Assembly (NCBI GenBank): GCA_947479455.1
Contig: CANJZE010000016.1
Coordinates: 1 to 64,000 of the forward strand
Origin: Bacteroidota bacterium
Lineage (GTDB): Bacteria > Bacteroidota > Bacteroidia > Chitinophagales > LD1
Direction: 5' to 3'
Length of the DNA: 64,000 nt
Part shown: piece by piece, positions 1 through 64,000 of the stretch
Layout: each line of letters begins with the position of its first letter
Numbering within the stretch: the first letter of the stretch is position 1
Made by a program: the position numbers and the translations under genes
Notes under the pieces: generated by a model
What the model saw: only the letters and a program-made list of their open reading frames with translations
Told to the model about the DNA's origin: nothing
Databases searched by the model: none

Positions 1-120
1 GCCCGCGCTATTTATCTACCCTCTTTCGGTGGCAGATAAATTGGTTTGGCACCGCGGCAAAGCTAACATCTTTTCAAAAAGTTCTTATCTCTTTACTATT
101 TTGCCGCACAAATTTTCCCA

Positions 121-2208
121 ATGGCAAAGCAGCAGAGCAAACCCCAACCGAAGGCAGAAAAAAAGGTTGAACCGAAAAAAGAATTCATTCTCACCGAACT
201 TATTCCTGAATCGCTGGCGAAAAAAATATTTATAGGAGTTGCTACAATTTTGATGTTGACGATGGCTTTAGTAAGTCATCAATACGGCATTTCGGGCGAT
301 GAAAATTTTCACCGCGTTTATGGACACCACGTGGTAAATTTTTATGCCACACTAGGACAAGACACCACTGCTGCAACAACTAACGGTCCCGATTCGTTGA
401 TGGTTTATTACGGAGGTTTTTATGATGGCACAGCTACTCTCCTATCCAAAGCACTTCCCTCGGTTAACGAATGGAATGTTCGCCACTTCTGGAATTCGAT
501 GTTTGGTTTTTTTGCAATGTTGTGTGCTGCACTTGTAGCTGTTGAAGTTGCCGGTTGGCAAGCGGGTTTAATCACGCTTATTCTAATGGCTTTCTCTCCG
601 CGCTTTTTTGGTGAGAGCATGAACAACCCGAAAGATATTACCATGGCTGCGGGTTATATGGTGTCGTATCTTTTCATTCTTAAATTTTTAAAACAACTTC
701 CTAAACCAACACTTAAAACCGCCATAGGTTTAGGATTGAGTATTGGTATGGCCATGGGGATTCGTATTGGTGGTTTGCTTTTAATTCCTTACACCTTTTT
801 GTTTTATGGTTTAGCCATGCTCAACCTTTATAGCATTGGTGAATTACTCGATTTTTCAAAATTCAAAGTCAATATTCTTCCGAGTTTAAAATTTGTTTTA
901 CTTGCTACAGTGCTTGGTTATTTTGCGAGTTTACTTTTTTGGCCTTATGGTTTGGTGAGCCCGTTGAAACATCCGCTCGAAGCATTGAACGTGGCAGAAA
1001 AATTTCCGGTGCAAATAAAAATTCTGTTTGAGGGCGCGCATATTTCTTCTACCGAAGTTCCATGGCATTATATTCCTAAATGGCTTTTAATCTCTACTCC
1101 ACTCTTCGGTTTAATCGGATTGCTCGCTTCGTTTTTATTGATTCCATATTTGCGAACACAGAAAAAATTATTGCTGCTCGGCTTTTTGTATTTCAGCATT
1201 GTGTTTCCGATTGGTTATGTGATTTATAAAAAGTCGGTTTTGTATGATACCATGCGCCACTTCTTTTTTGTTTATCCAAGCATCATTATTCTTTCAGGAA
1301 TTGCATTTGATTACTTGCTGAAAGTGATGCCCGATAAAAAGAAATACATTTTGGTGGGAGCAATCGTGTTACTGATTGTTAGCCCTGCACGTTTCATGTT
1401 TGCCAATCACCCGAACGAATACGTTTACTTCAACGAATTAGTGGGCGGCATAAAAGGTGCGTATGGAAATTACGAAACCGATTACTACATGAATAGTGTG
1501 AAACAATCTGCCGATTGGTTGAAAGAACACGAAAACCTAAAACGAACTGACGGAAGAAAAACAACGATTTACAGTAACGCCATTGGACCAGTTAATTTTT
1601 ATTTCAAAGAAGATTCTGCAACTACTGCTGTAGGTTATGCAAGTTATCGCCAACGCGGTGAGAAAGATGCGGACTATGAAATTATGTACAACCGTTTTAT
1701 TGACCGCGATTTGTTATTGCATGACTGTTTTCCTCCCGAGCAAAGTGTTTATACGGTGTATGCCGATGGCGTTCCGCTTTCGTGTGTAATTAAAAAAGAT
1801 GACAAGCGCGACTATGCCGCACAGGAATTAATGGGAAAGAATGATTACGCAGGTGCATTGGCTTTGCTTGAACCTTACTCGCAGAAATATCCGAAGAATG
1901 AACTCGTGCTCGCGAACCTTGGCTTGTGTTATTTGAACGTGCAAAAGTTTGATGATGCCGCGCGTGTATTAACTGCGGCACTTAACCTGAGCAGAGAAAA
2001 TACAAATGCAGCTTACTGGTTAGGTCTTGCTTATTTCTACAAACAGGATTTTACAAATGCCGCAGCTATACTTACCGATGTGGTAAAAGCGAATCCGTAT
2101 TTTCCGGGGCCTTACAGTGCTTTGATTGAAAGTTTAAATCGCATTGGCGATAGAAACGGAGCTTCGTATTACACAGGAATTTATCAGCAGTTGGGAGGAG
2201 GTCAATAG
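121..2208 (+). CDS. GT-C family membrane glycosyltransferase with C-terminal TPRs
   Basis: A 695-residue multi-pass inner-membrane protein. A Lys-rich cytoplasmic N-terminus (residues 1-30) leads into a first membrane helix, followed by GISGDENFH. Acidic residues just after helix 1 are typical of GT-C enzymes of the GT39/ArnT type, which use lipid-linked sugars. About ten hydrophobic segments run to about residue 430. The last 130 residues form two to three TPR units, for example around NLGLCYLNVQKFDDAARVL. Family knowledge suggests transfer of a sugar to a protein or lipid on the periplasmic side; donor and acceptor are unknown. The ATG at 121 is the first codon that gives a positively charged N-terminus. 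It resembles the larger TPR membrane protein at 45946-48753 in architecture. Confidence 0.75.
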   Translation: MAKQQSKPQPKAEKKVEPKKEFILTELIPESLAKKIFIGVATILMLTMALVSHQYGISGDENFHRVYGHHVVNFYATLGQDTTAATTNGPDSLMVYYGGFYDGTATLLSKALPSVNEWNVRHFWNSMFGFFAMLCAALVAVEVAGWQAGLITLILMAFSPRFFGESMNNPKDITMAAGYMVSYLFILKFLKQLPKPTLKTAIGLGLSIGMAMGIRIGGLLLIPYTFLFYGLAMLNLYSIGELLDFSKFKVNILPSLKFVLLATVLGYFASLLFWPYGLVSPLKHPLEALNVAEKFPVQIKILFEGAHISSTEVPWHYIPKWLLISTPLFGLIGLLASFLLIPYLRTQKKLLLLGFLYFSIVFPIGYVIYKKSVLYDTMRHFFFVYPSIIILSGIAFDYLLKVMPDKKKYILVGAIVLLIVSPARFMFANHPNEYVYFNELVGGIKGAYGNYETDYYMNSVKQSADWLKEHENLKRTDGRKTTIYSNAIGPVNFYFKEDSATTAVGYASYRQRGEKDADYEIMYNRFIDRDLLLHDCFPPEQSVYTVYADGVPLSCVIKKDDKRDYAAQELMGKNDYAGALALLEPYSQKYPKNELVLANLGLCYLNVQKFDDAARVLTAALNLSRENTNAAYWLGLAYFYKQDFTNAAAILTDVVKANPYFPGPYSALIESLNRIGDRNGASYYTGIYQQLGGGQ

Positions 2209-2220
2209 AAGAGAAAATCT

Positions 2221-2451
2221 TCAGGCAGCTTTCTTCAGTTTAACAACAGAAATTTCGTGCCCTGTTTTAGTTTCATCGTTTACTACTTTTCTTACTTCCT
2301 CAAGAGTATCAGGGTCGAGATAATATGCACCGCATAAATCACAAATTTGTGCAGGCACATCTTTAATAACCAAAGTATTCTCTCCCTGCACAAACGTAAT
2401 AGCAGTTTTTCCGAGCGCAGTGTTTCCGTGTTTACAGGTAACGCATTTCAT
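2221..2451 (-). CDS. YgiT-type zinc-finger protein, antitoxin-like
   Basis: A 76-residue protein with two CxxC pairs, MKCVTC at the start and CDLCG near residue 37, the zinc-binding signature of YgiT/MqsA N-terminal domains. It has no helix-turn-helix domain, so it is the short form that in Bacteroidota is usually paired with a DUF4258 protein. It lies 4 bases downstream of such a gene on the same strand. By analogy with MqsR/MqsA it may neutralise that partner, but the toxin role of DUF4258 is inference. The upstream partner is frameshifted here, so this copy may be an orphan. A related intact pair lies at 27095-27609. Confidence 0.8.
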   Translation of the reverse strand: MKCVTCKHGNTALGKTAITFVQGENTLVIKDVPAQICDLCGAYYLDPDTLEEVRKVVNDETKTGHEISVVKLKKAA

Positions 2452-2455
2452 GTTA

Positions 2456-2759
2456 TTACTTTTTACGTGTTTTAAAATCAGGTTCGAAGTGTTCGCTATC
2501 TACTTCATACAAAGTTACAATTATTGCTGTAAGATTTTCTTTACTCCAGGCCACTACAGCATGCAGCGGACGATTATTCACCAACCTAAATATCAGTTTG
2601 CTTGGGTACGGAAAATCATCAAGGTAATCTTCAATTATTTCTCCCTGTTCAAGCAATTCCATCAACTCCTGTTTGCTGATGTTTCGATACAAACATGCGC
2701 ATAGAGGCATGGTCTTTTATCAGGATATTATTGAAAAAGAAATTGCCTATCAGTTGCAC
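2456..2759 (-). pseudogene. DUF4258 protein, frameshifted
   Basis: The open part (2456-2710) encodes the C-terminal two thirds of a DUF4258 domain: RNISKQELMELLEQGEI, then YPSKLIF, RPLHAVVAW and FEPDFKTRKK. Upstream in another frame I read ILIKDHASMRM, the family's HAxxRM motif. Joining the frames after removing one base in the T3 run (complement of 2691-2693) or nearby restores HASMRM-xx-RNIS, which is exactly the family spacing. The intact paralogue at 27319-27609 has HAIEYMAKRGI at the same place. The upstream frame opens after a stop at 2760-2762 and offers only a GTG at 2759 as start. This is either a decayed toxin-like gene or a sequencing error. The ATG at 2710 gives a protein without the motif. 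Confidence 0.6.
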
Positions 2760-2814
2760 TTAACAAACATACTAAAACATTATTGCTTAGTTGCTAGTCA
2801 ACTAATTTCCCTTT

Positions 2815-4362
2815 TCACTTCTCCTTCACTAATCTGTTCTCATTCCACTTCGTACTCCAGCTATCTTTATCCGAAAATTTTTCGGTGCGCTTGCGAACTG
2901 TTTTGCAAAAATACCAGGTAGCATTTGCGCGCTCGTTGTTGAGGTCAAGTAACATATACCCATGGTCAACTAAATTTTGAAATTGCAAATGAGGATTGGT
3001 AGATTTTCTTTTTAAAATGAGTTCAACAATTTTTGCCAAACCGCGGGGAATACGCTCACCCAAACCATTCGAGGTAACACTTGGCACCACGTATTCTGCC
3101 CCTATTACTCCTTTACCTGTTTTGCGGTCGTACTTATTTTTATTGGTAGGATTCAACACTAAATCAAAAGCCCAAGCCAAATGAATATCACCGGTAACGA
3201 TGATGATGTTCCTGGTGTTGTTAGCATAAAAAGAATCGAACAATTCTTTCCGCTCCTCGGGGTAACCATCCCACGCATCGGCATTAATGCGACTTTTTTT
3301 TGTGAGCTGATGCGCATCTAATTCTGAAAACACCACCTGGTTTGCAATTACTTTCCAACGTGCAACAGAATGCTCTACACCTTGTGTAAGCCACGCGGTT
3401 TGCTTCGCGCCAAGAATAGTTCGAGTAGTGCATTGCAACAATGTATCATAAGGGCCCACTTGTTTGCATCGTTCTTCCACTCGCGTGTCAATCATAAACA
3501 CATCGGCTAAGCTGCCGTAACTAATTTTGCGGATAACACTTTCTTCCGCATTGTCAACAATAGGTATCCATTCAAAATAAACTTTCTTGGCAGTAGCTTT
3601 TCTGGTGTTCCAATCACCTTCGTCTGCTTGCTGATTTTTTGCACCTTCCTTATAAGCATCATTAGCAAATTCGTGATCGTCCCACACGTTAATGAACGGA
3701 TGCAGTCGATGCGCTTCCTGCAAATCTTTATCCAAGCGGTATTGCGCATAACGACTTCGGTAATCCTGCAAATTCAAAATTTCATGTTCAGGAATATGCT
3801 GCCGCACACTCTTATGTTTCTTGTTCTTATTAGCACCATATTCATAAATATAATCGCCCAGGTGAATCACCGCATCAATATCATTTCTGTTTGCAAGCAA
3901 GTGGTATGCATTAAAATATCCGTGTTCGAAATTATTACAGCTAACTACTGCAAAACGAAGCTGATTTGATTTTAGAGGGGCCGTTTTAGTTCTACCTATG
4001 GGAGAAAAAATGTTTCCCGTTTCGAAGCGATAAAAATAAGTGGTAGCAGGCTGCAAATTCTTCACTTGCAATTTTACCGTGTATGCCGAAGAAAAGCTAG
4101 TGCGGAATTCATTGCCGGCCACCACATTTTTCATAGCAGAATCGGTGGCTATTTCCCAATTTACAGCTACGGTTTGGTCGCTATCGTTCAAAACTTTTGT
4201 CCAAATAACAACGCTGTTTTGTTGCGGGTCGCCCGATGCCACACCAAAACAAAATGGTTTTGAAGAAGGGTCAATCAGCTTGTTTATTTCTTTGTCAAAA
4301 AGATCTTGTGCAGTCAGGTTTGCTATAAATCCACTGAACAAAAGGAAAGCAAAAAATTTCAT
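2815..4362 (-). CDS. phoD: PhoD-family alkaline phosphatase / phosphodiesterase
   Basis: A 515-residue exported enzyme. The signal peptide ends near residue 18 (LTAQ). Residues 35-130 match the Fn3-like N-terminal PhoD domain (VASGDPQQNSVVIWTK). The catalytic metallophosphatase follows with HLGDYIYEYG (167-176), NVWDDHEFANDAY, and VTGDIHLAWAFD near 395. These Asp, His and Asn residues bind the metal centre (Fe3+/Ca2+ in the known structure). It hydrolyses phosphomono- or diesters outside the cytoplasmic membrane. No T9SS sorting domain or lipobox is seen, so it is probably periplasmic. It sits between a DUF4249 lipoprotein and the DUF4258/YgiT pair, all on the minus strand; no operon link is evident. 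Confidence 0.88.
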   Translation of the reverse strand: MKFFAFLLFSGFIANLTAQDLFDKEINKLIDPSSKPFCFGVASGDPQQNSVVIWTKVLNDSDQTVAVNWEIATDSAMKNVVAGNEFRTSFSSAYTVKLQVKNLQPATTYFYRFETGNIFSPIGRTKTAPLKSNQLRFAVVSCNNFEHGYFNAYHLLANRNDIDAVIHLGDYIYEYGANKNKKHKSVRQHIPEHEILNLQDYRSRYAQYRLDKDLQEAHRLHPFINVWDDHEFANDAYKEGAKNQQADEGDWNTRKATAKKVYFEWIPIVDNAEESVIRKISYGSLADVFMIDTRVEERCKQVGPYDTLLQCTTRTILGAKQTAWLTQGVEHSVARWKVIANQVVFSELDAHQLTKKSRINADAWDGYPEERKELFDSFYANNTRNIIIVTGDIHLAWAFDLVLNPTNKNKYDRKTGKGVIGAEYVVPSVTSNGLGERIPRGLAKIVELILKRKSTNPHLQFQNLVDHGYMLLDLNNERANATWYFCKTVRKRTEKFSDKDSWSTKWNENRLVKEK

Positions 4363-4436
4363 GCGCGAAAATTTGAACGCAATAATAAACTATGCGTGGA
4401 GTAAACTTGAAAGAAGAAATTACGATTTGCTTGACA

Positions 4437-5468
4437 CTAGTTGCAAACCACACCAAAATGATTCTTGAATCGTAAGCCACGCGAAATATCGCTGCAAGCA
4501 AGCGAATCAATTCCGGCAGGGGAAAGCAAAACGCTATCTACTTGCTTATAGAATCTCGAAGACAAAAGTCCGGTACCATCAGTAATATTAGTGTAAACGG
4601 GTAAAGCTTCGCCCGAAGTAATTCCACCTTGCGCTTGTTGCGAAGCAACAAATTTTGAAAGGTCAATTCCACCGGCAGCAAACATAAAGTTCATTTGCTT
4701 GAACTCGCGTGTAATATCGGGCGACTGTTGCAAGTTGGCAACTAATTTACTCAGCAGAACATCGGCAGTAAAATCTGCTCTTACATTGCTCGAAGAATTT
4801 AAATCGTCAGGAATTTTTGATTTGAAAAAAGGTATATCAATTGAATTTTCGGTAATACCCGAACTAGTGATTTCTCTATAAATGAAACGAATGGTTAAGT
4901 CGTAAATTGCTGCATTAATGGCAGGTTGCCAAGTGAAGGTGGTTGGGTGTGCATTAGACAATGCAAATTTTATACTAGGGTATGGGGTGTTAACTACAAA
5001 ATTATTTACTAAAGCTACGTTACTTCCATCCGTAGTATGAGCAATCATCTTTCCGTCTCGCCAAACTTCTAAACGGTAGGTTTGCGTAGCCTTAATTATA
5101 CCATTGAATGTGTAGAGAATATTTGGTGTATTGGCAAACAAGCCCGTGTCTTTTGGTAAGCCAATCGTGTTGCCGTCAATTTTATGGAGATAAAAAGAAT
5201 CTTTTTTGCTGCCATTTAAAAAACCAATCAGCTTTACGGTAATGGAGTCTGCATAATAAATCGAATCAGTAATGCCGGCAGCCACCGTTGCATCGCCATC
5301 AATCAAAAATGCTTTTTGAACACGAATGTAATGCGCGGTAGAATCTACATTCAACAAACCGTACACCACGGGAATTTCTTTGTAAGGCGCTGTTAAATCA
5401 AAATCTCTTTTGCATCCGGCAAAGCAGGATAACACGACCAGGGCAAGTATAAAATTGTTGCATTTCAT
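4437..5468 (-). CDS. DUF4249-family outer-membrane lipoprotein
   Basis: A 343-residue lipoprotein. The N-terminus has a lipobox ending in FAGC with the lipidated Cys at residue 19. The following segment [18 protein letters not shown] is characteristic of DUF4249 proteins of Bacteroidota. The rest is beta-rich. The molecular function of the family is unknown; members often lie beside TonB-dependent receptors, but no such gene is present here. The ATG at 5468 is supported by a TAnnTTTG promoter box only 8 bases upstream (5477-5484), implying an almost leaderless mRNA. The gene faces away from panB. Confidence 0.75.
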
Positions 5469-5476
5469 AAGGCGGG

Positions 5477-5484
5477 CAAATGTA
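5477..5484 (-). promoter_or_regulatory. Putative -7 box of the DUF4249 gene
   Basis: On the minus strand this reads TACATTTG, an exact match to the Bacteroidota -7 consensus TAnnTTTG, followed by CCC. No TTG is seen at the expected -33 spacing. The box ends 8 bases before the ATG, so transcription would start at or within a few bases of the start codon. Confidence 0.45.
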
Positions 5485-5564
5485 TCAGAAATCTTCTTTT
5501 GACATTAAATATTTTGCATTACAAAACCTTATGTAGACTTTCGCCCACAATCAAAAATGAGCAC

Positions 5565-6380
5565 ATGTCAGTTCACAAAGAAATTAAACGCATTACCACG
5601 CATACCCTTCAGGATTTTAAAAAAGAAGGAATAAAAATTTCGATGCTCACCAGCTACGATTTTTCAATGGCGCGTATTATCGATAGTGCCGGTATTGATG
5701 TAATTCTGGTTGGCGATTCTGCTTCCAATGTAATGGCAGGTCATGAAACCACTTTGCCTATTACGCTCGACCAAATGATTTATCACGCTTCGTCTGTGGT
5801 GCGCGGTGTAACTCGAGCGTTAGTGGTAGTTGATTTACCTTTTGGTTACTACCAGGGCAACTCGCGTTTGGCACTTGAATCGGCCATTCGTATTATGAAA
5901 GAAGCTGGCGCTCATGCCGTAAAATTAGAAGGTGGTGGAGAAATTCGTGAAAGCGTAGAGCGTATTCTCACAGCCGGAATTCCGGTAATGGGGCACTTAG
6001 GGTTAACGCCACAATCCATTTATAAATTCGGAACTTACACTGTGCGAGCAAAAGAAGAATTGGAAGCAAAAAAATTAATGGAAGATGCATTGCTCCTGCA
6101 AAAAAGTGGATGCTTCGCTATCGTTCTCGAAAAAATTCCTGCCAAACTTGCTACAGCTGTTTCGAAAAAATTATTGATTCCAACCATTGGAATTGGTGCA
6201 GGGGGAGGAACCGATGGTCAAGTGTTGGTATCGCACGACATGCTTGGCATTACTCAAGAATTTAAACCACGGTTTTTGCGCAAATATTTAAATCTGTCAG
6301 AAGAAATTGAAAATGCGGTGAAGCAATATGTAGATGATGTGAAGGGCAAAAACTTTCCGAATAAAGAAGAGCAATATTAA
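5565..6380 (+). CDS. panB: 3-methyl-2-oxobutanoate hydroxymethyltransferase
   Basis: Ketopantoate hydroxymethyltransferase, the first committed step of pantothenate and CoA synthesis: it transfers a hydroxymethyl group from 5,10-methylene-THF to 2-oxoisovalerate. Family landmarks are [29 protein letters not shown] (metal-binding Asp), [19 protein letters not shown], the catalytic Glu in [11 protein letters not shown], and [14 protein letters not shown]. The chosen ATG at 5565 begins [13 protein letters not shown], the usual family start and length (271 aa). An upstream in-frame ATG at 5499 would add 22 residues that look untranslated. It is followed by a strong terminator at 6401-6433. CoaC and CoaB of the same pathway lie 4 kb away on the other strand. 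Confidence 0.95.
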
Positions 6381-6400
6381 ACACACAACCTGTAGAAATA

Positions 6401-6433
6401 AAAAAAGGCGAGCAAAATTTGCTCGCCTTTTTT
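6401..6433. terminator. Bidirectional rho-independent terminator
   Basis: A perfect GGCGAGC/GCTCGCC stem, extendable by AAA/TTT, is flanked by six A on the left and six T on the right. It can end transcription of panB from the left and of the peroxidase gene (minus) from the right. Confidence 0.9.
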
Positions 6434-6451
6434 ATTGTAACTAACCAACTA

Positions 6452-7276
6452 TTAATTTACCACTGAACATCGTAATGTTTTTTGCAAACCATCTGCTTGT
6501 ATTTTTACAAAATAAATTCCCGAAGACAAGGAGCTAACATCATAGTTGATGTTTTGATTGCTCTGCGCAGTTCCGTTGTGAACCGAACCTATTAATTCTC
6601 CTGTTGTAGAAAACAATTGAACGTTCAAATTTTTCATCGCTGAATTTTTCACCGTAAAATCAATGGATGTAGACGTAGGGTTTGAAGATTTCATTTCAAT
6701 CAAATCATCTAGGCTCACAGAAGGTGATACGCCCAAAGCTGAAGGTGAAAGTATCCAATCAACAATAACTTGCGCGTTTGGTAGTGTGCTTTGTGTATAA
6801 TGGTTTACCCAATGACCGGCTTCATCAATCAAAAACTTATGAAAATTCCATGATACTGATGCATTAGAAACGGTGTTGAGTGAAAGCTGCGTAAGCCATT
6901 GAAAAACCGGATGTATGGATCCGCCCTTTACATGAACACTTTCTGTTAAAGGGAAAGTAATATTATATGAACCACAAGTATTTATCAATTCAGAATCGGT
7001 ACCTTGTTGGTTAAAATCATCGCTTGGGAATCCAATTATTTCAAACCCGTGTGATTGATACAGATCATAAATTTCTTGTAGTTGAGTAAACTGTGGCGTA
7101 TATCCGCAGTGTGCGGCTACGTTAACCACCATTACTTTCTTGCCATGGTATTGCGAAAGGTCAATGGGCACCCCATCAATTGTCATAGTAGAATAATCGT
7201 GAAAAGTTAAAGGGGCTTGTGCGTTTGCGAAGTGAAGAATTAAACTTATCGAAAAGAGCGTAAATATTTTTTTCAT
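6452..7276 (-). CDS. Secreted glutathione-peroxidase-like protein with T9SS sorting domain
   Basis: A 274-residue protein with a signal peptide (cleavage near NAQ, residue 20), a glutathione-peroxidase fold (about 25-185) and a T9SS type A C-terminal domain (about 200-274). The peroxidatic Cys is at residue 57 in NVAAHCGYTPQF. The WNFHKFLID motif supplies the Trp and Asn of the active site. The usual FPCNQFGxQEP motif is altered to FPSDDFNQQG, so the canonical Cys and Gln there are missing. C-terminal landmarks are VQLFSTTGELIGSV and SSLSSGIYFVKI. It should cross the outer membrane by T9SS and act at the surface or outside the cell, probably as a thioredoxin-type peroxidase; substrate and reductant are unknown. 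Confidence 0.82.
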   Translation of the reverse strand: MKKIFTLFSISLILHFANAQAPLTFHDYSTMTIDGVPIDLSQYHGKKVMVVNVAAHCGYTPQFTQLQEIYDLYQSHGFEIIGFPSDDFNQQGTDSELINTCGSYNITFPLTESVHVKGGSIHPVFQWLTQLSLNTVSNASVSWNFHKFLIDEAGHWVNHYTQSTLPNAQVIVDWILSPSALGVSPSVSLDDLIEMKSSNPTSTSIDFTVKNSAMKNLNVQLFSTTGELIGSVHNGTAQSNQNINYDVSSLSSGIYFVKIQADGLQKTLRCSVVN

Positions 7277-7386
7277 AGCTTTAAATTGTTTCCGTAAAAC
7301 TAAGAATTAGCCGGAAATAATTTTTGTTTCGCTAAAATTCATATTCTGTGTTCCCTTATTTACATTTACTTCAAACAATTTCATTC

Positions 7387-7782
7387 ATGAAAAATTCTTC
7401 AATCATACTTTCGCTTTCGCTTCTTCTATTTGTTTCAAATAATTTGTTAGCTCAACAAAAAGGAGTTACTGCTACTAACAAAGGCGCCAGCGTTTCAAAC
7501 GGCAAAGGCAGTGGTGTGGAAGTAAAAAAGAAAAATGTAGAGGTAAAAAGTAGTAAAGGTGGCGGAGCAGTGGTTAATAACAAAGGCGCAGAAGCTAAAA
7601 ATAAAAATGGTGCCGGTGTAGAGTTGCACAAGCATGATGTTTCGGCTAAAAATAGTCACGGCAATGGAGTGGAAGCCAATAAAAAAGGATTAGAAGTAAA
7701 AGGTAGCAAAGGCGGAATGACTGTAGATAAAAAACATTTACAGATTAAAGGGAAAGGCGTAAATATTAATTTGGGGCATTGA
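7387..7782 (+). CDS. Small exported protein of tandem 17-residue repeats
   Basis: Not a family I recognise. The ATG at 7387 gives 131 residues starting with a good signal peptide (MKNSSIILSLSLLLFVSN, cleavage near LLAQ). The mature part is almost entirely tandem 17-residue units of the form xGVxVxxKxVxVKxxxG, for example SGVEVKKKNVEVKSSKG, AGVELHKHDVSAKNSHG and NGVEANKKGLEVKGSKG. There are five full units and one partial unit. Alternating small or hydrophobic residues with Gly turns suggest a small beta-solenoid; this is inference. The protein is very basic, rich in Lys, Gly and Asn, and has no Cys. It is probably periplasmic or extracellular. The ORF can be opened at 7348, but this removes the signal peptide from the N-terminus. 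Confidence 0.65.
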   Translation: MKNSSIILSLSLLLFVSNNLLAQQKGVTATNKGASVSNGKGSGVEVKKKNVEVKSSKGGGAVVNNKGAEAKNKNGAGVELHKHDVSAKNSHGNGVEANKKGLEVKGSKGGMTVDKKHLQIKGKGVNINLGH

Positions 7783-7812
7783 TCATAAAGGTCACTTGCC
7801 AAACTCTACGTC

Positions 7813-8304
7813 ATGCAAATCGCTTTTCGACCTGCTACGAGTCTCGATATTTCAACTATCAATTTTCTCGCGCAAAAAATTTGGCGCATACACTATTCCA
7901 ACATTATTTCGGCAGAGCAAATAGAATTTATGTTGCTCAATCGTTATTCATCTCGTGCCATTGAAGAAGGCATGAAAAGCGGAGAAAAATATTTTTTAGC
8001 TTTTCGCGAAAGCGAAGCGGTAGCTTACGCCTCGATCGAGCAAAAAAATAATTTCTATTACCTCCACAAATTTTATTTGGATGTTTCTAAACATCGAACC
8101 GGAATTGGGAAACAGTTTTTCCACTATTTGCTTTCGCAAATTGACGCTTCAAAACCTATAAGGCTTCAGGTAAATCGAACTAACTACAAAGCCATCAACT
8201 TCTATTTCAAAGTTGGTTTTGTAATTGAACAAGTTGGCGATTTCGATATTGGAGGCGGCTATTTTATGAATGATTTTGTAATGACCTATCATCACCCGCT
8301 CTAG
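7813..8304 (+). CDS. GNAT-family N-acetyltransferase
   Basis: A 163-residue single-domain acetyltransferase. The acetyl-CoA binding motif A is LDVSKHRTGIGKQFFHYLL (R/QxxGxG/A form), and motif B is NRTNYKAINFYFKVGF. The N-terminal part (IAFRPATSLDISTINFLA) is the standard start of the fold. The substrate cannot be told from sequence; it may be a small amine, an amino acid or a protein N-terminus. It begins 30 bases after the repeat-protein gene and may be transcribed with it. Confidence 0.82.
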   Translation: MQIAFRPATSLDISTINFLAQKIWRIHYSNIISAEQIEFMLLNRYSSRAIEEGMKSGEKYFLAFRESEAVAYASIEQKNNFYYLHKFYLDVSKHRTGIGKQFFHYLLSQIDASKPIRLQVNRTNYKAINFYFKVGFVIEQVGDFDIGGGYFMNDFVMTYHHPL

Positions 8305-8307
8305 GGG

Positions 8308-9231
8308 TTACTTCATCAACTTATCATACTTGGCAGAATTGCTTGGATCGCATCTGCGCAAAACAGTAATTGCCTTTGCTTTTTCTCCCATGTCGGCTCC
8401 TGAAAAGACATTGACCAGCTCGTCACTTTTCGCTTGAAAAAAAACTGCAAGTAAAACGGCATTTGGATTGTCACGAGCAATTTTGTCTAATTTATCTAGA
8501 GCGTTTAAGATGTTTTGCCGTGCCAAAGCTGGTTTCTCATAAAAATTATCCATACCCAAATAATGATAATCGTATAAAACTTGTTTGAATGCATCATACT
8601 TGCTTGCCTGTAAATTATTAATCAGCCAATAGCGATTACGCTGTCCATCAAAAGGTTTCCAACCTTTTGAATCAGCGGCACTGGTTGGCACGTTATTCAT
8701 AATTTGTTCAGCCATTGTAAAATATTTTGCCCCTCCACCTTTAGAAAAACTTTCATAATCCATACCAATAAGCACATATGCATAAAAACCAAGAATAGAA
8801 GTGAGGTTAGAATTGTATTGCGTTACGTTAAAATCAAGCGGTTGTCCTTGTGCATAGGTGAGAATACAATCCTTATCAATAAAATTAAAGATAGGAGAGT
8901 TATAACTACTCTTGAAAACCGGGCGAGAAAGTTGCACTGTAATACTGGCACTGTAAACATCTTGTGCTGTAGGTGCCTCTAGGGTAATGAACATCGTACA
9001 CTCAATTTTTTCTTCAGCAGTAAATTGATCGTTAGTCCAGCTTTTTGAATTCATAAAGTCATTCAAAGCAGTTTGCATATTAGCGAAAACACTGGGGTCG
9101 ACTCCAACTGCTTTTTGTGAATTAATAGCCACTTGGCAGCGAAGTTCCTGTGCATTCAGAGAAACCGCTGACAACAAAAATAGAGCAAGTGCAATTAGTT
9201 CGTATCTCGTATTTCGTATTTCATATTTCAT
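8308..9231 (-). CDS. porD: DUF4835 / PorD-family protein
   Basis: A 307-residue exported protein of the DUF4835 family, which contains PorD, a protein linked to type IX secretion in Porphyromonas. A signal peptide ends at LNAQ (about residue 28), followed by ELRCQVAINSQ, the family signature. YFTMAEQIMNNVPT and GWKPFDGQRNRYWL are further family motifs. It is the last gene of a Bacteroidota-typical run (bamD-rpoZ-coaC-coaB-porD), and its ATG overlaps the coaB stop as ATGA, so translation is probably coupled. Oddly, residues 2-12 (KYEIRNTRYEL) are encoded by a TATTTCG-type tandem repeat (9199-9231), so the start of the signal peptide is repeat-derived. Confidence 0.85.
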   Translation of the reverse strand: MKYEIRNTRYELIALALFLLSAVSLNAQELRCQVAINSQKAVGVDPSVFANMQTALNDFMNSKSWTNDQFTAEEKIECTMFITLEAPTAQDVYSASITVQLSRPVFKSSYNSPIFNFIDKDCILTYAQGQPLDFNVTQYNSNLTSILGFYAYVLIGMDYESFSKGGGAKYFTMAEQIMNNVPTSAADSKGWKPFDGQRNRYWLINNLQASKYDAFKQVLYDYHYLGMDNFYEKPALARQNILNALDKLDKIARDNPNAVLLAVFFQAKSDELVNVFSGADMGEKAKAITVLRRCDPSNSAKYDKLMK

Positions 9232-9875
9232 AAACGCTTTTTCAGAATTTGGTTTACAAATGCAACAATATCTTTCGCCACTTCTTCCTTACTCTTCAAT
9301 TCAAATTTAGTAGCATTTCCTACTTTGTCAATTATAGTAACTTTGTTGGTGTCGTTTTTAAATCCCGCACCTTCATCGCGCATGGAGTTCAAAACAATAA
9401 AATCAAAATTCTTTTTCTTCAGTTTCTCTATCGCATTTTGCTCTTCATCGTTTGTTTCTAACGCAAAGCCAACAACAATTTGATTCCCCCTTTTTTGCTT
9501 TCCTAATTCCAGTGCAATGTCTTTTGTCTTCAACAACTCAATTGAAAACTCCTCTTCCTTCTTTTTAATCTTCGTTGTACTCGGAAACTTAGGCGTATAA
9601 TCAGCTACTGCGGCTGCAAACACTATAACTTCGGCTGAAGAAAAATATTGTGCGCAAGCCTCAAACATTTCTGCTGCGGTTTCAACTGCTATTTGTTTAA
9701 TAGAATTGTTTGAAGGATTCAAACTTGTAGCCCCTTTTACAAGTATTACTTCATCACCTGCTTTTGCAAATTCTTCAGCTATGGCAATTCCCATTTTTCC
9801 TGTAGAATGATTGCCAATAAATCGCACAGGGTCGATGGGCTCGTGAGTAGGACCAGCAGTAATTAAAATTTTCAT
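9228..9875 (-). CDS. coaB: Phosphopantothenate-cysteine ligase (CoaB half of CoaBC)
   Basis: About 215 residues: MKILITAGPTHEPIDPVRFI, then GNHSTGKMG, AAAVADYTPK and KIKKKEEE, the standard CoaB motifs for nucleotide and phosphopantothenate binding. It joins 4'-phosphopantothenate to cysteine in CoA synthesis. In most Bacteroidota this domain is the C-terminal half of one CoaBC protein. Here it lies in a different frame, just after the stop of coaC. I chose the ATG at 9875 over a TTG at 9884. The coaB frame stays open upstream across the coaC stop, and one extra base in a T3 run (complement of 9894-9896) would join the halves through YFRLALSSMKIL. It is thus either a true gene fission or a frameshift. 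Confidence 0.88.
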   Translation of the reverse strand: MKILITAGPTHEPIDPVRFIGNHSTGKMGIAIAEEFAKAGDEVILVKGATSLNPSNNSIKQIAVETAAEMFEACAQYFSSAEVIVFAAAVADYTPKFPSTTKIKKKEEEFSIELLKTKDIALELGKQKRGNQIVVGFALETNDEEQNAIEKLKKKNFDFIVLNSMRDEGAGFKNDTNKVTIIDKVGNATKFELKSKEEVAKDIVAFVNQILKKRL

Positions 9876-9886
9876 GGAGGACAATG

Positions 9887-10432
9887 CTAAGCGAAATAAT
9901 CTTTCAAATGCATCATAATGTGTTCCGGCTCTGCCATTCTACCATCGCCTGTTAAACCACTGGCTAGTTCACCATTTTCAACAGGAATGAGAATATTACC
10001 GTAACTAAGCAACAAATCAATATTGTGTTTCACACTCTTGTGTTTCCACATATCTAAATCCATAGCTGGAGCAAAAAACACCGGGCACTTGGCAGAAAGG
10101 TAGGTTGCCAGCAACATGTTGTCGCACATTCCTAAAGCCATCTTTGCAATAGTATTTGCCGATGCTGGAGCAATCACCATTGCATCTGCCCATAAACCTA
10201 ACTCCACATGGCTGTTCCAAGTTTCGACATTATTGGTAAAATCAGTAATCACCGGATTTTTACTAAGTGTAGAAAGTGTGAGTGGGGTTATAAACTGAGA
10301 AGCCGAAGCAGTGAGAATTACTTTCACTTCTGCTCCGGCTTTTATGAGTTGACGAATTAAAATGGCTGATTTATAAGCGGCAATTGAACCACAAACTGCA
10401 AGAACTATTTTTTTTTCTTTGAGGTTGCTCAT
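9887..10432 (-). CDS. coaC: Phosphopantothenoylcysteine decarboxylase (CoaC half of CoaBC)
   Basis: A 181-residue FMN-dependent HFCD-family flavoprotein. Landmarks are CGSIAAYKSAILIRQL, the conserved His in NSHVELGLWAD, the FMN-binding PASANTIAKMALGMCDN, and the substrate-recognition APAMDLDMW. It decarboxylates 4'-phosphopantothenoylcysteine to 4'-phosphopantetheine. Length matches the CoaC domain alone. The stop at 9887-9889 precedes coaB by 11 bases. It follows rpoZ, as in other Bacteroidota, which supports its place in the bamD operon. The split from CoaB is discussed under coaB. Confidence 0.9.
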   Translation of the reverse strand: MSNLKEKKIVLAVCGSIAAYKSAILIRQLIKAGAEVKVILTASASQFITPLTLSTLSKNPVITDFTNNVETWNSHVELGLWADAMVIAPASANTIAKMALGMCDNMLLATYLSAKCPVFFAPAMDLDMWKHKSVKHNIDLLLSYGNILIPVENGELASGLTGDGRMAEPEHIMMHLKDYFA

Positions 10433-10442
10433 AGAGCAAAAA

Positions 10443-10784
10443 TTAGTTTGCCGTTGGCTCTTCTATTACACGAACCGAAAGTTCATCGTTTTGATATTCT
10501 TTGGTAGCAAGAATTGACGCATGAGGAAGTTTTTCATAAAACTTCGAAATTTCAATCTGCTCACGGTTCTCGTGAATTTCTTCCAGGTTATCGGTATGCG
10601 ATGCAAAGTCTTCCAACTTGGAGTGCAATTCTTCTTTAATTTCTTTCGAAATCTGATTCGCTCTTCTAGAAATGGTATAAATAGCCTCGTAAACATTACC
10701 AGACTTTTTTGCCATAGCTTCCAAGTTTTGCGTTTCAATCAGCGGACTGATTTGGGTCATTTTTATTTTTTTTAGCTTATCCAT
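10443..10784 (-). CDS. rpoZ: RNA polymerase omega subunit, Bacteroidota type
   Basis: 113 residues. The core GNVYEAIYTISRRANQI, KEELHSKLEDFA and ENREQIEISKFYEKLP match the divergent omega-like subunit of Bacteroidota. It helps assemble and stabilise RNA polymerase by binding beta-prime. The ATG at 10784 overlaps the end of bamD by 8 bases; a second in-frame ATG at 10760 (MTQISPLIE) is also possible. Position between bamD and coaC is conserved in the phylum and strengthens the call. Confidence 0.85.
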   Translation of the reverse strand: MDKLKKIKMTQISPLIETQNLEAMAKKSGNVYEAIYTISRRANQISKEIKEELHSKLEDFASHTDNLEEIHENREQIEISKFYEKLPHASILATKEYQNDELSVRVIEEPTAN

Positions 10785-11940
10785 GTGACTTAAGTTTTTT
10801 GATTTGTTCGTTAGAATTATTGAAAATCCGCTCTGCCTCTTTCATGTATCGGCTGTTTGGAAAACGGTCGACAAAGGTATAATAAGTTTTCACAGTTTGC
10901 TCAAGCGTAGGAAGTTTATCCTTACTTTTTTTGTCCTCACTCATCAGAAAATTATTTTTCACAATCAGAAAATATGCCCTTTCGTTCCATTTAACCAATT
11001 GTTCAAGTTCCTTTTTATCGGTAATTAGTGATTGCTGAGCCGCAAGTTCATTAAAGAAAACACGGAAATGTTTTTCGCGCTCTTCGGGGGGTGAAACTTC
11101 TGCCCATTCATAGGCACTTTGCACCGACTCAAAATGCGATTGCGCAGCATAACTTTCTGCTTCTTTCAGCAATTTACTGCCACTGAATTTATATTTAAAG
11201 GTGTTGAAGCTTTTAACCACATTATTAAATCGCTCTGACTTACGTGAAGGAATTGAATTTTGGGCATACTTGTAACGCGCCTTCACAATCATAAACGTAA
11301 CTTTCTCCCCTTCATTAATATCCGGAAAATCGCGAAGAATATTTTCGTAAGAGGTAGCTGCCGCTTTGTAATTACTTGTTTTATAATAAAGGTCAGCAGC
11401 GTTGAGTGCCTTCTTTTCTAATTTCTTTCTCAACTTTTCTACAGCTTCATTACACTCTTTCAAATACTTGCTGTCGCTATACATGTTCAGGAACAATTCA
11501 TACGACTCCAACGCTTTGTACGTATATGTTTGGTCAAGTTCAGGCTTTGGCGAAAGCATTTGGAAACTCTTGGCGTGCATAAACAAACACTCTTCGGAAT
11601 ATTGACTGTTTGGATACAGGTCATAAAAATTTTTGAAGTGATAAGCCGAAATCATGTAATCGCCTTGCTTATAGTTAGCATATGAATACATATAGTATAA
11701 ATCCTCGGTGCTTTCGCGCCCTTTCATTAAACCAATCAACTCTTCGAAAATGGGAATGCACTTGAAATATTCCTTCTTGTTATACCAAAAAATGGCCTTG
11801 TTCTTTTTATAAACCAGGTCATTGCTCTTTAATACTTTTTCAGGTGTTTCGCAGGAAGAAGTAAAAAGCAATATCGCATATGCCACGGACAAAAGGCAAA
11901 ACTTAAAATAACGGGGGATGAATGAGCTGTAAATCTTCAT
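10777..11940 (-). CDS. bamD: Outer-membrane assembly lipoprotein BamD
   Basis: About 387 residues. The lipobox FTSSC gives a lipidated Cys, followed by ETPEKVLKSND and a row of TPR-like helices (YYMYSYANYKQGDY, YHFKNFYDLYPNSQY, YENILRDFPDINE). BamD is the essential periplasmic scaffold of the BAM complex that inserts beta-barrel proteins. At over 380 residues it is longer than the enterobacterial form (about 245), with an extra C-terminal helical part, which is common in Bacteroidota. The start at 11940 is preferred to 11967: it gives a proper signal peptide (MKIYSSFIPRYFKFCLLSV), and a TAnnTTTG promoter box (11952-11959) lies between the two. Confidence 0.85.
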   Translation of the reverse strand: MKIYSSFIPRYFKFCLLSVAYAILLFTSSCETPEKVLKSNDLVYKKNKAIFWYNKKEYFKCIPIFEELIGLMKGRESTEDLYYMYSYANYKQGDYMISAYHFKNFYDLYPNSQYSEECLFMHAKSFQMLSPKPELDQTYTYKALESYELFLNMYSDSKYLKECNEAVEKLRKKLEKKALNAADLYYKTSNYKAAATSYENILRDFPDINEGEKVTFMIVKARYKYAQNSIPSRKSERFNNVVKSFNTFKYKFSGSKLLKEAESYAAQSHFESVQSAYEWAEVSPPEEREKHFRVFFNELAAQQSLITDKKELEQLVKWNERAYFLIVKNNFLMSEDKKSKDKLPTLEQTVKTYYTFVDRFPNSRYMKEAERIFNNSNEQIKKLKSHG

Positions 11941-11951
11941 AGAAAGGGGCG

Positions 11952-11959
11952 CAAATATA
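11952..11959 (-). promoter_or_regulatory. Putative -7 box of the bamD operon
   Basis: The minus strand reads TATATTTG followed by CGCCC, an exact TAnnTTTG match. It ends 11 bases before the bamD ATG, implying a leader of about five bases or fewer. It excludes the upstream ATG at 11967. No convincing -33 TTTG is seen. Confidence 0.5.
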
Positions 11960-12074
11960 GATTTCATTTTGGTTTATAGTAATGCACTAAGCAAACGCAA
12001 AAACGGTGCAATAGTATTTTGTAACTGCAGTAAAGGTTTCGTCATAAGTATTTTTAATTTTTCTTCTTTGCCTA

Positions 12075-12857
12075 ATGAAATTAGTTGATACGCATTGCCA
12101 TCTTTATTTGCAGGAATTTGAAAATGACTTAAGTGTTTTAATTCAACAGGCGCAGCAAAATGGATTAGATAAAATTTTTCTTCCCGCAATAGATTCCGAA
12201 ACTCACGAACGATTAATCGCACTTTCAAAACTCAGCATTCAGAATTCAGAACTCAGAATTCTTCCGATGATGGGATTACATCCTTGCAGCGTTAAGGAAA
12301 ATTTCGAAAAGGAATTGAAGCTGGTTGAACAATATTTAAACAGTGAAACAAAATTTTATGCCGTTGGTGAAATTGGCTTGGATTACCACTGGGATTTAAA
12401 TTTCAAGGATGAACAACGAATTGCGTTCGAAAAACAAGTTGAAATGGCGATAGATAGAAAACTTCCAGTAGTAATTCATAGTAGAAAATCAACGCAGGAT
12501 TGTATTGATGCAGTGAACAAATTCGAAGGAAGGGTGAAAGGAATTTTTCACTGTTTCGGTGGTACGCTTGAAGAGGCAAAACAAATAATTGATTTAGGTT
12601 TTTACTTAGGCATTGGTGGAGTAATTACCTATAAGAACTCGGGTTTGAAAGAAATAATACAGCAATTAAGTTTGGAAAATTTAGTGCTTGAAACAGATGC
12701 TCCGTATTTAACTCCCGTGCCGCATCGCGGAAAACGTAACGAACCGTCATACACCAGATTGGTTTGTGAAAGCATAGCTTTAGCTTTAAACAAAACCAAT
12801 GCAGAAGTGGCAGAAGTTACTTCAAGAAATGCGCAACTTATTTTTCAAATGAATTGA
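12075..12857 (+). CDS. tatD: TatD-family metal-dependent hydrolase
   Basis: A 260-residue TIM-barrel hydrolase. Metal ligands are seen in VDTHCHLYL, AVGEIGLDYHW, VVIHSRKSTQD, IFHCFGG and LETDAPYL, all in order. TatD proteins are cytoplasmic 3'-5' DNases active on damaged or single-stranded ends. Residues about 52-63 (KLSIQNSELRIL) replace the usual short link before PMMGLHPCSV and are encoded by a GAATTCAG-type repeat (12229-12262). The active site appears unaffected. The gene points toward the tRNA-Ser and is divergent from bamD. Confidence 0.88.
   Translation: MKLVDTHCHLYLQEFENDLSVLIQQAQQNGLDKIFLPAIDSETHERLIALSKLSIQNSELRILPMMGLHPCSVKENFEKELKLVEQYLNSETKFYAVGEIGLDYHWDLNFKDEQRIAFEKQVEMAIDRKLPVVIHSRKSTQDCIDAVNKFEGRVKGIFHCFGGTLEEAKQIIDLGFYLGIGGVITYKNSGLKEIIQQLSLENLVLETDAPYLTPVPHRGKRNEPSYTRLVCESIALALNKTNAEVAEVTSRNAQLIFQMN
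12229..12262. repeat. GAATTCAG-type repeat inside tatD
   Basis: Tandem, partly palindromic copies of CAGAATTCAGAACTCAGAATTC lie in the reading frame of tatD and encode KLSIQNSELRIL. Such arrays are usually intergenic; here the array adds or replaces about a dozen residues in a loop. Confidence 0.55.
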
Positions 12858-12877
12858 TAGATTCGCGTCCCAGATTT

Positions 12878-12965
12878 AGAGAGTTGAATAGTTGGCTTAA
12901 ATTTATTCCGTTGATTATTGCTTGAAAAGCGATAAACTGAAAGATATCGAAGGGCTGAGATGAAT
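12878..12965 (+). pseudogene. Degenerate tRNA-Ser-like relic
   Basis: This stretch shares blocks in the same order with the intact tRNA-Ser 65 bases downstream: AGAGAGTTG (acceptor and first joining bases), GTTGGCTTAA versus GTGGCTTAA (D arm), GCTTGAAAAGCG versus GCTTGGAAAGCG (anticodon arm), TAAAC, and TCGAAGGG versus TCGAGGG (T arm). The anticodon stem ATTGC/GCGAT can still pair around loop TTGAAAA. The D loop is expanded and the 3' acceptor strand is lost, so it cannot be functional. It looks like a decayed duplicate, but short AT-rich similarity could mislead. Confidence 0.4.
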
Positions 12966-13029
12966 TGAAGTTGGTATTGGTGTTGACCTGGGTTTTATTA
13001 TTCGAGTTGTTCTTTTTGTTATAAAAATT

Positions 13030-13114
13030 AGAGAGTTGTCCGAGTGGCTTAAGGAGCACGCTTGGAAAGCGTGTAAACCGCAAGGTTTCGAGGGTTCGAA
13101 TCCCTCACTCTCTG
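13030..13114 (+). tRNA. tRNA-Ser (GGA)
   Basis: A complete class II tRNA. The acceptor stem is AGAGAGT/ACTCTCT with discriminator G, the anticodon stem CACGC/GCGTG encloses TTGGAAA (anticodon GGA, 13064-13066), and a long variable arm (CCGCAAGG) is present. The T arm is GAGGG-TTCGAAT-CCCTC. CCA is not encoded. Confidence 0.95.
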
Positions 13115-13312
13115 CTGTGCTGGAACTAATATCTTCCTTCCTTACGGAATTAAAATCCAATTAGGTTCAACCAATTGCGGAATGTTTTCAAGTTTTTTGT
13201 AGTAGTTATTCCTCGGTTGCAAAAAATGCGAAGTTTCAAAGCCAAGTAATGGTATGAATAATACAAATCTCTTACAAACCAGAGGAATACTTTACTAGGC
13301 TTGATTCCAGGC
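13115..13312. other. Gap between tRNA-Ser and the rplC terminator
   Basis: I see no ORF with family resemblance here. The opposite-strand ORF that crosses the tRNA (its translation contains EGFEPSKPCG) is the well-known artefact of reading tRNA-Ser backwards. Beyond the tRNA there is only AT-rich sequence. Confidence 0.5.
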
Positions 13313-13344
13313 AAAAAAAAATCCCCCGAGTACTCGGGGGACCT
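13312..13344 (-). terminator. Terminator of the rpsL-rplC operon
   Basis: On the minus strand a CCCCCGAGTACTCGGGGG hairpin is followed by a run of T (complement of the A9 run ending at 13321). It lies 40 bases after the rplC stop, so the ribosomal operon ends here and does not continue to rplD. Confidence 0.85.
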
Positions 13345-13384
13345 TTCACTTTCCTTTATCGGGAATCCTATATTACTACAGAAA

Positions 13385-13999
13385 CTACCCTTCGATGATT
13401 ACATAAGAACCTATAGCACCCGGAACTGACCCTCTGATAAGAATTAGGTTCTGGTCTGCCAATACTTTTACCACTGCAAGGTTCAATGTTTCTACGCGGT
13501 TACCGCCCATTCTTCCCGGCATACGCACTCCTTTGAATACGTGTGACGGATCAGAAGAAGCACCGATAGAACCCCCTGCACGTGCGCGGTCATGCTGACC
13601 GTGAGTCGTCATTCCCACTCCGGAAAATCCGTGGCGTTTTACAACACCCTGAAATCCTTTTCCTTTAGAAGTTCCTATTACGTTCACTAAATCTCCTTCT
13701 TCAAATGTTGTTGCAAGAACAACTTCGCCTACCGGCTTTTGAAAATCATAATCGCGAAACTCAACTACCTTCCTTTTAGGAGTTGTGCCTGCTTTTTTGA
13801 AATGCCCTTGAAGTGGCTTAGGAGTTTGTTTTTCTTTCTTGTCGTCAAATGCTAACTGCGTTGCAGTATAGCCGTCAATTTCCACAGTCTTGATTTGTGT
13901 AATTACACATGGTCCTGCTTCAATAACGGTAACAGCAGTGTGTTTTCCATTGTCAAACACACTTGTCATTCCTACTTTCTTTCCGATAATTCCTTTCAT
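13385..13999 (-). CDS. rplC: 50S ribosomal protein L3
   Basis: 204 residues with the L3 signature: [34 protein letters not shown] and [20 protein letters not shown], and a complete C-terminus. L3 binds 23S rRNA early in assembly near the peptidyl-transferase centre. It is the last gene of a minus-strand run rpsL-rpsG-fusA-rpsJ-rplC. In most bacteria rplD, rplW and rplB follow; here a terminator and then unrelated genes follow. Confidence 0.97.
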
Positions 14000-14060
14000 A
14001 CTATTTGGTTTTAGAGGAGCCGTTTGTTTTAGTGGCTCATAAATGATAAAATATTTTAGA

Positions 14061-14133
14061 GTTTGAAGTCCGAAGTCCGAAGCTGGAAGAAATACATGTA
14101 TTCACTTCTGTCTTCCGTCTACAAGCTTCCAGC
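14061..14133. repeat. GTCCGAA palindromic repeat between rpsJ and rplC
   Basis: The segment starts with tandem GAAGTCCGAAGTCCGAAGC and its left GCTGGAAG is complementary to CTTCCAGC at the right end, so it can fold into a long hairpin. The same GAAGTCCGAAGTCC motif is found inside the E1 dehydrogenase gene at 38215-38289. Confidence 0.6.
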
Positions 14134-14136
14134 TAA

Positions 14137-14442
14137 CTATGCTTTGATTTCCACTTCAACACCACTCGGAAGTTCGAGTTTCATCAATGCATCAACCGTT
14201 TTAGAAGATGACTGATAAATATCAAGCAAGCGCTTGTAAGTGCAAAGTTGGAACTGCTCCTTAGAGTTTGCATTTACGTGCGGTGAGCGAAGAACAGTAA
14301 ACACTTTACGATTAGTAGGAAGTGGCACCGGTCCGCTTACAATCGCGCCTGTGTTCTTCACTGTCTTTACGATTTTCTCGGCACTTTTGTCAACGAGATT
14401 GTGATCGTAACTCTTCAATTTAATTCTGATTCTTTGGCTCAT
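14137..14442 (-). CDS. rpsJ: 30S ribosomal protein S10
   Basis: 101 residues: [40 protein letters not shown], and [19 protein letters not shown] are the S10 family motifs. S10 belongs to the 30S head and also acts as NusE in transcription antitermination. It lies between fusA and rplC on the same strand, the standard str/S10 junction, but with repeat elements in both intergenic gaps. Confidence 0.97.
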
Positions 14443-14454
14443 AAAAAGAACGGT

Positions 14455-14574
14455 TTAGCCCCCATACCCCCGAAGGGGGTTTAGGGAAGGTTTATAAATT
14501 TTATTTTATCGTTTAAAAAAATCATTGCTGTTTTTGTATTTGCCTTTAAGCCCCCTTCGGGGGTTTGGGGGTTG
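14455..14574. repeat. CCCCCGAAGGGGG repeat pair between fusA and rpsJ
   Basis: Two small palindromes, CCCCCGAAGGGGG and CCCCCTTCGGGGG, lie near the two ends of this gap and are inverted to each other. The flank TTTAAGCCCCCTT (its complement AGGGGGCTTAAA) recurs in pnuC and in the adenylate cyclase gene. They could fold and affect expression between fusA and rpsJ. Confidence 0.6.
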
Positions 14575-16692
14575 TTATTGCTCTACTGCGCTGCTTCTGT
14601 TTTTACCCTGGTTCTTTGCAATAACTGCATTAGCAACACTTTCCGGTGCCGGTTGAAAACTGTGGAATTCCATTACTGATGTGGCACGACCCGAAGTCAA
14701 TGTTCTCAACTGTGTAACGTATCCAAACATTTCGCTCAATGGCACTTTCGCTTTCACTACTTGTGCATTCACCTTTGCTTCCATACCTTCGAGCAATCCT
14801 CTTCTGCGGTTCAAATCACCTACTACATCTCCGGTGTTTGCTTCAGGCGTAATTACTTCCACTTTCATGATAGGTTCCAAAAGAACCGGTTTGCAAAGTT
14901 TGCCTGCCGTTCTGAAAGCAAGTTTCGCACACAACTCAAACGATAACGCATCTGAATCCACTGCGTGGAACGAACCATCAAACAAACGAACTTTCAAACT
15001 ATCTACTTCGTACCCAGCAAGCACACCTGTTTTCATAGCTTCTTTAAATCCTTTTTCAACCGGGGGAATAAATTCGCGCGGAATTGAACCTCCGAAAATA
15101 TCATTCACGAACTGTAGACCAAGGAAACCTTCATCGGCAGGACCGATTTCAATTTTAATATCGGCAAACTTACCACGACCACCCGATTGCTTTTTGTATT
15201 GCTCACGGTGCTCAATCGTTTTAGTTAAACGTTCTTTGTAGTTAACCTGAGGTGCGCCCTGATTACATTCCACATTGAACTCTCTCCGTAAACGGTCAAC
15301 AAGAATTTCCAAGTGCAACTCACCCATTCCGGCAATAATTGTCTGACCTGTTTGCTCATCGAACGATACTTTGAACGTAGGATCTTCCTCCGCCAATTTA
15401 CCAAGAGACATGCCCAATTTATCCAAATCTTTCTGTGCCTTAGGCTCAATAGCCAATGAAATAACCGGCTCAGGGAATTTCATACTTTCTAATACTACCG
15501 GATGTTTTTCTTCGCAAAGAGTATCTCCTGTGCGTATATCTTTAAATCCAACCGCTGCTGCAATATCTCCTGCTTCTACTTTCTCAACTGAGTTCTGCTT
15601 GTTAGCATGCATCTGGAACAAACGCGAGATACGTTCTTTCTTTCCGGTGCGCGTGTTCAATATATATGAACCGGCAACAAGCGTTCCCTGATAAACTCTG
15701 AAATATGCCAAACGACCTACAAATGGATCGGTAGCAATTTTAAATGCCAATGCACAAAACGGTGCATCTGTATCGGGGTGAATTTCTAATTCCGCTTCTG
15801 TATCAGGATTTGTTCCTTTAATATTCGGTTTGTCTTGCGGTGAAGGAAGAATAGCACAAACGGCATCTAACACCAATTGCACTCCCTTGTTTTTGAAAGC
15901 AGAACCACAATACATAGGAACCACCTTCTGCGCAATAACCGCTTTGCGAACAGCTACGCGAATTTCTTCGGCAGTAATTGAATTAGGGTCAGCAAAATAT
16001 TTTTCCATTAAGCGGTCGTCAAACTCCGCGACTTGCTCCAACATCTTCTCGCGGTATTCTTTCACTTCATCTAAAAGTTCTGCAGGAATAGGAACTACAG
16101 TTGATTTCATTCCTTTATCGTCTTCGCTCCAAACAATAGCTTCGTTAGTAATCAAATCAACAACGCCCTTGAAGTTTTCCTCAGCACCAAGCGGAATTTG
16201 CATAATCATTGGAGTAGAACCCAACATGGTTTGCACTTGCTTGCAAACGTTAAAAAAATCAGCTCCTGAACGGTCCATTTTATTTACAAATCCTAAACGC
16301 GCTACATTATAGTTATCAGCCAAACGCCAGTTAGTTTCTGATTGCGGCTCTACACCGTCAACAGCAGAAAACAAAAACACCAAACCGTCCAATACCCGAA
16401 GTGAACGATTCACCTCTACTGTAAAGTCAACGTGACCCGGAGTGTCAATAATGTTGATGTCATATTTCTTGTTCTGCCAATCCCAATGGCAACGGGTTGC
16501 AGCTGAAGTAATGGTAATACCACGCTCCTGCTCCTGTTCCATCCAGTCCATAGTAGCTGCACCTTCGTGCACTTCACCAATTTTGTAGTTCACACCGGTG
16601 TAATACAAAATACGCTCGGTAGTTGTTGTTTTACCCGCGTCAATGTGTGCAGCAATTCCAATATTTCTCGTATAACTTAAATCTTTTCCCAT
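14575..16692 (-). CDS. fusA: Elongation factor G
   Basis: 705 residues. G1 [15 protein letters not shown], switch residues in [11 protein letters not shown]3 DTPGHVDFT and G4 NKMDRSGA are intact, followed by domains II-V. EF-G is the GTPase that translocates tRNA and mRNA on the ribosome and, with the frr product at 25212, helps recycle it. The full length and canonical motifs suggest the housekeeping copy. It sits in the str operon order rpsL-rpsG-fusA. Confidence 0.97.
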
Positions 16693-16696
16693 TTTA

Positions 16697-16735
16697 TCAC
16701 CCCTCCTAACCTCCCCGAAGGGGAGGAACTTGAGA
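16697..16735. repeat. CCTCCCCGAAGGGGAGG repeat between rpsG and fusA
   Basis: A CTCCCCGAAGGGGAG palindrome with flanks ACCCCTCCTAAC. It belongs to the same G/C-rich family as the elements at 14455-14574 and 22864-22972. Confidence 0.55.
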
Positions 16736-16804
16736 GTCTCTTTTTATTTAGTGTTTTCGAATTTTTATCTCTGATTTTTTGTTCCTCCTCTCAGACACAT
16801 TGAA

Positions 16805-17272
16805 TTAGAACTTGAAGTGAGCAAACGCCTTGTTTGCTTCTGCCATTTTCTGTGTGTCTTCTTTCTTTTTGAAAGCACCACCTTCGCCTTTTGAGCCGGC
16901 AATAATTTCTGAAGCTAATTTATCGGCCATTGATTTACCGTTTCTATCGCGGCTGTACTGAATAATCCATTTCATAGCCATAGAAGCTTTTCTATCGCCT
17001 TTCACTTCTGTAGGAATCTGGAAGTTGGCTCCGCCAATTCTTCTTGATTTTACTTCTACTGAAGGACCAACGTTCTGCAAAGCTTTTTTCCAGATTTCCA
17101 AACCGTTTTCTTTAGTTCTCTCTTCAATTAAATCAAGAGCACCATAGAACACTGTATAGGCAGTTGATTTTTTGCCTTCATACATAATACGGTTTACAAA
17201 TTGCGTAACCATTACATCACCGAATTTGGGATCTGGCTGAACGTAACGTTTGGGAGCTTTTTTCTTTCTCAT
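16805..17272 (-). CDS. rpsG: 30S ribosomal protein S7
   Basis: 155 residues starting MRKKKAPKRYVQPDPKFGD, with the S7 core VTQFVNRIMYEGKKSTAY, GPSVEVKSRRIGGANFQIP and KGEGGAFKKKEDTQKMAEAN. S7 nucleates the 30S head and contacts E-site tRNA. It lies 37 bases after rpsL and before fusA. Confidence 0.97.
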   Translation of the reverse strand: MRKKKAPKRYVQPDPKFGDVMVTQFVNRIMYEGKKSTAYTVFYGALDLIEERTKENGLEIWKKALQNVGPSVEVKSRRIGGANFQIPTEVKGDRKASMAMKWIIQYSRDRNGKSMADKLASEIIAGSKGEGGAFKKKEDTQKMAEANKAFAHFKF

Positions 17273-17309
17273 TGCTTTTTATTTCTGATTTCTTATTTAC
17301 TTTTTCTGA

Positions 17310-17714
17310 CTATTTCTTTTTTGCAGGGGCTGCAACAGCACCGGCTTTAGGTCTCTTAGTTCCGTATTTAGAGCGGCTCTTTTTACGGTTTTCAACACCC
17401 GCAGTATCTAATGAACCGCGCACGATGTGGTAACGAACACCAGGCAAATCTTTAACACGACCACCGCGAATCAACACGATTGAGTGCTCCTGCAAGTTGT
17501 GACCTTCACCCGGAATGTAGGCGATGATTTCAACTGCATTAGTCAAACGAACCTTTGCTACTTTGCGCAAAGCCGAGTTTGGTTTTTTAGGTGTTGTAGT
17601 ATAAACACGTGTGCAAACGCCACGTTTTTGCGGACAAGAATCTAGGGCACGGCTCTTCGATTTTGCACGGATAATATTGCGTGATTTTCTTACTAACTGT
17701 TGAATTGTAGGCAT
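17310..17714 (-). CDS. rpsL: 30S ribosomal protein S12
   Basis: 134 residues from the ATG at 17714 ([13 protein letters not shown]). An upstream extension to 17822 is not supported, because the promoter lies within it. The decoding-centre segment [20 protein letters not shown] keeps the streptomycin-sensitivity Lys, and [16 protein letters not shown] is intact. The C-terminus has an Ala/Lys-rich tail ([11 protein letters not shown]). It heads the str operon. Confidence 0.96.
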
Positions 17715-17735
17715 TCCTCTTTTATTTTGGGACGG

Positions 17736-17765
17736 CAAAAGTAGATTTATATTCCGAATTACAAA
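17736..17765 (-). promoter_or_regulatory. rpsL operon promoter
   Basis: On the minus strand a TTTG (complement of 17762-17765) is followed after 18 bases by TACTTTTG (complement of 17736-17743). Both boxes and the spacing fit the Bacteroidota consensus. Transcription would start near 17729, giving a leader of about 15 bases before rpsL. Confidence 0.7.
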
Positions 17766-17940
17766 ATCGGTTTTCAGGAAAAAAACAATAGCTATAAACG
17801 CTTCGAAAGTAAATTGCAGCATGCTTGTTTTTACATCCGAATTTTAGCGATTGGCTTTACTAAACCTGTAGCACAGCGTTTCAGTTTCTTTGTATAATTA
17901 CATTTACTAAATCACCTAACAACCCTTTAAAAAGATTCAA

Positions 17941-18837
17941 ATGCTATTACGACCACCCGCTTTACAAAAAGGAGATTCCATTTATCTCTTGAGCACCGCA
18001 CGAAAAATAACATTGGAAGATATACAACCCGCTATTCAAACTTTTGAAAGCTGGGGATTGAAAGTGGTGATTGGGAAAACCATTGGTAAAGAGTTTCGTC
18101 AGTTTGCAGGAACCGATGCAGAGCGTAAAGAAGATTTTCAATTCGCGTTGAACGACACTTCTATCAAAGCAATTATTTGCGCGCGTGGCGGTTACGGTAC
18201 TGTGAGAATGATGGACGATTTGATTTACGATGAGTTTATGAAGCATCCGAAATGGGTGGTGGGGTTTAGCGATGTTACTTTTTTGCATACCGATATTTCA
18301 AACAACCTCGGCATTCAAACGCTTCATGCTGTAATGCCTTTTAGTTTTTTAAAGGCGACAACCGAAGCCATTGAAACTTTGCACAAGGAGTTGTTCGGCA
18401 TCAAAAACGAATTTGAAATTGCTCCGCATGAATTAAATCGCGTAGGCAATGCAGAAGGAATTTTTATAGGTGGAAATCTTTCCATTCTTTATAGTATAAC
18501 CGGAACTAAAAGCGGCATCAATACTTCGGGCAAAATTCTGTTTCTCGAAGATTTAGATGAATACCTCTACCACATAGACCGAATGATGATGAATCTGAAA
18601 CGTTCAGGCAAACTGAATGATTTAACAGGGTTAGTCGTTGGAAGCTTTACAGAAATGAAAGACAATAAAGTGGCTTTTGGTTGCACGGCTTACGATATTA
18701 TAGCTGAGCATGTCGCAGAGTTTAAGTATCCTGTTTGTTACAATTTTCCTGCAGGGCATATTGAAGATAACCGCACACTAGTGATAGGAAGAAAATATTC
18801 TTTGCAGGTGAAACCAGATTCGGTAAAATTATTCTGA
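17941..18837 (+). CDS. LD-carboxypeptidase, peptidase family S66
   Basis: 298 residues. The S66 Ser-Glu-His triad is visible: nucleophile in GFSDVTFLH, Glu in LFLEDLDEYLYHIDRM and His in FPAGHIEDN. RGGYGTVRMMDDL is the family's early motif. S66 enzymes (LdcA) remove the terminal D-Ala from tetrapeptide stems in peptidoglycan recycling; the MccF branch cleaves nucleotide antibiotics. No signal peptide, so it is cytoplasmic. Its TGA overlaps the pnuC ATG (TGATG), so the two are translationally coupled. Confidence 0.88.
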   Translation: MLLRPPALQKGDSIYLLSTARKITLEDIQPAIQTFESWGLKVVIGKTIGKEFRQFAGTDAERKEDFQFALNDTSIKAIICARGGYGTVRMMDDLIYDEFMKHPKWVVGFSDVTFLHTDISNNLGIQTLHAVMPFSFLKATTEAIETLHKELFGIKNEFEIAPHELNRVGNAEGIFIGGNLSILYSITGTKSGINTSGKILFLEDLDEYLYHIDRMMMNLKRSGKLNDLTGLVVGSFTEMKDNKVAFGCTAYDIIAEHVAEFKYPVCYNFPAGHIEDNRTLVIGRKYSLQVKPDSVKLF

Positions 18838-19445
18838 TGGATAATTGGTTAGAATATGCCGGTGTTGCTTTCGGTGTTATTTATGTGCTGTTGGCTTCGC
18901 GAAGCAATATATGGTGTTGGTTAACGGGCATTATTAGTTCGGCAATTTATATCTACATCAATGTAACGCATCAGCTTTTTCAGGATGCTATTCTACAAAC
19001 GTATTATGTCGTTGCAGGATTCTATGGTTGGTGGTTATGGAGCAGCCCCTCCCAAACCCTCCCCTCCCGCGTAAGGCGGGATGAAACAAAAGGGGGGGGC
19101 TTAAATGCAAATACAAATTCAAGGGTAACTTCGTTTTCACTTCAACAAAATGCGAAATTGATTTTTTTCGGTTCGTTGCTTGTTCCTGTTTTGGGATTTG
19201 TATTTGCGAAACTTGGCAACTCACTTTCTTATTTCGATTCGGCAGTAACCATTTTCAGTTTCATTGCCACCTGGATGACCGCAAAAAAGATTTTAGAGAA
19301 CTGGCTTTTTTGGATTGTAATTGATGTGGTGGCAGCGGTTATGTATTTCATTAAACATCTTGAACTCACTTCAGCCCTTTATGTTTTCTTTGCTGTAATT
19401 GCTGCTTACGGATATTACGAGTGGAAGAAAACCTTGACTAAATGA
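18837..19445 (+). CDS. pnuC: Nicotinamide riboside transporter PnuC, with repeat insertion
   Basis: 202 residues with about seven membrane helices. SRSNIWCWLTGIISSAIY and YYVVAGFYGWWLW are PnuC motifs around the substrate pore. PnuC takes up nicotinamide riboside by facilitated diffusion, driven by cytoplasmic phosphorylation. The next gene encodes the kinase and overlaps it by 4 bases. Residues about 69-96 form a hydrophilic loop (SSPSQTLPSRVRRDETKGGG and on) encoded by an 80-base repeat element (19043-19125) in frame. Normal PnuC proteins have only a short Lys-rich loop there. Whether the transporter still works is unknown, but the helices on both sides are intact. Confidence 0.87.
   Translation: MDNWLEYAGVAFGVIYVLLASRSNIWCWLTGIISSAIYIYINVTHQLFQDAILQTYYVVAGFYGWWLWSSPSQTLPSRVRRDETKGGGLNANTNSRVTSFSLQQNAKLIFFGSLLVPVLGFVFAKLGNSLSYFDSAVTIFSFIATWMTAKKILENWLFWIVIDVVAAVMYFIKHLELTSALYVFFAVIAAYGYYEWKKTLTK
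19043..19125. repeat. Repeat element inserted in pnuC
   Basis: A composite of CCCCTCCCAAACCCTCCCCTC, a CCCGCGTAAGGCGGG hairpin, ATGAAACAAAAGGGGGGG, and CTTAAATGCAAATACAAATTC. The parts GATGAAACAAAAGG and GGGGGCTTAAATGCAAAT recur as two separate pieces in the adenylate cyclase gene (33566-33606, 33681-33724). Length keeps the reading frame. Confidence 0.7.
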
Positions 19446-19963
19446 TTTACAAAATCACGCTTACCGGAACTGAGTCAACAGGCAAATCAACGCTGGCAGA
19501 AAAACTTTCTATTCATTATAAAACCATTCATGTCCCTGATTATTCGCGCTATTACATTGGGCAATTGGAACGCGCTTATACGTATACCGATATCTTGAAA
19601 ATTGCGGAAGGAATTATTGAACAGGAGAACAACCTGATTCGCCAAGCCAATAAAATTTTGCTCAGCGATAACGACCTCATCAACATAAAAATTTGGTTGC
19701 AGTATTACAGATGGGATGTTCCGCAGTGGTTGAACAATGAAATTAAAAAGCGCAAAAGCGATTTGTATTTACTGTGCGATATTGATTTGCCGTGGATGCC
19801 AGACCCACAACGCTCCAACCCAAACGACCGCACCGAATTATTCAACGAGTTTTCCAACGAGTTGAATTCGCTGGACGCAAATTTCAAATTTGTAAGCGGT
19901 GCGTTAAACAACAGAACCGAAATTGCCATAGCACATATTGACACGTTTTTGATTAATCAGTAG
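19442..19963 (+). CDS. nadR: Ribosylnicotinamide kinase-like ATPase (NadR C-terminal domain)
   Basis: 173 residues. The Walker A motif is GTESTGKSTLAEKL, followed by PDYSRYYI and the IDLPWMPDPQR lid region, matching the kinase domain of NadR. It phosphorylates nicotinamide riboside to NMN, trapping it in the cell for NAD synthesis. It has neither the HTH nor the NMN adenylyltransferase domain of enterobacterial NadR. Its ATG overlaps the pnuC stop (ATGA), so uptake and phosphorylation are co-translated. Confidence 0.85.
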   Translation: MIYKITLTGTESTGKSTLAEKLSIHYKTIHVPDYSRYYIGQLERAYTYTDILKIAEGIIEQENNLIRQANKILLSDNDLINIKIWLQYYRWDVPQWLNNEIKKRKSDLYLLCDIDLPWMPDPQRSNPNDRTELFNEFSNELNSLDANFKFVSGALNNRTEIAIAHIDTFLINQ

Positions 19964-20010
19964 AAAAGAACAATTTCCATCTTGTATCGTATAATTTGTT
20001 TCCGAATACT

Positions 20011-21807
20011 ATGACCGAGATTTCAGCAGTTAAATCAGCTTTTGAAGAACAGATTGAAAATTTACTTGCGGAGTTTGAGCAACGCAAAAAACTCCGTGAT
20101 ACTACGTGTTCTCAAATTGCGCTTGAAGCATTTCTCTTAGCAAAAGGGAAAGGCTATAAGCTCTTGTGGCTAAAAGCCGCTACCACACTCACACACTATT
20201 ACTCTGATATTACCAGCGAGTTTGAAAAAGCTATTCAGTATTTACAGGAAGTAGTTGAAGAATTAGATGATGAACTCGATGCAGAACAAAAATCGGAATT
20301 CTATAGACGTATTGGATTGAATCACGATTATTTAGGAGAACCCATTAAATCGAAATTAGCTTACGATGATTCTGTTCGCCTGTTGGAAAATAAAACTGAC
20401 TTAAGCGAAACCGGATTCTTAACTCTTGCACGTTCGCTTTTTAACGAATCAATTATTTATGGCGACTTAGGATTAGAAACGCTATCGAAGGAATATCTGC
20501 GCAAAGCATTTGAATATTTTCAGAAAGCGAATTACAAACCCGGCATCTCAAGGTGTTACATTTCGTTTGGTATAGAAGCTTACGACAAAAAAGAAAACGA
20601 GAAGGCGTTGGAACTTTATCAAAAAGCCATTTCTATTGCTGAAGAGATAAACGATACTCCACCTTACTGTATTGCTATGGCAAACAGTGGAATTGTTTAT
20701 GCCGATTTAGCGGAAAAAGAAAAAGCAATTGAATGTTCGGTGAAGGCGCTTGAACGCGTAAAAAATCAAACGAACAAACATTTTGAGCTGAGTATTTATC
20801 AGTTATCGGGACGTATTTATCAGGTGGTAAAAGATTTTGAAAAGGCGAATGAACTTTTTACAACAGCCGATGGAATTTATGTTGAAATGGGAAAAGTGGT
20901 TGACAATTTTGAGTTGTATAACTACTGGTCAGAAACCCTTAACGCATTGGGAAGACATCAGGAAGCATATGAAAAACTGCAACGCTTCATGAAACAAAAA
21001 GACGATTTGCATGAACTGAACAAGCAGGCGGAGTTAAGCGATGCCACGCTTCGCTTTAAATATGAAGAAGGAAAGAAAGAGCAGGATTTGCTAAAGAAAA
21101 AAAATGCAGAGATCGAAGAATACGCGCATCAATTAGAGATGTCGAATTTTGAACTAAAGCAATTTGCTCACGTGGCTTCGCACGATATGAAAGAGCCGTT
21201 GCGCATGATTTCAAACTACTCACAACTACTCGAGAAAAGTTTTAACGGGCAATTAAAGATTGACCAGAAAGATTACATCTACTACATTAACGATGGAGCC
21301 AAGCGCATGATGAATGTGATTCAGAGTTTGCTGCATCTTTCTAAAATTAATTCGACACAACGCAAAGAAACAGTGAGTTTAAATGATGCATTAGATGAAG
21401 TGCAGCATTTGCTTAAACCGTACATTGAAGAGAAAAACGCCATCATCAAATCTGCTTTGCTTCCTGAAATTTCTGCTGATAAAATTCACATGATTCAATT
21501 ATTGCAAAATCTGGTGACCAACGGAATTAAATACAACCGAACTAAACAGCCTGTAGTTGAAATTGGATATTCTTCTACCGAAAAAAATCATTCTATTGAA
21601 GTTGACGATAACGGAATCGGTATTGCAAAAGAATACCGCGATAAGGTGTTTATCATCTTTCAACGCCTGCACAACCGCAATGAATTTGACGGCACCGGCA
21701 TTGGACTTTCTATCTGCAAAAAAATTGTTGACTCGCTTAACGGCAAAATCTGGATTGAAGATTCTCCTCTCGGTGGAACAAAATTCTGCTTCACAATTCC
21801 AAAATAA
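20011..21807 (+). CDS. TPR-containing soluble sensor histidine kinase
   Basis: About 598 residues. Residues 1-330 hold TPR units, then a coiled coil (about 340-380). The H-box AHVASHDMKEPLRMISN carries the phospho-accepting His. The ATPase domain has N-box LLQNLVTNGIKYN, G1 VDDNGIGI and GTGIGLSICKKIVDSL. There is no membrane helix, so signals are probably sensed in the cytoplasm through TPR contacts. No response regulator is adjacent. An alternative TTG start at 19996 adds five residues; the ATG at 20011 is preferred. Confidence 0.88.
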   Translation: MTEISAVKSAFEEQIENLLAEFEQRKKLRDTTCSQIALEAFLLAKGKGYKLLWLKAATTLTHYYSDITSEFEKAIQYLQEVVEELDDELDAEQKSEFYRRIGLNHDYLGEPIKSKLAYDDSVRLLENKTDLSETGFLTLARSLFNESIIYGDLGLETLSKEYLRKAFEYFQKANYKPGISRCYISFGIEAYDKKENEKALELYQKAISIAEEINDTPPYCIAMANSGIVYADLAEKEKAIECSVKALERVKNQTNKHFELSIYQLSGRIYQVVKDFEKANELFTTADGIYVEMGKVVDNFELYNYWSETLNALGRHQEAYEKLQRFMKQKDDLHELNKQAELSDATLRFKYEEGKKEQDLLKKKNAEIEEYAHQLEMSNFELKQFAHVASHDMKEPLRMISNYSQLLEKSFNGQLKIDQKDYIYYINDGAKRMMNVIQSLLHLSKINSTQRKETVSLNDALDEVQHLLKPYIEEKNAIIKSALLPEISADKIHMIQLLQNLVTNGIKYNRTKQPVVEIGYSSTEKNHSIEVDDNGIGIAKEYRDKVFIIFQRLHNRNEFDGTGIGLSICKKIVDSLNGKIWIEDSPLGGTKFCFTIPK

Positions 21808-21829
21808 CATTTAAGAAACCTGCACTTCT

Positions 21830-21837
21830 TATATTCG
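21830..21837 (+). promoter_or_regulatory. Possible -7 box of the nucleotidyltransferase gene
   Basis: TATATTCG, a one-base variant of TAnnTTTG, lies 21 bases before the ATG. The same TATATTCGCC form occurs before the acyl-CoA dehydrogenase gene. Confidence 0.3.
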
Positions 21838-21858
21838 CTGCTTCAACATAAAAACGTT

Positions 21859-22872
21859 ATGCAGGCAATTATTCCCGTGGCGGGAGCAGGAACAAGGTTA
21901 CGTCCGCTCACCTACACACAACCCAAGGTTTTAATTTCGGTAGCCGGAAAACCTATTCTCAGTTTTATTATTGACGAATTGCAGGAAAACGGCATCACCG
22001 ATTTCGTTTTTGTGATCGGCTACCTTGGTGAAAAAATAAAAGAGTTCGTAGAAAAAAACTATCCGAAGCTCAATGCAAAATTTGTTCAGCAGGAAAAACG
22101 CGAAGGGTTGGGTCACGCCATTTGGATGGCAAAAGACCAGCTTGATTTAAATAAAGAATTAGTGATTCACCTGGGAGATACCATTGTAGATATTGACATC
22201 AAAAAAATTCTTGCCGAACAACATTCAACACTGGTAGTAAAAAAAGTTGATAATCCGCAGGCGTTTGGTGTAGCCGAAATTGATGCCGATGGTTTTATTA
22301 AAAAAGTAGAAGAGAAACCAATGATACCCAAGAGCAATATGGCACTGGTTGGTTTTTATTTTATAAAAGAAACGCGAAAACTTTTTGACGCACTCGGACA
22401 CAACATTCAAAACAACCTGCGCAACAACAATGAGTTTTACTTAACCGATGGCTTACAACAAATGATTAAGGATGGCGTGATTTTTAAAAGCCACAAAATT
22501 GAAAGCTGGTTCGATGTAGGCAAAAAAGATATTCTGCTCGAAACAAATGCCTTGTTGCTGAAAAAACTTGGCGACAAAGCAAGCAACAAAGGCGTGAGCG
22601 AAAACTCCATCATTGTTCCGCCTGTGCAAATTGCAGCAGGAGCAAAAATTAAAAACTCCATCATTGGACCTAATGTTTCTATTGGTGAAAACACCGAAAT
22701 CAATTATTCCATCATTAAAAATTCCATTGTTGGTTCGTTCAGCAAATTGGAGAACATGGTGTTGCATTCATCTTTAATTGGTAGCGATTCAATCATTAAA
22801 GGATTAAGCCAGAGTTTGAATATTGGGGATAATACGGAGATAGACCTGCGAGGAGAGAAAACCAGCCCCTAA
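21859..22872 (+). CDS. Sugar-1-phosphate nucleotidyltransferase with hexapeptide tail
   Basis: 337 residues. The N-terminal Rossmann-like domain has PVAGAGTRLRPLTYTQPKVL (NTP binding and signature Lys), HLGDTIVD, and VEEKPMIPKSNMALVGFYF. From about 250 it turns into left-handed beta-helix repeats (IKNSIIGPNVSIGENTEI). It makes an NDP-sugar, probably of the glucose-1-phosphate thymidylyl- or uridylyltransferase group; the exact base and sugar cannot be read. The last residues (GEKTSP) come from the start of a G/C-rich repeat that supplies the stop codon. Confidence 0.85.
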   Translation: MQAIIPVAGAGTRLRPLTYTQPKVLISVAGKPILSFIIDELQENGITDFVFVIGYLGEKIKEFVEKNYPKLNAKFVQQEKREGLGHAIWMAKDQLDLNKELVIHLGDTIVDIDIKKILAEQHSTLVVKKVDNPQAFGVAEIDADGFIKKVEEKPMIPKSNMALVGFYFIKETRKLFDALGHNIQNNLRNNNEFYLTDGLQQMIKDGVIFKSHKIESWFDVGKKDILLETNALLLKKLGDKASNKGVSENSIIVPPVQIAAGAKIKNSIIGPNVSIGENTEINYSIIKNSIVGSFSKLENMVLHSSLIGSDSIIKGLSQSLNIGDNTEIDLRGEKTSP

Positions 22873-22972
22873 ATCCCCGAAGGGGACTTAAATACAAAAT
22901 ACATTTTGCTACCATTATACATTCATTTACGACTAAACCAAATTCTCCCCTTCGGGGAGATTTAGAGGGGCT
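22864..22972. repeat. Complete nested palindromic repeat element
   Basis: The outer ends AGCCCCTAAATC and GATTTAGAGGGGCT are inverted. Inside are two hairpins, TCCCCGAAGGGGA (22874-22886) and CTCCCCTTCGGGGAG (22945-22959), with an AT-rich centre. The left end overlaps the 3' end of the nucleotidyltransferase gene; the right end stops 4 bases before the next ATG. It looks like the full-length form of the family seen as fragments elsewhere in the window. Confidence 0.75.
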
Positions 22973-22975
22973 GCT

Positions 22976-23917
22976 ATGAAAAACAGAATTACCGAACTTT
23001 TTGAAATACAATATCCCATCATTCAAGCCGGTATGATTTGGTGCAGCGGTTGGGAACTAGCAAGTGCAGTAAGCAATGCTGGTGGATTAGGAATTATTGG
23101 AAGCGGTAGTATGTATCCCGAAATTTTGCGCGAGCAAATTCAAAAATGCAAAGCAGCAACATCGAAACCTTTTGGTGTAAATGTGCCGTTACTTTATCCT
23201 GATATTGATAAACACATCGCTATTATTATTGAAGAAGGAGTAAAAATTGTTTTCACGAGCGCGGGAAATCCGAAAACGTGGACGAAGCATTTACAACAAC
23301 ATGGCATTAAAGTAGTGCATGTGGTTTCGTCATCAAAGTTTGCGAAGAAGGTGGAAGATGCCGGTTGCGATGCAGTGGTATGCGAAGGTTTTGAAGCAGG
23401 CGGACACAACGGAAGAGAAGAGACAACGACTTTCGTTTTAATTCCGCAGGTGCGTGCTGCCACTAATCTTCCATTGATTGCCGCGGGTGGAATTGGCACA
23501 GGTAAAGGAATGTTAGCAGCAATGGTTTTGGGTGCCGAAGGTGTTCAGATAGGAACAAGATTCGTGGCGAGTGTTGAATCATCGGGACATGAGAATTTTA
23601 AAAACATCATCTTGAATGCGCAGGAAGGTGACACGATGCTCTCAATGAAAAAAGTTGTTCCGGTTCGTTTAGTGAAAAATGATTTTCAAAAACGTATTCA
23701 GGAAGCGGAAGATAAAGGTGCAAGCAAAGAAGAACTTGAACAAATTCTCGGTCGAGCGCGGGCCAAAAAAGGAATGTATGAAGGCGATATGAACGAAGGC
23801 GAGTTGGAGATTGGTCAAATTGCTTCGTTTGTGAAAGAGATAAAACCAGCTGCCGAAATTGTGAATGAAATTTGGAGCGAGTTTCTTGAGGCAAAGAAAA
23901 ATACAGCGGCTCTTTAG
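22976..23917 (+). CDS. FMN-dependent nitronate monooxygenase / FabK-like enoyl-ACP reductase
   Basis: 313-residue TIM-barrel flavoprotein: RITELFEIQYPIIQAGM, then CEGFEAGGHNGREETTTF with the catalytic His, LIAAGGIGTGKGM and GAEGVQIGTRFVAS for FMN phosphate binding. Nitronate monooxygenases and FabK share this fold. The AGGHxG motif and length fit both, so I cannot decide between oxidation of nitronates and reduction of enoyl-ACP. It lies between an NDP-sugar synthase and pyrH, with no pathway link. Confidence 0.8.
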   Translation: MKNRITELFEIQYPIIQAGMIWCSGWELASAVSNAGGLGIIGSGSMYPEILREQIQKCKAATSKPFGVNVPLLYPDIDKHIAIIIEEGVKIVFTSAGNPKTWTKHLQQHGIKVVHVVSSSKFAKKVEDAGCDAVVCEGFEAGGHNGREETTTFVLIPQVRAATNLPLIAAGGIGTGKGMLAAMVLGAEGVQIGTRFVASVESSGHENFKNIILNAQEGDTMLSMKKVVPVRLVKNDFQKRIQEAEDKGASKEELEQILGRARAKKGMYEGDMNEGELEIGQIASFVKEIKPAAEIVNEIWSEFLEAKKNTAAL

Positions 23918-23962
23918 AAAAACTGTTTAGGCTATTCAACCCTCTTTTATATTTTCGCCACT

Positions 23963-24670
23963 ATGCAATACAAGCGCATCCTTCTAAAACTCAGCGGAGA
24001 ATCTTTAATGGGCAACAAGCAATTTGGTATTGATGCCGATATGGTAATGCTCTACGCCAACGAAATTAAACAGGCAACTGATTCGGGTGTTCAGGTAGCA
24101 GTTGTAATTGGCGGAGGAAATATTTTTAGAGGGATACAGGCAACTGCTAACGGAATTGACAGAGTGCAAGGTGATTACATGGGAATGCTTGCTACAGTGA
24201 TAAACAGTATGGCATTGCAAAGTGGTTTAGAAAAAATTGGTGTGAGCACACGATTGCTGAGTGCTATTGAAATGAAAGAAATCGCTGAGCCGTTTATAAA
24301 ACGCAGAGCGGTTCGCCACTTAGAAAAAGGTCGTGTTGTAATTTTTGGCGCGGGAACAGGCAACCCGTATTTTACTACCGACACTGCCGCTGCTTTGCGC
24401 GCCACCGAAATTGAAGCCGATGTAATTTTGAAAGGAACAAGAGTAGATGGCATATATGATTCGGACCCGGAGAAAAATCCGAAGGCGAAAAAATTTGACA
24501 AGCTAAGTTTCGGAGATGCGTTAAAGAAAAAGTTAAGCGTAATGGATTTAACTGCCTTTACACTTTGTCAAGAAAATCATTTGCCCATTATTGTTTTTGA
24601 TGTAAACAAAAAAGGCAATCTCAAAAAAGTGCTTGACGGAAAGAAAATTGGAACGATAGTAAACGGTTGA
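23963..24670 (+). CDS. pyrH: UMP kinase
   Basis: 235 residues of the amino-acid-kinase fold: [57 protein letters not shown] and [17 protein letters not shown]. It phosphorylates UMP to UDP and is allosterically regulated by GTP and UTP in bacteria. pyrH is normally followed directly by frr; here a four-helix-bundle gene separates them. A TATTTTCG box ends 5 bases before the ATG. Confidence 0.97.
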
Positions 24671-24792
24671 ATAGGTTGGATTAAGTTGAGTAAGTTAGAT
24701 TAGTTGATTCGTTTTCCTCTTGAAGAATTTGATTTATTGCTTGTCTTTATAACTCAATAAACTAATCAACTACTCACTCAATCAACTAGACC
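24671..24792. repeat. AT-rich repeat before the four-helix-bundle gene
   Basis: GGTTGGATTAAGTTGAGTAA at the left is inverted relative to ACTAATCAACTACTCACTCA at the right. The right part, up to the ATG of the next gene, resembles the 50 bases before the frr ATG (25161-25211), giving a direct repeat on both sides of the inserted gene. Confidence 0.6.
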
Positions 24793-25137
24793 ATGGCAGG
24801 TTTTAGAGAATTGGAAGTATGGAAAGAATGCCGCAGGTTGAGATTGGAAATAAGTAGACTCTGTAAAAAGTTTCCGAAGAGCGAAGATTATTTATTGAAG
24901 AATCAAATAATAAGAAGCTCGCGGTCAATAACAGCGAATATTGCTGAAGGACACGGAAGGTTTCATTACAAAGAAAATATTCAATTTTGCAGGCAAGCGC
25001 GTGGCTCACTGGAGGAAACGAAAGACCATTTGATAACCGCCTTTGATGAAAAATATATTACCAAAGAAGAATTAAAAGAACTGAACACTATTTACGAGCA
25101 ATGCTTGAAATTATTGAACGGATACATTGCTTACTAA
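24793..25137 (+). CDS. Four-helix-bundle protein (S23 / 23S intervening-sequence family)
   Basis: 114 residues: FRELEVWKECRRLRLEI, then NQIIRSSRSITANIAEGHGR and FCRQARGSLEETKDHLITA are hallmarks of the four-helix-bundle family first found inside 23S rRNA intervening sequences. The structure is known to be a pentameric bundle with a basic surface, but the function is unknown; relatives include the diversity-generating-retroelement accessory protein Avd. No reverse transcriptase is nearby. It interrupts the usual pyrH-frr pair and is flanked by similar AT-rich repeats (24754-24795 and 25163-25216). Confidence 0.88.
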   Translation: MAGFRELEVWKECRRLRLEISRLCKKFPKSEDYLLKNQIIRSSRSITANIAEGHGRFHYKENIQFCRQARGSLEETKDHLITAFDEKYITKEELKELNTIYEQCLKLLNGYIAY

Positions 25138-25160
25138 AAAAAGAAAAGAGACGGAGAAGA

Positions 25161-25211
25161 CTTATAAAACTGAATCAAACTTAATCAACCATTCACTTAA
25201 TTAACTAAGCC
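25161..25211. repeat. AT-rich repeat before frr
   Basis: AATCAAACTTAATCAACCAT and TCACTTAATTAACTAAGCC lead directly into the frr ATG. The stretch resembles the sequence in front of the preceding gene at about three quarters of positions by eye. Confidence 0.5.
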
Positions 25212-25778
25212 ATGACAGACGCAGACGTAAAAAAACTTTTAGACGAAACCAAAAGCCAGATGCAAAAAGCATTGGAGCATTTTGAATTTGAACTTTCAAA
25301 AATTAGAGCGGGACGCGCCAACTCGGGTATGCTCGATGGCATAGAAGTAAATGCTTATGGAGCCATGACTCCTATTTTTCAAGTGGGAAATATTTCTACG
25401 CCAGATGCAAGAACTCTTTCTATTCAACCGTGGGATGCTTCAATTTTGCCCGAAATTGAAAAAGCAATTTTGAAAGCCAACATCGGTATCACTCCACAAA
25501 ATGACGGAAAAATTATTCGTTTGAATATTCCACAAATGACCGAAGAGCGCAGAAAAGATTTAGTAAAGAATGCAAAAGCAGAAGCCGAAAAATGCCGCAT
25601 CTCTATTCGCACTATTCGCAAAGAGGCAAATGAGCAGGTAAAGAAATTTCAAAAAGACGGATTGCCTGAAGACAGCGCCAAGAACGCTGAAACTTCGGTG
25701 CAGAATATCACCAATGATTTCTCGGCTAAAGTGGAGAAACATTTAGAAGTGAAAGAGAAAGAAGTAATGACGGTGTAA
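25212..25778 (+). CDS. frr: Ribosome recycling factor
   Basis: 188 residues: FEFELSKIRAGRANSGMLDG, then YGAMTPIFQVGNIS, LSIQPWD and NDGKIIRLNIPQMTEERRKD, ending with the long helix KEANEQVKKFQKDG. RRF works with EF-G to split the post-termination ribosome. Full-length and canonical. Confidence 0.97.
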   Translation: MTDADVKKLLDETKSQMQKALEHFEFELSKIRAGRANSGMLDGIEVNAYGAMTPIFQVGNISTPDARTLSIQPWDASILPEIEKAILKANIGITPQNDGKIIRLNIPQMTEERRKDLVKNAKAEAEKCRISIRTIRKEANEQVKKFQKDGLPEDSAKNAETSVQNITNDFSAKVEKHLEVKEKEVMTV

Positions 25779-25806
25779 CTGAAAATATTTTGGGGCACAA
25801 GGCAGT

Positions 25807-27021
25807 TTAATTCTCCCTCACTCCTGTGCAGTAAATACACAACTGGTTATCTAATTTACTAGCGGCAAACATAGAAATGCCTTTTACATACATGCCTAGC
25901 GGACACATACCCATGAACCGTGTGTTGTCAACGTTATCGTAGGGAATATTATAAGCGCTTCGCAGACCTATGCCGGTATTAGTTGTAACCAATCCAGCGT
26001 TTAAAGGAGCACAACGAAGTTTCATTCGGCCATCTAATCTATCCGATGCATAAATTTCAATTCCCGTGGCTACATAATTATCGGGGCAGTTGCAGGAGTG
26101 CGTTGCGTTGTCTACTCCAACATCTTGCGTATTAGTTGCGCTACCAGCTGTAGTTAAACCATTAGCGCCATACCATTCAGCAACGTTTTGTAAAAGTTCG
26201 GGCAGTTTTGCTCCGTTCATGTTTATACTCCCTTCAAAATAATCGGTACACCGAATGCTTATGCCGTTCATTGCTGTAGTGAGGTCGGTAAACACTACAG
26301 TATTGTAACAGTTGTCGCACTCGTTTATATCACCTGCAAAATCGGCATCGGCAGTGGTTAGTGTTTTTACCAGGGCGCTTCCATTTACACTTAGCTTCAC
26401 ATGCGGTGTAATTGTGCCTATTCCTATGTTAGTACCATTATCAAAAATTTGTGAGTTGCCTAGAGTTGTGCTATCAGGCGTAAATTTTGAAACATAATTC
26501 AAGCTGCCGTTCACGGTTCCGTTACCGGGAACTCCCTGCGCACCAGTGGCACCAATAGCACCTGTTAAACCCGTATCGCCACTTGGTCCCGTTGCGCCCG
26601 TTGCTCCAATAGGTCCATTGCTACTTGTTACAGCATACAAAGCAAAAGGCACACTCAATAATTGTGTAGTGCCCATATCGGTATAGTTTGTTCCATTGTT
26701 AGCATCGAATTCTACTTTCAAATATTTATGACCGGTAGCCCAATTAATTCCCGCGAATGTTCCAATAATAACTGTACCGGTTCCTACTTGTGTGGTGAAC
26801 AATCCAAATTGATTAGTAGGAATAGTTGAATGGGTTTCCATGTACACTAAACTTCCACCGGGGAAACCATCGAGTATGGTGAACTTGATAGAAATAGTCT
26901 GCCCTGCTAGTATGGCTCCGCCTGCATTTCGCGCTACTGCCTGATAGTTGAAGCTTTGGGGAATTTGTGCAAAGCTGTGGAGTGCAGTAATGATGAGCAC
27001 AAGCGAGAAAATTTTTTTCAT
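25807..27021 (-). CDS. Exported collagen-like repeat protein
   Basis: 404 residues. A signal peptide ends near SFAQ (residue 19), then IPQSFNYQAVARNAGGAILA, a start shared by many exported Bacteroidota surface proteins. The beta-rich N-terminal domain is followed by about ten G-x-y triplets (GATGATGPSGDTGLTGAIG, about residues 138-168). The C-terminal 200 residues are Cys-rich (CDNCYN, CNCPDNY, CIYCTG). I see no clear T9SS domain. It is probably a surface or appendage protein; its binding target is unknown. Confidence 0.7.
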   Translation of the reverse strand: MKKIFSLVLIITALHSFAQIPQSFNYQAVARNAGGAILAGQTISIKFTILDGFPGGSLVYMETHSTIPTNQFGLFTTQVGTGTVIIGTFAGINWATGHKYLKVEFDANNGTNYTDMGTTQLLSVPFALYAVTSSNGPIGATGATGPSGDTGLTGAIGATGAQGVPGNGTVNGSLNYVSKFTPDSTTLGNSQIFDNGTNIGIGTITPHVKLSVNGSALVKTLTTADADFAGDINECDNCYNTVVFTDLTTAMNGISIRCTDYFEGSINMNGAKLPELLQNVAEWYGANGLTTAGSATNTQDVGVDNATHSCNCPDNYVATGIEIYASDRLDGRMKLRCAPLNAGLVTTNTGIGLRSAYNIPYDNVDNTRFMGMCPLGMYVKGISMFAASKLDNQLCIYCTGVREN

Positions 27022-27094
27022 GGGAAGGGATTTAGTTTTTCAAAGTAACAAGCCATGTTGCATTTTTTTATTTCAAATGGAATGACGTTAAGGT

Positions 27095-27322
27095 TTATGC
27101 AGCCAATAGCTTTATTACTTCCAGTTCGGTACCGCTATCAAATCTTTGTTTGGCAATAGCTAAAACTGTTTTACTGGTTTGCTGACTAAGCAGATAGTTG
27201 GCACAAGTATCGCACACTTCTGCCGGCACTTCTTTAATAAGCACAATAGCCGAGTCGCGTTCTAATTTAACAGTGACTTTTCCTGGTGCGTAGGTTCCGG
27301 ATTTGCAGATGAAACAGGTCAT
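27095..27322 (-). CDS. YgiT-type zinc-finger protein, antitoxin-like
   Basis: 75 residues with MTCFICKSGTYAPGK and VCDTCANY, two CxxC zinc ligand pairs. Its ATG overlaps the stop of the DUF4258 gene as ATGA, so the two are translationally coupled, as in many toxin-antitoxin pairs. No DNA-binding domain is present. This is the intact equivalent of the broken module at 2221-2759; toxin-antitoxin function is inferred from gene arrangement only. Confidence 0.82.
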   Translation of the reverse strand: MTCFICKSGTYAPGKVTVKLERDSAIVLIKEVPAEVCDTCANYLLSQQTSKTVLAIAKQRFDSGTELEVIKLLAA

Positions 27323-27609
27323 AGTTTCTTTTTTCGTGTTTTAAAATCAATTTCAAATTTTTCAAGATTAGGTTCGTAAGCAGTTACAACAAAACAGGTA
27401 GCTGTTTCTTCATCATAGGCTAAAACCAAATGTATGGGTCTTTTGTCAATAAATGAAAGTATTAGTCTGCTGGGAAAAGGTTTATCGCTTACGTATTCTT
27501 CTACTACCATCCCTTCGCGTATTACTTTCTCCGCTTCTTCTTCCACTATTCCTCTCTTGGCCATGTATTCGATGGCGTGATTGGTATATTTTATGGTCGT
27601 GCATTTCAT
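27319..27609 (-). CDS. DUF4258 protein, toxin-like
   Basis: About 96 residues from the ATG at 27609 (MKCTTIKYTNHAIEYMAKRG). It has the DUF4258 pattern: HAxxxMAKRGI, VVEEYVSDKPFPSRLIL, RPIHLVLAYDEE, FVVTAYEP and DFKTRKKKL. The fold is thought to be RelE-like, so an mRNA-interferase role is possible but unproven. It is paired with the YgiT-type gene. The GTG/TTG extension to 27627 is not needed. Confidence 0.8.
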   Translation of the reverse strand: MKCTTIKYTNHAIEYMAKRGIVEEEAEKVIREGMVVEEYVSDKPFPSRLILSFIDKRPIHLVLAYDEETATCFVVTAYEPNLEKFEIDFKTRKKKL

Positions 27610-27648
27610 ACTTACCAAAACTAACAACCTTTTTGTAAAGGTATAAAC

Positions 27649-30276
27649 CTAAAATCTAACCAATTTCCTCATACAACTTTTTGTGCCCGAAACAATTTTA
27701 AGCAGATAAACACCGCGCGGTAAATCGGTTTCAATTTTTGCTTCGGTAGTTTTTAAAATGCTTTTAAAAACCATTGAGCCGTTTACATCAAATAAAACTA
27801 TTTCGGCATTGAGCCAAAGATTACTTGCCGCAATTTCCCAACTGCCGGTTTGATTAGGATTAGGAAACACCGTTAGTTCTGCTGCGTTCCACAAATCATC
27901 AATAGTGGTGGTAATTAAAATATTATTCGATACAGCATGGCAACCATTGCTGTCGGTAATTTGCAAAGTGTAATTGCCTTGTTGAGTAGCTAACAAAGTA
28001 TCGAAGTTAGCACCTGCAATGGCGTTGCCATTAAAAAACCATTGATAAGAAACAGCATTGAACGCGGTGAGTATATTGCCATTTACGCTGATAGACACCG
28101 ATGGTAGTGGATACACTTGAACCGATAAGTGGTTCGAACTTGATGTGCAGTTATTGATATCAGTAACCGTTACATAATAGTTGCCAGCGTGTGAAGCATA
28201 AATACAGTTAGAAGTTTGCCCTGTGTTCCATAAATAATTTTGATAACCGGAAGGTGCGCATATATGCACGCTGTCGCTGCTGCAAATAGGAGAGGAATTA
28301 TTACTAGCAATTTGCACCGAACCAATTCCTGAAGTATCTACAAATACACTGGCTGTGGCTAGGCATCCGCCATTATCTATTACGGTAACCGTGTAAGTTC
28401 CTTGTGCAAGATTTTGTAAACTATCGTTTTGAATACTGTTACTCCAATTAAAATTATAAGGCGCGTTGCCATTGCTTGCAGTAACTATTGCTGTGCCGTT
28501 GTTTAAACCGCAGCCCGCGTTGGTAGCAGAGGCATTAAGCGATAAACTGTATTGTGTTACACTGATAGCATCGCTCGCTGTGCAGCCCGCGCTTGTAGTA
28601 ACGGTAACTGCATAAGTTCCGGGGCTACTCACATTGAATGTAGCCGCGGTAGAAGAGTTTTGCCAATGATAAGTAGCGGTAGCCGTACTCGCATTTAAAG
28701 TAAGTGAGTGCCCCGCACACAAAGCAGTATCGTTTCCAAGATTGATAATGGGCGAAGGACTTGTGCTGATAACAATACTATCGGACATAATGCCGCAGGC
28801 ATTGCTGTTTTGAGCCCAGTATGTTCCTGTATTAGTTACTGTAATTTGCGAGGCTGTTACTCCCGTGCTCCACAAAGTATTTGCATTGCCTGTAGAAAGT
28901 ATTTGCGAAAAACTACCGCAGTAAGAAGTATCGTTTGGTAACAACACAGGTGCAGGTAGTGAACCCGCAGTTATAATGATTGTATCACTTGCATTGCCGC
29001 AACCCCCACTAGTGCTTGCCCAGTAAGTGCCTGGAGTGCTTATGGTAATTTGCGACGCCGTTACTCCGGTGCTCCACAAAGTGTTGGCATTTCCGGTAGT
29101 TAATATTTGTGTGAAGTTGCCGCAGTAGGAAGTATCGTTGCCGAGTTGAAGTGTAGGACTGCCATGTGTGACAACAATTTTATTTGGCAAACCTGCACTG
29201 CTCGACATGGTGCCTAAATTGAATCCATCATCGACCAAATTACAACCTGCACCTGCCACATTTGGATTATTGATTACGGCTAAATAGCTATCGAGATATA
29301 CGGCTATGTAAATTTTATTATCGGGACCACGCTGCATATAGGCAGTATGATAAGGCGCACCGGGACCTGTGACATTTCCAAGATTTACCTGCGATGCACT
29401 GATAGCCGCTCCGGTGTATGTAGTTAAGTCGAATTGATAAATCCATTGCGTTGTCCATCCTCCCAAATAAAGTTTAGTACCATCAGCTGAAAATTCAACT
29501 GACCATGCGTTAGAGAAACCCGAAAAGCTTAACGGATTAGAAAGCGTACCGGTAGCGTTATTAAAATCAAACAATTCAAAAGTTCCTGTGCCATAAGTAG
29601 CGGTGGCAATGCGATTGTTTTGAGCGCTTACATTTATTTGACCAGGTGCATTATTGGTTGAACCGCTGCGCGAATTTCCTACAGTAGAAACAACAGGAGT
29701 TGAATTCAATCCACTGCATGTAATTAAATAGGAGTTGAACGAAGATGAGTTCCAAGGGTGAGTAACAATCCAAATATCATTTCCATTAGCATGAACTACG
29801 GGAACAATTTGTTCCGATGCAGGATTGAGCAGCACAATATTTTTTTGTCCCGAAACAATATCACCCAAACCGCCATTCAAATTCATGTCAATAATATTGT
29901 AGCGCAAACCGTTTGAACTGGCAAAGGCATCGAGGGTAAATAGATAATAGAGATTAGTACTGCCGGGTTTGCGAACTGCCGTGGCTGTGTGCCCGCCTGA
30001 AAGACTGCCTAACAATCCCGCACCATTCGGCATAAGTGTATGATTGCGATTGTAAACTTCTATACCATCGCAATAGAAAAGAAGGTTGCCGAGCGAATCG
30101 GAAATGCTTGCAGGATTATCAATGGCATCCATCGAACTGTTTAGTAAAGGCGTTGCAGTACCCGAAGAAAAATCAATGCCTGCCTGATTTCCGAAATACC
30201 ATTTATCGTATTCTTTTTGCGCGTGTAGCGAATGAACAGTTGCAATTGTTAGAAGCAGGAGTAGATGTTTTTTCAT
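27649..30276 (-). CDS. Large T9SS-secreted protein with WD-like and Ig-like repeats
   Basis: 875 residues. A signal peptide ends near LHAQ (residue 20), then EYDKWYFGNQAGIDFSSG, an opening typical of T9SS-exported gliding or adhesin-type proteins. Residues 20-370 look like a beta-propeller (LYYLFTLDAF, IWIVTHPWN, LYLGGWTTQWIYQFD). Residues 370-520 hold three Ig-like units; the first two are nearly identical over 68 residues. Further Ig/PKD-like modules follow. The last 75 residues are a T9SS type A domain (LTVFPNPNQTGSWEI, LPRGVYLLKIVSG). Surface-attached or secreted; function unknown. Confidence 0.8.
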   Translation of the reverse strand: MKKHLLLLLTIATVHSLHAQKEYDKWYFGNQAGIDFSSGTATPLLNSSMDAIDNPASISDSLGNLLFYCDGIEVYNRNHTLMPNGAGLLGSLSGGHTATAVRKPGSTNLYYLFTLDAFASSNGLRYNIIDMNLNGGLGDIVSGQKNIVLLNPASEQIVPVVHANGNDIWIVTHPWNSSSFNSYLITCSGLNSTPVVSTVGNSRSGSTNNAPGQINVSAQNNRIATATYGTGTFELFDFNNATGTLSNPLSFSGFSNAWSVEFSADGTKLYLGGWTTQWIYQFDLTTYTGAAISASQVNLGNVTGPGAPYHTAYMQRGPDNKIYIAVYLDSYLAVINNPNVAGAGCNLVDDGFNLGTMSSSAGLPNKIVVTHGSPTLQLGNDTSYCGNFTQILTTGNANTLWSTGVTASQITISTPGTYWASTSGGCGNASDTIIITAGSLPAPVLLPNDTSYCGSFSQILSTGNANTLWSTGVTASQITVTNTGTYWAQNSNACGIMSDSIVISTSPSPIINLGNDTALCAGHSLTLNASTATATYHWQNSSTAATFNVSSPGTYAVTVTTSAGCTASDAISVTQYSLSLNASATNAGCGLNNGTAIVTASNGNAPYNFNWSNSIQNDSLQNLAQGTYTVTVIDNGGCLATASVFVDTSGIGSVQIASNNSSPICSSDSVHICAPSGYQNYLWNTGQTSNCIYASHAGNYYVTVTDINNCTSSSNHLSVQVYPLPSVSISVNGNILTAFNAVSYQWFFNGNAIAGANFDTLLATQQGNYTLQITDSNGCHAVSNNILITTTIDDLWNAAELTVFPNPNQTGSWEIAASNLWLNAEIVLFDVNGSMVFKSILKTTEAKIETDLPRGVYLLKIVSGTKSCMRKLVRF
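28750..29155 (-). repeat. 204-bp tandem repeat in the T9SS protein gene
   Basis: Two adjacent 204-base units encode NDTSYCG...LWSTGVTASQIT...GTYWA, 68 residues each, nearly identical in protein and high in DNA identity. A third, more diverged unit (NDTALCAGHSL) follows. This points to recent tandem duplication or gene conversion of an Ig-like module. Confidence 0.75.
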
Positions 30277-30328
30277 AGTGCTGAAATTGTAGAACCAAAA
30301 TAAAAAAGATTCGCTACAGCATCACGTA

Positions 30329-31795
30329 CTACTTCTTCTCCCAAGGCAAATACCCGTGAAACTCGGGAACTATCCTGAGCAGATAGGTAAGCAATAGATA
30401 AGTGCCACCTAAAACAAAACTACGAAGCAGAATGTTTAGAACGTTTGAACCGTAAACGGGCAATAGAAAATTTAAACCCACACATAAAAAAACAAGACCT
30501 ATCACTTTCAGGGTTTCTATATTATATGGCTGAAACTTGAACTTGCGATGAATGATGAAGAACTTAATAGCGGTATATAACAGCGAAGAAATAGCAGTTG
30601 ACATAGCCGCGCCATTGATACCAAAGCGTGGAATTAGCAGCATGTTATTGATGAACGTAATAATCACCAAAAGCAAAAGCAACAATGCACCCTGCCAGTA
30701 TTTTGAAGAATAAAAAATGATACTCGTGTTGGCTCCGCCAAACATACTAATGAGCGAACCGATAGAAATAATCCAAACCACTTGAATGCCCTGCTCATAC
30801 GCCTTGCCTACAAGTGCTAAGAGAAAAGTGATGTTGCAATTGATACCTACAAACAACAAACCTCCAATGAGCGAAAGATATTTTACCGATTTGTAGTACA
30901 CGTCTTTAACATCGTCCATATCATTTTCTACCACTGCGTGTGCTACTTTTGCGGTTACAATTCTATCAAGCGCGTTGAGTGGTGTTTCAATAATGGTAGG
31001 TATAAATGATGCTATGGTATAAATTCCCACAAAGCTCAGCGGCAAAAATTTTCCGATTAAAACAGAATCTAAAGTCTTTAAACCAATAGCCGCAATGCTG
31101 GCAAACGAAAGCAGCAAACCGAAGGTGACCATTTCGCGCATGCCTTGTTGTTTGAAAAAGCTCCAGTCAATTTTAAGCGAAGGCGAATCAATTTTTACGA
31201 GGTAAATAATCAGCAGTAAAAGTTGCAGCGCATACACACCCACATAGCCGCCCATAAACTGCGGCAGCGTTAGCCAATGAAAATAATAAGCCACCACCAA
31301 AACAATATAACCCGCACGTGCATACAAATCGTTGAGATAAGAAGGCACGGTAGTTTTAAAAAGCGAAATCAAATACGTGGTAATAACCGAACCAAATGCC
31401 AAAAAGAAACTGAACGGAAAAATGTAGTTGAAGTAATCAATAATGAGCGGGCTTTCTCTGCGGTATTGCGCAATAATAAATTCCTTAAACACTACCAGCC
31501 CTACTGTTGAAACCAAAAATCCAATCAACGGAAACAAAAGCATGAAGCCGAAAAACCCGTAATGACTTTTATCGCGATTCCGGAAATGGGGAAAATATTT
31601 GATGGTAAGATTGTTTACGCCAATTGGAATAAACGTAGAGATGAGGGAAGAAAAAGCAAAGAGCACTCTCGCCAATCCAATCTCCTCTGGTTTTAAAAAT
31701 TTGGGCTGAATAATAATAAGCGAAACAAAACCCAGCAGAATTCCTGCATACGAACTAATGGTATTTTTTATTCCCTGTCTTTGTATTACTCCCAT
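30329..31795 (-). CDS. Polysaccharide flippase (Wzx / MATE-like)
   Basis: 488 residues with about 13-14 membrane helices and no other domain: MGVIQRQGIKNTISSYAGI and FGINGAAMSTAISSLLYT are typical of the oligosaccharide flippase (MVF/MOP) family. It flips lipid-linked glycan repeat units to the periplasmic side. It stands alone here, but the glycosyltransferase operon at 45-53 kb could supply its substrate. Confidence 0.85.
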   Translation of the reverse strand: MGVIQRQGIKNTISSYAGILLGFVSLIIIQPKFLKPEEIGLARVLFAFSSLISTFIPIGVNNLTIKYFPHFRNRDKSHYGFFGFMLLFPLIGFLVSTVGLVVFKEFIIAQYRRESPLIIDYFNYIFPFSFFLAFGSVITTYLISLFKTTVPSYLNDLYARAGYIVLVVAYYFHWLTLPQFMGGYVGVYALQLLLLIIYLVKIDSPSLKIDWSFFKQQGMREMVTFGLLLSFASIAAIGLKTLDSVLIGKFLPLSFVGIYTIASFIPTIIETPLNALDRIVTAKVAHAVVENDMDDVKDVYYKSVKYLSLIGGLLFVGINCNITFLLALVGKAYEQGIQVVWIISIGSLISMFGGANTSIIFYSSKYWQGALLLLLLVIITFINNMLLIPRFGINGAAMSTAISSLLYTAIKFFIIHRKFKFQPYNIETLKVIGLVFLCVGLNFLLPVYGSNVLNILLRSFVLGGTYLLLTYLLRIVPEFHGYLPWEKK

Positions 31796-31921
31796 GTATA
31801 CTTATCGCTCCTTCGTGAAAAATTTATTGGTCAAACTTAAAACAAAAACGCATTGGCGGGTTTGAGGGGCTTTTATTATTTTCGAAACATGAACTTGCGA
31901 TAGCAGTTAAAAACAAATACT

Positions 31922-32107
31922 ATGAAAGGAATCTCATTTCTTACCGATGCAAAAAATAAAAAAGTAGCCGTGCAAATTGATTTAAAAAAGCATGGGGCAA
32001 TTTGGGAAGACTTTTACGATGCTATTGTAGCCCATTCCAGACGCCATGAAAAAACAATCAGTTTACAAGAGCTTAAAGCAACCTTGAAAAGCAGTGGCAA
32101 GCTATGA
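31922..32107 (+). CDS. Small antitoxin-like protein upstream of relE
   Basis: 61 residues: KKVAVQIDLKKHGAIWEDFY and TISLQELKATLKSSGKL. I do not recognise the family with certainty, but its size, charge pattern and ATGA overlap with a RelE/ParE-type gene make it a likely RelB-like antitoxin. It probably binds the toxin through its C-terminal helix and may repress its own promoter. Confidence 0.6.
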   Translation: MKGISFLTDAKNKKVAVQIDLKKHGAIWEDFYDAIVAHSRRHEKTISLQELKATLKSSGKL

Positions 32108-32363
32108 GCTACACCGTTCAAATTTCCGCAACTGCTTCAAAAGAAATTCAAAGTTTGCCCAAACAGGAAATTCCAAAAGTGATTTCAAAAATTGAAGCAC
32201 TCGCTTCTAATCCACGACCGCCAGGCTGCAAAAATTAGTTGGCACTCCTGAAAAACTCTGGCGAATACGTTCCGGCAATTACCGTATTGTTTATGCTGTT
32301 GAAGACAAAGTAAAAATTGTAGAAGTAAGAACTGTTGGCGATAGAAAACTTATCTACGATTAG
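32104..32363 (+). pseudogene. RelE/ParE-family toxin, frameshifted
   Basis: The first frame reads MSYTVQISATASKEIQSLP to NPRPPGCKN and then stops. The next frame continues KLVGTPEKLWRIRSGNYRIV, YAVEDKVKIVEVRTVGDRK, LIYD, a perfect RelE/ParE tail. One extra A in the A5 run at 32230-32234 restores GCKKLVGTPEKLWRIR and an 86-residue toxin. RelE toxins cut mRNA on the ribosome, ParE toxins poison gyrase; this cannot be decided here. Loss of the toxin with a kept antitoxin is a usual route of decay, but a single-base sequencing error would look the same. Confidence 0.75.
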
Positions 32364-32380
32364 ATTTCGCTGCATACCTC

Positions 32381-33535
32381 TCACTCTTCCCCAAAACCGC
32401 CATCACCGCCCTTGCCTCCATACAGAATATTAAACACAGGCTGCACTCCATACACCCATTTGTTATAGCGGTTCGAAAGAATAATAACAGCCGTGGTATC
32501 TTGAATATAACGATAGAACACCGTGTTATTGCCGTGCCACCAACCGTTGTGATACACCAAATAATTTCCATCGGGTTGTTGCAATAGCCGCCAGCCGTAA
32601 CCATAATTTCGTTTGCCCGGGTGCTCAAAACTACGGGGCGCGTACGCCTGCTTCATCATTTGCTGCGAAAGCAATTTGCCATCGTAAAACGCTTTGTCCC
32701 ATTTAAACATATCGCTCACGGTACTGTAAACTCCTTTATCGCCAACCACACCATCAAAGCAATCGTCCTTCTGAATTTCCCATTTCGAATTATAGCTGAG
32801 CGCTATTTTGCGGCTCAGCGAATCTTCGTGATTGTAAATAAATGTGCGCTCCATTTCCAACGGCTCAAAAAAAATTTCATGCATAAACGCGCTAAACTTT
32901 TTGCCTGAAACTTTTTCTACCACCAGGGCAAGCAACATGTAATTGGTATTACAGTATTCAAACTTCTTATTGGGCAAAGCATAAGGCGCGGGCTTTTCGG
33001 TTTGCATAATCGCCAGCACCTGTTCGTTGTTTAAAAACTCGCCCTTGTTGCATTTGCGCGAGCAGAAATAAAGATAGTTAGGCAGGCCGCTGCGGTGGCT
33101 CAGCAAATCTTTTATGTACACATGCGCATAAGGAAATTGCGGAAAAAACTTTTGCAGTTCATCCTCTAACGAAAGCAACTCATGCTCCACACACCACAGC
33201 ACCGCTGTAGCCGTAAATGTTTTTGAAACCGAAGCCAGTTGAAACGAATTGGTATCGCTCATTAAATTTTTGCTGCGGTAATCGCAGTAGCCAAAACATT
33301 TATTGTAAACGCAGTTTCCGTTTTTCGAAATCAATACGCTACCACTGAAACCGTTTTGCAAACTTCTATTTGTAAAGAAGGTATCGAGCTTATGAAAATA
33401 AGGATTGGTAGAATCGGGAAGAGAAGTAAGAGGTGCTTTGCGATTCCACCGTTTAACGGTTGGCGATTTCATTAGCCACAAGTAAACACCCGCACAAAAA
33501 GCAATAATTAAAACTACTGAAAAGAGTTTTTTCAC
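32381..33535 (-). CDS. Beta-lactamase-fold serine hydrolase (class C / PBP-like)
   Basis: 384 residues. One N-terminal membrane anchor or signal (residues 4-22), then the serine hydrolase domain: SxxK as SVSKTF, YxN as YCNTNYM, and the third motif as HNGWWHG. LLSHRSGLPNYL and SDMFKWDKAFYDG are family landmarks. Members include esterases, D-aminopeptidases and peptidoglycan carboxypeptidases; true beta-lactam hydrolysis cannot be inferred. Periplasmic, membrane-anchored or lipid-free exported. Confidence 0.83.
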   Translation of the reverse strand: MKKLFSVVLIIAFCAGVYLWLMKSPTVKRWNRKAPLTSLPDSTNPYFHKLDTFFTNRSLQNGFSGSVLISKNGNCVYNKCFGYCDYRSKNLMSDTNSFQLASVSKTFTATAVLWCVEHELLSLEDELQKFFPQFPYAHVYIKDLLSHRSGLPNYLYFCSRKCNKGEFLNNEQVLAIMQTEKPAPYALPNKKFEYCNTNYMLLALVVEKVSGKKFSAFMHEIFFEPLEMERTFIYNHEDSLSRKIALSYNSKWEIQKDDCFDGVVGDKGVYSTVSDMFKWDKAFYDGKLLSQQMMKQAYAPRSFEHPGKRNYGYGWRLLQQPDGNYLVYHNGWWHGNNTVFYRYIQDTTAVIILSNRYNKWVYGVQPVFNILYGGKGGDGGFGEE

Positions 33536-33563
33536 GTGCGGAAAATAGGAGAACCTATCTAAA

Positions 33564-35399
33564 TCACCTTTCCGCTGAAACAGCGGAATGAAACAAAAGG
33601 GGACTTTGAAAAATGAGAAACCAGGTTCTCATTTTACCTTTTCCCTTGACTTCAATTTCTCCGCGTTCTTCAAAACTGAATTTTGGATTTGCATTTAAGC
33701 CCCCTTTAGGGGGTTGGTGGTTGACTTTGTTTTTAAATTCTTCACTCACCTGAATTTTATTTTCCACTCCATGGCTTTCCATGCGACTTGCGGTGTTTAC
33801 CGTATCGCCCCACAAATCGTAAGCGTATTTATTTTTACCAATTACACCGGCTACTACTTCACCGGTGTGTATGCCTATGCGCAGTTTTATTTCTCCATCA
33901 GGATATGCCTCAAGAATTTTTTCGTTCATGGCCAAGGCCATACGTGCCATTCGTTCGGCATGGTCATAGCAGGGTTCGGGCAAACCGCTTACACACATGT
34001 AAGCATCGCCAATGGTCTTTATTTTTTCCACACCGTATTCATTTGCCAAACTATCGAACATGCTGAAAATATGATTGAGTGTAGTACCCAATTCGTTCAC
34101 GTTTTTCTTTTCGCTCCACTTAGTAAAGCCCACCATATCAGCAAACAGCACTGAACAATTTTCAAATCGCTCAATAATTTCTTCTTCCCCGTTTTTAATA
34201 CGCTCTGCTATTTTTTGAGGAAGAATGTTGTGCAATATTTTTTCGGTGGCTTTATGCACCGCTTCTTTTTGTTGGGTGTTATGCTTAAAGTTTAATTGTG
34301 TCAATTGCTCTTGTGCGGTTTTACCAAGAATTTCTTTTTCGGTGCTGTGAAACAGTTTATGATACTCAAACGCCTGTTGATAATTGCCGGTGGCTTCATA
34401 AACATCACTCATGGTTAAATAGCACTGCGCCAGCATATCGTTTGCATGTAAACTCACACTCTGCTCAACCGATTTGTTGAGATAAACCAGTGCTTCATCG
34501 AACCGGTTTAGCGATTTAAGCACCAGCCCCATTCCGCCATTCGAAACAGCCATGCCATGCACATCATTTATTTCTGTGCTCATTTTAAGCGCGGTCAATT
34601 GGCATTGCATCGACTCTTCATAATTACCCATGCTATGATGTGCCGCACCCAAACTGTTGTAGGTAACCAGAATATCAGCGGTATTGTTCAACTCGGTATA
34701 AAGTTGAATGGCGGCATTGTAATATTCTATGGCTTTTTCAAAATTTTTCAGCAAATCATAACACACACCCATGTTTGTGTATGAAGCAGCAATGCCCGAT
34801 TTGTCTCCGGTCAGTTGGCTCATGCGCAGCGCTTCAGAATAATTGGTTAAAGCCTCAGGATAGTTGTGTTGATAGTAATAAACGTTGCCAATATTTCGAA
34901 ACGAAGCAGACATGCCCTGCACATCATTAGCATCTCTGCGAATTTGCAAAGCTAGCAAATGATACTTGAGTGCTTCCGGATAATTGCTTTGAAAATTATA
35001 AACGTTGCCAATGTTGTTGTAAGCCAGCGCCATACTTTTGGGGTGACCTATTTTTTCGGAATGTTTCAATGCTTCAAACTGGTGCCGCAGCGACTCGGCA
35101 TAGTTGCCTGTGTTTTTGTGCGCAATGCCCATACCTACATAACTCAAAATAATTCCCTTCGCTTCTTCACTTGCCAAAAAATGTTCGAGCCCTTTCATAA
35201 AACTATCGAGTGCAGCAGCATTTTCTGAGCGGGTTCGTTTTAATACTCCTTCGTGATAGTGTGCCCATGCCGTTAAACGCAAATCGGAAGTTTGTGCTGC
35301 AATCATTTTCAAATCTTCGATATGTGGTTCGGAATGAATGGAAACAACAGCCGCATATTTTTCAAGAATGGTGAGCAGAATTTCACCACGAGCCTGCAC
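33564..35399 (-). CDS. TPR-adenylate/guanylate cyclase (class III), 5' frameshift and repeat insertions
   Basis: 611 codons in the open frame. Residues 40-370 form about eight TPRs (ALAYNNIGNVYNFQSNYPEA). The class III cyclase domain follows: metal-binding Asp in VLFADMVGFTKWSE, IKTIGDAYMCVSG, and DLWGDTVNTASRM. The true start is probably ATG 35455 (MNVHDEIEEFKK): its frame is lost in an A8 run (complement of 35418-35425), and one added A gives FKKKLADTADVQARGE. The GTG at 35399 is only where the frame opens. Residues about 559-572 (NHQPPKGGLNANP) and the C-terminal 14 (SPLLFHSAVSAER) come from repeat elements. It probably makes a cyclic nucleotide in response to protein contacts. Confidence 0.85.
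   Translation of the reverse strand: MQARGEILLTILEKYAAVVSIHSEPHIEDLKMIAAQTSDLRLTAWAHYHEGVLKRTRSENAAALDSFMKGLEHFLASEEAKGIILSYVGMGIAHKNTGNYAESLRHQFEALKHSEKIGHPKSMALAYNNIGNVYNFQSNYPEALKYHLLALQIRRDANDVQGMSASFRNIGNVYYYQHNYPEALTNYSEALRMSQLTGDKSGIAASYTNMGVCYDLLKNFEKAIEYYNAAIQLYTELNNTADILVTYNSLGAAHHSMGNYEESMQCQLTALKMSTEINDVHGMAVSNGGMGLVLKSLNRFDEALVYLNKSVEQSVSLHANDMLAQCYLTMSDVYEATGNYQQAFEYHKLFHSTEKEILGKTAQEQLTQLNFKHNTQQKEAVHKATEKILHNILPQKIAERIKNGEEEIIERFENCSVLFADMVGFTKWSEKKNVNELGTTLNHIFSMFDSLANEYGVEKIKTIGDAYMCVSGLPEPCYDHAERMARMALAMNEKILEAYPDGEIKLRIGIHTGEVVAGVIGKNKYAYDLWGDTVNTASRMESHGVENKIQVSEEFKNKVNHQPPKGGLNANPKFSFEERGEIEVKGKGKMRTWFLIFQSPLLFHSAVSAER
33566..33606. repeat. Repeat at the 3' end of the cyclase gene
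   Basis: CTTTCCGCTGAAACAGCGGAA forms a hairpin, followed by ATGAAACAAAAGGGGAC. It encodes the last 14 residues of the cyclase; the stop codon (33564-33566) sits at its outer edge. ATGAAACAAAAGGGG also occurs in the pnuC insertion. Confidence 0.65.
33681..33724. repeat. Repeat inserted in the cyclase domain
   Basis: On the minus strand CAACCACCAACCCCCTAAAG is followed by GGGGGCTTAAATGCAAATCC. It encodes NHQPPKGGLNANP between the conserved KIQVSEEF and FSFEERGEIEVKGKG. GGGGGCTTAAATGCAAAT is shared with pnuC. Confidence 0.7.
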
Positions 35400-35484
35400 A
35401 TCGGCAGTGTCGGCTAATTTTTTTTAAACTCTTCTATTTCATCATGAACATTCATGTTCGCTTATTTCGGTGCTGAACAAAAAT

Positions 35485-35514
35485 AAAATAGTCATCCTTT
35501 CAGACGACTATTTT
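35485..35514 (-). terminator. Terminator of the esterase gene
   Basis: A 12-bp AAAATAGTCATC/GACGACTATTTT stem with a six-base loop and one wobble pair. On the minus strand it is followed by ATTTTTG. It lies 26 bases after the esterase stop. Confidence 0.65.
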
Positions 35515-35539
35515 AAACCCTTCGTATCAAGCAAATAAA

Positions 35540-37096
35540 TTATCTAGTTACCATTATCCTCTTCGAGCCCACCTTTAGTCCACGCATCGAAATACTCAGC
35601 AAATAATTTGCTGCCGGCAATGTGCTAACATCAATCGTTGTTTTCAATTGTTGATTCAAGGAATAAAATGATTGTTCGAAAACTTTTTGTCCGAACACAT
35701 TTCTCAATTCAATCACTCCACTTTTTGTTTTGCTCTTACTTAAATCAGCTACAATATTTAAAGCAGAAGAAGCAGGTTGAGGATAAATAAAGAAATTGAT
35801 TTCATCAATTTCTTCAGCCAAAGAAGTCAGTTGAGTGCTATCATACACTATATGCAAATCGGCCGAAAGACAATTGCCTTCGCTTACGGTAGCCGCCACA
35901 TATTTCAAAGTTGAATCGGCAGTAACGGTAATTGAATTTGTACTTGAAGTAACACTGCATGGCATAGTGCACCATTGTATTGAAGCATTTCCATTATCGT
36001 TAGTAACTACAGCCGTTAAAGTAGATGCAACCGGGGCATTGGGTAAATAAAGAAGTGTATCGCCCGGAGTAATATCTACGTTGAGCGCGCAGCAAAAAGA
36101 TTGGTTGCTGATGACTGCTTTCATTCGCAACATCATGCGGTAAACTACGCTCATAAAATATTCAATGCCCATACTCTCCGAAGGATGGTCGCGGCCTTCC
36201 ATATTATATAGATAACTGCACACCCCTTTACTCCGCGCAACCGAATCAACCAGATAACTTCCCTCCATATCGAAGGTTCCCAAAGTAAGCCCCGCAAAAC
36301 CGCCTTTCTTGTAAGGCACTACTTGGTCGGCATCGCCATGGGCACAAATAACAGGAACATCACCCGGCTCAATCCAATTGGCATTAATAAGCGCACCCGA
36401 CACATTGAATGTGCCCGCAGCATGCCAACTATAATTCGGATAAAATCCTGAACTGCTGTAAAACCCTCCAAGAGCATTGAGAGCCGCCAGTGAGCCGCCC
36501 GCCATTTGTGCCATCTCGCTGTCTTTATCGCAGTAAGCAGTCATGAGCGAAGTTATAGCACCGGAAGATGCACCACCAATCAAAATTTTGCTCGTGTCAA
36601 TTCGATAGCTGTTTCCTAACTCTGAATAATCTGCTTTGAAATATTGCACCGCTCCCCGCATATCTTGCATCGGCCTGAAGAAAATGCGCATCTGCTGCGG
36701 AGGAAAGGCGCTAAAAATTTCAGTAACCATTTGTGTTATATCATCATAAATACGGTAATCAATGGCAGCCACCACATAACCCGATCTTGTGAGATGTTCA
36801 CACACGAGTTTCACATACCAGTCATCGCGGCTTCCGGTTATGAACGCGCCACCAAAAGCAAAAATGGCCAAAGGCCTGTTGCTCATTGTATCGCCATAAG
36901 GCTGATAAATGTCCATGAAAAGTTCCTGTGTATCACCGTTAGCTCTGGTTCCTCTGCCAAATTGAATTGTTTCCATGGTTACCGAATCGAAGATGGGCGA
37001 AACGTAGCGACAGTCAGCGCATTGCTGACTGAATGTTTTTGGAGAAAGAAAAATGAGTGAAAGACTAGCCGCAAAGAGTAAAAAAATTCTTTTCAT
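35540..37096 (-). CDS. Secreted alpha/beta-hydrolase with T9SS sorting domain
   Basis: 518 residues from the ATG at 37096, which starts the signal peptide MKRIFLLFAASLSLIFLS; an upstream frame to 37213 is not needed. The hydrolase domain has FAFGGAFITGSRDD (oxyanion HGGG-like), the nucleophile elbow GGASSGAITSL, Asp in HGDADQVVPY and His in GRDHPSESMG. A beta-sandwich (about 340-430) and a T9SS type A domain (INFFIYPQPASSAL, TLPAANYLLSISM) follow. Likely an extracellular carboxylesterase or feruloyl-esterase-like enzyme; substrate unknown. Confidence 0.82.
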   Translation of the reverse strand: MKRIFLLFAASLSLIFLSPKTFSQQCADCRYVSPIFDSVTMETIQFGRGTRANGDTQELFMDIYQPYGDTMSNRPLAIFAFGGAFITGSRDDWYVKLVCEHLTRSGYVVAAIDYRIYDDITQMVTEIFSAFPPQQMRIFFRPMQDMRGAVQYFKADYSELGNSYRIDTSKILIGGASSGAITSLMTAYCDKDSEMAQMAGGSLAALNALGGFYSSSGFYPNYSWHAAGTFNVSGALINANWIEPGDVPVICAHGDADQVVPYKKGGFAGLTLGTFDMEGSYLVDSVARSKGVCSYLYNMEGRDHPSESMGIEYFMSVVYRMMLRMKAVISNQSFCCALNVDITPGDTLLYLPNAPVASTLTAVVTNDNGNASIQWCTMPCSVTSSTNSITVTADSTLKYVAATVSEGNCLSADLHIVYDSTQLTSLAEEIDEINFFIYPQPASSALNIVADLSKSKTKSGVIELRNVFGQKVFEQSFYSLNQQLKTTIDVSTLPAANYLLSISMRGLKVGSKRIMVTR

Positions 37097-37240
37097 GTTC
37101 TGGGTTTGAAATGAGTAATGAATTTTAACTAAGCCGATGTTAAAGTAAAAAGAAAACTGATTTTCCATTTTCCTGATTTCCTGATTACTTCGCCACATGA
37201 AACGCAGTTCCATTTATCCGTTACTAAATTTTTATAGCAA

Positions 37241-39256
37241 ATGAATTTTGAAAGGAAGAATTTAACTAACGAAGAACTGATTCGTCTCTACCAACTCATT
37301 CTTAAACCAAGAGTGATTGAAGAGCGCATGTTGAAACTGCTCAGACAGGGTAGAATAAGCAAATGGTTTTCGGGAATAGGACAAGAAGCAATTTCTGTTG
37401 GAGTAACCGCTGCATTGGAGGAGGATGAATATGTTTGCCCGTTGCACAGAAATCTTGGCGTATTCACCACACGCAATTGCAATCTTCAACAACTCTTTGA
37501 ACAATTTCAGGGAAAACAAAATGGTTTTTCGCAAGGGCGCGAAAGAAGTTTTCATTTCGGTACCAACGAACATCATATTGTAGGAATGATTTCACACCTC
37601 GGTCCGCAACTTTGTGTTGGCGATGGAATTGCACTGGCATCAAAACTTAAAAAAGAAAAAAAAATTACCGTTGCCTTTACTGGTGATGGTGGAACCAGCG
37701 AAGGCGATTTTCACGAAGCGTGCAACATTGCTGCCGTGTGGGATTTGCCAATAATTATTTTGATAGAGAATAATGGTTACGGTCTTTCAACTCCCACCAA
37801 CGAACAGTTTCGTTGCAAATATTTAGCCGAGCGCGCTATTGGTTATGGCATGAAAGGTTTAACGATAGACGGCAATAATATTCTCGAAGTTTATCACACG
37901 GTGAAAGAACTCGGCAAACAAATGCGCAAAAAACCTTTTCCCGTTTTGTTGGAGTGTATGACCTTTCGTATGCGCGGGCACGAAGAAGCCAGCGGAGTAA
38001 AATATGTGCCGAAAGAATTGATTGAAGAATGGGGCAAGAAAGATCCGGTGATGAATTACGAAAACTGGTTAATCGAAGAAGGAATTATTTCTCCCGACTA
38101 TCCCGAAATGCTGAGACAGGATTACGACAAAGAAGTTCGTGCCGCATTTGACGCAGCAGATAAACAACCGGAAGTAGAACACACAACAGAACAGGAAGAA
38201 GAGGATGTTTATATGGTCCAAAGTCCGAAGTCCGAAGTCCGAAGTGAAATGCAGTTACATCCGACATCGGACACCCGACATCGGACACTGCGTTTTGTAG
38301 ATGCGATTTCAAATGGATTAAAACAATGCATGGAGAAGTATACCGACCTCGTCATCATGGGTCAGGATGTGGCTGAATACGGAGGGGTTTTTAAAATCAC
38401 CGATGGCTTTGTAGAAAAATTTGGAAACGAGCGCGTGCGCAACACTCCAATTTGTGAGAGCGGAATTTTAAGTGCCGCACTTGGCTTAAGTGTAAAAGGA
38501 ATAAAGAGCGTAGTAGAAATGCAATTTGCCGATTTTGTTTCCACCGGTTTTAATCCAATCGTAAACAACCTCGCAAAATCCTATTGGCGTTGGGGACAAA
38601 ATGCAGATGTGGTGGTGCGCATGCCCACTGGTGCAGGTGTGGGTGCAGGACCTTTTCATTCGCAAAGTAATGAAGCTTGGTTCTTTCATGTGCCGGGTTT
38701 AAAGATTGTTTATCCGAGTGGTTCGTATGATGCAAAAGGTTTGTTGTGTGCCGCTATTGAAGACCCAAACCCCGTAATGTATTTCGAACACAAAGCGCTT
38801 TACCGCAGTATAGAAGGCGAAGTGCCTGAAGATTATTACACAGTAGAAATTGGAAAAGCAAATTTAGTTAGTGAAGGAGAAGATGTTTCGATTATTACTT
38901 ATGGAGCGGGAGTGCATTGGGCGATGGAGCACCTCTCCCAAACCCTCTCCGAAGGAGAGGGATTAACAGCCGATATATTGGATTTGCGAACGCTTCTTCC
39001 ATTCGATAAAGAAGCAATAGAAAAAACAGTGAAGAAAACAGGGAAAGTTTTAATACTTCATGAAGACACTTTAGTAGGTGGCATTGGCGCAGAAATTTCT
39101 GCTTGGATTACCGAAAACTATTTTGAGCATTTAGATGCACCAGTTATGCGATGTGCCTCGCTAGATACGCCTGTGCCATTTGCACTTTCGTTAGAAAAGA
39201 ATTTTTTGGCGAAGGCAAGATTGAGTAAAAAAATACAGGAATTGTTGAGCTATTAA
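37241..39256 (+). CDS. 2-oxoacid dehydrogenase E1, fused alpha and beta subunits
   Basis: 671 residues. The alpha part (1-310) has the ThDP motif GDGGTSEGDFHEA to IENNGYG and MRGHEEASG. The beta part (about 350-671) has MGQDVAEYGGVFK, MQFADFV, GAGPFHSQSNEAW and LDLRTLLPFD. It decarboxylates a 2-oxoacid and acylates lipoyl-E2; the best fit is the branched-chain (2-oxoisovalerate) enzyme, but pyruvate is possible. The fusion is usual in Bacteroidota. Two segments are repeat-derived: residues 325-349 (SPKSEVRSEMQ and on) at the alpha/beta joint, and 564-574 (LSQTLSEGEG) in the beta C-terminal domain. No E2 or E3 gene is in the window. Confidence 0.88.
   Translation: MNFERKNLTNEELIRLYQLILKPRVIEERMLKLLRQGRISKWFSGIGQEAISVGVTAALEEDEYVCPLHRNLGVFTTRNCNLQQLFEQFQGKQNGFSQGRERSFHFGTNEHHIVGMISHLGPQLCVGDGIALASKLKKEKKITVAFTGDGGTSEGDFHEACNIAAVWDLPIIILIENNGYGLSTPTNEQFRCKYLAERAIGYGMKGLTIDGNNILEVYHTVKELGKQMRKKPFPVLLECMTFRMRGHEEASGVKYVPKELIEEWGKKDPVMNYENWLIEEGIISPDYPEMLRQDYDKEVRAAFDAADKQPEVEHTTEQEEEDVYMVQSPKSEVRSEMQLHPTSDTRHRTLRFVDAISNGLKQCMEKYTDLVIMGQDVAEYGGVFKITDGFVEKFGNERVRNTPICESGILSAALGLSVKGIKSVVEMQFADFVSTGFNPIVNNLAKSYWRWGQNADVVVRMPTGAGVGAGPFHSQSNEAWFFHVPGLKIVYPSGSYDAKGLLCAAIEDPNPVMYFEHKALYRSIEGEVPEDYYTVEIGKANLVSEGEDVSIITYGAGVHWAMEHLSQTLSEGEGLTADILDLRTLLPFDKEAIEKTVKKTGKVLILHEDTLVGGIGAEISAWITENYFEHLDAPVMRCASLDTPVPFALSLEKNFLAKARLSKKIQELLSY
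38215..38289. repeat. GTCCGAA repeat at the E1 alpha/beta joint
   Basis: AAGTCCGAAGTCCGAAGTCC at the left and CATCGGACACCCGACATCGG at the right form imperfect inverted repeats. The element keeps the reading frame and forms the interdomain linker. The GAAGTCCGAAGTCC motif also lies between rpsJ and rplC. Confidence 0.75.
38932..38961. repeat. CCTCTCC repeat inside the E1 beta part
   Basis: CCTCTCCGAAGGAGAGG hairpin preceded by CCTCTCCCAAA. It encodes LSQTLSEGEG between WAMEH and LTADILDLRT, where relatives have a shorter link. Confidence 0.65.
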
Positions 39257-39319
39257 AAAGCACTTTAAAAAACAATTTTTCCTTTTTATATCAACTGGTA
39301 TTTGCTGTTGATAACAAAG

Positions 39320-39349
39320 TTTGAACTATACCAAAACAACTTACTTTTG
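39320..39349 (+). promoter_or_regulatory. Promoter of the DUF1761 gene
   Basis: TTTG (39320-39323), 18 bases, then TACTTTTG (39342-39349): a full match to the Bacteroidota consensus, 22 bases before the ATG. Confidence 0.65.
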
Positions 39350-39371
39350 AAGTAACCAAAACCCAAATTTT

Positions 39372-39884
39372 ATGACAGAATCATTACAACCAAACATGCT
39401 CGTTAGCGCCTTAGCGGCATTGTTTCCTTTAGCATTAGGATTTATCTGGTATAACCCTAAAGTATTCGGCAATGCCTAGATGGCAGGAGCCGGTCTAACT
39501 CAGGAAACCGCACAAAAGGATTTTAATATGCCACTTGTGTTCGGACTCAATTTTGTTTTCAGTTTTTTAATCGCCATATCACTTCACTTCATGGCAATAC
39601 ACCAATATGGTTTGCAATCACTTGTTTTGCCTGAAGCCGGTAAGGAAGTAGCCGAAGGAAGTGCTGCCTTAGCTGCACAAGTGATGGAGGCCTACAAAGG
39701 AAGCTATCGTTCCTTTGGTCATGGCGCTCTTCATGGTGCTATTACTGGAATATTTTTTGTTTTTCCACTGCTAGCCGGTGGTGCTTTGTTTGAACGCAGA
39801 AGTTGGAAATACATTTTTATTAATGCCGGTTACTGGATTATATGTTTAGCTGTAATGGGTGGTATAGTTTGTAAATTCAACTAG
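39372..39884 (+). pseudogene. DUF1761 membrane protein with an in-frame TAG
   Basis: The frame runs MTESLQPNMLVSALAALFPL, GFIWYNPKVFGNA, then TAG (39477-39479, codon 36), then MAGAGLTQETAQKDFNMP and three more membrane helices. DUF1761 proteins have GxxWMxxxG at this point, so the TAG replaces a Trp TGG by one base. The promoter and terminator are intact. The ATG after the stop (39480) would lose the first membrane helix. This is a recent nonsense mutation, an error, or readthrough; the family function is unknown. Confidence 0.75.
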
Positions 39885-39900
39885 TTTGCTTTTATTACTT

Positions 39901-39940
39901 ACAAAGCCCTTCGCTGTTTCTGCGAAGGGCTTTGTTGTTT
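39901..39940 (+). terminator. Terminator after the DUF1761 gene
   Basis: A 14-bp stem ACAAAGCCCTTCGC/GCGAAGGGCTTTGT with a seven-base loop, followed by TGTTTTAATT. Confidence 0.85.
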
Positions 39941-40094
39941 TAATTAGGTAAAGAATGATCATGAAGCGCAAAATTATTTTTAGGAAATAGCAAAACCATA
40001 TCTACATACGTTGTTGAACTTCGTTTCAACTTTTATTTTACTTGTGCGAAACATTTACACTTCCTTATTATTACCATAATTATCGTTCTGCATT

Positions 40095-42269
40095 TTGAAA
40101 CAAAAAATTCTTTTTCTTACTCCACCATTTACGCAACTCAATACTCCGTATCCAGCTACGGCTTATCTCAAAGGTTTTCTGAATACAAAAAACGTTGAGT
40201 CGCATCAGGCAGATTTGGGAATAGAACTTATTCTGCAGCTTTTTTCCTCCAAGGGTTTGCAGAAAATGTTTGCGCAGTTAGAAACACTTGACCTTGAATT
40301 GTCGGCAAATAGTTTTCGCATTTACACTTTGCAAAGTGATTACATCAAAACCATTGACCCGGTGATTCGTTTTTTGCAAAACAAAAACCCTACACTGGCT
40401 CATTCTATTTGCGACAGAACTTATTTGCCCGAGGCATCACGCTTTTCGCAGCTCGAAGATTTGGAATGGGCGTTCGGCACTATGGGCATTCAGGATAAGG
40501 CGCGCCACCTTGCCACCCTTTATTTAGAAGACCTCGGTGATTTAATTAAAGAGGCAGTTGACCCACATTTTGGTTTCAGCCGCTATGCCGAGCGGCTTGG
40601 AAGAACCGCCACTCATTTTGACGAAATTGAAAAATCTTTGCTGGCGCAGAATTCTATCATCACCAATTTTTTAGAAGAGATACTCGAAGAGAAAATAAAC
40701 CAGTGGGAGCCGACCGTGGTTTGTTTGTCGGTACCTTTTCCCGGAAATCTTTTTGGCGCATTGAAGTGCGGTCAGTTTATAAAAAAGAAATATCCCGCTA
40801 TAAAAATTGTGCTCGGTGGCGGTTATGCCAATACTGAACTAAGAAGTTTGCACGACCCGCGCGTGTTCGACTTTATTGATTATATAAGTTTAGATGATGG
40901 CGAAGCACCTATGGAATTTTTGCTTGAACATTTGAACGGTAAGCGAATTGCAAAAGAGTTGAAGCGAATTTATTTGCGCGAAGAAGGCAAAGTGGTGTAC
41001 TGCAACGCTGCTAAAGAGAAAGATGTTGCCCAGCGCGAAACGGGAACGCCTGATTACAGCGATTTTTTATTGGATGAATATCTGTCTGTTATTGAAGTAG
41101 CAAATCCCATGCACCGTTTGTGGAGCGATGGGCGATGGAATAAACTTACGCTGGCGCATGGTTGCTATTGGGGCAAATGTTCGTTCTGTGATATTTCGCT
41201 CGACTATATTAAGAATTATGAGCCGCTTAATGCCGAAATTCTTTGCGATAGAATTGAAACCATTATTGCGCAAACCAATCAGAATGGATTTCACTTTGTA
41301 GATGAAGCCGCTCCGCCTGCTCTGCTGCGCGATTTGGCTTTGGAAATTATCCGTAGAAAAATAACGGTGACCTGGTGGACGAATATTCGTTTCGAAAAAA
41401 CCTTTACTGCTGATTTAGCTAAACTGTTGAAAGCATCGGGATGTATTGCGGTTGCAGGTGGATTGGAAGTTGCCTCTGACAGATTACTAGCTATGATGAA
41501 AAAGGGAGTAACTGTTTCGCAAGTTGCAAAAGTTGCAGACGCTTTTACACAAGCAGGCATTATGGTTCACGCTTATTTAATGTATGGCTTCCCCACACAA
41601 ACCGCGCAGGAAACAATTGATGCGCTCGAAATGGTTCGTCAGTTATTTTTGAATGAAGCTTTGCAATCTGGTTTCTGGCACCGCTTTGCCATGACCTCGC
41701 ATAGCCCGGTTGGTTTGAATCCTTCTCAATTTAAAGTGCAGCGAACCGGTCCGGCTTTTGGCGGCTTTGCCGATAACGATTTGTATCACGATGACCCGAA
41801 GGGAGCCAATCATGATTTGTTTGGAGATGGATTAAGCAAATCGCTTTTCAATTTCATGCATGGAGTAGGTCTTGATTTTCCTTTGAAAGATTGGTTTGAG
41901 TTTAAAACTCCGAAGACAACTATTCAATCAAACTATATTGAAAATTGTTTGAGTGGAACAGAAAGTGAATTGCCAAAACAAAACGCCATAGTTGTTTGGC
42001 TTGGAAATATGCCGGCAGTAAATTTCTTTGAACTCACACAAGGCAAAAAGAAAATGGAGATGGCAGAACTCGAGTTTTGCGATAAGAAAAGAGATTGGCA
42101 AATGCATTTTCCGGCAAAAGAAGCGAAGCGGTTGATGGAGATTTTTCCGAAATTGATTATTGAAAAACAAGCACCGCTGCTTTATTCAGAATTAGAAAAA
42201 GAGTTTCCTGCTTTACTACAATCAAAAGCAGGTATTCAATTGCGCGAAAACGGGTTGTTGGTTTTGTAA
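40095..42269 (+). CDS. B12-binding-domain radical SAM protein
   Basis: 724 residues. The N-terminal part (KILFLTPPFTQLNTPYPATA, KIVLGGGYANTELRSL) is a cobalamin-binding-like Rossmann domain. The radical SAM core has the CxxxCxxC cluster in HGCYWGKCSFCDIS, then FVDEAAPPALLRDLAL and GGLEVASDRLLAMMKKGV. The C-terminal 200 residues are specific to the subfamily. Class B radical SAM enzymes often methylate carbon or rearrange substrates; the substrate is unknown. The start is a TTG (40095) because no ATG fits and KQKILFLTPPF must begin the fold. No obvious partner gene. Confidence 0.82.
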   Translation: MKQKILFLTPPFTQLNTPYPATAYLKGFLNTKNVESHQADLGIELILQLFSSKGLQKMFAQLETLDLELSANSFRIYTLQSDYIKTIDPVIRFLQNKNPTLAHSICDRTYLPEASRFSQLEDLEWAFGTMGIQDKARHLATLYLEDLGDLIKEAVDPHFGFSRYAERLGRTATHFDEIEKSLLAQNSIITNFLEEILEEKINQWEPTVVCLSVPFPGNLFGALKCGQFIKKKYPAIKIVLGGGYANTELRSLHDPRVFDFIDYISLDDGEAPMEFLLEHLNGKRIAKELKRIYLREEGKVVYCNAAKEKDVAQRETGTPDYSDFLLDEYLSVIEVANPMHRLWSDGRWNKLTLAHGCYWGKCSFCDISLDYIKNYEPLNAEILCDRIETIIAQTNQNGFHFVDEAAPPALLRDLALEIIRRKITVTWWTNIRFEKTFTADLAKLLKASGCIAVAGGLEVASDRLLAMMKKGVTVSQVAKVADAFTQAGIMVHAYLMYGFPTQTAQETIDALEMVRQLFLNEALQSGFWHRFAMTSHSPVGLNPSQFKVQRTGPAFGGFADNDLYHDDPKGANHDLFGDGLSKSLFNFMHGVGLDFPLKDWFEFKTPKTTIQSNYIENCLSGTESELPKQNAIVVWLGNMPAVNFFELTQGKKKMEMAELEFCDKKRDWQMHFPAKEAKRLMEIFPKLIIEKQAPLLYSELEKEFPALLQSKAGIQLRENGLLVL

Positions 42270-42340
42270 AACACGACTTATATCAGTTTCTGTTTTCTTT
42301 CAAACATCATACATTAGCGCGCTTCAAAATTTTACCGTAC

Positions 42341-43159
42341 ATGATTTACACAGCCGACCAAACACTTCAACTCAAGCAACATAAGTTTGCCCATTTATTA
42401 GTGGAAGAAAAAAATCATCTGTTCACGCTTACCCTTAACCGACCTGAGAAAAAGAACGCATTGAATCCGGTTTTGTTTAAAGAGTTGGCTTATGCAATTA
42501 CTTACGCTCACCACACACGCGATGTTTGGGCGGTGGTGGTAGCAGCCAAGGGAGATGTGTTTTGCGCGGGTGCCGATCTGAAAGCATTCTCAGGAGCCTC
42601 AGAGGAAACCACCTCCACGGTTCCTGAACCTAATGGCGAAGTGGTGATTGGAAATATTTTTAACTCGTTGCACAAACCGTGCATTGCAAAAGTGCATGCG
42701 CCTGTTTATGCAGGCGGTTTTTTAATTGTTTGCGGTTGCACACATGTAGTGGCTTCATCAAACACTACTTTTAGTTTGCCCGAAGTAAAACGCGGACTTT
42801 ATCCTTTTCAGGTAATGCAGAGTTTATTGCAGATAATGCCGCCACGCACCGTTTTAGATTTATGCATTAGAGCAAAAACATTGACCGCAACAGATGCGGA
42901 AAAAATAGGATTGGTTAGCAAAGTGGTTGAGCAAAATAAATTGGATGAAGAAGTTCAATCGCTGGTTGATGAAATTTTTCAGTTCTCTCCATCGGCTATT
43001 CGTTTGGGCTTAGAAGCATTTGATAATTTGAAAAATATTCCAGTTGCCGATGCACATCAATACTTAAAGCAAATGTTGGGCGAGTGCATTCAAACTGAAG
43101 ATGCAGCCGAAGGCATGGCAGCATTTATTGAAAAAAGAAAACCGGTTTGGAAAGGGTAA
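42341..43159 (+). CDS. Enoyl-CoA hydratase/isomerase family protein
   Basis: 272 residues of the crotonase fold: FTLTLNRPEKKNALN, the oxyanion-hole FCAGADLKAF, and TFSLPEVKRGLYPFQ with the second catalytic Glu. The first catalytic Glu of hydratases (in GGGCEL) is replaced: the sequence is AGGFLIVCGCTH. A missing Glu fits isomerase, hydrolase or other crotonase chemistry better than simple hydration. The next genes (BKACE, SDR) also act on CoA or keto acids, suggesting a small catabolic set. Confidence 0.83.
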   Translation: MIYTADQTLQLKQHKFAHLLVEEKNHLFTLTLNRPEKKNALNPVLFKELAYAITYAHHTRDVWAVVVAAKGDVFCAGADLKAFSGASEETTSTVPEPNGEVVIGNIFNSLHKPCIAKVHAPVYAGGFLIVCGCTHVVASSNTTFSLPEVKRGLYPFQVMQSLLQIMPPRTVLDLCIRAKTLTATDAEKIGLVSKVVEQNKLDEEVQSLVDEIFQFSPSAIRLGLEAFDNLKNIPVADAHQYLKQMLGECIQTEDAAEGMAAFIEKRKPVWKG

Positions 43160-43305
43160 ATACCAATTAGCAAATGAGTCAATGAGCAAATAAGCAAATG
43201 GGAATACAAAATTCCTTACTGACTTAAAACGACTCTATTAAACATGAAAAACGAATTCTGCATTTATCTAAATACTCAATACTCACTACTTAATACTCTA
43301 AAACA

Positions 43306-44166
43306 ATGGCTAAGAAAATCGTAATTACTGCATCGCTCACAGGAGTTCTTGCAACGCGTGCACAATGTCCTTATATTCCTTACACACCAAAGGAAATTGC
43401 ACTCGAAGGCAAACGCGCTGTAGATGCAGGAGCAAGTATTCTGCACATTCATGCGCGTGAAAACAATGGCGGACCTGCTTACGATATTGAAACTTACAGA
43501 CAAATTGGTGAAGAAGTTCGATTGCTCTGTCCTGATGTGCTTATCAATTACAGCACAGGTGCAGTTGGTCTTTCGCGCGAAGCGCGGATACAGCACATCA
43601 CTGCTTTGAAACCCGATATGGCTGCGTTGAACATGGGTTCCATGAACTACGGAATTTATTCTCCTAAAACAAAATCGTTTTATCACGACTTCGTTTTTCA
43701 AAATCCTTTTTCTGATATCCAGTTTTACTTAGAGAAGATGAAAGAGGCAGGAACCATTCCTGAAATGGAAGTGTTTGACAACGGGCATATTAATAACGCG
43801 AACCCGTTGATTGATATGGGGCTTTTGCAAAAACCTTATGTGTTCAGTTTTGTAATGGGCGTGTTGGGGGGCATTCCGATTTCTACAAAAAATCTTTTGC
43901 ATCAGGCGGCAAGTGTACCCGAAGGTTCTATGTGGCAGGTGATTGGCATAGGCAGAAAGCAATGGCAGGCTATTGCGGCTGCAATTACCATTGACGGAAA
44001 TGTTCGCGCGGGACTGGAAGATAATTTCTATTTACCTGAAGGCGAAATGGCGAAGAGCAACGGAGAGTTGATTGAAGCGGCAGCTAAATTAGTTCGAATG
44101 ATGGGAAGAGAAGTGGCGAGTATTGCAGAAACAAGAGCACTGTTGAACAAACCATTATCTAATTAA
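43306..44166 (+). CDS. 3-keto-5-aminohexanoate cleavage family protein (BKACE)
   Basis: 286-residue Zn-dependent TIM barrel. Metal ligands are in SILHIHARENNG (two His), with EMEVFDNGHINNAN later. LINYSTGAVGLSREAR is the family motif. BKACE enzymes condense a beta-keto acid with acetyl-CoA to give a CoA ester and acetoacetate; the founding member acts in lysine fermentation. Substrate specificity varies widely and cannot be told here. It lies between a crotonase and an enoyl-CoA reductase-like SDR. Confidence 0.87.
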   Translation: MAKKIVITASLTGVLATRAQCPYIPYTPKEIALEGKRAVDAGASILHIHARENNGGPAYDIETYRQIGEEVRLLCPDVLINYSTGAVGLSREARIQHITALKPDMAALNMGSMNYGIYSPKTKSFYHDFVFQNPFSDIQFYLEKMKEAGTIPEMEVFDNGHINNANPLIDMGLLQKPYVFSFVMGVLGGIPISTKNLLHQAASVPEGSMWQVIGIGRKQWQAIAAAITIDGNVRAGLEDNFYLPEGEMAKSNGELIEAAAKLVRMMGREVASIAETRALLNKPLSN

Positions 44167-44176
44167 AATCAAAATC

Positions 44177-44247
44177 ACCACTAAGAACATTAAGGGCATT
44201 AAGAATAAACAGAAATAATTCTTTGTGTTCTTAATGTCCTTAGTGGT
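44177..44247. repeat. Inverted repeat between BKACE and SDR genes
   Basis: CCACTAAGAACATTAAGGGC on the left is complementary, with a few mismatches, to GTTCTTAATGTCCTTAGTGG on the right. It can form a hairpin with stems of nearly 30 bp just before the SDR gene. The tail is not T-rich, so it is more like a dispersed repeat than a terminator. Confidence 0.7.
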
Positions 44248-44261
44248 TTAAAATTTCACTC

Positions 44262-45032
44262 ATGTTTCAAAAAGATTTATTCAAAGATAAAGTTGCGTTA
44301 GTTACTGGTGGCGGAAGCGGAATTGGTTTTGCCATTGCAACTCAATTGCTTCAACTAGGTGCCATGGTTATTATTTCTTCACGCAAAGAAGAAAGATTGA
44401 AAGCTGCAGTAGAAAAACTTTCAGCTTTCGGAACTTGTCGTTACGCTATTTGCGATACGCGTGAAATTGAACAGGTAGAAGCGTTAGCAAAAAACATTGC
44501 CGACCTCGAAGGCAAACTGGATATTCTCATCAATAACGCAGGTGGACAGTTTCCTTCACTTGCCGAAGATATTTCTATTAAAGGTTGGAATGCCGTTATC
44601 AATAATAATCTGAACGGCACCTGGTATATGACTCAAACAATGGCGAAGAATTTTTTCTTTAAACAAAAAGAAGGAAGCATCATCAACATTATAGCAAATA
44701 TCTATCGCGGATTTCCTTCGATGGCGCACACCGGTGCAGCACGTGCGGGAGTAGAAAATTTAACCATGAGCCTTGCCGTAGAATGGAGCAAGCATAATAT
44801 TCAAGTTAACGCAGTTGCTCCCGGCATTATCAAAAGCACAGGGCTCGACCAATATCCTCAGGAATTTTTAAAAGGTATTGAAGAATCAATTCCCGCTAAA
44901 CGTTTAGGAACAATTGATGAAGTGGCTTACCTCACGCTGTTTCTTTGTAGCCCTATGGCGCGTTTCATTACAGGTGAAACTGTTTATGTAGATGGCGGAC
45001 AACGCCTTTGGGGAGACTTATTTAAGATGTAA
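44262..45032 (+). CDS. SDR oxidoreductase like trans-2-enoyl-CoA reductase (PECR)
   Basis: 256 residues. The NADP-binding motif is ALVTGGGSGIGFAI, then LINNAGGQFPS. The usual YxxxK active-site motif is absent; instead HTGAARAGVENLTMSLAVEW is present, which closely matches peroxisomal trans-2-enoyl-CoA reductase and its bacterial relatives. It ends IPAKRLGTIDEV and FITGETVYVDGGQRL. It probably reduces 2-enoyl- or dienoyl-CoA with NADPH. The placement after a crotonase and a BKACE supports acyl-CoA metabolism. Confidence 0.83.
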   Translation: MFQKDLFKDKVALVTGGGSGIGFAIATQLLQLGAMVIISSRKEERLKAAVEKLSAFGTCRYAICDTREIEQVEALAKNIADLEGKLDILINNAGGQFPSLAEDISIKGWNAVINNNLNGTWYMTQTMAKNFFFKQKEGSIINIIANIYRGFPSMAHTGAARAGVENLTMSLAVEWSKHNIQVNAVAPGIIKSTGLDQYPQEFLKGIEESIPAKRLGTIDEVAYLTLFLCSPMARFITGETVYVDGGQRLWGDLFKM

Positions 45033-45944
45033 TTACCAGCCTTTCTGCGTAAACACTTTCCAGATATAATATTTCAACGCTTCAATTTTTGTCGGCTTTT
45101 TGTAAAGCGATGCCTTTGTTATTTCAGGAAAATATTTGGTGAGCGAACTCATGTAGCTATTGAAATATTCATTCAACAACAAATCATTCCCTTTAAGTAT
45201 TTCACGAATAGTTGTGTAGTTGAAATGAATAAACACCACAGGAAATTTCCCGTTGATTAAAACTTCACCATCAATCTTTTCGCGCACGCATACATAACGA
45301 TTCCACTCTGCCACATTGCATCCCTGATGACGAATAACCAGCGCATCTTCGCGCATTACAGGAATGAGGTCAAGATATTTTTGGTCGTCAAAAGTTCCTC
45401 TGAACGGATTTTTTTCACAGCGGTACAAACAACATTCAGCCCACCATTGCAAAGTATCAAGCGCAGTTTTATTAGCACCAACAAAGCCTGCGTTATAAAG
45501 TCCAACACGATAGTTTGCCTCTAACATATTCTGGCTGTGGTCGGGTGTACGTTCGTAATTGTGAGGGGTTAATGCAAAAGAATATTCATCGAGATAGTCG
45601 AACAGAAACTGGTACTCGTTGCAGAAAAAAATATCGTTATCTAGATAAATCAGTTTATCAATTTCAGGTTTAGAAAGCAGGTGTTTCATGAAAGCGGGCT
45701 TCATGCTCCAGCGTAATTTATCGCGCTGCGTTCTGTATTTAGAAATAATGTTTTGAGCAACTTGTTCTGCATTTACATCTTTCAAAAAATAAATTTTTGC
45801 CTCTGGAAAAGGTGAAGCGGGAAAGGAATCATCAACCACCAACACATGCAGTGAAATATTTTCATCATAAGCCAAAAGCGATTCGCAAAGTGCAAACGCT
45901 TTGTAAGCGTGGTCGGTAGTAGTAATCGTGCAAAAGTGATTCAT
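45033..45944 (-). CDS. Glycosyltransferase, nucleotide-diphospho-sugar transferase type
   Basis: 303 residues, GT-A fold. The N-terminus MNHFCTITTTDHAYKAFALC is followed by RDKLRWSMKPAFMKHLL and the metal-binding DxD in YLDNDIFFCN. VGLYNAGFVGANK and DDQKYLDLI are further GT8-like features. It is the last gene of a six-gene minus-strand run with two GT2 enzymes, a UDP-sugar dehydrogenase, a GT-C-like membrane protein and an SGNH hydrolase. Donor sugar unknown. Confidence 0.78.
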   Translation of the reverse strand: MNHFCTITTTDHAYKAFALCESLLAYDENISLHVLVVDDSFPASPFPEAKIYFLKDVNAEQVAQNIISKYRTQRDKLRWSMKPAFMKHLLSKPEIDKLIYLDNDIFFCNEYQFLFDYLDEYSFALTPHNYERTPDHSQNMLEANYRVGLYNAGFVGANKTALDTLQWWAECCLYRCEKNPFRGTFDDQKYLDLIPVMREDALVIRHQGCNVAEWNRYVCVREKIDGEVLINGKFPVVFIHFNYTTIREILKGNDLLLNEYFNSYMSSLTKYFPEITKASLYKKPTKIEALKYYIWKVFTQKGW

Positions 45945-45945
45945 G

Positions 45946-48753
45946 CTATTGAGTTGCCTTTTGAGATTGTAGTTTTTGATAATCAGGAAATACCCGTGGG
46001 TTGTTTGGACTAACCGCTAAAACTTTTTCGTAATAATAAATAGCACTGTCAACTAGATTCAAGTATTGATACGTTTTAGCAATGTTAATCATTGGTTCAA
46101 CTTCATTTGGGTTAGCAACTAATGCTCGATGATTTGTTTCGATGGATTTGTCAAACTGCTTTAAACTATAATACGCATAACTCAAATTGGCATACACTTT
46201 CATGTCGTTGCGATACATTTTTACATATCGTTCGTAATAGTAAATCGCTTCTTCCACCTTTCCTTTGTTGTGCAACATTACTCCCATACTAAAACACGGC
46301 AAGGCAAAGTTTGTATCAATTTTCATTGCTGATTGATACTGCGCAAACGCTTCCTCTTTTTGCCCGAGCCCTTCATACACTTTTCCTAAATCATAAGCAG
46401 GATTAAGGTAGTTTGGGTAAACCTCCAATGCTTTTTTAAAATGCACAGCAGCTTCTTCAAGCAATTGTTTGCGCTGCAACTGGTCAGCATCTTTCGATTG
46501 CATGAAGGCATATAAGCCCAATAAATTTTGTGCTTGTGCAGAATTTTCAACGGCAGAAATATCGTGACGGAACAAAGTGAGGTGGTCCTTCCAATCAGCA
46601 TTTCTTGAAACAACAATCACGAAATAGAAAAGCAACAGAGTAATAATGGAATAGCGCAATCCCGATGAAAGCGAAGTCCATGAGACTTGTTTCTGAGCAG
46701 ACGAAAAATCAGTTTTGAAAATTTTGAGCAAGAGCGAAGCAACAACAAATGCAAAACCAAGTGATGGAATAAAAAGAAAACGGTCAGCCATCATTCCGGG
46801 AACAGGCATTACAATATTGGTATAAGCCGAAATACAAAAGACAAAAAACAAAATTCCGAAAGCGGTGACGCTGTTGTTCTTCATTAGAAAAACTGAAAGC
46901 AGAAACAAACTGAAGTAAAGAAGGATTCCAATTATGGAAGTAATATCAGTAACGGAATGCGCTGTGATATAACTGTAACCATAGTAGAACGACATTGGAT
47001 ACGGAACCAAAATCAATTTGAAATATTTCAGCAGTATATCGGCTGCTGTTCCTAACTGAATAGTGAACGGCTCCGTTTTACCGACAGGATTTTCAATAAA
47101 GATTAGCGGACGATTTACATTTTCTGGATTAATGCTCACCGGATTTTTCCAGTCGAGCTTAGTAAGTGTGTTTTTGATTTCGACAGGATTGCCCGGCAAT
47201 TGAATTTGGTCCCATGAAAGTGCGAGACCGATAAACAGAAATAAATAAATAGTGATTAAACTTTTTCTGATTTCTACTTTTTTGAAATGCAGAAACCAAA
47301 CAATCGCACTCATTGGCAGAAACAGCAAAAGGAAATTTACATCGCTATGTTTATGAGCAAAGAATTTAAAAGCAACCAACAGAGAAGACGCAATCAAAAT
47401 TCCAATGCTTACAAATTTCAATAAACGAACCTGCTGAAAATAGAAGCCTGCATAAAGCAGTAAAATAATAATGAAACGGAAATCGTGTTGAACAAAAAGG
47501 AGCGCGCAAACACCAAGTGCAAGCACCGCTGAAAGAAATTTCAGGATTCCTTTTGAATTGAAAAAAATCAACACAACGAGAGTCAGTAAAGCGTAGAGTA
47601 AAAATTTATCTGTCAAGCCTCCAATCACTGCTATTGAAATAATAATTGAAGAAAGTGAAAGCAACACGATAGTTTTACCTTCTGCGTTAGCAAAGTAGAA
47701 AAGAGCACACAATAAAACTACGGCAGCATATAATACAGCAAGATGATGAAAGAACAATCCGTAAAAGCCAAGCGAAGTAATTGCGATAGCGGGAAGTAGA
47801 TAGAACAAGAAGAAGTTCAACTTTAAAAATCCTTTCGATTCTGCAATCCATTGCGCATTTGTGTTTGCAACTACTGCATCTGTTTTAAAAGCAGATTTTA
47901 CTTTTTGATTAAAATCAGAGATAAAATTCTTGAATCCTTGTGCGCTGAAAAAATTATTCATCAGCAAAAACATAAACGATACAAACACAAAAGCCGCAGC
48001 AATAATTTTCAGTTTGCCCAAAATGTTGGGAATGTTCATTACAGGAAATGCAACTACTGCTAATACAAAGAACAACAACATCGCCTGACTGAATTTGATT
48101 TTACGAAACACAATAAGCAGAACCGGAATGAAAACGATAAACACGTTTGTTGTTTGTTTTGAAAGCAGAGAAGCAACAAATGCGATGGGCAATAACAAGA
48201 GATAAAACCACTTTTTAGAATCAATAAACCGCAAGGCACTCAACAAAGCAAGCAGCGCAAAATCTACAGCAAAAATCTCATCGCGGTTTTTAATACTCAC
48301 CACAATTTCAGTATGAATAGGATGCGCAACAAAAATGATGGTGATTAAAAACGGAAGAATAATAGAATAGCTATTCAGCAACAACGTTAAGACATAAAAA
48401 AGCAAAACACAGAGCAACGAATACAGCAGCACATTAATGAAGTGGCTGATGTGAGGATTTTCGCCAAACAGTGAATGCTCCAACGCAAACGAGATCAAAA
48501 CAACAGGACGATATTCATACGAGTAACCGCTCTTGTCCTTGTAATACGGCTCATTTAAAATAGAAGGAATAGCACTGATGCCGCCTTTGGTAAGCCGGTG
48601 ATTTTTGGTTACAAGTTCATCATCGAGATTGTAATTATTGAAAATAGAATTGGCGTAAATCAAAAAGCTAAAAACAAAAACCACCGCGTAAAGAATACGC
48701 GATTGGTTGTTTGCAGTTGCCGGTTTTTTGTTCTGTGGTTTCTCTTTTGCCAT
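45946..48753 (-). CDS. Multi-pass membrane protein with TPRs, TMTC/GT-C like
   Basis: About 935 residues. The start is the ATG at 48753 (MAKEKPQNKK); the frame opens two codons earlier at a TTG that overlaps the previous stop. Residues 20-700 contain about 18 hydrophobic segments. NNYNLDDELVTKNHRL after helix 1 contains the acidic pair of GT-C/TMTC enzymes; HPIHTEIVVSIKNRDEIF is a shared motif of TPR-PMT proteins. Residues 715-930 are five to six TPRs. Probably an O-glycosyltransferase acting at the membrane on proteins or glycans. Confidence 0.75.
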   Translation of the reverse strand: MAKEKPQNKKPATANNQSRILYAVVFVFSFLIYANSIFNNYNLDDELVTKNHRLTKGGISAIPSILNEPYYKDKSGYSYEYRPVVLISFALEHSLFGENPHISHFINVLLYSLLCVLLFYVLTLLLNSYSIILPFLITIIFVAHPIHTEIVVSIKNRDEIFAVDFALLALLSALRFIDSKKWFYLLLLPIAFVASLLSKQTTNVFIVFIPVLLIVFRKIKFSQAMLLFFVLAVVAFPVMNIPNILGKLKIIAAAFVFVSFMFLLMNNFFSAQGFKNFISDFNQKVKSAFKTDAVVANTNAQWIAESKGFLKLNFFLFYLLPAIAITSLGFYGLFFHHLAVLYAAVVLLCALFYFANAEGKTIVLLSLSSIIISIAVIGGLTDKFLLYALLTLVVLIFFNSKGILKFLSAVLALGVCALLFVQHDFRFIIILLLYAGFYFQQVRLLKFVSIGILIASSLLVAFKFFAHKHSDVNFLLLFLPMSAIVWFLHFKKVEIRKSLITIYLFLFIGLALSWDQIQLPGNPVEIKNTLTKLDWKNPVSINPENVNRPLIFIENPVGKTEPFTIQLGTAADILLKYFKLILVPYPMSFYYGYSYITAHSVTDITSIIGILLYFSLFLLSVFLMKNNSVTAFGILFFVFCISAYTNIVMPVPGMMADRFLFIPSLGFAFVVASLLLKIFKTDFSSAQKQVSWTSLSSGLRYSIITLLLFYFVIVVSRNADWKDHLTLFRHDISAVENSAQAQNLLGLYAFMQSKDADQLQRKQLLEEAAVHFKKALEVYPNYLNPAYDLGKVYEGLGQKEEAFAQYQSAMKIDTNFALPCFSMGVMLHNKGKVEEAIYYYERYVKMYRNDMKVYANLSYAYYSLKQFDKSIETNHRALVANPNEVEPMINIAKTYQYLNLVDSAIYYYEKVLAVSPNNPRVFPDYQKLQSQKATQ

Positions 48754-48755
48754 TT

Positions 48756-49859
48756 TCAACGTTCAACAAAAGTGAACAAATGAGGGTGAAGTGCGCGCAC
48801 TTCATCAATTACCTTTTTCGAATCGTGAATCACCACTTGTCGCCCTGCTTTAGCCAACTTAACAGCGAGTAAAAGCTTTTGTGATTCATCGATGTAAACC
48901 GTTCCTTCTTTATAAGCCACACCATCGAAAATAATTTTTTCATCAACGGAATTCTCTTTCAGCATAGTGTTTAACTGAAATTCCAAATGCTGTTGATTGA
49001 CTTTGTCGGTGGCTTCGCTAATTGGCAAATCGGCATTTACATTTTCAGCAAATTTTTTAAGCGCACGATTATCGCGCGGAAAGCAAGGACCACCGAAACC
49101 AAATCCGTATTGAAGAAACTGATTTCCAATTCTTGCATCACTTCCTATAGCGTGAAGAATTTTTTCTGCATCTGCTCCGCTCCTATTGGCTAAATCGCCA
49201 ATAGAATTGGCGAAAGAAATTTTTGTGGTGAGAAAACAGTTGGTCGCTAGCTTCGCAATTTCTGCACTCAACCTATTCATTCGGCAAACAACAGGATTAG
49301 TAACCGCAATTGATTTCAGAATTTTCTCAATCGCATTTCCCGCATCTGTATCGCTTTCTCCAATTAAAATTTGAGATGGGTTTTGTTGGTTATGAATAAT
49401 AGAACCCTGCGCAATAAATTCAGGATTGTAACTAACCGAGTAGTTATACGCTTCCATTTTTGTTGCAAGCGTATCGCAATAACCCGGCATAGTAGTGCAA
49501 CCAACTACCAAAAGTTTTTTGTGTTCAACTTTTCCTGCTCGAATAATTTCATCGGTCACTCTTTCAATTTGCGAATGGTCGTAACTGCCATCTGCTTGCG
49601 AAGGAGTTGCCACCATAATGAAAATTGTTTGCGCGGTGCTTTGCAAAATTTCAATTAACGAATTAGTAGCCTTGAAACTTTTACTCTCTGTCAAATACTC
49701 ATTCACCTGCGGTTCATAGGAGAAAAAAGATTTTTCATTCAGTGCGTATACATACGCATCACTCATATCAGCACCTAACACAGCATAACCCGTCCGCTCT
49801 AAATTAAGAGCGAAACACAAGCCCAGCTTGCCAATTCCTATAATGCCTATGGTTTCCAA
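48756..49859 (-). CDS. UDP-glucose/GDP-mannose dehydrogenase family protein
   Basis: 367 residues. NAD-binding IGIIGIGKLGLCFALNLE, then VATPSQADGSYDHSQ, YNPEFIAQGSII, and the catalytic Cys in GFGGPCFPRDN (about residue 257). The C-terminal domain (FDGVAYKEGTVYIDESQKL) is shorter than in most members (about 430). It oxidises an NDP-hexose to the uronic acid in two steps. Within a glycosyltransferase operon it points to uronic-acid residues in a surface glycan. Confidence 0.85.
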   Translation of the reverse strand: METIGIIGIGKLGLCFALNLERTGYAVLGADMSDAYVYALNEKSFFSYEPQVNEYLTESKSFKATNSLIEILQSTAQTIFIMVATPSQADGSYDHSQIERVTDEIIRAGKVEHKKLLVVGCTTMPGYCDTLATKMEAYNYSVSYNPEFIAQGSIIHNQQNPSQILIGESDTDAGNAIEKILKSIAVTNPVVCRMNRLSAEIAKLATNCFLTTKISFANSIGDLANRSGADAEKILHAIGSDARIGNQFLQYGFGFGGPCFPRDNRALKKFAENVNADLPISEATDKVNQQHLEFQLNTMLKENSVDEKIIFDGVAYKEGTVYIDESQKLLLAVKLAKAGRQVVIHDSKKVIDEVRALHPHLFTFVER

Positions 49860-49868
49860 ATTCTGTTT

Positions 49869-50909
49869 TTATGCTGCGTTAAATTCGTGCTCTTCAAATT
49901 TTGTATCTACAAAACCCCAATTGGGTTTGTTCAAATTGTATTTCGTTTTTCCTTCCTTCAACATCTGCAAAGTTGCCTTCACCACCAGCCACCAATCAAG
50001 CGAAGGTTTACGCGCCATGAAGTTCAACATCTTAATGGCATCGTCAATACTTTCCCATCCTTCCTCGTGGTAAATGTGGTAAACACATTCCTTGTAATTA
50101 AAAATCTGTTGCTTCATTCCCTGCAAATGCGCTGCGTAAAGCGCAATCGTATCCACATGAATCGAATACAAATCCAACTCAGGATAGCCATCAATTTTTA
50201 ACCAAGCTATGTTACTCATCAAGGTAAAATCTCCGCATGCTACCGTGTCCAACATCGCCAATTCGTAAAAATTTCCGAGACGAATCTTGTCGTACCATCC
50301 CCAAAAATAATCCAATGCCTTCATCGGGTAATTGAAGTTGTAAAAAAAATCGGGCACACCGCGAACGTGTTTGAGCGTTTCATTTTTACCGATGCGTTTT
50401 ATCACATGATTCTTCGCAAATGAAATTTGTTCGTCAAATTTTTCGAAGACAAGTAAACCGGCTTCGGCATCTAAACGATTGGTGCGATAAAAAACATTTT
50501 CTTTAAAATCTTTTTTGTTCAACCGTTCCATACATTCATCGGCAAACAGAATATCAATATTCGTACACAGAATAAATTTTCCGCGCGCTCTGCGTATGCC
50601 TACGTTCTTCGCAATCATTTGAAAAAGCGGAATTGATTTGCCTGTAAAATACTGCTTGTGAATTTCGTTCGGAACAGTGATGTAACGAATATTTAAGACA
50701 TCTTCCTTTGTTGGTTTGGGCAAAACATCTTTCAGCAAAGGTCTATCGGCCGGAGGATTCCATTCCACAATAATCAGTTCCGCATCTAAGGAAAACTTTC
50801 TGCTTTGATGAAGCAGTCCATTGACAAAAGCAGTCATGCGCTTCAACAAATCACCTCCGTGATTATCGTTTCGCGATGTAACTACAATGGATAAATACGG
50901 CTCTTTCAT
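49869..50909 (-). CDS. GT2-like glycosyltransferase
   Basis: 346 residues. It begins MKEPYLSIVVTSRNDNHGGD, the GT-A nucleotide-sugar site, followed by IGIRRARGKFILCTNIDILF-type sequence (IRRARGKFILCTNID) whose NID is the metal-binding DxD variant. It is a paralogue of the next gene upstream. The C-terminal part (FNYKECVYHIYHEEGWESI) is shared by both. Substrates unknown. Confidence 0.78.
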   Translation of the reverse strand: MKEPYLSIVVTSRNDNHGGDLLKRMTAFVNGLLHQSRKFSLDAELIIVEWNPPADRPLLKDVLPKPTKEDVLNIRYITVPNEIHKQYFTGKSIPLFQMIAKNVGIRRARGKFILCTNIDILFADECMERLNKKDFKENVFYRTNRLDAEAGLLVFEKFDEQISFAKNHVIKRIGKNETLKHVRGVPDFFYNFNYPMKALDYFWGWYDKIRLGNFYELAMLDTVACGDFTLMSNIAWLKIDGYPELDLYSIHVDTIALYAAHLQGMKQQIFNYKECVYHIYHEEGWESIDDAIKMLNFMARKPSLDWWLVVKATLQMLKEGKTKYNLNKPNWGFVDTKFEEHEFNAA

Positions 50910-50911
50910 TT

Positions 50912-51958
50912 CTATATTTCAGTTTCGGAAAGTTCAAAGTTGATAATTCCCCAGTCATCAGTGTTTGTGTTGAACGAACATTTTTGATTCATCATCACCG
51001 CACCGTTTTTAAGCAGGTGATGATACATCAGATTCATATCATGATTCTCTTTATCAAAATCAAATCTGCGCTCATGCTCCTGATGATAAACCAACCATGG
51101 AAGATTTTTTTGTTTCACTCCGCTCACTGCTGTCATTAATAAATGTAGCGAATCGGTATGCGTTGCAATCCATGTATCTTCAGGATAACCTCTTTCCTTC
51201 AACCAGCTTTCTTTATCCATCAGAAAAAAATCGCCCGATGCATTGCAGGCATATTGAAACGTAAACAATTCTTCGGAGTATGGAACACGAAAGATGCGGG
51301 TGATTTTTCGAAACGGATAAATGGAAGTGTAAAAAAATCTGCGAATGAAATTATAAGCCGTAAGCAAACGGAAAGTTGTGTGCAATTGAAAAGGCGGACG
51401 GAGCAGATACGTACCCCCGCGCATGAAAAATTTAAAAACGTTTTGCTGAATCTGATGAAGAAACTGTTTTGCATCACCTCCAAAAACTAATTTCTCTTTC
51501 GCACTAAAATCAACTCTCGTTGACCGATAAAAAACTCCTTCTTCTAAATTCTGCTTTGACATAAATTCGAAAATCTGCGGGTCGAAAACCACATCAGCAT
51601 TTGTGCACAGAATAAATTTTCCGTTTGCTCTTCGTATGCCTGCGTTCTTCGCAATGAATTCAAAAAACGGAACGGGCTTGCGCAATTCTTCTTCCACCAA
51701 CAGTTCATGAATTTCATTCGACACTTCAATAATGCGCGTTGAAATAAATTCTGTTCGCGCAGGAAATTTTATCATTTCCTCAATGGCTGCATTATCATCT
51801 ACAGGATTGTAATTCGCGAAAACAATTTCGGTTGGCAAACGAAAATGATTCACCCAATGATTTATCCAATCGAGTGTGTTTTGCAAGCGCTGATTGAAAT
51901 CGCCACCATAGTTGTCGTTTCGCCCGGCAATAACAATACTTAAATACGGCTTGTTCAA
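50912..51958 (-). CDS. GT2-like glycosyltransferase, paralogue
   Basis: About 348 residues. NKPYLSIVIAGRNDNYGGDF, IRRANGKFILCTNADVVFD and LVYHQEHERRFDFDK align with the downstream paralogue. I place the start at a TTG at 51958, which gives (M)NKPYLSIV, equivalent to MKEPYLSIV, and lies 4 bases after the SGNH stop. A further TTG at 51988 would overlap that gene by 26 bases. The pair probably adds two successive sugars to the same glycan. Confidence 0.75.
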   Translation of the reverse strand: MNKPYLSIVIAGRNDNYGGDFNQRLQNTLDWINHWVNHFRLPTEIVFANYNPVDDNAAIEEMIKFPARTEFISTRIIEVSNEIHELLVEEELRKPVPFFEFIAKNAGIRRANGKFILCTNADVVFDPQIFEFMSKQNLEEGVFYRSTRVDFSAKEKLVFGGDAKQFLHQIQQNVFKFFMRGGTYLLRPPFQLHTTFRLLTAYNFIRRFFYTSIYPFRKITRIFRVPYSEELFTFQYACNASGDFFLMDKESWLKERGYPEDTWIATHTDSLHLLMTAVSGVKQKNLPWLVYHQEHERRFDFDKENHDMNLMYHHLLKNGAVMMNQKCSFNTNTDDWGIINFELSETEI

Positions 51959-51962
51959 TTTG

Positions 51963-53216
51963 TCAATGGTTCTTTTCGAGTAGCTCAATCAAAAATTTGC
52001 TGTAAGTTATCTGTCCTTCATCGTTAAAGTGACCATCATCTGAACGGTAATCACGAATGCTTAATGAAGCGGGGTAAAAATAATTTTGTTGCGGAAAAAG
52101 ATTTTTGTACTCGCTAACCTTTGACAAGCGAAGTGTTTTCCGTTCGGGAATAATGGCGAGAATAAAGCGCGAATTGTTTTTTGCGCACAGCGTTTCTATT
52201 TGTTTCATCAGCAAGTTTGCCGTTGGTTCCATTTGCTCTCTGCTCAATTCGCTAGAGAAATATTCTTTGTATTCCTCGGGACAATCCCACACCCAGCCAA
52301 ACTTTCTGAAAGTCATCCAAAGCAAAGTAGTGATTGATGTTTTAGACCAAACTGTTTTGAAAACATCAGCATGTGAAAGGTGAGAGTTCTTCGCCATGAA
52401 ATCGTAAGCGGCTTTTGCATCGGAAAAATAAGTGGTGTAAGGACAGGCAATTAAATTGCCAGCATTAGTAGCAAAGAAAATTGGTTTGTACGGTTCCGCC
52501 TTTCTTTCAAAATACTGCACATCATTACCCAAATAAAAATTGACAATCACCACATCGGGTTGTAGTAATGGAATATATTTTTCGGCAATAGCAGCATACT
52601 GCGCAGGGTCAGCTCCGCTTATGCCTGCGTTGTAAACGGCATATTCTTTCGACAATAAAATATCGGAAAATGAATTGGTGATGTCCGATGCGGAATGCCC
52701 CCAGGTGAATGAATCACCAATCAACAGAATTTTCTTTTTGGCAGAACGATACTGTTTGAACTCAACACTTCTGAACCCATCGCTGTTAACCGGATGTTCT
52801 ACATAATTCTTCACTGCTTCATGAAAATCATTCTCTCCATTAACTTCTGCTTTTATTTGCTGATAACAAGCTGTGAGTTCATTATGCGTTTGCGAATTCA
52901 TAAGACGCAAGCTTTCGTAGCCAAGCGAGTAAACTTCATACACTAACGAATCAGGAATATTTCTGTCGGCTTTGTAATCAGTATCATTTTTGTGCTGCTG
53001 AATAACGGAATCAATCCAATGCTTTGAATTCGCATCTACTTTAAAAATTCCGTTGCTGTCAGCATTGAAACCATAATGAGCCGAGAGGTGTTCTACTTCT
53101 TTATTCCAGGGAGAGTAAGCAATTTTACCGGGCTTGTAGCCCGCCATGCGCAAAGCCATTTCAGCAACTGCGAAAAAGAAAACGAAAACAAAAATTGATT
53201 TGAATAAACTTCGCAT
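51963..53216 (-). CDS. Membrane-anchored SGNH/GDSL hydrolase
   Basis: 417 residues. An N-terminal membrane segment (about 5-22) is followed by a lumenal or periplasmic domain. Block I LLIGDSFTWGHS holds the nucleophile Ser, block III is VNFYLGNDVQYF, and the His is in DDGHFNDEG. Members add or remove acyl groups (often acetyl) on glycans. As the first gene of the minus-strand glycan operon it may modify the glycan made by its neighbours. Confidence 0.78.
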   Translation of the reverse strand: MRSLFKSIFVFVFFFAVAEMALRMAGYKPGKIAYSPWNKEVEHLSAHYGFNADSNGIFKVDANSKHWIDSVIQQHKNDTDYKADRNIPDSLVYEVYSLGYESLRLMNSQTHNELTACYQQIKAEVNGENDFHEAVKNYVEHPVNSDGFRSVEFKQYRSAKKKILLIGDSFTWGHSASDITNSFSDILLSKEYAVYNAGISGADPAQYAAIAEKYIPLLQPDVVIVNFYLGNDVQYFERKAEPYKPIFFATNAGNLIACPYTTYFSDAKAAYDFMAKNSHLSHADVFKTVWSKTSITTLLWMTFRKFGWVWDCPEEYKEYFSSELSREQMEPTANLLMKQIETLCAKNNSRFILAIIPERKTLRLSKVSEYKNLFPQQNYFYPASLSIRDYRSDDGHFNDEGQITYSKFLIELLEKNH

Positions 53217-53308
53217 CGAACAAATTATGCTTAAAATTATCGCTTAAACGAGCCGCAAAATATACTTTGCACTCTATCTTTCGAATTAAATATCAGAATC
53301 TGTTGCGC

Positions 53309-54199
53309 ATGAAAATTACTTTCAAACTTCTTCTCAGCTTTCTTCTTTTCTGTAACATAGCAAACAGTCAGGTTATGCAGGATTCAACCGCTTGGTTCAG
53401 TCACAAGCATGTGATGGACTCCTATATAGGCAACATGAAAACCGACTTGGAGAAAACAAGTTTCCTCAGAAAGTATGCTTGCGCTTTGATTATTACCGGA
53501 AGCTATCCGAACTACTGGTGCGATAATTACCACAAGGTGCAGGACATACGTTGGTTTGAGTTGCCGCGTTATTTCGACATTTTTTCCAATGACAGCGGCA
53601 CAGCAAAATGTGGGTTGACGAGTTATTTTTTCGGAGCATTGCTTTCGCATTATGGCTTTGAGTCGTATCTGTATAACATGAGCGCGAACGATGGTGGGTG
53701 CACGCACCAAACTACTTTGGTTTACATCAACGATGGCGAAAGGCGAAAACTGATTTGTGAGGATGCATTTTACAATTTCACTATTACGGATGACGAAGGA
53801 AACCCGAAAGATTTTTTTGAAATGCTTGCTGAGTTAAAAAGCGGGAGCACCAATGCCGTGATTAAAAGTGATACTGCCATTTCAAAAATGATTGTTCCTT
53901 CGGCTTTGTTTAATACCGCTAAGTTGCCAAAAGAAACTGTCGCAAACCTCCTGAACATTTCAAAATTGAAAAACGCAAAAACCGAACAGAGCTATCAACT
54001 GATTCAGTATCAAAAATCTTTTTCGACCATGACAAAAATGGATCCACGCGCTAAATTTGAGAATGAATGCTTGGCGGGAATAGAGAAAGCGGGCTATTCG
54101 AGAAACTTCCTATACATGTTTCTGTTGCAATTAGGCGATTTGTATAGTAAGAATGAGGTGAGTTACCTTCAGGCAAAAATCAATGCCATACTCAAATAA
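53309..54199 (+). CDS. Exported protein with transglutaminase-like Cys-His-Asp pattern
   Basis: 296 residues from the ATG at 53309, which begins a signal peptide (MKITFKLLLSFLLFCNIANS). I do not recognise a named family. Cys in GTAKCGLTSYFFGALLSHYG, His in CTHQTTLVYI and Asp in CEDAFYNF are ordered and spaced like the triad of bacterial transglutaminase-like proteins, whose first helix also has GxCxxxAxxF. The triad call is inference. It lies alone between the glycan operon and apt, followed by a hairpin. Confidence 0.55.
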   Translation: MKITFKLLLSFLLFCNIANSQVMQDSTAWFSHKHVMDSYIGNMKTDLEKTSFLRKYACALIITGSYPNYWCDNYHKVQDIRWFELPRYFDIFSNDSGTAKCGLTSYFFGALLSHYGFESYLYNMSANDGGCTHQTTLVYINDGERRKLICEDAFYNFTITDDEGNPKDFFEMLAELKSGSTNAVIKSDTAISKMIVPSALFNTAKLPKETVANLLNISKLKNAKTEQSYQLIQYQKSFSTMTKMDPRAKFENECLAGIEKAGYSRNFLYMFLLQLGDLYSKNEVSYLQAKINAILK

Positions 54200-54202
54200 A
54201 TA

Positions 54203-54233
54203 ACATCTAAAAAGTTCGAAACTTTTTAGATGT
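54203..54233. repeat. Perfect 14-bp hairpin before apt
   Basis: ACATCTAAAAAGTT, loop CGA, AACTTTTTAGATGT. It is perfectly paired and lies 3 bases after one stop codon and 7 bases before the apt ATG. There is no T tail, so it is either a weak terminator or a short palindromic repeat. Confidence 0.7.
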
Positions 54234-54240
54234 TCGCTAC

Positions 54241-54777
54241 ATGACACTTCAACAAAAATTAGACCTCGCTATTCGCAATGTTCCCGATTTTCCAAAACCG
54301 GGAATTCAGTTCAAAGATATTACTCCTATTTTTTTAGATGCAAAACTCTGTGATGAAATAGCAGAAAGCATCGTCAATAACTTTTTGCATAATCACGGAA
54401 AGGTAGATGCCGTTTGTGCTATTGAAAGCCGCGGATTTTTTATTGGTATTTTGATTGCACAGAAACTAAACATTCCGCTTTTCCCGGTACGCAAAAAAGG
54501 GAAACTTCCTGCGGAAACAAAATCGTTTACTTACGATTTGGAATACGGAACTGCCACGCTCGAAATTCATACAGGCGTTGTAAAACCAAAATGGAATGTG
54601 ATGATTCACGATGACCTTTTAGCAACCGGAGGTACCGCCATGGCAGCAGCCGAGTTGGTGCAAATGGAAGGGGGAAACGTAGCAGGTTTTTCATTCATTG
54701 CCGAATTGGATTTTCTGAATGGTAAGGATAAAATTCTGCCTTACTCCGGTAACATTGTTTCGCTGATAAACTATTAA
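54241..54777 (+). CDS. apt: Adenine phosphoribosyltransferase
   Basis: 178 residues. VPDFPKPGIQFKDITPIFLD, AIESRGFFIG, FPVRKKGKLP and the PRPP loop MIHDDLLATGGTAMAAA are all canonical. It converts adenine and PRPP to AMP in purine salvage. Full length. Confidence 0.96.
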   Translation: MTLQQKLDLAIRNVPDFPKPGIQFKDITPIFLDAKLCDEIAESIVNNFLHNHGKVDAVCAIESRGFFIGILIAQKLNIPLFPVRKKGKLPAETKSFTYDLEYGTATLEIHTGVVKPKWNVMIHDDLLATGGTAMAAAELVQMEGGNVAGFSFIAELDFLNGKDKILPYSGNIVSLINY

Positions 54778-54796
54778 GAAGCGCAGGCAAAATTTC

Positions 54797-54804
54797 TATA
54801 TTCG
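54797..54804 (+). promoter_or_regulatory. Possible -7 box of the acyl-CoA dehydrogenase gene
   Basis: TATATTCG followed by CCACC, one base off TAnnTTTG, 57 bases before the ATG. Confidence 0.3.
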
Positions 54805-54861
54805 CCACCTAAATTTTGTTATAACAAGTAACCCTTAACCCGCAACTTTTAAACCAACGAT

Positions 54862-56055
54862 ATGAGCGCTATTGCCCCTTCAGAAATTTCTACCGGAATG
54901 AATTTCGATTACAACGAGAATCAGAAAATGATTACGCAAACCATTAAGGACTTTGCCGAAAAAGAAATTCGTCCGCACTTTATGAAGTGGGATGAAGAGC
55001 AGATTTTTCCACGCGATTTGTTTTACAAAATGGGAGAACTCGGTTTTCTCGGAGTTTATATTCCTGAAAAATATTCGGGTTCTGGCCTTTCGTATTTTGA
55101 ATATGTAACGGTAGTTTCTGAAATTTCGAAAGTGTGTGGAAGCATTGGGCTTTCTACGGCTGCACATAACTCGCTTTGCACCGGACATATTTACTACCAC
55201 GGTACTGAGGAGCAGAAGAAAAAATATTTGCCAAAGCTTGCCACTGGTGAATGGATTGGTGCATGGGCCTTGACCGAAGCTAACACAGGAAGTGACGCGA
55301 TGCGCATGAAAGTAACTGCAAAGAAAGTTGATGGAGGCTGGGTGCTGAACGGAAACAAAAACTGGATTACACACGGTGCAACAGGCGATGTGGTGGTTGC
55401 TATTGTCCGCACTGGCGAATTGCTCGATACCAAAGGCATGACTGCTTTTATTATTGAGCGCGGAACCAAAGGATTGAAAGCTGGAAAGAAAGAAAACAAA
55501 CTTGGCATGAGAGCTTCGGAAACTGCCGAAGTAATTTTTGAAGATTGTTTTGTGCCCGATGAAAATGTGGTGGGTGGCGAAAAAGAAATTGGAAGAGGCT
55601 TTCAACAGGCCATGCAGATTTTGGATGGCGGAAGAATTTCTATTGCTGCGCTTGGTTTAGGAATTGCGAAAGGTGCGTACGAAGCAAGTGTGAAATATGC
55701 CAAGGAGCGCGAGCAGTTTGGTCAGCCGATTGCGAACTTTCAGGCAATTGCTTTTAAGCTGGCAGATATGGCTACAAAGATTGAAGCAGGCGAATTGCTC
55801 ACCATGCAAGCCGCTTTCTTAAAGAACGAACACAAGAAAATGACTAAGGAATCTGCCTTTGCTAAATATTATACCAGCGAAGTAGCGGTGCAGGTTTCTA
55901 CCGATGCCGTTCAGATTTTTGGCGGCTATGGTTACACCAAAGATTTCCCTGTAGAAAAATTCTACCGCGACAGCAAACTTTGCACTATTGGCGAAGGAAC
56001 TTCGGAGATTCAGAAGTTGGTTATTTCGAGAGAGATAATGAAAGGGAACATTTAG
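54862..56055 (+). CDS. Acyl-CoA dehydrogenase
   Basis: 397 residues. Family landmarks are [59 protein letters not shown] and the catalytic Glu in [12 protein letters not shown]. It forms the 2-enoyl-CoA with FAD and passes electrons to ETF. The closest type is short/branched-chain or general acyl-CoA dehydrogenase; chain length is unknown. Together with the thiolase at 62552 and the crotonase set at 42-45 kb it shows fatty-acid or amino-acid breakdown. Confidence 0.93.
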
Positions 56056-56086
56056 TTTGGTTATTTAAGCGTAGTTTTTATTTTTG
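56056..56086 (+). promoter_or_regulatory. rpsU promoter
   Basis: TTTG (56056-56059), 19 bases, TATTTTTG (56079-56086): a full match to the Bacteroidota consensus. The -33 box overlaps the end of the acyl-CoA dehydrogenase gene region. It gives a leader of about 15 bases. Confidence 0.7.
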
Positions 56087-56108
56087 CCGTCCATAAATTT
56101 TAAAAAGC

Positions 56109-56303
56109 ATGTTAACTATTGACGCAAGAGAATCGGATACTATTGATAAGGCATTGAAGAAGTATAAAAAGAAATTCGAAAAAGCGGGTTTCCTTCGTCA
56201 GCTTCGCGAGCGCCAGGTATTTATTAAACCAAGCATTAAACGCAGACAAACGGTGTTGCATGCAGCTTATATTGAAACATTAAAGAGAGAAGCAGAAGGT
56301 TAG
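56109..56303 (+). CDS. rpsU: 30S ribosomal protein S21
   Basis: 64 residues: DKALKKYKKKFEKAGFLRQL and RERQVFIKPSIKRRQ are the S21 signature. S21 sits near the mRNA exit and anti-SD region. In Bacteroidota S21 is part of the system that hides the anti-Shine-Dalgarno sequence, in keeping with the lack of SD sites here. It is followed by a terminator and xerC. Confidence 0.95.
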   Translation: MLTIDARESDTIDKALKKYKKKFEKAGFLRQLRERQVFIKPSIKRRQTVLHAAYIETLKREAEG

Positions 56304-56625
56304 TCTTCTGTTTTCGAAAAATATAAAAGCTCATTCTGTAAACAGGATGGGCTTTTTCTTTGGGGATTAGTCTTAATACGGCAAACACTACTTTTGATTA
56401 GCGATTGAAGATTAACGATTGCAGAATGCAGAAGTAAATACAAACTCTTCACATCGGTATTTGCCTTTCGCTTCGTTAATCTAAAATCGTTTCCGGTCAA
56501 GGCATCGGGATGAAACAACTCGTTGTTCGCAAATCAAGTAAGCACTCTTTCTCTCTAAGGACATATCGTTTCTCTTCGTTGAAATGTGTAATGAAACAGA
56601 ATGAAATACGTTCTATGTTTGAATT
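56304..56625. other. Intergenic region between rpsU and xerC
   Basis: 322 bases without a gene. It holds the rpsU terminator (56326-56357), then repeat-like AT-rich sequence (TTAGCGATTGAAGATTAACG, GCAGAATGCAGAAG) and GGCATCGGGATGAAACAAC, whose GGGATGAAACAA matches the G/C-rich repeat family seen in pnuC. No ORF looks real. Confidence 0.55.
56326..56357 (+). terminator. rpsU terminator
   Basis: An 11-bp stem AGCTCATTCTG/CAGGATGGGCT with two G-U pairs, loop TAAA, followed by TTTTTCTTT. Confidence 0.8.
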
Positions 56626-57513
56626 ATGCACGCGCAGGTTGAATCCTTTTTAAATTATATAGAGTTCGAGAAACGCTCTTCGAAGCATACGCATGTAGCG
56701 TATGCCACCGACCTGGCGCAGTTTGATCTTTTCTTAAAATCGTTCGAGCAGGAAATTGTTTTGGCTTCGCATATTGATATACGCAACTGGATCGTGAGTA
56801 TGATGGAGCAGAAAATTTCTGCACGTAGTATCAATCGTAAAATTTCTGCACTCAAATCGTTTTATAAATTTTTGCTGCGTAGAGGGGTGATTAAGAAAAC
56901 GCCTCTCACAAAAGTGCAAACGCCCAAAACGGTGAAACGTCTTCCGGCTTTTGTGGAGCAAACCGGAACAACACGGCTGCTGAACGATATTGAATTCCCT
57001 GAAAATTACGAAGGCATGTTGGCGAAGATGGTGATTGAACTGCTTTACGGCACGGGCATGCGCAGAAGCGAGTTGATTCATTTGAAAGAAAGTGATGTAG
57101 ATACTTACAATTCGCAACTTAAAGTTTTGGGTAAGCGAAATAAGGAACGCATTATTCCTATTCACAGCGAACTTCGCAATGCCATTAAAGTTTTTTTAGA
57201 GCAAAAGAAAAATTTGAAAGAAGAATCTGCTTCTGAAATTTATCTGCTCACCGATATGAAAGGAAACAAACTAAGCGAACGGTTTGTTTACAGCACGGTG
57301 AAAAAATATTTGAACCTTGTTACCACCCTTGAGAAAAAAAGTCCGCACACGCTGCGCCATACCTACGCCACGCACCTGTTAAACAATGGTGCCGATATCA
57401 ACGCGGTGAAAGAATTGCTTGGTCACAGCAGTTTGGCCGCTACACAAGTGTATACTCATAACACCATTGATAAGTTGAAAAATATTTACAAGCAGGCGCA
57501 CCCGAAGGCGTAA
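56626..57513 (+). CDS. xerC: Tyrosine recombinase XerC/D
   Basis: 295 residues. The N-terminal SAM-like domain (FLNYIEFEKRSSKHTHVAY) is followed by the catalytic domain: Arg in GTGMRRSEL (residue 146), HTLRHTYATHLLNNG, LGHSSLAATQ and Tyr in VYTHN. It resolves chromosome dimers at dif, with a partner recombinase. The place after rpsU is conserved in Bacteroidota, and argues against a phage or ICE integrase. The usual next genes hpf and tuf are not here. Confidence 0.9.
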   Translation: MHAQVESFLNYIEFEKRSSKHTHVAYATDLAQFDLFLKSFEQEIVLASHIDIRNWIVSMMEQKISARSINRKISALKSFYKFLLRRGVIKKTPLTKVQTPKTVKRLPAFVEQTGTTRLLNDIEFPENYEGMLAKMVIELLYGTGMRRSELIHLKESDVDTYNSQLKVLGKRNKERIIPIHSELRNAIKVFLEQKKNLKEESASEIYLLTDMKGNKLSERFVYSTVKKYLNLVTTLEKKSPHTLRHTYATHLLNNGADINAVKELLGHSSLAATQVYTHNTIDKLKNIYKQAHPKA

Positions 57514-57542
57514 TTAGAAAACCGAAGAAGTGTAAGTTGAAC

Positions 57543-58592
57543 TTATAAAATCAACATAGCATCGCCATACGAAAGAAATTTGTATTTCTCTTTCGCAGCG
57601 CTTTCATAAGCTTTCATTAATAAATCGTAACCGCAAAACGCTGCCGCCATAATCATTAAGCTTGATTTTGGCGCGTGGAAATTAGTAAGCATCGTATTGG
57701 CAATACTAAAATCGTAAGGAGGATGTATGAAAAGATTGGTCCAGCCGTTGAATGGTTTTAAATAATGTTCGGCAGAAACTGCTGATTCAATAGCGCGCAT
57801 CGAAGTGGTGCCTACTGCACAAATTCGGTTGCCATTATCTTTTGCATGGTTCACTGTTTTTACAGCTTTATCGGGAATGATAAATTCTTCTGCATCCATT
57901 TTATGTTTAGAAAGATCTTCTACATCAATAGTGCGGAAAGTTCCGAGACCTGTATGAAGCGTAACTTCAGCTAACTCTACGCCTTTAATTTCCATACGCT
58001 TTAATAACTCGCGGCTAAAGTGCATACCTGCAGTGGGAGCAGCCACAGCGCCTTCAACTCTTGCAAACACTGTTTGATAACGCTCGGCATCCAATGGCTC
58101 TACATCGCGCTTAATATATTTAGGTAGTGGTGTTTCGCCCAAACCAAAAAGCACCTTTTTGAATTTATCATAGTCGCCATCAAAAAGAAAACGGATAGTT
58201 CTTCCGCGCGAAGTGGTGTTGTCTACTACTTCAGCAATCAAATCATCATTGGCTCCGAAATACAATTTGTTTCCTACACGAATTTTACGAGCCGGATCCA
58301 CCAACACATCCCACAGAAATTGTTTTTGGTTCAACTCACGCAAAAGAAACACTTCAATCTTGGCACCTGTTTTTTCTTTGGTTCCATAAAGGCGCGCAGG
58401 AAATACTTTTGTGTTATTCAGAATAAGCACATCGCCATCGCCAAAATATTTGAGGATGTCGTGAAATTTTTTGTGTTCAATTTTTCCCGTTCTGCGGTCA
58501 ATTACCATCAGTTTACTATCGTCACGGTTTTTTGCGGGATACTGCGCTACTGCGTCTTTTGGGATGTTGAATCCAAAGCTGGAGAGTTTCAT
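57543..58592 (-). CDS. queA: SAM:tRNA ribosyltransferase-isomerase
   Basis: 349 residues: [44 protein letters not shown], and [20 protein letters not shown]. It transfers and isomerises the ribosyl moiety of SAM onto 7-aminomethyl-7-deazaguanine in tRNA, forming epoxyqueuosine. The window ends with a 6-carboxytetrahydropterin synthase, which acts earlier in the same queuosine pathway. Strong promoter at 58656-58685. Confidence 0.95.
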
Positions 58593-58655
58593 GTTTTATG
58601 TTTTTGAATTTTACGGAATTCAAATTTTCAGAACGTTTCTGAATTTTCGAGGGCG

Positions 58656-58685
58656 CAAAAATAATCGGGGAATTGGATTTGACAA
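58656..58685 (-). promoter_or_regulatory. queA promoter
   Basis: On the minus strand TTG (complement of 58683-58685), 19 bases, TATTTTTG (complement of 58656-58663), followed by CGCCC. The leader would be about 55 bases. Confidence 0.65.
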
Positions 58686-58757
58686 GAAATGAATTGATTT
58701 TGCAAATGGCAAAGACAGTTCCGTGCTTCACTACTAAGTTTTTCTTACGTTTGCCGC

Positions 58758-60086
58758 GTGAGTATTTTTCTACAAATTTTTTGGCAAAGTTTGGTTTTAT
58801 CCTTCGCTGAAATACGCGCCTCCAAACTGCGCTCCACCCTTTCGCTCATAGGTATCAGCATCGGCATTCTATGCATTATATCGGTGCGCACAGCGGTAAA
58901 TTCGATGGAAATGAATATTCAAAAATCGTTTGCCTCGCTGGGTAAAGATATTTTGTATGTGCAAAAATGGCCTTGGATTATGAGTCCTGATTATCCGTGG
59001 TGGAAATACATTAATCGCCCTTCCACTAATCGTAGAGAGTTGGAACAGTTACAACAAAAAATGAATGGTGCACGCAGCAGTTGTATCGTGTATCAGGCAG
59101 GTGGAGCTAATGTAATTTATGGCGACCATGTGGCAGAACGTGTACAGATATTGGGAGTATCATATGACTATAATCAAATTAAAGAAATAGAGTTTACGCA
59201 AGGGCGATACTTTACCTTGAGTGAAGCAAACAATGCCCAAGCGGTTGCATTAATTGGCAGCACGGTGGCCGAAGCTTTGTTTGAAGGCAGAACGCATATT
59301 GAAGGAGAGCAGATTAAAATCAGGGGAGTAAAAGTAGCGGTGATAGGCGTGCTGAAAAAAGAAGGGAGCGATATGATTGGTCTGTCGCATGATAATGAGG
59401 TAATGGTGCCGTTTAGTTTCATGAGCATGTTTGTAAACATGAACGATATTGGTAATGACCCACTGCTCGAAATAGCGCCCAAACCGGGAGTGCCCATAGA
59501 TGAATTGCGCTATGAATTGAAAGGGGCTATGCGCTCCATACGGAGGTTATCGCCTTATGAAGAAGATGATTTTGCCATTAATCAAATCAGTGTTTTCACC
59601 GAAGCCATCTCTTCTATTTTCTCCATCATTAATATTGCCGGTTTGTTTATTGGCGGCTTTTCAATTCTGGTGGGAACCTTCGGCATTGCCAATATTATGT
59701 TTGTGAGCGTGCAGGAACGCGTGTATCAAATTGGAATTAAAAAAGCCATGGGCGCGCGTAAGGTTTACATCTTGCTTGAATTTTTGTTGGAAGCTATTAT
59801 GCTTTGTGTATTTGGTGGCTTGATAGGATTGCTGTTAGTGGTAATTGTTTTTCAGGTACTGGGATGGATAATTGCCAGCAACGGGTCCGATTTTGAATTT
59901 TATATAACTACACAGAACGTCATGATAGGTCTTTCTATTTCGATTGTGACCGGAATACTTGCGGGTTTTATTCCTGCCTGGAGTGCCGCGAACATGAAAC
60001 CAGTAGATGCAATACGAGGTGAGGTGAGCGATTTGTTTAAAGGGATGGGAAAAATATTCAACAGAGGAAAGGGAAAAGCGATTTAA
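58758..60086 (+). CDS. ABC transporter permease, MacB/FtsX type
   Basis: 442 residues. One N-terminal membrane helix (STLSLIGISIGILCIISV), a periplasmic MacB core domain (about 45-270), then three membrane helices with the FtsX domain (IGIKKAMGARKVYILLEFLL, AGFIPAWSAANMKPVDAIRG). MacB-like permeases export peptides, lipids or lipoproteins, or act as mechanotransmitters. No ATPase gene is adjacent. The start is a GTG; a TACGTTTG box ends about 5 bases before it, suggesting a leaderless mRNA. Confidence 0.85.
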   Translation: MSIFLQIFWQSLVLSFAEIRASKLRSTLSLIGISIGILCIISVRTAVNSMEMNIQKSFASLGKDILYVQKWPWIMSPDYPWWKYINRPSTNRRELEQLQQKMNGARSSCIVYQAGGANVIYGDHVAERVQILGVSYDYNQIKEIEFTQGRYFTLSEANNAQAVALIGSTVAEALFEGRTHIEGEQIKIRGVKVAVIGVLKKEGSDMIGLSHDNEVMVPFSFMSMFVNMNDIGNDPLLEIAPKPGVPIDELRYELKGAMRSIRRLSPYEEDDFAINQISVFTEAISSIFSIINIAGLFIGGFSILVGTFGIANIMFVSVQERVYQIGIKKAMGARKVYILLEFLLEAIMLCVFGGLIGLLLVVIVFQVLGWIIASNGSDFEFYITTQNVMIGLSISIVTGILAGFIPAWSAANMKPVDAIRGEVSDLFKGMGKIFNRGKGKAI

Positions 60087-60095
60087 TGCATTTAT

Positions 60096-61052
60096 CTATT
60101 TCATCTCCTTCAAACTAATAGGTGTAACACCAACTTTCTTGCAAACAGCAGCAGCACCTTTATTAGCAAACTGTGCAATTTCTTTGACCGAATATTTTTG
60201 TGCATAAGCGAGGGTGGCAATACTAATAGCCGTATCTCCAGCTCCTGAAACATCTGCGGCTTTAATAGCTTTTGCAGGTACAATAAACGACTGTCCTTCG
60301 CGGGTGAAACAGAAAATGCCATTGCTGCCAAGCGTAACCATTAAGTTTTTGAAACGGTTCTTTCTTCTCAGTTCTTCTGCACCGCTGCGTAAACTTTCAA
60401 GGCTCTTAGAGTTAATACGGTAACCGATTGCTTCTGAAAACTCGCGAAGATTCGGTTTGAATAAATCAATTGCCTGATAGTCGAAGAAGTTGCGCTCTTT
60501 AGGGTCAACCGCTACAGGTATTCCGCTTTTGGTGGCGAGCAATAAAATTTGCTTGATGAAATATTTAGTAAGCACCCCTTTGTTGTAATCCTGAATGATG
60601 ATGATATCGGGCTTATCGTTCAAAAGAATTTTTCTGAATTCCTTTATCAGCAAAGTTTCCTGTGCTTCGTTTACATCATCCACTTCTTCTTCATCAAAAC
60701 GAACCACCTGTTTGTCTTCATCAAAAATGCGAGTCTTTAAAGTGGTTACACGGTTTTTGTTTTGCAGTACGTGATTCGTCTTTACTCCGTTTTCGCGCAA
60801 CATTTTAATCAGCGAGTTGCCCGTTGCATCTCTGCCCACCATCGAAAGCAAAATTGGTTTTGCTCCGAGTTCAGAAATATTCAACGCCACATTTGCCGCA
60901 CCACCGGGGCGCGATTCTTTGCTCGATATTTCTACCACCGGCACCGGTGCTTCAGGCGAAATGCGGTTCACTTCTCCGAATAAATAAAAGTCAACCATTA
61001 CATCGCCTATGATGAGAACGCTGAGGTTGGAGAAGTTGAGTTTAGCTGGCAT
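60096..61052 (-). CDS. rfaE1: PfkB-family kinase, heptose-7-phosphate kinase-like (RfaE1)
   Basis: 318 residues. SVLIIGDVMVDFYLFGEVNR, APVPVVEISSKESRPGGAAN and the catalytic DVSGAGDTAISIATL are typical of RfaE/HldE domain I. It phosphorylates D-glycero-D-manno-heptose-7-phosphate at C1 on the way to ADP-heptose for lipopolysaccharide. The nucleotidyltransferase domain (HldE domain II) is not fused. A related sugar kinase cannot be ruled out. Confidence 0.85.
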   Translation of the reverse strand: MPAKLNFSNLSVLIIGDVMVDFYLFGEVNRISPEAPVPVVEISSKESRPGGAANVALNISELGAKPILLSMVGRDATGNSLIKMLRENGVKTNHVLQNKNRVTTLKTRIFDEDKQVVRFDEEEVDDVNEAQETLLIKEFRKILLNDKPDIIIIQDYNKGVLTKYFIKQILLLATKSGIPVAVDPKERNFFDYQAIDLFKPNLREFSEAIGYRINSKSLESLRSGAEELRRKNRFKNLMVTLGSNGIFCFTREGQSFIVPAKAIKAADVSGAGDTAISIATLAYAQKYSVKEIAQFANKGAAAVCKKVGVTPISLKEMK

Positions 61053-61103
61053 TTAGTGCAATTAGTAAATTCGGAAATTTGAAAATTCGGAAATGAAAAT
61101 ACC

Positions 61104-62321
61104 CTAAGCAAGTTTCGAGAATGCATCCTTCATTCTCTTGCAAGCTTCTCTAAGTTTTTCTTCTGAAGTTGCGTATGATAAACGAAGACAATTTTTATCT
61201 CCGAATGATTCACCACTCACCACAGCCAATTTCGATTCGCTCAAAATGTAAAGAGAAATATCTTCCGGAGTATTCAACGCTTTGCCTTCAAATGTTTTTC
61301 CGAAATAAGAACTTACATCGAAGAAAAAATAGAAAGCACCTTCGGGTAAATTCACTTTCAAGTCCGGAATTTCTTTCAGCAAACCGTAAACCAGGTCTCT
61401 ACGTTTTTTAAATTCTTTCACCATGTCGAAGCTCGGAGTCATATCGCCAAGCAAAGCAGCTTCGCCTGCTTTTTGTGTGATAGAGCACGGAGCCGAAGTA
61501 AACTGTCCCTGCATTTTATCGCATGCTTTAGCAATAAAAAGCGGAGCACCGATATAACCGAGTCTCCAGCCTGTCATGGCAAATGCTTTGCTGAAACCGT
61601 TTACGGTAATCACCTGTTCTTTTATCTCACTGAACTCCGCCAAGCTCGTATGCTTCTGCCCGGTGAAATTGATGTATTCGTAAATTTCATCGCATAGCAC
61701 AAACAGGTTAGGGTGCTTCTTTACCACGGCAGCAATCGCCTTCAGTTCATCGTGCGAAAACACCGAGCCAGTAGGATTACAAGGCGATGAAAAAATCATC
61801 AGCCGTGTTTTAGGCGTAATGTATTGCTCAAGCAAATCGGCAGTCACTTTAAAATTAGAATCAATCGTAGTAGGAATTTCCACGCACTTACCTTCGGCAA
61901 GTTCGGCAATGGCAGCATAACTAACCCAGTAAGGCGCGGGTAACAAAACTTCATCGCCCGGATTTATTAAACTCAATACCACATTGGCAATAGATTGTTT
62001 AGCTCCGGTAGAAACCACAATCTGCTCCATGGTATAATCGAGATTATTATCGCGCTTAAATTTCTGCACTATCGCTTTGCGCAACTCGGGGTAACCCGGC
62101 ACAGGCGTGTATTTAGTATAGCCCTTGTCAATGGCAAGCTTGGCTGCATCTTTAATGTATTGAGGCGTGTCAAAATCGGGTTCGCCCAAACTCAAATCAA
62201 TTACATCGTGACCCTGCGCTTTTAATTCGCGGCTCATTTTGCTCATTTTGATAGTGGCAGATTCCTGCATTTGGTTGATGCGGTCAGAGAGTTGGTTCAT
62301 AATTGCTGTAGCTTGTGACAT
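61104..62321 (-). CDS. PLP-dependent aminotransferase, aspartate-aminotransferase type
   Basis: 405 residues, fold type I, class I. IDLSLGEPDFDTPQYIKD, STGAKQSIANVVLSLI, FSSPCNPTGSVFS, CDEIYEYI, the PLP-binding Lys in VNGFSKAFAMTGWRLGYI, and a C-terminal Arg in CLRLSYATSEE. Fits the Ib-type aspartate aminotransferase of many bacteria. It transfers amino groups between aspartate or prephenate and 2-oxoglutarate. Cytoplasmic. Confidence 0.9.
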   Translation of the reverse strand: MSQATAIMNQLSDRINQMQESATIKMSKMSRELKAQGHDVIDLSLGEPDFDTPQYIKDAAKLAIDKGYTKYTPVPGYPELRKAIVQKFKRDNNLDYTMEQIVVSTGAKQSIANVVLSLINPGDEVLLPAPYWVSYAAIAELAEGKCVEIPTTIDSNFKVTADLLEQYITPKTRLMIFSSPCNPTGSVFSHDELKAIAAVVKKHPNLFVLCDEIYEYINFTGQKHTSLAEFSEIKEQVITVNGFSKAFAMTGWRLGYIGAPLFIAKACDKMQGQFTSAPCSITQKAGEAALLGDMTPSFDMVKEFKKRRDLVYGLLKEIPDLKVNLPEGAFYFFFDVSSYFGKTFEGKALNTPEDISLYILSESKLAVVSGESFGDKNCLRLSYATSEEKLREACKRMKDAFSKLA

Positions 62322-62329
62322 GGTGAAAA

Positions 62330-62420
62330 AGTTTTTGTTTCATCCCGAACTTGTTTCGGGAACGTTCTGTTTTCATTTTCAGAACGAGCGCGAAAATAAT
62401 CTTGCGCAGAAATTGCGCGG
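62330..62420. repeat. CCCGAAC repeat upstream of the aminotransferase
   Basis: TCATCCCGAACTTGTTTCGGGA and ACGTTCTGTTTTCATTTTCAGAACG-type hairpins overlap in this gap. TTTTGTTTCATCCCG links it to the repeats in pnuC and the cyclase gene. Confidence 0.45.
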
Positions 62421-62551
62421 CAATTATTTTGGTAAGTAATTAACAGCGGGGGAGGAATTTTCAACGGGGAGGGTAGGGCGAAAGGCGAAAGAAGTTGTCC
62501 CAAATCGCGAACCACTAACTTTTCTATCTTCGCCCTCTCAAAAAAACAACC

Positions 62552-63838
62552 ATGAGCAAACGAATAGTAGTAATAGACGGAGCGCGCACACCCTTCCTGC
62601 GCTCGGGCACCGATTATATGGATTTGATGAGTTACCAACTGGGGCAGTTTGCCATCAAAGGGCTGCTCAACAAAACAGGCATTGACCCTAAACAGGTGGG
62701 CTATGTGGTTATGGGCACCGTTATTACCAATGTAAAAACCAGCAACGTGGCGCGCGAAGCGGCTCTCACTGCGGGCATACCGCAAACCGCACCTTGCCAT
62801 ACCGTGACGATGGCTTGCATCAGCGCGAACCAGGCAATCGTGACCGCTATGCACGTGCTGCAAAATGGCGATGCCGATGTGGTGATAGCCGGTGGAACCG
62901 ACTGCGCGAGTGATGCGCCTATTTTGTTCAACCGCCCTATGCGCAAGAAATTATTCAAGGCACAAAAACTCAAAGGTCTGGGTGATTCGTTGAAGTTTCT
63001 TTCTACACTTCGTCCGGTTGATTTTAAACCCGAGGCTCCCGCCATTGCCGAATTCCTCACGAACAAAACAATGGGACTCGACTGCGATATTCTTGCCGCT
63101 CGTTATGGTGTGACACGTCAAGAGCAGGATGAGTTTGCTGTGCGCTCGCATCAACTCGCTGCCAAGGCAGATGCCGATGGAACACTTGCACATGAAATTG
63201 CACCGGTGGAATCTGCGCCTAAGTTCAAGCGCATCAGCAAAGACAACGGCTTCCGTGCCGATACCACGATGGAAAAAATTTCGAAACTAAAACCTGCATT
63301 TGTAAAAGAAGGAGGAACGATTACTGCGGCTAACGCCTCTTTCTTAACCGATGGCGCAGCTGTGGTTTTGTTGATGACAGAAGATAAAGCAAAGGAGTTA
63401 GGATTGAAACCAAAAGCATACTTACACTCGTATGCTTTCAGCGGTTGCGATTTGAATGAAGAACTCTTGTTGGGACCAACTTACGCTATGAGCAAGTTGT
63501 TGACCAAAACAGGAATGAACATCAGCGATATGGATGTGTTCGAATTTCACGAAGCATTTGCCGGACAAATAATGGCCAACCTCAAATGTATGGCAAGTGA
63601 TGAATTTGCAAAAACAAAATTAGGAAGAGACAAAGCAGTAGGCGTTGTGCCAATGGAGAAATTGAATTTGTGGGGTGGAAGTTTATCGCTCGGTCATCCG
63701 TTTGGTGCTACCGGTGCACGCTTGGTGACCACCGCTGCAAATAGATTGATTAAAGAGAATGGGAAGTATGCGTTGCTATCGGCTTGTGCTGCGGGCGCGC
63801 ATGGACATGCGATGATTTTAGAAAAGTATAACGGATAG
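62552..63838 (+). CDS. Acetyl-CoA acyltransferase (thiolase, FadI-like)
   Basis: 428 residues. The acyl-accepting Cys is residue 89 in VTMACISANQA. FEFHEAFAGQIMAN holds the catalytic His; LWGGSLSLGHPFGATGARL and LLSACAAGAHGHAM complete the active site. The length and the loop PEAPAIAEFLTNKTMGLD resemble the FadI/trifunctional beta type. It cleaves 3-ketoacyl-CoA in beta-oxidation. No FadB/J partner is adjacent. Confidence 0.92.
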   Translation: MSKRIVVIDGARTPFLRSGTDYMDLMSYQLGQFAIKGLLNKTGIDPKQVGYVVMGTVITNVKTSNVAREAALTAGIPQTAPCHTVTMACISANQAIVTAMHVLQNGDADVVIAGGTDCASDAPILFNRPMRKKLFKAQKLKGLGDSLKFLSTLRPVDFKPEAPAIAEFLTNKTMGLDCDILAARYGVTRQEQDEFAVRSHQLAAKADADGTLAHEIAPVESAPKFKRISKDNGFRADTTMEKISKLKPAFVKEGGTITAANASFLTDGAAVVLLMTEDKAKELGLKPKAYLHSYAFSGCDLNEELLLGPTYAMSKLLTKTGMNISDMDVFEFHEAFAGQIMANLKCMASDEFAKTKLGRDKAVGVVPMEKLNLWGGSLSLGHPFGATGARLVTTAANRLIKENGKYALLSACAAGAHGHAMILEKYNG

Positions 63839-63844
63839 GAAGCA

Positions 63845-64000
63845 ATGGTATATCTCACAAGAAGAGAACATTTCAACGGAGCACATCGCCTCTTCAATCC
63901 TGACTGGACGGAAGAGCAGAACGATGAGGTATTCGGCAAGTGCGCCAATAAGAACTGGCACGGTCACAACTTCGATGTGTTTGTTACCGTGAAAGGAGAA
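63845..64000 (+). CDS. queD: 6-carboxy-5,6,7,8-tetrahydropterin synthase (partial, cut by window end)
   Basis: The first 52 codons: MVYLTRREHFNGAHRLFNPD, then VFGKCANKNWHGHNF. Zn-binding His in FNGAH and HGHN and the catalytic Cys in GKCANKNWHGHN are those of the PTPS/QueD family. QueD makes 6-carboxytetrahydropterin on the way to queuosine; a pterin-pathway PTPS role cannot be excluded. The gene continues beyond the window. It starts 6 bases after the thiolase stop. Confidence 0.85.
   Translation, partial: MVYLTRREHFNGAHRLFNPDWTEEQNDEVFGKCANKNWHGHNFDVFVTVKGE

Follow-up and report, generated by a model that had tools for sequence, protein, structure and literature searches.

A putative mobile IVS-type element with inverted heptad arms between pyrH and frr in a Bacteroidota genome

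Introduction

Intervening sequences (IVSs) of 23S rRNA genes, such as those of Coxiella and Leptospira, carry an open reading frame (ORF) of the S23p family within a hairpin closed by terminal inverted repeats, and their presence is sporadic (PMC4990558). The Coxiella IVS has a 28-bp terminal stem and tandem heptamers (GACAGAT) upstream of the ORF, and is excised by RNase III (PMC4990558). We refer to the encoded protein as IVP, the '23S rRNA intervening sequence protein' of family PF05635/TIGR02436. What S23/IVP does, and how the intervening sequences of rRNA spread, are long-standing questions.

Several other systems share features with the element described here. The Avd protein of diversity-generating retroelements (DGRs; structures 4DWL and 8UB7) has the same fold as IVP and is known as a pentameric ring. 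Short intergenic tandem units, some of them capable of forming hairpins, are represented by the cyanobacterial STRR heptamers, for example between hupS and hupL (PMC2670836), and by the TAACTGA repeats, with a unit of 7 nt (PMC4679880). Bacterial MITEs and palindromic elements are short inverted repeats that insert between cistrons and occasionally in frame. The IVP family, the rRNA IVSs and the cyanobacterial STRRs are thus already known; of IVP elements that lie between cistrons and have matched heptad arms we find no account in the open-access literature searched, subscription literature being outside our scope.

Results

Organization of the pyrH–frr insert

The window, by which we mean the whole 64,000-nt stretch analysed, belongs to contig 16 of a Bacteroidota genome of 3.76 Mb (designated G000). 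The features in and around the insert are as follows.

23963..24670, + strand: pyrH (UMP kinase), the upstream host gene (TIGR02075, 343.7 bits)
24674..24710, + strand: left outer arm, C-poor tandem units such as GTTGATT/AAGTTGA, pairing with the right arm
24752..24790, + strand: inner array of AATCAAC units, oriented as the right arm, just 5' of the IVP start codon
24793..25137, + strand: IVP gene, S23/four-helix bundle, 114 aa (PF05635, TIGR02436)
25170..25208, + strand: right arm of AATCAAC/TTAATTAAC units, in the opposite orientation to the left arm
25212..25778, + strand: frr (ribosome recycling factor), the downstream host gene (TIGR00496, 204.2 bits)

The three genes follow one another in the order pyrH, IVP, frr, all on the + strand, and the element occupies nearly all of the interval between the pyrH stop and the ATG of frr (24671–25211, where 24671 is the first base past the stop), its right arm stopping 3 nt short of the frr start codon. 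The initial annotation, made from the sequence alone, held that an S23/four-helix-bundle gene splits this gene pair, and this is confirmed by matches to TIGR02436 (E = 9.8e-33) and PF05635 (E = 1.4e-35), with bit scores above the curated cut-offs (112.6 against 24, and 122.2 against 33.8, respectively), which places the protein in PF05635/TIGR02436. It had also described similar 50-base segments before the IVP and frr ATGs and an inverted copy after pyrH. Both claims hold, the former as a direct repeat of 37 nt at 81% identity (24763–24799, ending just past the IVP ATG, and 25182–25218, placed likewise at frr), and the latter as a local inverted pair between the left arm and the inner array (24698–24714 and 24759–24775, 15 of 17 positions paired, 88%) and in the predicted global RNA fold, where 24672–24696 pairs with 25159–25183 to make a closing stem around the ORF. 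A tandem repeat is detected in the left arm region at 24666–24707. What needs correcting is the emphasis: it is the outer, inverted pair that is essential, and the direct copy upstream of the ATG is an additional feature of a minority of elements.

A monomer structure model of the protein (pLDDT 95.7) is a four-helix bundle that matches 2GSC (TM 0.94) and also 2RLD, and it resembles Avd with TM values of 0.75–0.81 against 4DWL/8UB7. Near-invariant polar residues of the family are Q38, R41, S45, N49, E52, S72 and E75. The window copy is shortened by a nonsense codon and has lost 10 C-terminal residues relative to the 124-aa orthologue in the sister species (G007), although an assembly error is not excluded. 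Between these two genomes IVP is 97% and pyrH 98% identical, with dN/dS values of 0.045 for IVP, 0.015 for pyrH and 0.010 for frr; the value for IVP places the protein under purifying selection, which we regard as directly supported.

As in 23S IVSs, the terminal inverted repeats of the window element close a stem around the ORF in the predicted fold, and the kinship with these IVSs suggested by the initial annotation holds for the protein family, the fold and the architecture as published for one 23S IVS (PMC4990558). However, the window element lies in an intercistronic gap and not inside a 23S rRNA gene; elements of this kind are numerous within a genome, every one having a repeat unit of its own, and their excision by RNase III is only inferred. 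In contrast to DGRs, there is no adjacent reverse transcriptase, template repeat or variable repeat, the three RVT_1 matches in the genome all being on other contigs. Unlike STRRs, the arrays lie on either side of IVP and are inverted with respect to each other, as they also are on plasmids of Nostoc and Calothrix, and the relevant sections of the papers on STRRs and TAACTGA repeats (PMC2670836, PMC4679880) make no link to IVP. IVP elements differ from MITEs and palindromic elements in coding for a conserved protein and in having no fixed repeat sequence.

Occupied and empty junctions

Searching 30 relatives with pyrH, we find the pyrH–frr junction filled only in the window genome and in the sister species, while in 14 other congeners the two genes are adjacent without an insert (spacers of 44, 11, 33, 13, 32, 42, 17, 18, 22, 32, 10, 35, 39 and 28 nt). 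The 3' end of pyrH reads VNG* in the window and VTD* in relatives with an empty site. At rsmD–coaD an IVP gene is present in the window genome and absent from 15 congeners, the two host genes overlapping in one of these relatives (G017). At an epimerase–acyltransferase junction it is present in the window genome and in G006, while the remaining 16 congeners have none; close relatives have the two host genes overlapping as TAATG, and this insert therefore sits between a stop and a start codon. The criterion of presence and absence at orthologous sites, by which a mobile element may be recognized, is met at all of these junctions, and both this and the stop-to-start insertion are shown directly.

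The initial annotation had proposed a small mobile repeat-gene-repeat cassette, and had suggested a search for empty pyrH–frr junctions and for further copies of the gene and its repeats in the genome. The outcome is favourable on both counts, with 14 congeners empty and the insert common only to the sister species, and with eight copies in the genome that have their own inverted arms. The cassette is therefore supported, but no recombinase or other mobility enzyme lies inside the element and no target-site duplication is seen, the relatives compared being too diverged for exact boundaries to be drawn. Neither do we see near-identical recent transposition between unrelated sites. A pair of Calothrix plasmids was considered as a source of recent duplicates from which boundaries might be read, but was set aside as the gene order around IVP is identical in the two, which looks like homology and not transposition. 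Some insertion sites are common to different families, so that many copies are inherited vertically.

Two observations concern sites without the gene. The empty pyrH–frr spacer of 44 nt in G016 (L039), CCTAATTACCTAATAAACTAATTACC, is repeat-like and could be a decayed arm. In G004 a single array of TTTCGTA units, the kind of unit seen in the rsmD–coaD element of the window genome, lies upstream of coaD (L454), and it is possible that this is an arm left behind after loss of the element.

Further copies and taxonomic distribution

All eight IVP genes of the window genome have inverted flanking arrays, each with its own unit (e.g. GTCCGAT, AATGGAAT and AAATACG). It is consequently the repeat design and not the repeat sequence that is common to the copies of a genome, a second correction to the initial annotation. 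In two of the other seven copies (L003 and L005) there are internal stop codons, from which we conclude that decay of the element is common. Across the genus there are about 85 listed IVP matches in 16 of 18 genomes, most with their own inverted arms; the IVP-free congeners are G011 and G005.

Armed IVP elements are very common and occur in at least eight bacterial phyla, including Bacteroidota, Planctomycetota, Verrucomicrobiota and Cyanobacteria. On cyanobacterial plasmids the inverted heptamer arms are clear in Calothrix and Nostoc and weaker in others, and one plasmid element (L438) is an exception in having direct rather than inverted arms. This gene and that of L436 lie within CRISPR-cas operons on cyanobacterial plasmids, one between cmr2 and cmr3 and another between cas6 and cas4. 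A phage collection gave no match to the element, and hence no sign of phage carriage. The few 23S rRNA motifs that we tried were absent from those IVP loci in which they were sought.

The arms match within an element and differ between elements

We scored arms by comparing the 130-nt left flank of each gene with the reverse complement of the right flank of the same gene. The window element scores 20, and mis-paired flanks from 71 genus copies have a median of 10 with 95th and 99th percentiles of 15 and 20; by this control the complementarity of the window arms is not due to chance. For 293 IVP genes the median own-arm score is 19 and 182 exceed 16, as compared with 11 of 303 other genes at the same loci. 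Among the genus copies, own pairs have a median of 19 against 10 for mis-paired flanks, and 53 of 71 are above the mis-paired 95th percentile. The same comparison for 248 IVP genes gives 18 against 10, with 146 above the 95th percentile and only 4 of 238 when DNA 140–270 nt away is used instead, and outside the Bacteroidota 38 of 45 lie beyond the mis-paired 95th percentile. At the threshold used, about 40% of IVP genes are without clear arms. That the arms are complementary within an element yet different between elements is therefore shown directly.

The common design of the arms is a short tandem array of 7- or 8-nt units, most often with four copies, in which the unit varies from element to element even within one genome. 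Left and right arrays have periods of 7/7 in 52 elements, 8/8 in 26 and 9/9 in three, with about eight mismatched. Autocorrelation has one series of peaks at 7, 14, 21 and 28 nt and another at 8, 16 and 24 nt, and these are missing from the outer flanks. The left arm is C-poor, with G exceeding C in 162 elements and C exceeding G in 12. The median distance is 64 nt from the host stop to the IVP start and 45 nt from the IVP stop to the next gene, and the arms therefore fill the intergenic gap.

In a sample of 146 elements, predicted RNA folds have a median of 30 closing pairs with the element's own flanks, against 13 when the right flank is swapped. Wobble asymmetry was considered as a sign of RNA pairing and rejected, as arm mismatches have no excess of G.U over A.C types (276 vs 257). 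There is therefore no evidence that pairing is maintained in RNA in particular, and a role of the arms at the DNA level remains a serious rival.

Gene and arms are inherited together and follow the operon

At non-homologous sites arm similarity climbs with protein identity from about 0.5 upwards, with a mean of 20–22 below this and then of 24, 27, 29, 36 and 52 in successive bins; none of 200 permutations gave as high a correlation. Related genes at unrelated sites thus have related arms, and it follows that gene and arms travel together, a co-inheritance that we take as directly supported. At homologous sites with moderate protein divergence, own pairing is better than swapped pairing in 30 of 39 clusters with eight against (p = 6e-5), and at protein identity of 0.70 or more the same test gives 21 against 10 (p = 0.016). 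This supports but does not prove concerted change of the two arms; recent orthologues give only a weak signal, and part of it may come from one element having replaced another at a given site.

Neighbouring genes, called with a simple ORF heuristic, are available for 221 elements, of which 198 lie between host genes on the same strand. IVP is oriented with the hosts in 185 of these and opposed in 13 (p = 4e-40), and within the genus in 58 against one, so that an orientation bias along the operon is also shown directly.

Arrays without an IVP gene

A background scan of sampled stretches of the window genome (464 kb, not the whole genome) finds 31 arrays of period 7–8, typically of about 32 nt, with none in a shuffled copy. 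A simple repeat background was rejected as an account of the arms, as the density of arrays per 100 kb (6.7 in G000, 2.8 in G007, 0.5 in G003, 1.2 in G011 and 0 in G005) does not track the IVP count. These arrays could be solo arms or derivatives without the gene; alternatively, they could form a distinct class of repeats from which IVP elements have drawn.

Within the window, two heptamer arrays (GTCCGAA / ACATCCG) form an inverted pair that encloses no gene at 38216–38245/38257–38288, in frame in a fused E1-type dehydrogenase ORF (37241–39256) at the linker of its two halves, which are separate ORFs in G001. A TTCAGAA heptamer array at 12224–12261 is likewise in frame, in ORF 12075–12857, and the length of this segment varies among congeners. 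Neither served as a clean empty coding site, the segments being too variable among congeners for boundaries to be placed. Solo arrays of 7–8-nt units are situated at or near gene boundaries at 9199–9229, 43165–43200, 43271–43298, 56396–56425 and 61067–61100, and some of the solo arrays in the window have units equal to IVP arm units elsewhere in the genus.

Discussion

We propose, with a probability of roughly 0.6, that the pyrH–frr insert is a small mobile element of the 23S IVS type that has become adapted to the intercistronic gaps of protein operons. In this model one IVP gene is situated between two inverted arrays, each of about four units of 7 or 8 nt, which in the polycistronic mRNA would pair as a closing stem around the IVP ORF. 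By analogy with 23S rRNA the stem would be cut by RNase III, after which the host genes would remain separately translatable and the insert would be tolerated. A ring of five IVP subunits, related to the ring by which Avd binds RNA, may bind the evenly spaced units, reading their spacing more than any fixed sequence and thereby aiding spread of the element, and DNA strand transfer would depend on an enzyme acting in trans. The closing stem, taken together with the published excision of 23S IVSs by RNase III, makes an mRNA-level intervening sequence the most economical interpretation, and the orientation bias and stop-to-start placement fit it. The idea that a five-subunit ring reads about four units of even spacing is attractive, although only the monomer has been modelled and there are no binding data. 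We use the term 'cassette' to describe behaviour and not a proven mechanism, as the transposition chemistry, RNase III excision and arm binding are all inferred. Dependence on a reverse transcriptase was considered and rejected, as there is no correlation with RVT_1 across the genus and the sister species has IVP copies but no RVT_1.

It remains possible that the element acts as a transposon-like unit at the level of DNA, in which the arms are terminal inverted repeats bound by IVP as double-stranded DNA so as to bring the ends together, and RNA pairing is incidental. The subterminal repeats of CACTA transposons offer a comparison. The inverted arms of matched period, the mismatches without G.U preference, the co-inheritance of arms and gene, and the gene-less paired arrays, which resemble non-autonomous derivatives, are all in keeping with this. 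However, the bias of 185 to 13 in operon orientation and the stop-to-start placement would not be expected without later selection, and there is no nuclease or recombinase and no target-site duplication, notwithstanding that the relatives are too diverged for exact boundaries.

We consider it unlikely that the arrays are independent, dispersed short tandem repeats comparable to cyanobacterial STRRs, with IVP an ordinary host gene and perhaps a regulator that binds them. Most of the 31 arrays in 464 kb are not beside an IVP gene, and IVP is under purifying selection, as this explanation would have it; but matched arms are rare at other genes (11 of 303), gene and arms co-occur over unrelated sites and phyla, and G003 has 10 IVP matches, with armed copies (L103), yet few background arrays (0.5 per 100 kb). 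Chance or annotation artefact, that is spurious similarity of AT-rich intergenic DNA, can be all but excluded, as the arms are indeed AT-rich and of low complexity but the mis-paired, outer-flank, direct-orientation, other-gene and shuffled controls are all far lower.

A bolder reading goes beyond the mRNA-level insert that we favour, and the balance of evidence does not yet favour it. This is that IVP elements are a class of protein-coding insert whose ends are set by the spacing of repeats (about four inverted units of 7–8 nt) and not by their sequence, and are read by a ring-shaped binder, with the dispersed heptamers of Bacteroidota and cyanobacteria (STRRs) being solo arms and gene-less derivatives.

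The arms provide a concrete candidate ligand for IVP, in the absence of binding data, and with so many intercistronic copies excision can be tested outside rRNA. A survey of CRISPR-linked genes includes IVP genes (PMC10910872), and the mobile-insert reading suggests, by inference, why they occur in CRISPR operons without a CRISPR function having to be invoked. The link between IVP and its arms may also account for the dispersed heptamer repeats of bacteria.
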